This document shows, in pieces, positions 1-27,400 of a DNA stretch of 27,400 nt. Position numbers and translations under genes: made by a program. The notes under the pieces are model-generated. The model made no database searches. It was given only the letters and a program-made list of their open reading frames with translations, and had not been told where the DNA came from. Every line of letters starts with the position of its first letter. Position 1 is the stretch's first letter. Origin of the DNA: a virus; IMG/VR virus record IMGVR_UViG_3300027788_000059, positions 1 through 27,400 of that record; one strand, 5' to 3'.

Positions 1-2185
1 TAACACCAGCACCGTCTCTAGCAACATATCCTAAACCGTTTTGAGTACGAGGTGTAAAACCAAAACAAAGTACGTAGGTATATAATGAATCGGTATCAAG
101 TACTCTTCTATCTGCAAGTACACAACCGCCACCACGACCAACAGCTCTGTTAGGGAAATCATCAATTCCGATAGAAGCAATTGTTGCTGTACCACCAGAT
201 TCAGAAGTTATTGTATCACCAACCGCAAATCCTTGACCATTCTTGAGGTTACGAACTCGAATTGTATTTGAAGTATTTACATCACCAGGTACTACACCTT
301 TCTTTGCATCTAATTTATCATCCCAAGATAGGAAACCAATAGCACCAGATGAGAATACAACTTCATCATCAATATTCCATAAGCTTAGTAAAGGATCACT
401 GCTGTTTCCTGTAACTCCCGATAGTACAAATGTTTGACCAAGGTCAGCAAGAGTACCTTTTGAGTTATAAGGATTAAGAGGTGGTTCAACATCTTGACGT
501 AAGAAGTTAGATAACTGAGTACTATCTCTTAAGTAAGGTGAACGTAATAGTTTAGCACCAGGTCGATAAGCAATTGCGAAACCACCTTCTGGGAAGTCAA
601 AGTTATCAACTTTAAAGTTCTGATAACCAAATCCTTGAACGTAACCACCAGAACCAACTAAGATTCCGTTATTGTTTTCGTAGCCAGGTAGCATTTCAAT
701 AACTGTTGCGTACTGACCTGCAGTTGAAGTACAAGAACAGTCATCAGGCAACATCAAGTTACCTTTTGTATAATAAGTACCAGGACCTACTGAAATATGA
801 ACAGCGTTGTTAATTGCGTTACGATTTAATTCGCCGCCTGCTTTTTCTAAACAAAGTTCAAATGCTCTTTCCAGTGTTCTTACTGGTTGCATCATTGTTC
901 CTGGGTTATCATCGTCACCAGAACCGGCATCTACATTAACTTTAAGTGCCTGTGCTGTTTTCTTTGATACTTCAGAGAATAGTTGTCCGAAGTTTATTTG
1001 TTCTGTATCGCCTGTCTTTTCGTTACGAATTGCGAAGTAACTTTCATCATCGATTGGTGCCTCAAACTCTTTGCTGAGATTCATATCGAAGTCGACAAGT
1101 TGAGATTTATCAACTATGCCTGTAAAGGTTGATCCTGTTATTGTACCATTATCGAACGATGATCCGTTTGCACTTAAGCCTTCAGCAGTTGAACTACCAA
1201 TTGACATGTTAGTGGCAACAACATTATTCATCGTACCAGTGTATGTACTGCCACTTATGACACTGTCTGTAATAGTTGAATCATCAATCGTTGAATTGGT
1301 CAGGACAACGTTATTGCCTGTACCGTCATTAAATTCAGATTGTGTTATGACAATATTATTAGCAGTAGAATCTGTAATGACACCAGCAGAGTAATCAGAA
1401 TTAATGATTGTTGCATTATCAATATCACCGTCTGTATAGGTGGCATTAGTAATGTCGGTATTATCCATCGTACCATTAAGAATGGCAGTAGCATCAATCT
1501 GGCCTGCATTAAACTCTGAGGCGGTGATGATAGTATTATTTGCTGTAGAATTTGTAATTGATGAGTTATCAATCGTTGAATTGGTCAGGACAACATTATT
1601 GCCTGTACCTTCATTGAATTCTGAACTTGTTATGACAACGTTGTTAGCAACACTATCAAATAATCTTGAAGACGTAATCGTTACGTTATTGGCAACACTA
1701 TCGTTTAGCGCTGAACTCGTAATGACAAAGTTATTAGCAGTTCCGTCAAGCAAAGTAGTATTGGTAAAGATATTATTATTACCAGTACCTTCTGAGAAAT
1801 CAGAGAACGTAATTGTTACGTTATTTGCTGTACTGTCAAATATCTCGCCAACACTAAACGTTGAGGAAGAGATGGTAATATTGTTAGCAACCGAGTCGGT
1901 CATTACCGTATCTTTGATTGTACCACGGACAAAGTTAGTATCTTCGATTTCAGAATTATCTATATCAACGTTGTCTAGACGCGAATCAGACATTCTCACA
2001 CCAGAGATAGTTCCTCCAGTGATCGTTATTCTAGAAAAGATTTCATATTGAATTGCTTCAACTAATTCTTGTCTAGTTATATTACTTGTACCGTCGTCAC
2101 CTTGGACTAGATTAACAATAACGAACAGGTCTTCTGTTCTAGTATTGGCACCTGTAATCGGAGGTAGTTCTGAAATTTTTGCCAT
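1..2185 (-). CDS. Repeat-helix tail fibre / virion structural protein (3' end cut by window edge)
   Basis: The frame is open from an ATG at 2185 to the left edge, giving 728 residues without a stop, so the C-terminus is missing. The start has AAGGAAAAG a few bases upstream and lies just downstream of a TATAAATA late promoter. Residues 1-50 (MAKISELPPITGANTRTEDL) resemble the N-terminal attachment segment common in marine T4-like structural proteins. Residues about 55-355 are low-complexity Asn/Thr/Ser/Ile/Val sequence with a 15-residue period (for example SVANNVTITSSRLFD), equal to three pentapeptides and likely a solenoid beta-helix. From about residue 411 a motif with VNVDAGSGDDDNPGT, then VHISVGPGTYYTKG, looks like the start of a pectin-lyase-type right-handed beta-helix. 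Probably a host-contacting fibre or baseplate appendage; no enzyme active site is recognisable. Fibre or structural class is fairly sure, exact role is not. Confidence 0.8.
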   Translation of the reverse strand, partial: MAKISELPPITGANTRTEDLFVIVNLVQGDDGTSNITRQELVEAIQYEIFSRITITGGTISGVRMSDSRLDNVDIDNSEIEDTNFVRGTIKDTVMTDSVANNITISSSTFSVGEIFDSTANNVTITFSDFSEGTGNNNIFTNTTLLDGTANNFVITSSALNDSVANNVTITSSRLFDSVANNVVITSSEFNEGTGNNVVLTNSTIDNSSITNSTANNTIITASEFNAGQIDATAILNGTMDNTDITNATYTDGDIDNATIINSDYSAGVITDSTANNIVITQSEFNDGTGNNVVLTNSTIDDSTITDSVISGSTYTGTMNNVVATNMSIGSSTAEGLSANGSSFDNGTITGSTFTGIVDKSQLVDFDMNLSKEFEAPIDDESYFAIRNEKTGDTEQINFGQLFSEVSKKTAQALKVNVDAGSGDDDNPGTMMQPVRTLERAFELCLEKAGGELNRNAINNAVHISVGPGTYYTKGNLMLPDDCSCTSTAGQYATVIEMLPGYENNNGILVGSGGYVQGFGYQNFKVDNFDFPEGGFAIAYRPGAKLLRSPYLRDSTQLSNFLRQDVEPPLNPYNSKGTLADLGQTFVLSGVTGNSSDPLLSLWNIDDEVVFSSGAIGFLSWDDKLDAKKGVVPGDVNTSNTIRVRNLKNGQGFAVGDTITSESGGTATIASIGIDDFPNRAVGRGGGCVLADRRVLDTDSLYTYVLCFGFTPRTQNGLGYVARDGAGV
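1283..1621. repeat. Pair of 54-bp near-identical direct repeats
   Basis: Bases 1283-1336 and 1568-1621 match at 51 of 54 positions, with centres 285 bp (95 codons, in frame) apart. Both encode the same stretch of the fibre protein (TGNNVVLTNSTID). The nucleotide conservation is higher than protein constraint alone would require, which suggests recent duplication or gene conversion within the repeat domain. Confidence 0.85.
1286..1894 (-). repeat. 15-residue (45-nt) tandem repeat domain in fibre gene
   Basis: Residues 98-300 of the fibre protein fall into 15-residue units with pattern (S/G)TxNNxxIT(S/N)SxxxD. The clearest consecutive units cover residues 118-207. Asn-Asn followed by alternating aliphatic and Thr residues recurs in each unit. 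This is three pentapeptides per unit and suggests a regular beta-solenoid. Spacing is broken near residues 208-272, where units become shorter or degenerate. Confidence 0.75.
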
Positions 2186-2216
2186 CTTTAGTCTTTTCCT
2201 TGTGGTATTACCTTAT

Positions 2217-2224
2217 TATTTATA
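2217..2224 (-). promoter_or_regulatory. T4-type late promoter (TATAAATA)
   Basis: The plus strand reads TATTTATA, an exact TATAAATA on the minus strand. It sits in the 54-bp gap between two genes, about 30 bases before the ATG at 2185. In T4 this octamer is the late (gp55 sigma) promoter. The leader would be about 25 bases. Confidence 0.75.
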
Positions 2225-2239
2225 AGACCAATACATCAA

Positions 2240-3529
2240 TTACTCTTTGTTTATAAGCTTGTTTTCTAAAACATTTACCTTTTCACTCAAATCTTTTATT
2301 GCATTTATCAGCAACGGCACCAATTGTTGGTATCTTACTGCTTTGTAAGTACCATCTTCCATTTCAATATCATAAACTACTTCAGGAACTAACTCTTCAA
2401 TCTCCTGAGCAATAACACCAGGATGTGTATCCTGAGGTCTGTTTTTATAGTTAAAGGTATATGTCTTTATTTGTTCTATCGTTTCCAATCCTTTATCGAG
2501 AGGAACAATATTTTCTTTTAATCTTTCGTCTGAGAAGGATCCGTTTGTTGTTACGTCACCAACAAATACTGCACTTCCTGTGTCTCCATCAATTTGGGCT
2601 TTAATAGTTGATCCGCCCGAGAAGAATGTTGTTGTGTTCTCGCTAACGTCATGATGATAAGTTTTATTACCACCGTTAGAAACATAATTATATGAATCAC
2701 CAAAAGTATAGATTGCACTATACACATTCATGTTTGATGCAAAATCAACTAACTGTGTGTTAGTACCACCGACGTATCTAGCAATTCTTAAATAACCTTG
2801 ACCACCTGAAGCTCTGCCTTCTATATAGCCATAGTTATTAGCGTCAACATAACCGCCTGTTCCAATAAACTTATTACCTTTATAAGTATCTAGTTCACCG
2901 TCTCCATCAAATGATATAACGCCTGTGGCAGAAAGGTTAATACCGTCTCCACCAGAAAACGCAGCTCTTGCTCTTGCGGTTGTATGATAAAGATTTGTTG
3001 AACCTTCTGATACATCGTCAGTGCTTAAACCTGCTCCGCCTGCACCAATTGTTAAACTGCCAACTGTTAATGAACCAATTACAACTGCATCAGGAACTGT
3101 TAATGTGCCTGCTGTTGATAATGAAAACTTATTAGGAGTAACACCTGTATTAATAATAAAGTTACCAGGACTTGAATTTTCTAATCCTACGTCCCAAGAT
3201 AAAGTACCGTTGCTGTATCGTGTTTGTGCACCAGCACTATTTAAGAAAGTTGTTGTTAATTGAGCAGCACCTGTAACTTGAAAAGCACCGTTAACATTAA
3301 CCGGAGAACCACCTGTGACTGCTTCAATTGTATTAGTACTTATCTTTGTAGAACCAATTACATTAGCTGCCGTAAAGTTTCCAGTAATTGTTGCACTACC
3401 TGTGGTTGTACTACCAGCAGGCGCTGCCGTCACCACATTAGAAGCTAATAAGTCAACTATATCGTTTGTCTTGTTAAACCAATTTTGGAAGGTTTGCGAA
3501 GTTGTTATATTACCTAGATCCTGAGCCAT
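2240..3529 (-). CDS. Tail fibre protein with C-terminal S74 intramolecular chaperone/peptidase
   Basis: A 429-residue fibre-like protein. The N-terminus (MAQDLGNITTSQTFQNWFNKTNDIVDLL) is an attachment-type segment typical of T4-like marine fibres. It is followed by Gly/Ser/Thr/Asn-rich beta-structured repeats to about residue 330. Residues 333-429 form a peptidase S74 / endosialidase chaperone domain: FSDERLKENI, then GVIAQEIEELVPE and YQQLVPLLINAIKDL, ending in a coiled coil. In this family the domain trimerises the fibre and then cleaves itself off immediately before the catalytic Ser. Here Ser333 and Lys338 keep the Ser-x4-Lys dyad spacing, so release of a roughly 97-residue peptide is expected. 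The gene abuts the 60-residue gene upstream (stop at 3530, ATG at 3529), implying coupled translation. The domain is nearly certain; which fibre it is remains unknown. Confidence 0.9.
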   Translation of the reverse strand: MAQDLGNITTSQTFQNWFNKTNDIVDLLASNVVTAAPAGSTTTGSATITGNFTAANVIGSTKISTNTIEAVTGGSPVNVNGAFQVTGAAQLTTTFLNSAGAQTRYSNGTLSWDVGLENSSPGNFIINTGVTPNKFSLSTAGTLTVPDAVVIGSLTVGSLTIGAGGAGLSTDDVSEGSTNLYHTTARARAAFSGGDGINLSATGVISFDGDGELDTYKGNKFIGTGGYVDANNYGYIEGRASGGQGYLRIARYVGGTNTQLVDFASNMNVYSAIYTFGDSYNYVSNGGNKTYHHDVSENTTTFFSGGSTIKAQIDGDTGSAVFVGDVTTNGSFSDERLKENIVPLDKGLETIEQIKTYTFNYKNRPQDTHPGVIAQEIEELVPEVVYDIEMEDGTYKAVRYQQLVPLLINAIKDLSEKVNVLENKLINKE

Positions 3530-3712
3530 TTATTTTTCTTCCAGTTTTTCTATTCTTTGGTAAATATCAAGAATACTCTTTTTAATATCCACTAAGTCAT
3601 TTTGTATTCGGTCTACTTTGCGATAATAGTTCCGTTCTATTTTATATTTATTGAGAGCGGCAGCATCAGTACTAAGAATTGCGCCATTTGTCTTATCTCT
3701 ATTAATATTCAT
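3530..3712 (-). CDS. Small coiled-coil protein of unknown function
   Basis: A 60-residue, charged protein. Residues 20-60 (KYKIERNYYRKVDRIQNDL and onward to KKSILDIYQRIEKLEEK) have heptad-like hydrophobic spacing and should form a helix or coiled coil. No signal peptide or membrane segment. It is packed between the giant structural gene (17-bp gap) and the S74 fibre gene (directly abutting), so it is co-transcribed with both. The position and coiled coil suggest a fibre-associated connector or assembly factor, but this is inference and I do not recognise a family. Confidence 0.7.
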   Translation of the reverse strand: MNINRDKTNGAILSTDAAALNKYKIERNYYRKVDRIQNDLVDIKKSILDIYQRIEKLEEK

Positions 3713-3729
3713 TGTGATTCCTATAATTC

Positions 3730-6700
3730 CTATGTCAACGCTAGACCGCGGTAATCTTTTAATGTCGGTGCGTTATGTATGTTTGGAGATAGTAAATCAA
3801 TACGAATTTGGAATCTCTTGAATCCTTCAAACACGCCGCTTTGCGATGTATAAGTTAGAGGTCCGCTTTCAACAGCACCAGTTTTATTTGCATCTTTAAT
3901 TTTATATTTAAATTCTCTATAATCACGTAGGTTTGATATTGTAGAATAAGATCCTACTCCTTCAAACTTTTCTAATTCAGTCCATGATAATCTATCGAAA
4001 TCATCGAAGTCATATTGATTCTGAGCTTTAATATAAACTTTAATATCTGTTCCTGCTGGACGATATGCAGAAAGGATTAAGTTGAAATCTTCAGCATCAA
4101 GATCTTCTGCCAACTCAATTTTCTTACTGATATATTTTGCAGTTGTATCAGCGACATTTGTAATCTTATATTGATAAGCAATAAGTTTAGATGCTTCAAT
4201 ATCAAGGAACGGAGTAGATGTTACGTTACTTCCATTAGTCATTGTTATATCTATTGTGAATGCTTTTGTTCCAGTTGGATCGTTTGATTTACTATAAAGA
4301 ATAACACCTTTCTCTGCAAAGTGGTTGTTATCATTAAACTGCATTGGCTTCAAGTAAGTAGATGATGTATCAGAAGGAGGTACAAAAGTTCCTGCCAACG
4401 TAGTTCTTGACGTTGAATCGTTTGCCTTCATAATCATAGGTTGGATATAACTTAAATTGATATCGTTAATAGCAGAAACATTTGCTGTTGAAGTACTATC
4501 AAGACCAACTATATTTGCACCTACGTTAAATTGTTTTGAGGCAGTTGCAGAAGAATGCGCAATATGGCATTCGTAAGGATTTCTTTGAACATCATATAGA
4601 TCCAATTCACCAGCAACGACAGGCATATGAGTACCTGCTCCGCCTTCGTTTGGTGGAGTTTCCAATATAGCCGTAGTACCATTTGTGATTGAAGCAATCT
4701 TATGTATTTGTATTTTAGTAGAAGAAGTATTTACAATTCTTATATAATCACCTGCAGCATAAACAGTATCAAGATTTTGTCCACCTGTTATTGTTTTAGA
4801 ACCTGCGGCAGTAGTAATACCTGTATTGCCAGGAGTAGATAATAATTGATAAACTAATTCGCCTGGTGTAAACCTTCCTGTGATATTACTTAATGACAAG
4901 AATTCGTGATTTGCGTTTGTTAATTTAACAGTACCCGTTGAAGAATTAAAGTTATGTCTCTTTATAGTAAATTTAATATCTTCGTCTTGGTATGATTTCC
5001 AAGCAGAGTTATTTGTTGAAGTAAATAGAACACCATCACCCCAATCCTGAGTAATAGCAGAACCTTTTGTTGCTCCCGGTGTTAAATCAATTCCACCAAC
5101 TTTAGAAGTATAAATTAAGTAATTAGGATCTGACGCATCAGGTTGTACTACAATTGCATATTCCTTTTCAACATCTAAACGTACAGGTGCCTCAAAAGAA
5201 AACGTAGTTTTCAGCGAAGAATCTTCAGAAGTATTTACATTAGCAGGTAGTTTATGAACATTTGCGAATGGCAAGATTCTGTTTGTAGGATAACCATTTA
5301 CTACTTCACGTATTTGTAAAGATACTCCGTTTAATGGAGATGTATCATCACCACCAGAACCTGTCTGAGTTGGTTTACGACGGAAGTATACATCAACATC
5401 AGATAAGTAAACTGAATTAGAGCCTGCACCCATGCCTTTCTTAACAAAGAATGTTTGCGCAAGTGGATCTCTTCCTCGAATACGTCGAGCAACGTTTCTT
5501 GTTGTTACTGTTGTATTTACATCAAAGTTTGGAGATCTTGTTGAAGTTGTTAAACTTGTTTTCTCAACGCTGAAGTTATATGCTCGATATGTAACAAATC
5601 CTTTACTTGTTGAAGCAGAGGAAATATTGTCATATACACTTACATCGGCAATTTCTAATACTCTATCACCTACATAGAATGTTTCGGCAGGTAAATGGAA
5701 CACTGCTCTTAATACACCGTTTGCATCTGTTAGGACTGAAGCTCCTTTATCGCCATACCTACCAACTTCTCCAACTGTATCAGCTGTAATTGATCCTGGC
5801 ATTACATGAGTATCAACGTTCACTCCATCAAAGAAAAAGTAATGTCTTTGATTAGGTCGTAATCCTGACATATAAACTTTGATATCTCTCGATGCCATAT
5901 AAGGTTGGAATCTAAAGTCAGAAACAAATTCACCAACGAACGCTTCTGTTGTTCTTGAACTATCAATGTTAATTTCGCTTGATCTTGTTGTGATAGTTGT
6001 TACTTCAGTTCCTGCACCTCGACGACCGGCACGACCTGGGTCACCTTGAAAATTTCTAAGTGAAGATGTATCAGTCATAGGTAAGAATGCTTGAATCTCA
6101 TCAACGAATTCTTGGAAAGGAGTAGTTAAATCAATATCAATAGAAGCAGGATTAACTGTTGTATCGTAAGCAGCATCGTAAGGTGGAGATATAACTCCAT
6201 CACCTACATACTTATAAAAGTTACTTACACAATTTCTAAAGTTACTTGCATAAGGTTGATTGATTATCTCGACATTAGAATCTCTGCCAACTGTTGCTGC
6301 TTTAGCATCAGAAGTAGATGGGAATATCGAAGAACCTGTTGCTGAATCATATACCAAATCTAATGGGAATGTTTTCAACGAAGGAGTTAAAATTTTCTGA
6401 TTAAATGGTATCGCAGCATTAAACTGTGGATGATTGATTTCTGATAACTGTAAATTGTTAAAAGGATCTACAATAAAACCATTCTTAAATCTATTTAAAC
6501 CGTTCTCATCTCGTACAACTAAATTATCTGTTTCAGATTCTAATTGATTTAATGAAATATAGTATGCCATGTTATCAATCTTCTTTTCAAGATCGTGCAT
6601 ATCTTTCATTGTGTAATTCTTAATACCTGTTGCTCTTGGCTTAATTCCATAACCAGGTTTACGAAGAATATCAGCTTGTTTCTTAGACAGCGCAGGGTAA

Positions 6701-9162
6701 GTTGGAACTTCCACGTTTGCGATTGCCAGTTGATCTGTTGTAAGCTTTGGTGGTACAGGATTTTTCTGTTCTTCACCTTTAATGATAACAATCTCACCAT
6801 AAGAGTCACAAGCAATTGTATCAATTCTTGATAGGTAATGTTCTATACTTGTTTGTAATGATTGTTGTGCAGCAGGAACCAACGCAGCTCCTTTATCACT
6901 GAACGATAAAGTATTGAATCCAACTTGTGTTGAAATTGTTGGAGCATTACCTGAATTTGCCAAATAATTTGCAGATGTATCTTTATTCACGTGTGGTCTG
7001 AAATCAAAGCAATCTCTTAAGTTATATACTTGTCCTGACTCTGATACGTAAGAAGGAATATCAAACTTGCTTAAAGTATTCGGATAGCTGTTAACTGTAA
7101 AGAAGTATTTACCAGTTGAAACGTTTACTTCGAAGCACTGAAGATTAACCGTCATAACACCACTTGGCTCAGGACGACCTTCGATATATTCTACGTAAGA
7201 TAGATCGTAATAAGTATCTTTCTGATTCTCTTTTAATCTAAAGCTGCTTGTAAAATCTTCTCCTGATGCATTTGTAATACTTACAATTTTAAATACATCT
7301 GGGAAACCTAAACTGTATTGTGTTTTAACGTTTGAGTAACTAAACTTAACATAAGTATCACGTAATGTTTTAGCATAAGGTGAGATACCATTCGATGAAC
7401 CAATCTGTCTTTTATTATAAAATACTTCTACTGAACCACTCAAACTGCTATCACAAATAATATTAAGTTGTGAATTATTTAAAGCAGTAGTAGTGCTTGT
7501 AACAGGATATGTTGTTCCTGCCAAGTTAACTCGAATATCGTCGTTAAGACAATTAAAATCTTCACCTGGTCCTGCAGTTAATGTAATTGTACCGGTTGTT
7601 GCCGTTCCTGTATTTTGAGCTCTACAAGGAACAAGAGTATTTGATGTTGCGAATGTTCCATTAATACCAGAATCAAAGATTAACGCCTTTCTTCCTGTTT
7701 CTTTAATAACAGGTGAACCGATAGAATTTGTTCTTACGGGTACATCACCACTACCATCTGATAATTTGGTAATGTCTTTAATAGCTTGAGCACCACTATA
7801 TGCAGCAGAGTGAATATAGATTCTTTTGTCTGTTATATTTTGTACTGAGACTGCACCTACCGAAGCACTTGATGATGTTTGGGCATCTGCCGTAGCAAGA
7901 ATACCTAAATTCAAATAACCTTGCGAAGCGCTTGAAGTATCAATTTCAAAATAGTTTCCATATTCCATTGAAACGTTTTGATTATTAACTGTTTCGGTTT
8001 GTCCTATTTGATCTATTTGGAATGAACGTTCACCAGAATTTTCTATTCTATAACCTTTCACATATGCTGTGCCAGGTCCGACGACACATTGTACTTCACT
8101 ATTGGCAGCACCAGTAGGAATACGATCATCAGTAGTTACTGGGAATGTTTCTAAAATGTAATTACCAGATTCTTCGTATGTACGTCGAGCCATCTCTTCG
8201 CCCAATACATTGTATTGAGAAACGTCTCTTACAGTAATTGCATTACCATTTTGATAACGAGCCAATGTAAAGAAGTCTGAATTCTGAGTACCAGCAGAAG
8301 TTTCTAATACTGTTAATGTAGGAATAAGTTTTAATCTGTCAGCTCCTGGAGCATTTTCATTCTTAGAACCGTTTGCATTATCGTATAAGCTGTTATCTTG
8401 TAGACTATTAATTAAGCTTTCTGATACTAAATAACCAACTGATTTATTATCGGCAACATTACTATATTTTTCAACAACCAATCTTTGTTCTGCTGTAAAT
8501 ATAAAATGGCCTTTTTGAAATACAATACCAGGAGCAGCTTCGATACCGAATGCTCTACCAACATGTGGATTTCCTGCTGAAGGCGCGCCATACACCGCAA
8601 GGCCTGTGCTGATAACAATATCAACTGATAATGTTTCGGCAGTTGTTCCTCTTAAGTATTTGAATCTCGTTACAACTAACGCTTCACCAGCTTGGAATTG
8701 AGTTTGACCTGCATTACCAATGTTAGTGTAGTTAATAAAGAAAGTATTTAGATTTGGTGGTCTTGTTTGAAAACCTTTAGCGGCTTGAACAATTTCTGCT
8801 TTAAGACCAGATGATTGTCCCTTTACTTGATAGACATAGTCAAGCTCTACTTCTTGACCTAGTAATGTTTCAACTGCAGATGTGCTGATATATGACTCTG
8901 CGTTAAATCCTGTAGGGCCGTCATTTAGTTTTACATATTGAAGATCATCAAGTTCTGTAAAGTTACATCCCTTTACAATTGAGCCTTCTTTGAATACGTT
9001 ATCTCCAAATGATTCTACCTGATTTTGAAGTATGCTCTGAAGTTGTGTAAGTTCTCTTGCCTGTATCGCGTATCCAGGCTTGAACATAACTCGATAGAAC
9101 TGCTTCTCGGCATCATAGTCATCGAAGTATGGTGCTTGGTTTAAGTTTTTATTAATAGGCAT
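3730..9162 (-). CDS. Giant DUF4815-type virion structural protein, likely baseplate/fibre-attachment component
   Basis: At 1810 residues this is the largest gene in the window. The N-terminus (residues 1-60, with FKPGYAIQARELTQLQSIL and QVESFGDNVFKEGSIV) and the segment at about 268-340 (NENAPGADRLKL, then QYNVLGEEMARRTYEESGNY) match the DUF4815 phage protein family as I know it. The motif VGPGTAYVKGYRIE follows at about 363. The remainder is beta-rich with many Thr/Ser/Gly turns and a short GDPGRAGRRGAG tract near the middle. The start has AAGGAA upstream. It directly follows gp8, where T4 carries gp9 and gp10 (fibre-socket and wedge-pin proteins), neither of which is otherwise seen here. 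A peripheral baseplate role is therefore likely but inferred. Confidence 0.8.
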   Translation of the reverse strand: MPINKNLNQAPYFDDYDAEKQFYRVMFKPGYAIQARELTQLQSILQNQVESFGDNVFKEGSIVKGCNFTELDDLQYVKLNDGPTGFNAESYISTSAVETLLGQEVELDYVYQVKGQSSGLKAEIVQAAKGFQTRPPNLNTFFINYTNIGNAGQTQFQAGEALVVTRFKYLRGTTAETLSVDIVISTGLAVYGAPSAGNPHVGRAFGIEAAPGIVFQKGHFIFTAEQRLVVEKYSNVADNKSVGYLVSESLINSLQDNSLYDNANGSKNENAPGADRLKLIPTLTVLETSAGTQNSDFFTLARYQNGNAITVRDVSQYNVLGEEMARRTYEESGNYILETFPVTTDDRIPTGAANSEVQCVVGPGTAYVKGYRIENSGERSFQIDQIGQTETVNNQNVSMEYGNYFEIDTSSASQGYLNLGILATADAQTSSSASVGAVSVQNITDKRIYIHSAAYSGAQAIKDITKLSDGSGDVPVRTNSIGSPVIKETGRKALIFDSGINGTFATSNTLVPCRAQNTGTATTGTITLTAGPGEDFNCLNDDIRVNLAGTTYPVTSTTTALNNSQLNIICDSSLSGSVEVFYNKRQIGSSNGISPYAKTLRDTYVKFSYSNVKTQYSLGFPDVFKIVSITNASGEDFTSSFRLKENQKDTYYDLSYVEYIEGRPEPSGVMTVNLQCFEVNVSTGKYFFTVNSYPNTLSKFDIPSYVSESGQVYNLRDCFDFRPHVNKDTSANYLANSGNAPTISTQVGFNTLSFSDKGAALVPAAQQSLQTSIEHYLSRIDTIACDSYGEIVIIKGEEQKNPVPPKLTTDQLAIANVEVPTYPALSKKQADILRKPGYGIKPRATGIKNYTMKDMHDLEKKIDNMAYYISLNQLESETDNLVVRDENGLNRFKNGFIVDPFNNLQLSEINHPQFNAAIPFNQKILTPSLKTFPLDLVYDSATGSSIFPSTSDAKAATVGRDSNVEIINQPYASNFRNCVSNFYKYVGDGVISPPYDAAYDTTVNPASIDIDLTTPFQEFVDEIQAFLPMTDTSSLRNFQGDPGRAGRRGAGTEVTTITTRSSEINIDSSRTTEAFVGEFVSDFRFQPYMASRDIKVYMSGLRPNQRHYFFFDGVNVDTHVMPGSITADTVGEVGRYGDKGASVLTDANGVLRAVFHLPAETFYVGDRVLEIADVSVYDNISSASTSKGFVTYRAYNFSVEKTSLTTSTRSPNFDVNTTVTTRNVARRIRGRDPLAQTFFVKKGMGAGSNSVYLSDVDVYFRRKPTQTGSGGDDTSPLNGVSLQIREVVNGYPTNRILPFANVHKLPANVNTSEDSSLKTTFSFEAPVRLDVEKEYAIVVQPDASDPNYLIYTSKVGGIDLTPGATKGSAITQDWGDGVLFTSTNNSAWKSYQDEDIKFTIKRHNFNSSTGTVKLTNANHEFLSLSNITGRFTPGELVYQLLSTPGNTGITTAAGSKTITGGQNLDTVYAAGDYIRIVNTSSTKIQIHKIASITNGTTAILETPPNEGGAGTHMPVVAGELDLYDVQRNPYECHIAHSSATASKQFNVGANIVGLDSTSTANVSAINDINLSYIQPMIMKANDSTSRTTLAGTFVPPSDTSSTYLKPMQFNDNNHFAEKGVILYSKSNDPTGTKAFTIDITMTNGSNVTSTPFLDIEASKLIAYQYKITNVADTTAKYISKKIELAEDLDAEDFNLILSAYRPAGTDIKVYIKAQNQYDFDDFDRLSWTELEKFEGVGSYSTISNLRDYREFKYKIKDANKTGAVESGPLTYTSQSGVFEGFKRFQIRIDLLSPNIHNAPTLKDYRGLALT

Positions 9163-9177
9163 CTTTACTTACGTTCC

Positions 9178-11160
9178 TTAAAATTCCAGTACAAATTTAA
9201 ATTCTTCTCTTGAGAGGTCGGTTCTTGCTAATGGGAAGAAGTCCTCCATGAAGTACACTTCGCCTGTTCTCTGTTTATAATCCGAATAGATAACATTATC
9301 TGCTATAGGATTATTTATTGTTATTCTCTGACCAGTATTTGAGGTAATTGCCAGATTTGGATTAAATGATGTATCTCCATTACCAACCAAGGCATTATTT
9401 CTATATGGTCCTACGTATTCTGCTAAAAATACTGTATTTGAAGTTGCATCAATCTCGTGTACTTGAGCACTAAACACAACATCATTATTTACATTAACTT
9501 GAGTGATTGTACTATTTGCATTTAATCTTGCGTAATCATCTGTTTTAATCGCAAGTCTATTATCAAAGATATCAGGTTCAGTTGCGGTATTTGCTTGTCC
9601 GCTTCTCCATGTTGCTACACCTGACATATCTTTAAATGTTGGGCTTCTTACAATACCAATAGCTCCGTAAGTATTCTTATCTCCGATCTTTGTATTGTCT
9701 TCTGCTGTAATGAATGCATACATTGAAAAATGTTTACATCTAAATTCATCTAATAAATTATAAGCATGTCCACCTTTCGGTTCAATAATAGGTTGGATAG
9801 TTGCTCTTACATCTGCTGATTCAGTAGCTCCTGGATTAAAATCAATGAGAGGATCTACAACAGACGCAATTGCGTTATTATATCCTGTGCCTTTATTTAA
9901 AAGAATGATTTTATTAATACCACCGTTATCAATTTCAGGTATTGCTATTGCTCCATCTCCATCACCGCTTATTTTAACACGTGGGAAGATTTTAATATTT
10001 GCGTTAACAGTTGCTGTTGATACCATGAAGTCAGTTAAACCTTTCCATGTACCACCTGATGTATACGCCCCGAAGGCAGCACCATTAAGATCTGTTGTTA
10101 ATAATGCATCTGTTTTTAATTGAAAAGTATCTGCGTCCACAACGTTTACAAAAAAGGTAGTTGCGGCAAGTGTTGTTGAATCTGCTTCATTTACATTTAA
10201 TTGCGTCATGCCAACAACGTCTCTAAACGTAATTGGTTGACCATTTACTAAGTTATGAGATGCCGATGTAATTACGACAGGCGATGCTTGGGTTGCATTC
10301 GTTATGCTACCGCGTCTTGGATTTATTAATTCTTCACCAATAGTAATTTCCGCTAGACCGCTTCCTTGAATCAGTTTATAAGCTTTGATTTCAAATAGAT
10401 TCGTAACACTTGAACTTGGGTTTGTTGCGTAAAAGAATTGACCTGTATAGTAATTTTCTGTTGCTTGCCAATCTTGCTCTCTTGGATCAATAACTATTTT
10501 AACATTACCGTGAGAATTAGGCCCAGCAGTTCGTCCTGGTGTAATTTCTTTTATAAGTCCGTTCTTTTCTTCGTATCCATTATTAACAATAGAATTAGTA
10601 ACTTGAATCTCAGATATGCCACCGCCGTAAACCCCAGCTGGGTTAGTATTTGCAGTAGGATCAATTGGTATATAACCTAAAGCATTATAAGCCTCAAATT
10701 GTAATGTAGTAAGACGATACATATACTTCCAAACATAGCCGTCGGCAGTTTGGTATATTTGATTTACATTAGCAGCATCAAAAGTAGGTGGTGCTTGTGA
10801 ACCAACTCCTTCGTTATTATTAAGGCATTTATAAACTCTGTAATCATCAGTGTCGTTATCGTTAGGACCGACTACGGCATAAAAGTTTAAACCATCAAGA
10901 TCTGTTTTATCATCGTATTCAGAATATACAATACTTCGTTGCCAAGGGTAATACTTTATCATAAAGTTAATATCTTGATTACGTACCTTTTTGCCAAATA
11001 ATGTTTTTTCTAAAAATTCGTTTTGCGAAGTAGCAGAATCAACAGGTGTAATTCCACCTATGCTAGAAACAAACATATAATAGTCGTCATTAACCTTTGC
11101 GTCAGCAATGAATAACTTATTAACGTCTTGATTAAAGTTGTTTGTTAGAATTTCAGGCAT
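9178..11160 (-). CDS. gp8: Baseplate wedge protein gp8
   Basis: A 660-residue homologue of T4 gp8, a dimeric wedge subunit that bridges gp7 and gp10. The N-terminal part contains VYKCLNNN (110-117), then QTADGYVWKYMYRL (137-150), corresponding to the T4 VYRCLD and GDGYVWEYLFEI segments. The last 30 residues (GEVYFMEDFFPL, ending EFKFVLEF) match the T4 C-terminus (GEMIYMEN, ending INILFTF). It is about twice the T4 length (334). Part of the extra sequence is an inserted beta domain at about residues 285-373 (VVITSASHNLVNGQPITF, then FFVNVVDADTFQLKT) of the FCCH-like type common in phage tail proteins. A late promoter lies just upstream. Family assignment is good because N- and C-terminal signatures agree and gene order fits. 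Confidence 0.87.
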   Translation of the reverse strand: MPEILTNNFNQDVNKLFIADAKVNDDYYMFVSSIGGITPVDSATSQNEFLEKTLFGKKVRNQDINFMIKYYPWQRSIVYSEYDDKTDLDGLNFYAVVGPNDNDTDDYRVYKCLNNNEGVGSQAPPTFDAANVNQIYQTADGYVWKYMYRLTTLQFEAYNALGYIPIDPTANTNPAGVYGGGISEIQVTNSIVNNGYEEKNGLIKEITPGRTAGPNSHGNVKIVIDPREQDWQATENYYTGQFFYATNPSSSVTNLFEIKAYKLIQGSGLAEITIGEELINPRRGSITNATQASPVVITSASHNLVNGQPITFRDVVGMTQLNVNEADSTTLAATTFFVNVVDADTFQLKTDALLTTDLNGAAFGAYTSGGTWKGLTDFMVSTATVNANIKIFPRVKISGDGDGAIAIPEIDNGGINKIILLNKGTGYNNAIASVVDPLIDFNPGATESADVRATIQPIIEPKGGHAYNLLDEFRCKHFSMYAFITAEDNTKIGDKNTYGAIGIVRSPTFKDMSGVATWRSGQANTATEPDIFDNRLAIKTDDYARLNANSTITQVNVNNDVVFSAQVHEIDATSNTVFLAEYVGPYRNNALVGNGDTSFNPNLAITSNTGQRITINNPIADNVIYSDYKQRTGEVYFMEDFFPLARTDLSREEFKFVLEF

Positions 11161-11187
11161 TGTTATTTAATTCTCTATATTTTAGTT

Positions 11188-11195
11188 TATTTATA
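11188..11195 (-). promoter_or_regulatory. T4-type late promoter (TATAAATA)
   Basis: The plus strand reads TATTTATA, giving TATAAATA on the minus strand, inside the 44-bp gap between the subtilase gene and gp8 and about 28 bases before the gp8 ATG. Expected transcription start is near 11182. It would drive gp8, the giant DUF4815-type gene, the small coiled-coil gene and the S74 fibre. Confidence 0.75.
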
Positions 11196-11204
11196 TCCAT
11201 TGGA

Positions 11205-12923
11205 CTAACCTCTCTTTCTTATTCTTGGCCTTGGATACGCTAGTCCACTCGTAGGTCTTGCTTTTGCATTTACTTTTGGAAAACTCATTCCAGTTTCAGG
11301 TCTTTGGTTAATCCATCTTAATATTCTATTCGGTGAACCTTGTAGACTATTGAAATCAGTACTACTATCAGTTCCTGTATCATACATTACATCTTTGGTT
11401 GCGTTTGCTTCTATCCAAGCATTGGCTTCAGCTTGAGTTATATTAGGATTACTTTCTGCAAGTAATGCAAGTACACCACAAACTTGCGGACTTGCCATGC
11501 TTGTTCCGCTAATCTTACCAAGATAATACGAACCATTTCTAGAATCGGTAACACCACCATAACTATTTGTTAAAAATGAACTCATTATATTGTCACCGGC
11601 TGCATGAACATCAACTGCGTTACCACAAGTTGAGCTAACTCTTTTACGGTCATCTCTATAAACATCTACTGCACCAACATTTAAAGTAGGTTCATTCAAT
11701 CCAAGCGAACCAGGTCTATTACTCGGTATGATAGCTGCATATGTATTTGATCCTTGCCTCAGGTACAAGTAATTTTGATAATCTTGATCACCAAGTTTAA
11801 CATTTTTCTGAGCGTTGTTTCCTGATGCTGTTACTATAATAATACCATCGGCTATTGCGTCGGTGATATCTGCATTGATTGAGTTTGAAGCATAAGCGAT
11901 ATACCAGTTGCCATCAGATGGTACATTTATACCTCTTGCTTCTAATTCAGAATCATTTAAATCAATACCTTGGTCACCGTACTTATCGTAGGTTACTCCT
12001 CTGTATCTAACTATGCCGACTCCATTATAAGATCCGTTTGTAATGTAACTATCTCTAGTGACACCGCCGCCATAACTGTTATTAGTTATTGTAGGATTTC
12101 TTCTACCAGTTTCTGCGTTGATTGGTTTTGTGTTATGCCATTCACGAATGTAATCCCATAACGTGGAAGGAGTAAGAGGTGAACCACCTGTAACTTGGTT
12201 TACAGCACCGGCATAATAAAACTCTATACTATAAATATTTGCATCTCTAGCCCAGCCAAGAGTATTTCCTGCTACAGTCCCACCGACATGAACACCATGA
12301 TTAGTATCGTTCTCGACTCCTGTTGTACCATAATCATAAGTACCGTTTGAACCAAGACCTAATTGGTTTGTTAGAGAGAACCAATTAAATGCCTGTACTC
12401 TGCTTCCACCTGTTCCATCAGCGTTGACGGCGAACTCTGGGTGGGCTTGAGCAGTTGTTGTAATTGATCCATCAACAATTACTACATCAACATTTTTTCC
12501 TGAAGCAGTTATATTAACAGTGGCAGATGTTTCTTTTGTACTGCCACTTAATGCAGTATCTCCCCACGTACCACTTTCTGCGTTGGTTCCAATAGTATGT
12601 CGTAATATTCCCCAATTTTTGTCTCCTACCGAGACTCCATCGTTACTTCTTTTCCATGTACCAGATTCAGAATACCCATTAGTTTTCCATTCTACAAGAT
12701 CAAGAAATGCTTTTGATTCTATACCCAATACTCGAGAATCTTTATTTAATTCTATAACTTCATCTGGAGTTAACATATAATGAGTATTACGACTAATCGC
12801 TCTTCTTAAATGTAAGTCAACTGCTCTATCAGGAATATAAAGATCGCCACCTAATGTTTCCATATCGTTATAGAAATCATCTAGGTCTTCTTTATTATGA
12901 AGAGTGACAATATATTCTTCCAT
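11205..12923 (-). CDS. Subtilisin-like serine protease (S8 family), probable virion-associated
   Basis: A 572-residue protein with a full subtilase catalytic set: Asp151 in VDVVIVDGSI, His209 in NHGVHVGGTVAG, oxyanion Asn369 in TASGNN and Ser475 in GTSMASPQVCG. The nucleotide codons at 12471-12473, 12297-12299 and 11499-11501 confirm the triad. Residues 1-80 (EEYIVTLHNKEDLDDFYND at the start) resemble an I9-type propeptide, suggesting self-processing. No signal peptide or membrane segment is seen, so it is not a normal secreted enzyme. The tail (about 540-572) is basic and Pro-rich (ARPTSG, YPRPRIRKRG). It starts 6 bases after the cupredoxin fibre gene, with GAGG in the end of that gene as a distant ribosome site. 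Being embedded among baseplate genes, it could cleave host surface proteins or process particle proteins. Enzyme class is nearly certain; target is unknown. Confidence 0.92.
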   Translation of the reverse strand: MEEYIVTLHNKEDLDDFYNDMETLGGDLYIPDRAVDLHLRRAISRNTHYMLTPDEVIELNKDSRVLGIESKAFLDLVEWKTNGYSESGTWKRSNDGVSVGDKNWGILRHTIGTNAESGTWGDTALSGSTKETSATVNITASGKNVDVVIVDGSITTTAQAHPEFAVNADGTGGSRVQAFNWFSLTNQLGLGSNGTYDYGTTGVENDTNHGVHVGGTVAGNTLGWARDANIYSIEFYYAGAVNQVTGGSPLTPSTLWDYIREWHNTKPINAETGRRNPTITNNSYGGGVTRDSYITNGSYNGVGIVRYRGVTYDKYGDQGIDLNDSELEARGINVPSDGNWYIAYASNSINADITDAIADGIIIVTASGNNAQKNVKLGDQDYQNYLYLRQGSNTYAAIIPSNRPGSLGLNEPTLNVGAVDVYRDDRKRVSSTCGNAVDVHAAGDNIMSSFLTNSYGGVTDSRNGSYYLGKISGTSMASPQVCGVLALLAESNPNITQAEANAWIEANATKDVMYDTGTDSSTDFNSLQGSPNRILRWINQRPETGMSFPKVNAKARPTSGLAYPRPRIRKRG

Positions 12924-12929
12924 TTTAAA

Positions 12930-14831
12930 TTAAGCCTCTAATTGTAGAATTTGTAGGGCAACTGTGATCACGGCATTTCCACCGCTTTTATTTCTTACTG
13001 TAACTGGAATGTTTGTAGTTGGTGTGCTTTCTAAATTATAACCAATTGCTCCAGGAGATAGTCTTACTGTTTGAGCACCTGTTGTAATTACTTCGGCAAT
13101 CACACCTGCATCTGGTGCAGGGTCTGTGCTTTCAGTTCTTGAACTATCAGCTGTTCGGGCTGCACCGTCTGTATAGAGTGTTACCCAAGCTGCAGCTGAT
13201 GTTGTAATTGTATATAAAGCGTATCCTTTAAATCCAGTAATGTCAAGGTTAGCGGCCACACCGTTAGCAATTGAAGATGTTGCTTGTGATGGAGAAATAC
13301 GACTTGGTAAACTACCGCCACCACTTGCAGACGGATCAGCAATTATAATATCACCAATCATTCCTGCGTGGGCAGTACATATATACTTATATGTTCCACT
13401 TATAGATCCTGGTACTTTCCAATATAATGTACCACTTGTTTTACCTTGAGCACTTGAACCAGTTGTTCTTGCTCCGTTCTCAGCAATATGAATAAGACCT
13501 GTACCGTATGCAGTACTTGCGTCTGAACGAATTTCAAACGGATGAGAAGCAGTAACACCTGTTAAATCAAACGCAATTGTTTCGCCTGCATTAACATATA
13601 ACGTTGGGTTATCAGTTGTCCCATGAATATCAGAACGATATGAAGATGAACCATTAGGTGTCATTACATGAACTGATGTAGCAGGAACCGCAATATCATG
13701 TACATCTAAATCAGCAAGAGCAATTTCAGTTAATGCAGCAAAGGTTGAAGAACCACCACCCCCACCTGTTGCATCTGCAACCCAAGCAAAGTCAGAACCT
13801 GTCCAACTTAAGATTTGATCTGCTGATGCTAAACTTGTATTTAAATGAGCACTAACATCAGAATCAGCATAACTGCCGCCACCGCTAATCGTAATTGTTT
13901 TAGTTGCGCCTGTTCCTGTCGCTACAACACCTGAACCTACAAAGTTAATAGTTGTAGCCGCTGTTGATAATGCTGAACCTTCGTCTTGTATAGTAATAGC
14001 AGTACCACCGCTACCTGTTGCATCTGCAACCCAAGCAAAGTCAGAACCTGTCCAACTTAATATTTCATTGGAAGATGCACTACTTGTATTAAGGTGAGCA
14101 CTAACATCGGAATCAGCATAACCACCCCCACCGCCTCCGCTTATTGTTGTAAATGTAAATGCGCCTGAACCGTCTGTCGTTAATACTTGACCGTTAGTTC
14201 CATCTGAACCAACATCTGTTAAATTAAGTAAACTTGTTACACCTGCGCTTGGCAATGCAGTCCATGCATAATCAGAACCACTCCATTGTAATACTTCGTT
14301 AGAACTTGCAGCTGAAACATTTAAGTGAGTATCAACGTTTGCGTTAGCATATGAACCACCGCCGCCACCACTACCGCCTTCAACCCAACTGTAAGAACCA
14401 TTTGCACTTGTACTTAAAACGTAACCGCTAGTTTCACTACCGATAATGTTTGTATTATAAACAAATGGATTAAGAGGATCTACATAACTTGTAGGAGCTC
14501 CGCCTGACGTATCTGTTAATAACTTATTCCATGAACCGTGAGCGTAATATAATGAACCTGTGTCATGAGCATGGCCTATAGAACCATGATATGTACTTGC
14601 GCTAACGTTATCGAGATTTAGTTTTGTATCATATAAGAAAGATACTTTGTGTGGTTTACCTAACAAGTCTAAATTGCCGTTAATATCAAATAGATCCACT
14701 GGATTATTTGCATCTCCTAACGCAAGATAAAGCTCATTAAAATTATCGTTGGCTTTGTCGAATGCATTTCTTAACGGATCACCTGTACCGTCGTTAGCGG
14801 ATGCACCGATATTAATTATTTGTTTAGACAT
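12930..14831 (-). CDS. Glycine-rich fibre-like protein with cupredoxin (type-1 copper) domain
   Basis: A 633-residue protein. Residues 1-40 (INIGASANDGTGDPLRNAF, then NDNFNELY) are the N-terminal segment typical of marine T4-like structural proteins. Three related units of about 36 residues (starting at 161, 238 and 321; core ILSWTGSDFAWVADATG) are separated by poly-Gly linkers. Residues about 385-498 look like an amicyanin-type cupredoxin: His430 in ASHPFEI, and Cys485, His488 and Met491 in YICTAHAGMIG, with the C-x2-H-x2-M spacing. The C-terminus (about 528-633: GYALYTITTSAAAWVTLYTD, ending VALQILQLEA) is a beta domain seen in other phage fibres. AGGAAAA precedes the ATG. It opens a two-gene unit with the subtilase. 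Structural role is likely; copper binding is predicted from ligands only. Confidence 0.82.
   Translation of the reverse strand: MSKQIINIGASANDGTGDPLRNAFDKANDNFNELYLALGDANNPVDLFDINGNLDLLGKPHKVSFLYDTKLNLDNVSASTYHGSIGHAHDTGSLYYAHGSWNKLLTDTSGGAPTSYVDPLNPFVYNTNIIGSETSGYVLSTSANGSYSWVEGGSGGGGGSYANANVDTHLNVSAASSNEVLQWSGSDYAWTALPSAGVTSLLNLTDVGSDGTNGQVLTTDGSGAFTFTTISGGGGGGYADSDVSAHLNTSSASSNEILSWTGSDFAWVADATGSGGTAITIQDEGSALSTAATTINFVGSGVVATGTGATKTITISGGGSYADSDVSAHLNTSLASADQILSWTGSDFAWVADATGGGGGSSTFAALTEIALADLDVHDIAVPATSVHVMTPNGSSSYRSDIHGTTDNPTLYVNAGETIAFDLTGVTASHPFEIRSDASTAYGTGLIHIAENGARTTGSSAQGKTSGTLYWKVPGSISGTYKYICTAHAGMIGDIIIADPSASGGGSLPSRISPSQATSSIANGVAANLDITGFKGYALYTITTSAAAWVTLYTDGAARTADSSRTESTDPAPDAGVIAEVITTGAQTVRLSPGAIGYNLESTPTTNIPVTVRNKSGGNAVITVALQILQLEA
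13764..14351 (-). repeat. Three ~36-residue repeats in fibre gene, two sharing a perfect 48-bp repeat
   Basis: The units lie at about 14241-14351, 14013-14120 and 13764-13871, each beginning with a Y-A-(D/N) motif, then a HLN(T/V)S motif, and ending near WVADATG or WTALPSAG. Bases 13764-13811 and 14013-14060 are identical over 48 bp, which points to recent duplication or homogenisation. Each unit is followed or preceded by glycine runs. Confidence 0.85.
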
Positions 14832-14859
14832 TTTGTTTTCCTAAAATTCTTTATAGTTA

Positions 14860-14867
14860 TATTTATT
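14860..14867 (-). promoter_or_regulatory. Late promoter variant (AATAAATA)
   Basis: The plus strand reads TATTTATT, giving AATAAATA on the minus strand, in the 38-bp gap between the gp7-position gene and the cupredoxin fibre gene, about 29 bases before its ATG. It deviates from TATAAATA in the first base, as allowed in the NATAAATA form described for cyanophage late promoters. Placement equals that of the exact copies at 2217 and 11188. Confidence 0.6.
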
Positions 14868-14869
14868 GC

Positions 14870-17800
14870 TTATGAAGGCTGAGTTGTAATATCATAATCG
14901 TTTTCTAAGTACTGGCCAAGTAAGTGTTTCATATCATCCGTGACAACATGAGCAACATCTTCACGGAAGAATATTACATTTCCATAATTATAAATTCTAC
15001 TTGTTGCGCCATATAGCGGCCCTGTTGTTAATTGAAGTCCTGTGTATCCTTGTGCCTGTGCGAATCTAAACGCAGAATCCGTAGCAGGTAAGAAGTTAAC
15101 TCCTACGAATGGTCCGCCTGCATAAGGAACAACAGTATCTGCTCTTCCGTTCATTTGAACAATTCTTCGTTGTGGTATTGGAGTCTTCTGCGTTGTATAA
15201 CCATCCTGTGGCCATTCATCACCTGTATATAAATCATTTAATGGATACCAGAACGCACTATCTCTGTATTGGAAATCGTGTGTTTGTGATATCATACAGA
15301 CAATCGTATCCACGGCAAGATCGTCAATTTCAACAGCGGCTCTCAATGCAAGTCCACCACCATTTGATACACCTACAATACGAATCTTAGTTTCGTCAAC
15401 GTTATTATATAGTTTCAGTTTGGCAATAAGTTCTTTCAACATTTCAATGTCAGGACCGTTTGAAGTTTCATTTGAAACGTTCCAACTATTTGAATAGCCG
15501 TCAACTCCAATACATATATGTCCTGGTAAACTACCTTCGAATTGTCTTACTGTAGCAAAACCTGTTCCACCATTACCATGTAATAAAATAGCAACTGGGA
15601 ATGGTCCTGATCCTGATGGTATGCCCGCAGTTACAGTGTAATCGTGGAAACCTTGATTCCAATTCTTTGTAATTGTTAGATCAGCAACGTTAGCTGAAAC
15701 TAATGTTAATCCACCACTACCGCCTGGTTCGTGGTCGGCCGACACAAACGAGCTATCAGCAGTAAAGTTAGTAACACTTGCGTTCAGCGCTGAGATCTCA
15801 GCAATATCGAATGGAGATCCAGTTCCTTTGTCGTTGAATCTTCGTAAGAACCTCGGTTTAATTGTTCCGCCAACCTTAGCCTTAAACATAAAGTCACCAA
15901 ACAGTTTTGAACCTGCCAAGTGAACATTTTCTTTTAATAACTTTTCGTAATTCTCTAAAGGTAAGCTTGATTTAATTTGATATGAATACTCTTGATAGAA
16001 ATTACTATCCTGTATTCTTTGTCCTGAATCTAAATACTCTTGCTCAAATACTTGAGTTGTACCTGATACAGTATAGAATATATTTTCTTGTGTCTTATAC
16101 CAAAATTGTTGTTTAAGGGAAGGGACTATAATATTAGTCCATCTATCTTTAATTGCTTGAGATGCTGTTCCGTTGTAAAGTTGTGTAAAGATAACTGCTG
16201 TGGCTGAACTGATTGGTTGGGCCTGTTTTGTCATATCGTAAACAGCGTATCCATCTGAAGCAGTACCAAGCAACCAAGGCTCAACCGCTGGGTTAAGAGT
16301 AGGTACGGCAACTGTTGGGTCAATACCAGCAACCATATCTAATATTACCGTGTTAGCACTAAGTGTTGGTATTAAAACTGTCGTTGAAGTTACACTGTTT
16401 TGTTTATAACCACTTAGGTGAGAATTTGTACCTGCCCAGTATCCACTTGTTACACCTTGAGTGTCTGCTTTAATAATACCATGAGAAACAAAGTCATTAT
16501 TAGCTGTTCTTAATTCGCCTAAACCGTTTGCGAAATCAGTAACCTCTGAGTCTGCTACTTCGTATTCCCAATATCCAAAGCCAGAATTTAATATATTTAC
16601 TTCTGAAATCTTTCCTACGGCAAATTCTGTTTCTGATTTAATAACCGCGTTATCACCAAATCTTGAAGTTCCTTCAAAATCGGTTGATATACTTAAAACA
16701 TTTTTTACCTGACTTGGTGCATTCTCAAATGCAATGTTTTCGTTTTTGTTTAATCCATCAATATTAAATGGAGTAATTGTAATAAATCCATCTTGTTGGT
16801 TAACCTTTGTTACGATACCACTTATAGCAGAAGTTACACCTCGTATTCTATCTCTTACAGAGAACGAACCTGCATCACCTGCATCAGCAAATAAAACAAC
16901 TTGATTCTTACGATCTACATTTTTAAGTAATGAATCTTGGGCAATCGCAAATACATCACTCTGATAATCGGAACCAGGATTAATATTATCAAATCCTACA
17001 ATAGAACCAATCGTTAAATCTTGAATATCAAAGGCGTCTGATAATACTGTGTAAATATTTGGAGCAACGGTGGTGCCCGTCATATTAGTTGCGCCACTAT
17101 TATAATCACTTACGTTTGCATCACCAGTCACAGTTGGACCAATATCAGTTAGATGTAATTGTATTGGTAAGAATGGCGTTATGACGTCAGTAATAATAGA
17201 AGCAATAGATGTATCGGTTAGTGATGAAACTTTTACATCGTTTACACTTAACGTATCAGGATAAAGTGGACCAGGAGAAGAACCGTTCACGGTTACTAAT
17301 TGATTTGCTACATCAGACAAGTTAATTGTTATTTGAGGTACAGGAGTAGACACGCCGTCAACGAGAATATTTGGCCTGACTGTTGTCAGTGCAACATTGT
17401 CTTCAAATCCAGTACTAGCGTTTGCTGTGCTAAGCTTAATTCCTATTGAAGATAAATTTTGTCCGATAACGATACCAGTACGACCTAACGCATCTTGTAA
17501 CGTTTCACCTATAACAAATTCTTGATTAAAACCATTCTCACTGTTATCAAGAATAATAGATTGGTCTGAAACAAGTAATCTTGTATTCGCAATCGTATAC
17601 CCATAACCGCCATCTTCTAAATCATATTTAATTTGACCTGAGGCTGTATCTGTAACTGCCGTGACAATTGCTTTACCTGCATTACCATCTTTCTGATGTA
17701 CATTAAGAACTTCACCAATTTCTCTACCTGCGAGATTCTTTCTTTTTGCGCCTACATCTGATCTATCGACAATAGTAAACTTTGAAAGAGATCCGTTTGC

Positions 17801-18472
17801 TTTACCAAACTGTACTACTTCACCATTTACATTACAAAGAATATCTTCATACTTACTAAATGTACCTTGAATACCATCAAGATATATCACGGGCGTTTTA
17901 ACACCATTTAGAATAAAGAAGTTAATTGATCTTACAGATGCCTTTGCACCACTTACCGACCCTTCAATGTTACGAGCTAATAAATCAAGATACTCATATT
18001 CTTTATTAGTCTTTGATGTAAAGAAGTTATTGTTTGGAAACATCTGTAGATAAGTACCTTGCTTCCATTCAGAGTCAGATACCTTTTGCATCTGTTCGGC
18101 AGGATACAAAATTTCAATTTCAAACTCTTGATAAAATATAGCAAAGAATAACTCAATACCTCGAGCAGTACCTTTTGAACGATACAGGTCAAGTATATTT
18201 TTAACAACAAACTTAATGACGCTGGTTTTGAGTGGAAGATCAGCCAAGAACTTTTTCTTAAAGAAGATAAGCATACTATTAAGCGTACTATCAATATCTC
18301 TCGTTTCAAATAAACGCCTTGATTGATAGATATGCTGATCTGCTTGGGTTTCAGACCACTTATAATACTCTTCAACTAATTTAACAAGCTCAGGTCCATC
18401 TTCCCTGTAAATAGCGGGGAACTGATTCTTAATGAAAAGCGACAGATTTTTTTCGATTTCACCCTGAGGCAT
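14870..18472 (-). CDS. gp7: Baseplate wedge protein at the gp7 position, with C-terminal LpqC/PHB-depolymerase-like esterase domain
   Basis: A 1200-residue protein between gp6 and gp8 as T4 gp7 (about 1030 residues) is. The N-terminal part (FIKNQFPAIYREDGPELVKL, then GTARGIELFFAIFYQ) resembles wedge proteins of marine T4-like phages. The middle is beta-rich. Residues about 935-1195 form an alpha/beta-hydrolase of the LpqC / PHB depolymerase / feruloyl-esterase type: LLHGNGGTG (963-971), nucleophile elbow GVSNG with Ser1036, Asp1112 in NGRADTVVPYAGG and His1175 in EDVAHVV. The codons for Ser1036 and His1175 were checked at 15365-15367 and 14948-14950. AGAGAGAA precedes the start. The gene is a single uninterrupted frame, so the esterase is physically fused to the particle. 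The gp7 label rests mostly on gene order and size; the esterase call is strong. Substrate (O-acetyl or acyl groups of surface glycan, or a polyester) is unknown. Confidence 0.85.
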   Translation of the reverse strand: MPQGEIEKNLSLFIKNQFPAIYREDGPELVKLVEEYYKWSETQADQHIYQSRRLFETRDIDSTLNSMLIFFKKKFLADLPLKTSVIKFVVKNILDLYRSKGTARGIELFFAIFYQEFEIEILYPAEQMQKVSDSEWKQGTYLQMFPNNNFFTSKTNKEYEYLDLLARNIEGSVSGAKASVRSINFFILNGVKTPVIYLDGIQGTFSKYEDILCNVNGEVVQFGKANGSLSKFTIVDRSDVGAKRKNLAGREIGEVLNVHQKDGNAGKAIVTAVTDTASGQIKYDLEDGGYGYTIANTRLLVSDQSIILDNSENGFNQEFVIGETLQDALGRTGIVIGQNLSSIGIKLSTANASTGFEDNVALTTVRPNILVDGVSTPVPQITINLSDVANQLVTVNGSSPGPLYPDTLSVNDVKVSSLTDTSIASIITDVITPFLPIQLHLTDIGPTVTGDANVSDYNSGATNMTGTTVAPNIYTVLSDAFDIQDLTIGSIVGFDNINPGSDYQSDVFAIAQDSLLKNVDRKNQVVLFADAGDAGSFSVRDRIRGVTSAISGIVTKVNQQDGFITITPFNIDGLNKNENIAFENAPSQVKNVLSISTDFEGTSRFGDNAVIKSETEFAVGKISEVNILNSGFGYWEYEVADSEVTDFANGLGELRTANNDFVSHGIIKADTQGVTSGYWAGTNSHLSGYKQNSVTSTTVLIPTLSANTVILDMVAGIDPTVAVPTLNPAVEPWLLGTASDGYAVYDMTKQAQPISSATAVIFTQLYNGTASQAIKDRWTNIIVPSLKQQFWYKTQENIFYTVSGTTQVFEQEYLDSGQRIQDSNFYQEYSYQIKSSLPLENYEKLLKENVHLAGSKLFGDFMFKAKVGGTIKPRFLRRFNDKGTGSPFDIAEISALNASVTNFTADSSFVSADHEPGGSGGLTLVSANVADLTITKNWNQGFHDYTVTAGIPSGSGPFPVAILLHGNGGTGFATVRQFEGSLPGHICIGVDGYSNSWNVSNETSNGPDIEMLKELIAKLKLYNNVDETKIRIVGVSNGGGLALRAAVEIDDLAVDTIVCMISQTHDFQYRDSAFWYPLNDLYTGDEWPQDGYTTQKTPIPQRRIVQMNGRADTVVPYAGGPFVGVNFLPATDSAFRFAQAQGYTGLQLTTGPLYGATSRIYNYGNVIFFREDVAHVVTDDMKHLLGQYLENDYDITTQPS

Positions 18473-18489
18473 TATTTTTTTCTCTCTTA

Positions 18490-20373
18490 TTAATAACTTG
18501 TTGAGTTAACAGACTGTGGAGATATGAACTCGTCCAACGCCATTACTACTTTAACGTCTGTATCTCTTAATATAAACACACGTCCTTTTGGAGCAACAAC
18601 ATCGTTATCTATTGTTTTCCCAGATACTTTAATTGCACTGCCTGTATATGTTTCTACCTTAAAGTTTGTTAATTTCACTTCACCTTTATCATAATCAACA
18701 GTACCTGCAGCTGGATTAATAATCTGTGGATTTGTTACTTCGTCGGTGATGATCATAATATTACCTAATCCATCATCTTGGAAGAATACACAAGTACCAT
18801 TTATATCAAAGGGTGTTGATTTAATGGCAGGCTTAAAGTTTGTGAAACCATTTGCCGCATTGTAAATATAAGGTCTTACTAACGGCGTTTCAAATCTGAA
18901 TGTTGGATTTGTATTAAAATTAAGTGGTGGAGAATATTCAATGACAGGACATATTGTAATTTCACTACTTAATATACCTGCATCTAATCCATCAATAATA
19001 CCTGATACTTTAGATCGTCTTAAAGTTTTATCAAATCCTTCAAGGTTATCAGTAGAATATTTTTGAATTGCTGCTCTTGTTAACGTTTCTAATTCTGCTT
19101 CACCTTTTTCTGTATTCTTTTTAGTGTAATTTACAATCACTTCCATATCACCATAAACAAACTCGGTCTGTTTAAAAATAGGTTCAATTCCTAACGGTGC
19201 TCTTTCTTTTAAATAAGCAAGATAAGAATTAGATAATGTGGAAGATATGATTTGTGTATCATCGTTTAAATAAACAGAAATAGCAACACGCCCAAATTGA
19301 GGTGGATCTAACTGTTCTCCACCATAAGCAGAGACTGCAGATATCTCAGGGAATGCTTGTTGTAATAGTACTTCATAATCTTTTGTTGTTACTGCTCGTT
19401 CTTGAACTTGTAAAGCTTTAGGAGCAAAGTATCGAATAGATTCCATTGACTCTCTTTCAGAACCACCTGATGCTGCGGCTAATGTATAAGCAGAAACTGT
19501 TGCGTTTTCGATAAAGGATCCTGAGAACGAACTATCTTTACCTGCTCCGTTAGAATCAATACCTGAACATATTCTATATCGTACTCTTACATCTTCGAAT
19601 TCTTCAGGCTGTAAACCAAATTGATTCTTACCAAAGTAAATAGAATACTTATCATCAAGATATGGTTCAAGATAGAATACTTTATCTGTTGGGTTAACAC
19701 CATAAATTGTATTGGCTCTTATAAATACATTTGCGTCGTCAGTTGCTTCTGCATCAACAAAGACAACAATTGAATCTGTATCTACTTCGTTATTTGTAAG
19801 GAATACTCTAAGTACTCCATCTGCATCAACAATAAATCCTTCTCTTTGGAAACTTGATAACATTTCACCTTCATAAACATCAACACTATCAGCAACAAAC
19901 GAGCCTGAGTTAAACGCGATTCCAGTCTGAGGATTAATACTAGTTGATAATACCTTTCTTGCGGTATACTGTTTATCTGTTACGAATGAAAAACTTTCAC
20001 CTTGGTGATTAATTTTAAATTGAGAATATTTTGGAATTGTAATTGTTGCGTCTGTACGAGTTGCGTCTTCAATAACAACATATAGTGTTGCCTTGGCAGA
20101 CTTGCGCGAACGAGGTATATAGTTTAATTCTTTTGCATGGGAAACGATTGAGTTCTTAAGGACGGCAGAGTCAAGAAACATTTCGTTAAGTGCCATGTTT
20201 GTATAGAAGTTATTCTGATAACTATTAAACGCAAGAACATCTAACAAGACACTCATGTTTGAGCCATCAAAGTTATAATCCTTGAATTGCGTTTGTGTTT
20301 CTAAATAACTCCTAAGTTGACTTTTTACTGCGTCGAAGTCAAGTTCGGTAATTGGTGTTTTTGGATTTGCCAT
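18490..20373 (-). CDS. gp6: Baseplate wedge protein gp6
   Basis: A 627-residue homologue of T4 gp6 (660 residues), the wedge protein that forms the inner baseplate ring with gp25 and gp53. The N-terminus (ITELDFDAVKSQLRSYLETQ) and the block at about 48-95 (NSYQNNFYTNMALNEMFLDS, then VLKNSIVSHAKELNYIPRSR) are typical of gp6 and of the wider baseplate-J family. A second J-like block lies at about 305-370 (ESIRYFAPKALQVQERAVTT, then DYEVLLQQAFPEISAVSAYG). It starts 2 bases after the gp25 stop, the usual gp25-gp6 arrangement, and needs no promoter of its own. Very secure. Confidence 0.95.
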   Translation of the reverse strand: MANPKTPITELDFDAVKSQLRSYLETQTQFKDYNFDGSNMSVLLDVLAFNSYQNNFYTNMALNEMFLDSAVLKNSIVSHAKELNYIPRSRKSAKATLYVVIEDATRTDATITIPKYSQFKINHQGESFSFVTDKQYTARKVLSTSINPQTGIAFNSGSFVADSVDVYEGEMLSSFQREGFIVDADGVLRVFLTNNEVDTDSIVVFVDAEATDDANVFIRANTIYGVNPTDKVFYLEPYLDDKYSIYFGKNQFGLQPEEFEDVRVRYRICSGIDSNGAGKDSSFSGSFIENATVSAYTLAAASGGSERESMESIRYFAPKALQVQERAVTTKDYEVLLQQAFPEISAVSAYGGEQLDPPQFGRVAISVYLNDDTQIISSTLSNSYLAYLKERAPLGIEPIFKQTEFVYGDMEVIVNYTKKNTEKGEAELETLTRAAIQKYSTDNLEGFDKTLRRSKVSGIIDGLDAGILSSEITICPVIEYSPPLNFNTNPTFRFETPLVRPYIYNAANGFTNFKPAIKSTPFDINGTCVFFQDDGLGNIMIITDEVTNPQIINPAAGTVDYDKGEVKLTNFKVETYTGSAIKVSGKTIDNDVVAPKGRVFILRDTDVKVVMALDEFISPQSVNSTSY

Positions 20374-20375
20374 CT

Positions 20376-20795
20376 CTATCTATTCCTTTGTAATACAACG
20401 TCTAACTGTATTGGCTGTTCAACCTGTCTAATATAAAAAGTAATCCCAACGTAGACTTCTCCATCGTCAGGCTTTGAACTTACTGCAACATTAATTAATT
20501 GAGCTCTTGGTTCATAGGTCTGAATTGTTGACGTTACTCTATCTTCTATTAATTTTAATGTACCGGGTGTTAAATTTTCAAATAACATCGCTCTGATATT
20601 GCCACCCATATAAGGTTGCATTAATCTTTCACCACGATCTGTTAGTATTAAATTTTTAATTGATTCTTTAACTGCTTCCTCATCTTTTAGAAGCACTACA
20701 TCTTTTGAAACTGGACTCGTGAGCAGATCTTTACGAAAATCAGAGTTAAGATTAATCTTTTTCTTTACTGGTGAAATGTAATCTGCTATTGCCAT
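20376..20795 (-). CDS. gp25: Baseplate wedge protein gp25
   Basis: A 139-residue homologue of T4 gp25 (132 residues), the sheath-initiating wedge subunit with a lysozyme-like fold but no needed lytic activity. The signature LILTDRGERLMQP (48-60, the EPR-type core) is followed by GGNIRAMLFENLTPGTLKLI and ITFYIRQ. The start codon overlaps the stop of the upstream M15 gene by one base, and the stop lies 2 bases before gp6, so three genes are translationally coupled. Length and neighbours fit the family exactly. Confidence 0.95.
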   Translation of the reverse strand: MAIADYISPVKKKINLNSDFRKDLLTSPVSKDVVLLKDEEAVKESIKNLILTDRGERLMQPYMGGNIRAMLFENLTPGTLKLIEDRVTSTIQTYEPRAQLINVAVSSKPDDGEVYVGITFYIRQVEQPIQLDVVLQRNR

Positions 20796-22357
20796 TATAG
20801 TATTTCTCTTATATCTAAATGAATCTTATTTAATTCTGGGTAATCCTTAACATATTTAAATCCACCTTTTAATGCATTTTGAATAAAGGCTTCAGGATCT
20901 GCCATATCTCTTTTAACATCAATAACCAAACCACTCAAGTGGGAATTATCTTCGGGTCCGTCTGCCTTTGTGTTATAAGCTTTACTTACCCAGCCTTCTG
21001 TTATCGTTAAAGGCTTTTCTGCATTCGTTAATTTCTGTAATCTTTCGAGGTATACTTTAACATCAAGGTCAATTCTCGTCCAGGCATATATACCAATACC
21101 TTCTTTTTCATCAAACGAATCTCCTTCAACTCTAAATACGTCTGACGAGCCATTAAATACATTACCACATCTTGGAAGGTTTTTATAGTCCGCAGCAGTA
21201 ATAGGTTTAACATTCTGTGGTATTTTACCCGTATCAGTCTTTTCGTTACCACCAGGAGAAGTCCATCTACCTTGTAATCTATTTATTACCTCTTTCCTAG
21301 TTGATGGAGAATACCTTATACCACCTGCTCTGATAGCAGATGACTCATTGATTCTTGAGATGTTTTTAAGACGATCTACGATTGTACTGTATCGCCTTGT
21401 ATAATCATCAAGGGGTTTATTAATGTCCCTTATCAACGATTCTATTGACCCTGCAAGTGCACAGATCCTAGCTACAATGTATTGAATCTCTTCGATACCA
21501 GGCGATTCAAATGCAGCTACTGCGTAATCAATTAAACCCTTTATCTTATCTTTAATACCTTTCTTGTTCTCTTCAGTAAAGAATGCACACATCTGTTCTC
21601 TTGTTGTCATAATACCTTTTACAACTTTTGCATTCACAAATGTTTCTGCATCAGCAACTAGAGCACCTGGGTCAAAGTTGTTTATCATATCTTGTACTTC
21701 AGCAAAGACTTTATCAATTACTTCTGTAATCTTATCTTTAATTGCTTTAATTAATTTTTCGATTAATTGCGCGACAGTTAGATCTTTAATACCATCATAA
21801 CCTCTTTGAACTTTGTTAACTAATTCTAATGCATCAGCTATGATACCGTCGATCGTTCCAATTAAATCAAAGAACGCATCTACTGATAAAAAGAATTTAT
21901 CAAAGGCATCGCAGAATCCACCTAGGATAGAAGTATTGAAATCATTCTTATAATACGCATCAAGGTTTCTTGCTAGTTTAGGCGCGTCAGCATCACTAAT
22001 TAAATTAGCAGGTGTATAGTTATATATTTGCATAAAGTCAGCGGTTTCGAGATTTGATATATCACCTCGTTGCCATCTATCTGATAAATCAGGATAACTA
22101 CTTAAATCACCTATTCGTTGTCGAAGTAAACCATTTAAATAACCAGACGCGTCATATATCTTATTACCGTATTTGTTAACTGCTCTACTTAACGGATTTG
22201 TTTCTGCATCTTGAAGTATACTATTAGCAATCTCCTGAGTCACAAGATCAATTTGTCCAAGAGTATATCTTCCTGCACCATCAATGACTGGAATTTTATT
22301 AATTGATAAAGTATTCTGAGTTACTTGATCATTACCGTCTACGCATGCATCAACCAT
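20795..22357 (-). CDS. Helical baseplate-associated protein with C-terminal M15-type peptidase domain
   Basis: A 520-residue protein between gp5 and gp25. Residues about 140-340 are rich in amphipathic helix (AQLIEKLIKAIKDKITEVID, then KKGIKDKIKGLIDYAVAAF). The C-terminal 70 residues match the zinc peptidase M15 pattern: His473 and Asp480 in NSHLSGLVIDV, and His513 in NKIHLDIREIL, with GGFKYV between them as in the M15_3 group of D-Ala-D-Ala carboxypeptidase-like enzymes. The residue three before His513 is Asn510, where several M15 enzymes have the acidic base, so activity is not certain. One-base overlaps with gp5 upstream and gp25 downstream fix its baseplate context. Likely job: peptidoglycan cleavage during injection, compensating for a gp5 without lysozyme. 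Domain fairly sure, role inferred. Confidence 0.78.
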   Translation of the reverse strand: MVDACVDGNDQVTQNTLSINKIPVIDGAGRYTLGQIDLVTQEIANSILQDAETNPLSRAVNKYGNKIYDASGYLNGLLRQRIGDLSSYPDLSDRWQRGDISNLETADFMQIYNYTPANLISDADAPKLARNLDAYYKNDFNTSILGGFCDAFDKFFLSVDAFFDLIGTIDGIIADALELVNKVQRGYDGIKDLTVAQLIEKLIKAIKDKITEVIDKVFAEVQDMINNFDPGALVADAETFVNAKVVKGIMTTREQMCAFFTEENKKGIKDKIKGLIDYAVAAFESPGIEEIQYIVARICALAGSIESLIRDINKPLDDYTRRYSTIVDRLKNISRINESSAIRAGGIRYSPSTRKEVINRLQGRWTSPGGNEKTDTGKIPQNVKPITAADYKNLPRCGNVFNGSSDVFRVEGDSFDEKEGIGIYAWTRIDLDVKVYLERLQKLTNAEKPLTITEGWVSKAYNTKADGPEDNSHLSGLVIDVKRDMADPEAFIQNALKGGFKYVKDYPELNKIHLDIREIL

Positions 22358-24090
22358 TATCTACTCCCTCTTCTTGTTAGAGATTTCGTTTGATCTTTTG
22401 CCGAATCATCTAATGCTGAAATATATCCACCAGAATATCCCATCGCAAAATAACCACGAGGAATAATTGATGTTGACTTTTTAGGTGGTTCAGGCATCTT
22501 GGCTAAAGTCATTCCCCATGCTCCTAAACCAAGTGGTAAGAAGTCAGCAATAATTGCGGCAAACGCATTCGCAGGATTTAATACTTTAGCAATAAACTCT
22601 GGACTATTACCTGTAGGATACGCCCAACCTGAAGTAAGTCCTGGTAAAGGAGCAACGATTGGAGCAGATACAGCAGGAGGTAATAATGCAGGTACACTTG
22701 GTATTGATACACTTACAACTGGTGGACGATATAAACCATTATATGCAGCTCCTGTTGCTGTCATAAGTGGTGCACCTAAATTACTAAAGTCACCACTTGT
22801 TGCTATTACTGCCGTTGCACTAACTACTGGAGCATTAATAACACTGCTTGAAGTAATTAGACCTGAGTTAAGAATCGTTGTATTAAATACTCCTGTATGA
22901 GAAGTTGATACCGAAGCGATTTGCATTGTTGGTGTAGTTAAACTCCAACCTGGTGTTGGTACAGCAGTTCCTGTTAAAGGAGTAGGTGGTATTAAACCAC
23001 TTGCTAAACTGATTATGTTTGAAGCTGTATTATGTATATCACCTGGAGTGGATAACTTAATTGCTTTCGTTGAGAATACATCGTAAGTATTTAATGCAGT
23101 AGCTTTAATATTTTTGGCAACAAAGTTTAATTGATTTCTTGCTTCAAATTGTATTTCCTTTTTCGCAAATAAAGTAGCAATACCTGCATTGGCTTCAATC
23201 TTAATATCTCCGCCTCTCAATTGAACTTGATCACTTGCATTTAAATTCATTTGACCACCAACACCAAACTCTGCGTGACCATGCACAAGCAATTTATAAT
23301 CGCCTTCTATTTCTTCTGTTTTATTTCCTTTTACATAAACATGAGCGTTACCATTAACTGTAACTACACTATGACCTGATGATTCGTGTTTTGTTCCAAT
23401 ATTAATTTCATAACGATCTGCGGCAGCTTTTTCAGAAACTGTACCTTTTGAATCTATTTGAATATATGCACCACTATCATGATGAATCATAATTCTTTCT
23501 GCACCAGGAGAATCATCTAATTCAATACTATGTCTTCCTGATTTAATTACTCTGTTGTATGGATATTTGGCTGCGTAAGCTGGTGGAGGTTCAGACCACG
23601 TTTCATCTGTATCAGCAATCTTTTGATCGTGGGTACGATTGGCTGCCTGTTGTAATAGATAAGTTTCATTTAATAACTCTCCTCTTGCCAATCGGTCAGG
23701 TCCGCCACCTGCGTTGAAATCATTTGGAGTATAACCTCTTGCTAATAGATCACCATTCTTTTCAGGAATAACACCTTCACCGTCTTTAGTTGGATCTGAT
23801 TCTGTATTATACATACCAGGTAATAAACCTAATATGATTGGATGTTGAGCCATCTTACCATCTAAGAACATTCCGTATACATAAGATCCTAATGCTGGTG
23901 GTGGATTGTTTGGATCGTAATTACCTGCCGCACACATTGCCCAAGGCAAATCTGTTGTTTCAATTTCTTGATTTGTTCCGTGTACGCCAAACGCTCGAAC
24001 TCTTACTCGACCTTCGTGAGTTTCATCGTTATTACCTTCAACCATACCGATGAAGAAGAACGGATTACTTATTCCTGAACCATCAATCAT
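22357..24090 (-). CDS. gp5: Baseplate central spike protein gp5 (no lysozyme domain)
   Basis: A 577-residue spike. Residues about 10-92 form the OB-fold (FFIGMVEG, EGRVRVRAFGVHG, LPWAMCAAGNYD, PPALGSYVYGMF, HPIILGLLPG) that contacts the gp27 hub. After a linker (93-180), residues about 182-360 are the repetitive beta-helix needle (KSGRHSIELDDSPGAERIMI, then HVYVKGNKTEEIEGDY, DIKIEANAGI, IQFEARNQLNFVAKNIKA). T4 gp5 (575 residues) has a lysozyme between these parts; nothing like it is present. Instead there is a Pro/Ala/Val/Ser-rich C-terminal extension of about 215 residues (363-577). ATGA overlap with the gp27-like gene and a one-base overlap with the M15 gene indicate coupling. Assignment is secure; the extension is unexplained. 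Confidence 0.92.
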   Translation of the reverse strand: MIDGSGISNPFFFIGMVEGNNDETHEGRVRVRAFGVHGTNQEIETTDLPWAMCAAGNYDPNNPPPALGSYVYGMFLDGKMAQHPIILGLLPGMYNTESDPTKDGEGVIPEKNGDLLARGYTPNDFNAGGGPDRLARGELLNETYLLQQAANRTHDQKIADTDETWSEPPPAYAAKYPYNRVIKSGRHSIELDDSPGAERIMIHHDSGAYIQIDSKGTVSEKAAADRYEINIGTKHESSGHSVVTVNGNAHVYVKGNKTEEIEGDYKLLVHGHAEFGVGGQMNLNASDQVQLRGGDIKIEANAGIATLFAKKEIQFEARNQLNFVAKNIKATALNTYDVFSTKAIKLSTPGDIHNTASNIISLASGLIPPTPLTGTAVPTPGWSLTTPTMQIASVSTSHTGVFNTTILNSGLITSSSVINAPVVSATAVIATSGDFSNLGAPLMTATGAAYNGLYRPPVVSVSIPSVPALLPPAVSAPIVAPLPGLTSGWAYPTGNSPEFIAKVLNPANAFAAIIADFLPLGLGAWGMTLAKMPEPPKKSTSIIPRGYFAMGYSGGYISALDDSAKDQTKSLTRRGSR

Positions 24091-25478
24091 ATATCACCTT
24101 TCTGCCAACCATATTTTATCGCTTCCACCTGAGTACTCAGAGTGTTCATCTCCATTGAATGGTCAACGCTAGCAATTAAATATTTGCCACTCAATCTTTC
24201 GTTTTGTTTATTCTCTAATGCAATGTTAGGTTCTTGTGTAATTAGATTAATCACATCACCTGGTATCAAATCTATCCTGCCTTCAATACCCAAAGAAACT
24301 GTTGAATTATTTAAATGGTAATTATAAGCAACTCTGTTTTGAATAATCTCAACCATATTTTGTGGTGTACGAAGTACTTGACCTGGTATTGAAGCAACTC
24401 CATCGGGTTGCCAATCTCTATATACCACATATTGCTTTGCGTTTTTGTTATTGTCGTCAAACGTTTTAGAAATAAACTTATCCGAATGTACTGCACCAAC
24501 GTTTGATGTTCTTGGTTGTCCTGTCATACCAATGTATTTCTTTTTTGCTTTTTGATAATCAAAGTTATAAGAAGTTCTTGTATGATTCACGAAATCAATT
24601 TCCATTACCGTATTCTTATAAGCACCACTATCGATGTCAGCTCCCGTATCAACATGATTTGAGTTTTCAAAAGATACAACGTTTCTTACCATTATCTCAG
24701 CATACTGTGATGCATCTTGTTCTGAAAAGCTTAAATAGTAAAAGTCTTTAATCTTATTATTATTCTTTATTGCTCTTTTTAATAACCATTCGTCGGTTAC
24801 CCAATAGTAACCATCAAAAGTTTCAAAGAAACGATACATGTTTGATGGAGATTGTGTTCCTGCTTTTGATTTACTTGCCAAGAAGTTCATTGCTTGCACT
24901 GGAGTATAATCAGGAATGATCGTTCTCATCTGACCATCAGACTCTTCAATATAAAACGCTCTTCCTTTATTTGAACTTAATTGTAAGCCTGAAGAGTTAT
25001 CAGGCATTTCACCAACTGACGTTGCCTTGCTTAATTCTTTACCTTGATTAAAATACTTTTTAAATAATTCTCTAGCAGCGTAGGACCCTGATATATTTGT
25101 AAAGGCGGTTATCACGCTTTGTATTCCTGCTCTAAAGGTTGTTCTGCTTACAAAGTGTAATGTATAAAAATAACCATCGCCTAAATCGTTTTTACTTAAA
25201 CCATCAATTTTAACTATTTGACCTTTAATGTTTAATTCTGTTTGAAGATCATGTCCTTTAATTATTAATTCTAATTCTTCTTCTGCTCTTAATGGGAAAT
25301 CATGTAACGTTCCGACTTGGTCGAACACCTTAAGCGTTCCAGAAAAAGAAGAGCTATAGATTGACTGTTTTAGATTAAATCCATATATCAAAGCAGTAAT
25401 AGAAGCGTCTCTATTGTCCACCGATTTAATCATAGCGCTTTCTATAGTACAATGAGAAGGATTAAAAGATTCTGACAT
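24087..25478 (-). CDS. gp27: Baseplate hub protein, gp27-like
   Basis: A 463-residue protein immediately upstream of gp5, where hub and spike genes pair in contractile phages. T4 gp27 (391 residues) forms the trimeric ring holding gp5. Features: N-terminal beta barrel (FSGTLKVFDQVGTLHDF), ELFKKYF helix, FETFDGYYWVTDEWLL, and a C-terminal barrel with GIEGRIDLIPGDVINL and ERLSGKYLIASVDHSM, the usual hub/late-control-gene-D signature. It overlaps gp5 by ATGA and shares one base with the upstream 85-residue gene. Sequence similarity to T4 gp27 is expected to be low, so the call relies on this signature and on context. Confidence 0.82.
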   Translation of the reverse strand: MSESFNPSHCTIESAMIKSVDNRDASITALIYGFNLKQSIYSSSFSGTLKVFDQVGTLHDFPLRAEEELELIIKGHDLQTELNIKGQIVKIDGLSKNDLGDGYFYTLHFVSRTTFRAGIQSVITAFTNISGSYAARELFKKYFNQGKELSKATSVGEMPDNSSGLQLSSNKGRAFYIEESDGQMRTIIPDYTPVQAMNFLASKSKAGTQSPSNMYRFFETFDGYYWVTDEWLLKRAIKNNNKIKDFYYLSFSEQDASQYAEIMVRNVVSFENSNHVDTGADIDSGAYKNTVMEIDFVNHTRTSYNFDYQKAKKKYIGMTGQPRTSNVGAVHSDKFISKTFDDNNKNAKQYVVYRDWQPDGVASIPGQVLRTPQNMVEIIQNRVAYNYHLNNSTVSLGIEGRIDLIPGDVINLITQEPNIALENKQNERLSGKYLIASVDHSMEMNTLSTQVEAIKYGWQKGDI

Positions 25479-25735
25479 TATTCAGTACTTACCGAGTTTT
25501 TGAATTCTCGTGATAGTTGACCTAAGAACGAGTTATCGAATAAAAAGATTTCCTTTTTGTTATCATTAATTTGCTCTTCATATTCAAAGATACGATAAGG
25601 AACCCAATCTTCAGGAATGATTCTTTTAATGATTATTTTTTCACCACGCTCAGTACGCATAATCACGCGATCTTCTTTACGGAGATAAATCGTCCTGAAC
25701 GATTCTGGTGCTAATATGATATTGTCGACTGCCAT
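25478..25735 (-). CDS. Small conserved-looking protein of unknown function between gp53 and the hub gene
   Basis: An 85-residue, charged, soluble protein with no signal peptide, membrane segment or Cys pairs. Visible segments are RTIYLRKEDRVIMRTERGEKIIIKR split as alternating basic/aliphatic beta-like strands, then PEDWVPYRIFEYEEQ and an acidic-to-basic helical end. The stop overlaps the hub ATG by one base and the start lies 10 bases after gp53, so it is part of the baseplate operon. A hub assembly factor or minor hub subunit is possible by position, but I do not recognise the family. Confidence 0.7.
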   Translation of the reverse strand: MAVDNIILAPESFRTIYLRKEDRVIMRTERGEKIIIKRIIPEDWVPYRIFEYEEQINDNKKEIFLFDNSFLGQLSREFKNSVSTE

Positions 25736-25745
25736 TTGTTATTTC

Positions 25746-26126
25746 CTAAACTGTTTTAACATAATATATAATGTTTTCATCAATTGTTGTATCTTTTGTC
25801 CAATCAATAACATCTTCTCCAATCCTGCCAGACTGCGCTTGGTATTTATCGACGATATAGTCGTTAAACGTTTGAGCATTCATTGGCCATTCGTAATAAG
25901 GATCTATGATATTATTTGCCATGTACACTAACCAAATATAATCTACAGAGCCATAATATTCCAAAGCAATATCTTCTGCTCTCTCGCCTTCAGTAACTGT
26001 ATAAGAATAATAAAGATACGGGTTATTTGCGACTGCTCTTGTGAAAGAAGGTCTTCGAGATATATCTCTAACCTTTCTACCTTGGTAATCTATAACTGGA
26101 AAATGTTCAAAATATTTGGTTGCCAT
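25746..26126 (-). CDS. gp53: Baseplate wedge protein gp53
   Basis: A 126-residue homologue of T4 gp53 (196 residues), the LysM-like wedge subunit that joins adjacent wedges around the hub. The N-terminus (MATKYFEHFPVIDYQGRKVRDIS) and the core GERAEDIALEYYGSVDYIWL, followed by ANNIIDPYYEWPM, are diagnostic. It is shorter than T4 gp53 but close to marine T4-like versions. Its ATG overlaps the gp48 stop as TAATG, indicating translational coupling. Confidence 0.93.
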   Translation of the reverse strand: MATKYFEHFPVIDYQGRKVRDISRRPSFTRAVANNPYLYYSYTVTEGERAEDIALEYYGSVDYIWLVYMANNIIDPYYEWPMNAQTFNDYIVDKYQAQSGRIGEDVIDWTKDTTIDENIIYYVKTV

Positions 26127-27094
26127 TAGTTGTCGTCTCCTTCATAATCTTCAGCCGTTTGTATTTCAAGTTCCTTAAATACCATAGAAAGTTTAATACC
26201 TTGAGGTACACCACCTTCAGCAATAACAATTTCACCACTTGCTCCATAGTCAATATTAATACTATCGACCATACACGGTTTAAATCTAAGGAAGTGAGAT
26301 TCATCAATACCTAATAGATTAATATTAACAGTCGCAGGATATGTCAAAAAGGCTCGAGCTAATGAGTTACCTGATAGGGTTCCTCCCGATCCGTCAGCGG
26401 ACTGATCATCAGCCGCTAAACCTTGCACGGTTGGTAATATGACTCTTTTCATTGATCTTATGATTTTTTTAATAGCTTGTGCTTCTTCAGCACTTTCAGG
26501 ATATAGTGTCCAATCAAACGAAAATTGTCTTAGGTTCACTCCTTCGAAAGAAAGTGTTGCTTGCGGGTTAACTGCAGTTCCTCTCGAAGCACCCATTGCT
26601 TTACCTAATCCTGGAGAAAAACTATTTAAAGTATTTGACATCATAAACGAAGCAATCCTAGAAGCTTGACCAACAGCCTCTTTTTGCGCTCCACTATTCG
26701 CCATACCTGACAAGGCTTCAATACCTTTTTCCGCAAATCCTTTCCCAAAGTCAAATAGTTCTTTACCAATCTCAGTAATACTGCCTTCAAACGCAGGAGC
26801 TAATGTATCGGCAATAAACGATTCTAAGAAAGTTCTTTCAAATCCAGTTACTTGAAGACCAGTTGCGTCTGTTAATGAACTAGGCATTGGAAGCTCAATA
26901 GCCAGTAGACTAGTTTCTTGAGCAGCACTTGTAAAATTACTTTTGTTAGATGATCCACCTGTACCTAGTGTTAAGCCTGCATAATCATACTTCTTAAATA
27001 TTAATTGAATGCCGTGCGGAAACCCACCTGCAGGAAAATAGAGTCTTGTATTTCCACCGGGTGACATAGTTCTATTTGTTTTTGGTCTTCCCAT
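26126..27094 (-). CDS. gp48: Baseplate tail tube cap protein (gp48-type)
   Basis: A 322-residue protein heading the baseplate operon. The middle block (NPQATLSFEGVNLRQFSFDW, then TLYPESAEEAQAIKKIIRSM) is the tube-cap / tube-initiator motif shared by T4 gp48 and gp54, and the C-terminus (HFLRFKPCMVDSINIDYG, then GVPQGIKLSMVFKELEI) fits too. T4 gp48 is 364 and gp54 is 320 residues. I favour gp48 because of the NP-x-LxFxGVxxRxFxF wording; gp54 remains possible. AAAGGAAATAAACA precedes the ATG, and a TATAAATA promoter lies 61 bases upstream. Confidence 0.8.
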   Translation of the reverse strand: MGRPKTNRTMSPGGNTRLYFPAGGFPHGIQLIFKKYDYAGLTLGTGGSSNKSNFTSAAQETSLLAIELPMPSSLTDATGLQVTGFERTFLESFIADTLAPAFEGSITEIGKELFDFGKGFAEKGIEALSGMANSGAQKEAVGQASRIASFMMSNTLNSFSPGLGKAMGASRGTAVNPQATLSFEGVNLRQFSFDWTLYPESAEEAQAIKKIIRSMKRVILPTVQGLAADDQSADGSGGTLSGNSLARAFLTYPATVNINLLGIDESHFLRFKPCMVDSINIDYGASGEIVIAEGGVPQGIKLSMVFKELEIQTAEDYEGDDN

Positions 27095-27127
27095 TGTTTA
27101 TTTCCTTTGCTGTCTCCGTCTAATTCT

Positions 27128-27135
27128 AATAAATA
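27128..27135 (+). promoter_or_regulatory. Candidate late promoter for gp4 (AATAAATA)
   Basis: The plus strand reads TAATAAATA, containing NATAAATA, 49 bases before the gp4 ATG. Expected start is near 27142. It faces away from the exact minus-strand copy at 27155-27162, and the two transcripts would overlap at their 5' ends. The first base deviates from the T4 consensus. Confidence 0.5.
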
Positions 27136-27154
27136 TGTATACGGATAATGTAAT

Positions 27155-27162
27155 TATTTATA
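27155..27162 (-). promoter_or_regulatory. T4-type late promoter (TATAAATA) for the baseplate operon
   Basis: The plus strand reads TATTTATA, an exact TATAAATA on the minus strand, in the 89-bp divergent intergenic region and 61 bases before the gp48 ATG. No further exact copy was seen until 11188, so this promoter probably drives gp48 through the gp7-position gene. Confidence 0.75.
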
Positions 27163-27183
27163 ATAAAAATCGGAAAGTATATT

Positions 27184-27400
27184 ATGGCATATAAAGGTAA
27201 ATTTAGACCAAAAAATCCGACCAAGTATAAAGGTGACCCTACAAAAATTATTTATAGGTCTTTGTGGGAGTTTAAGGTATTTAAATGGATGGATTCTCAC
27301 CCAGATGTAATATGGTGGCAATCCGAAGAAGTGATTGTTCCATATAGATCACCGATTGACGGAAAGATACATAGGTATTACCCAGATGTGGTTGTACATA
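27184..27400 (+). CDS. gp4: Head completion protein gp4 (gp50/65), 5' part
   Basis: The ATG at 27184 (GGAAAG just upstream) opens a frame to the window edge, 72 residues plus a partial codon. The sequence (KGKFRPKNPTKYKGDP, IIYRSLWEFKVFKWMD, SEEVIVPYRSPIDGK, IHRYYPDVVV) closely follows T4 gp4 (also named 50/65), a minor protein needed to complete DNA-filled heads. The WE and YYPDVVV residues resemble a TnsA-like PD-(D/E)XK nuclease core. It is the only plus-strand gene, divergent from the baseplate operon. In T4 the gene sits beside 53 and 5 on the same strand. Confidence 0.93.
   Translation, partial: MAYKGKFRPKNPTKYKGDPTKIIYRSLWEFKVFKWMDSHPDVIWWQSEEVIVPYRSPIDGKIHRYYPDVVVH

Follow-up and report, generated by a model that had tools for sequence, protein, structure and literature searches.

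Esterases that are carried on the virion and act on host polysaccharide have been reported for several phages (PMC8471582, PMC6989608, PMC11654681). The virion-borne deacetylases of phages G7C, Aristophanes, PP99 and Moo19/B2, which act on host polysaccharide, are tailspikes or fibres, whereas the enzyme considered here is a predicted CE1-like alpha/beta-hydrolase on a baseplate wedge subunit. In solved baseplates the receptor-binding proteins attach to the wedge protein BW3, and in phage Milano they are located on the C-terminal domains of both BW2 and BW3 (PMC10811340). T4 gp7 has been said to be absent from pelagi- and cyanomyophages, where it is replaced by VrlC (PMC7029224). For the YHYH domain, a role as a metal-dependent hydrolase associated with the tail has been predicted (PMC7824862). 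In the literature searched, which left subscription journals mostly outside, we found no report of a wedge-fused CE1-like esterase or of a cyanophage baseplate esterase. The earlier note on this DNA had known of no described example in T4-like phages; this stands for the wedge fusion, but the domain itself is already present in deposited T4-like cyanophages, unrecognised and on other proteins.

The window analysed here is a stretch of 27,400 nucleotides of viral DNA (IMG/VR record IMGVR_UViG_3300027788_000059, positions 1 to 27,400). One of its open reading frames, uninterrupted from ATG to stop, encodes a wedge protein and an esterase domain on one chain of 1200 amino acids (Table 1). The genes are arranged in the order gp25, gp6, wedge-esterase, gp9/10, subtilase, gp8 and a VrlC-position gene. 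The window and its relatives have the order gp25-gp6-wedge-gp9/10-gp8 in common, with the wedge gene directly after gp6. At residues 411-497 the gp9/10-type connector shows a weak likeness to cupredoxins (PF00127, E 0.077), and the neighbouring subtilase is of the same family as the one fused to this esterase in ACG-2014h. The domain had originally been delimited as 14888-15670, corresponding to residues 935-1195, and is taken here as residues 915-1200 (14873-15730); the original numbering of its triad and of the LLHGNGG loop is correct.

Table 1. Features of the wedge-esterase locus and its neighbours, in window positions.
Feature	Position	Strand	Evidence
gp6 (BW2) wedge subunit	18490..20373	(-)	phrog_219, E 8.9e-134
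Wedge-esterase fusion gene	14870..18472	(-)	unbroken ORF; same fusion in 86 complete IMG/VR ORFs
gp7/BW3 core (helical domain), residues 1-210	17843..18472	(-)	hhalign vs T4 gp7 643-825; phrog_17744, E 4.1e-88
Remaining wedge part, residues 211-914, ending at conserved VSADH	15731..17842	(-)	alignment A2; low-confidence full-length model
Junction SADHEP/GGSGG	15710..15745	(-)	wedge-only relatives terminate here, ...DHEPV or ...DHEPI
CE1-like alpha/beta-hydrolase (esterase) domain, residues 915-1200	14873..15730	(-)	AlphaFold2 model; PDB 9j07 match
LLHGNGG, residues 963-969, oxyanion-hole loop after domain strand 44-50	15566..15586	(-)	alignment A1, model
Ser1036, nucleophile (GVSNG)	15365..15367	(-)	alignment, domain-copy survey, model
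Asp1112 (NGRAD), catalytic acid	15137..15139	(-)	alignment, domain-copy survey
His1175, catalytic base	14948..14950	(-)	alignment, domain-copy survey
gp9/10-type connector	12930..14831	(-)	PF07880, E 1.7e-6; phrog_677
Subtilase S8	11205..12923	(-)	PF00082, E 2.9e-19; phrog_9158

Judged by profile comparison, the wedge half is a true gp7/BW3 homologue. Residues 5-324 match the baseplate wedge family phrog_17744 of PHROGs, which T4 gp7 itself also matches (E 3.6e-4). The wedge profile (A5) aligns by hhalign with the T4 gp7 core over 179 columns (P 77.5, E 1.9e-5), and the homologue from phiM12 matches the PHROG of T4 gp7 (phrog_964, E 8.9e-7). These alignments and the position of the gene between gp6 and gp9/gp8 bear out the original gp7 assignment; the accompanying statement that T4 gp7 lacks an esterase domain also holds, no hydrolase match having been found there. 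At cut-off, none of the Pfam domains of T4 gp7 was found in the 1200-residue protein (PF23786, Baseplate_wedge, scored 24.6 bits against a cut-off of 27), and the wedge profile gave no match to PDB sequences at E <= 1. T4 gp7 and phiM12 gp105 share the homologous helical core and the place after gp6, and gp105 aligns over nearly its full length with the wedge part. Unlike the wedge-esterase, both are devoid of the hydrolase; in T4 gp7 extra domains lie N-terminal to the core, whereas here the enzyme follows it. Residues 211-914 are predicted to be largely beta. The replacement of gp7 by VrlC (PMC7029224) does not fit this family, which possesses both a gp7 homologue and a VrlC-position gene.

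The C-terminal domain is, according to its structural model, a complete alpha/beta-hydrolase with a Ser-Asp-His triad and an oxyanion loop. The AlphaFold2 model, built with 38 natural sequences, reached a pLDDT of 93.6 and a pTM of 0.92; in it the serine sits at the turn where a strand gives way to a helix, and the aspartate and histidine come after later strands, in the canonical order. All three residues are invariant in the 16-sequence alignment A1, down to 37% identity. The full triad is found in 103 of 113 domain copies, the others having glycine in place of serine (eight copies) or being truncated or unaligned at the histidine (two). For the esterase stretch dN/dS is roughly 0.2-0.4, which indicates purifying selection. 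Structure prediction and searches thus upheld the fold and the triad position claimed in the earlier note; a chance GxSxG motif is ruled out by structure and conservation.

Foldseek retrieved 521 PDB matches at E <= 0.001, headed by 9j07, acetyl xylan esterase B of Aspergillus oryzae (E 1.4e-13, TM 0.69), then 9j08 and 8jh8, with a feruloyl esterase and carboxylesterases after 9j07. Sequence searches agree on the A. oryzae enzyme (phmmer 9.7e-8; profile hmmsearch 3.8e-11), making it, with the CE1 type, the best solved match in both sequence and fold. 9j07 and CE1-type esterases have GxSNGG and G-x-A-D motifs in common with the phage domain; 9j07 is a fungal enzyme with ~20% identity to it, and the substrate class rests on this distant similarity. 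Among phage families, residues 918-1183 match phrog_2576, of unknown function (E 2e-59), at profile positions 292-573 of 587; this match covers the esterase half only, the YHYH half being missing. Named families are matched only below their curated cut-offs, both in NCBIfam (NF050058, 33.6 vs 150 bits; TIGR01840, 13.3 vs 107.85) and in Pfam (AXE1, 16.8 vs 21; BD-FAE, 16.4 vs 26.8), and the domain is therefore regarded as a distant CE1-like esterase outside the named families. The LpqC/PHB-depolymerase/feruloyl-esterase group proposed originally was right in kind, as seen from the acetyl-xylan and feruloyl esterase structures and a PHA-depolymerase HMM, but membership falls far below curated cut-offs.

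The existence of this domain is not confined to wedge proteins. By tblastn it was found, unannotated, in about 65 phage records, all of them from Synechococcus phages or cyanophages, mostly on a separate YHYH-esterase protein adjoining gp9. In S-ShM2 (SShM2_094), S-SSM4 and ACG-2014d the esterase follows the YHYH domain, and these proteins share with the window the domain (36-43% identity), the triad and the gp9 neighbour; they differ in being separate proteins and not wedge subunits. SShM2_094 has been deposited as 'gp7 baseplate wedge initiator', and its relatives as hypothetical or 'gp7'. The BFVD model of the S-RIM14 copy matches the esterase domain with a TM of 0.92. In ACG-2014h, S-MbCM7_177 carries the same domain (40.7% identity, model TM 0.91) on one chain with a subtilase and a cupredoxin-like stretch, parts that are separate genes in the window and match the families of its subtilase and gp9-type C-terminus. 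In a fourth architecture (L191:1-7208; also L193, L195 and L196) the esterase lies near the start of a 1160-residue protein. Besides this protein, which also has an Ig-like domain, clusters of the L191 type contain genes of the gp9 type and for YHYH, one of each, and two subtilase ORFs. In another phage, whose gp7 homologue is wedge-only, a YHYH gene (L152:10342-11190) lies between that homologue and gp9.

Bacterial relatives, at 31-41% identity, are found in assemblies of Verrucomicrobia/Opitutia, Marinimicrobia, Bacteroidetes and Myxococcales, with one weak match in Acidobacteria; on plasmids only one weak match was found. In two proteins from Verrucomicrobia/Opitutia the domain shares a chain with a sulfatase and InlB-type repeats, and in one from Marinimicrobia with YHYH. 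One Bacteroidetes relative ends in a Por secretion tail, and the N-termini of several relatives look by eye like signal peptides. The sulfatase fusions, the Por tail and these N-termini point to extracellular work on glycans.

Taken together, we consider it likely that the window encodes a CE1-like serine esterase on the gp7/BW3 arm which deacylates host surface polysaccharide on contact. The C-terminal domain would be an active serine esterase, CE1-like and akin to the acetyl-xylan and feruloyl esterases, and would sit at the far end of the wedge arm, close to the receptor-binding proteins. When the phage touches a cell, the enzyme would strip acyl groups, most likely O-acetyl, from the surface polysaccharide, and deacylation would then either open the glycan layer or keep adsorption reversible until the baseplate meets its irreversible receptor. 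We infer a virion surface location, enzymatic activity and a glycan, not a lipid or polyester, as substrate. The full-length model, with a pTM of 0.35, is too poor to place the esterase on the wedge and was left unused for fold searches. The recurrence of the domain beside gp9, in the YHYH-esterase, the subtilase-esterase-cupredoxin protein and the separate-gene cluster, would favour this explanation; on the other side, several relatives appear to lack the domain and would have to infect without an esterase. If the explanation is true, a surface-stripping enzyme is built into the contraction-triggering machine, probably one per wedge, and phrog_2576 gains a suggested function, which is directly testable because its carriers include cultured phages.

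An unlikely alternative is that the domain serves mainly as a glycan- or ester-binding adhesin, its hydrolase fold being used for recognition while catalysis is secondary or lost. In one clade of relatives (L073-L077, L084, L132 and L133) the nucleophile serine is replaced by glycine (GEGNG) and the oxyanion HG by HE, so that catalysis is not always needed; this clade is probably a natural, inactive pseudoenzyme, to judge from these substitutions, yet the domain has stayed open in its contigs, which stem from six or more metagenomes. Attachment near the receptor-binding proteins would also suit an adhesin. However, apart from the GEGNG clade, nearly every distinct sequence retains the triad, in the bacterial relatives as in each of the four phage architectures, which would be unexpected if catalysis were unimportant.

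We regard as quite improbable a non-glycan target, such as a membrane lipid, a lipoprotein acyl ester or a polyester, whose cleavage would help the tail to cross the envelope. The extracellular PHA depolymerase model is the only named NCBIfam HMM matched by all 38 members (best E 1.5e-12), although the window scores 33.6 bits against it, far short of its 150-bit cut-off. Similarly, the Foldseek list includes acyl-protein thioesterases and cutinases besides carboxylesterases, whereas the solved enzymes nearest to the domain act on carbohydrate esters, and sulfatase fusions occur in two of the bacterial relatives. Finally, that two genes were joined by an assembly or frame artefact is barely conceivable: the esterase does lie on a separate gene adjoining gp9 in cyanophages, but the fused frame is under purifying selection, is complete at both ends in 86 of 105 wedge-plus-esterase ORFs among IMG/VR loci (some of which share or overlap one contig), and is intact in independent contigs, including one (L005) with 99.7% identity across the junction, as the original claim of an unbroken gene had it.

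Returning to the wedge-fused esterase, most wedge-only relatives stop exactly at the junction, with the ending ...TVDSTYVSADHEPV-stop or ...TSDHEPI-stop, whereas the fused protein runs on as ...SADHEPGGSGG; the esterase is therefore viewed as a clean module that has been gained or lost several times. In the wedge tree a single clade of relatives lacking the domain is rejected (p-AU 8.6e-161), which forces at least three changes. The uncut wedge-esterase class comprises 47 distinct esterase sequences. Two phages (L127 and L087) have esterases that are 90% identical on wedges that are 65% identical, pointing to exchange of the module, and this, with the patchy distribution, would fit a host-range module. 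Six wedge-only records, two of them contigs of 137 and 101 kb, yielded no esterase at any other site; these records may be incomplete. Two near-twins, one with the domain (L086) and one without (L144), are 89.7% identical in wedge DNA and 91% in gp6 protein (566/620), and they provide a natural experiment on what the domain contributes.

A wider proposal, which we hold tentatively and see as finely balanced, is that marine cyanophages and their proteobacterial-type T4-like cousins share a recombining cassette of esterase, YHYH, subtilase and cupredoxin modules that strips the host coat at landing. The cassette would dock by fusion to the gp7 wedge, by fusion of its parts to one another or as separate genes beside gp9, with some copies decayed to non-catalytic binders. 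The nearest relatives of gp6 and gp23 are from phages phiN3/phiM12, DLP_6 and Melnitz, which infect Sinorhizobium, Stenotrophomonas and Methylophilales; this likeness suggests a proteobacterial host. No match to a photosystem gene of the psbA type was found in eight related contigs.

Some further features of these loci are recorded here. Some wedge relatives carry an insert of ~100 residues, at residues ~707-812 (16037-16354) in the window, which is cleanly missing from L024, L026, L029 and L035. One contig, the only one with a broken wedge frame, has the wedge gene split into two overlapping frames (L089:738-3798), either genuinely or through a sequencing error, and it was left out of a second wedge tree. 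Lastly, an M15-type peptidase gene (20795-22357), which may stand in place of a tail lysozyme, is flanked by the gp5-like gene and gp25; Sinorhizobium phage phiM12 shows this gene order too.
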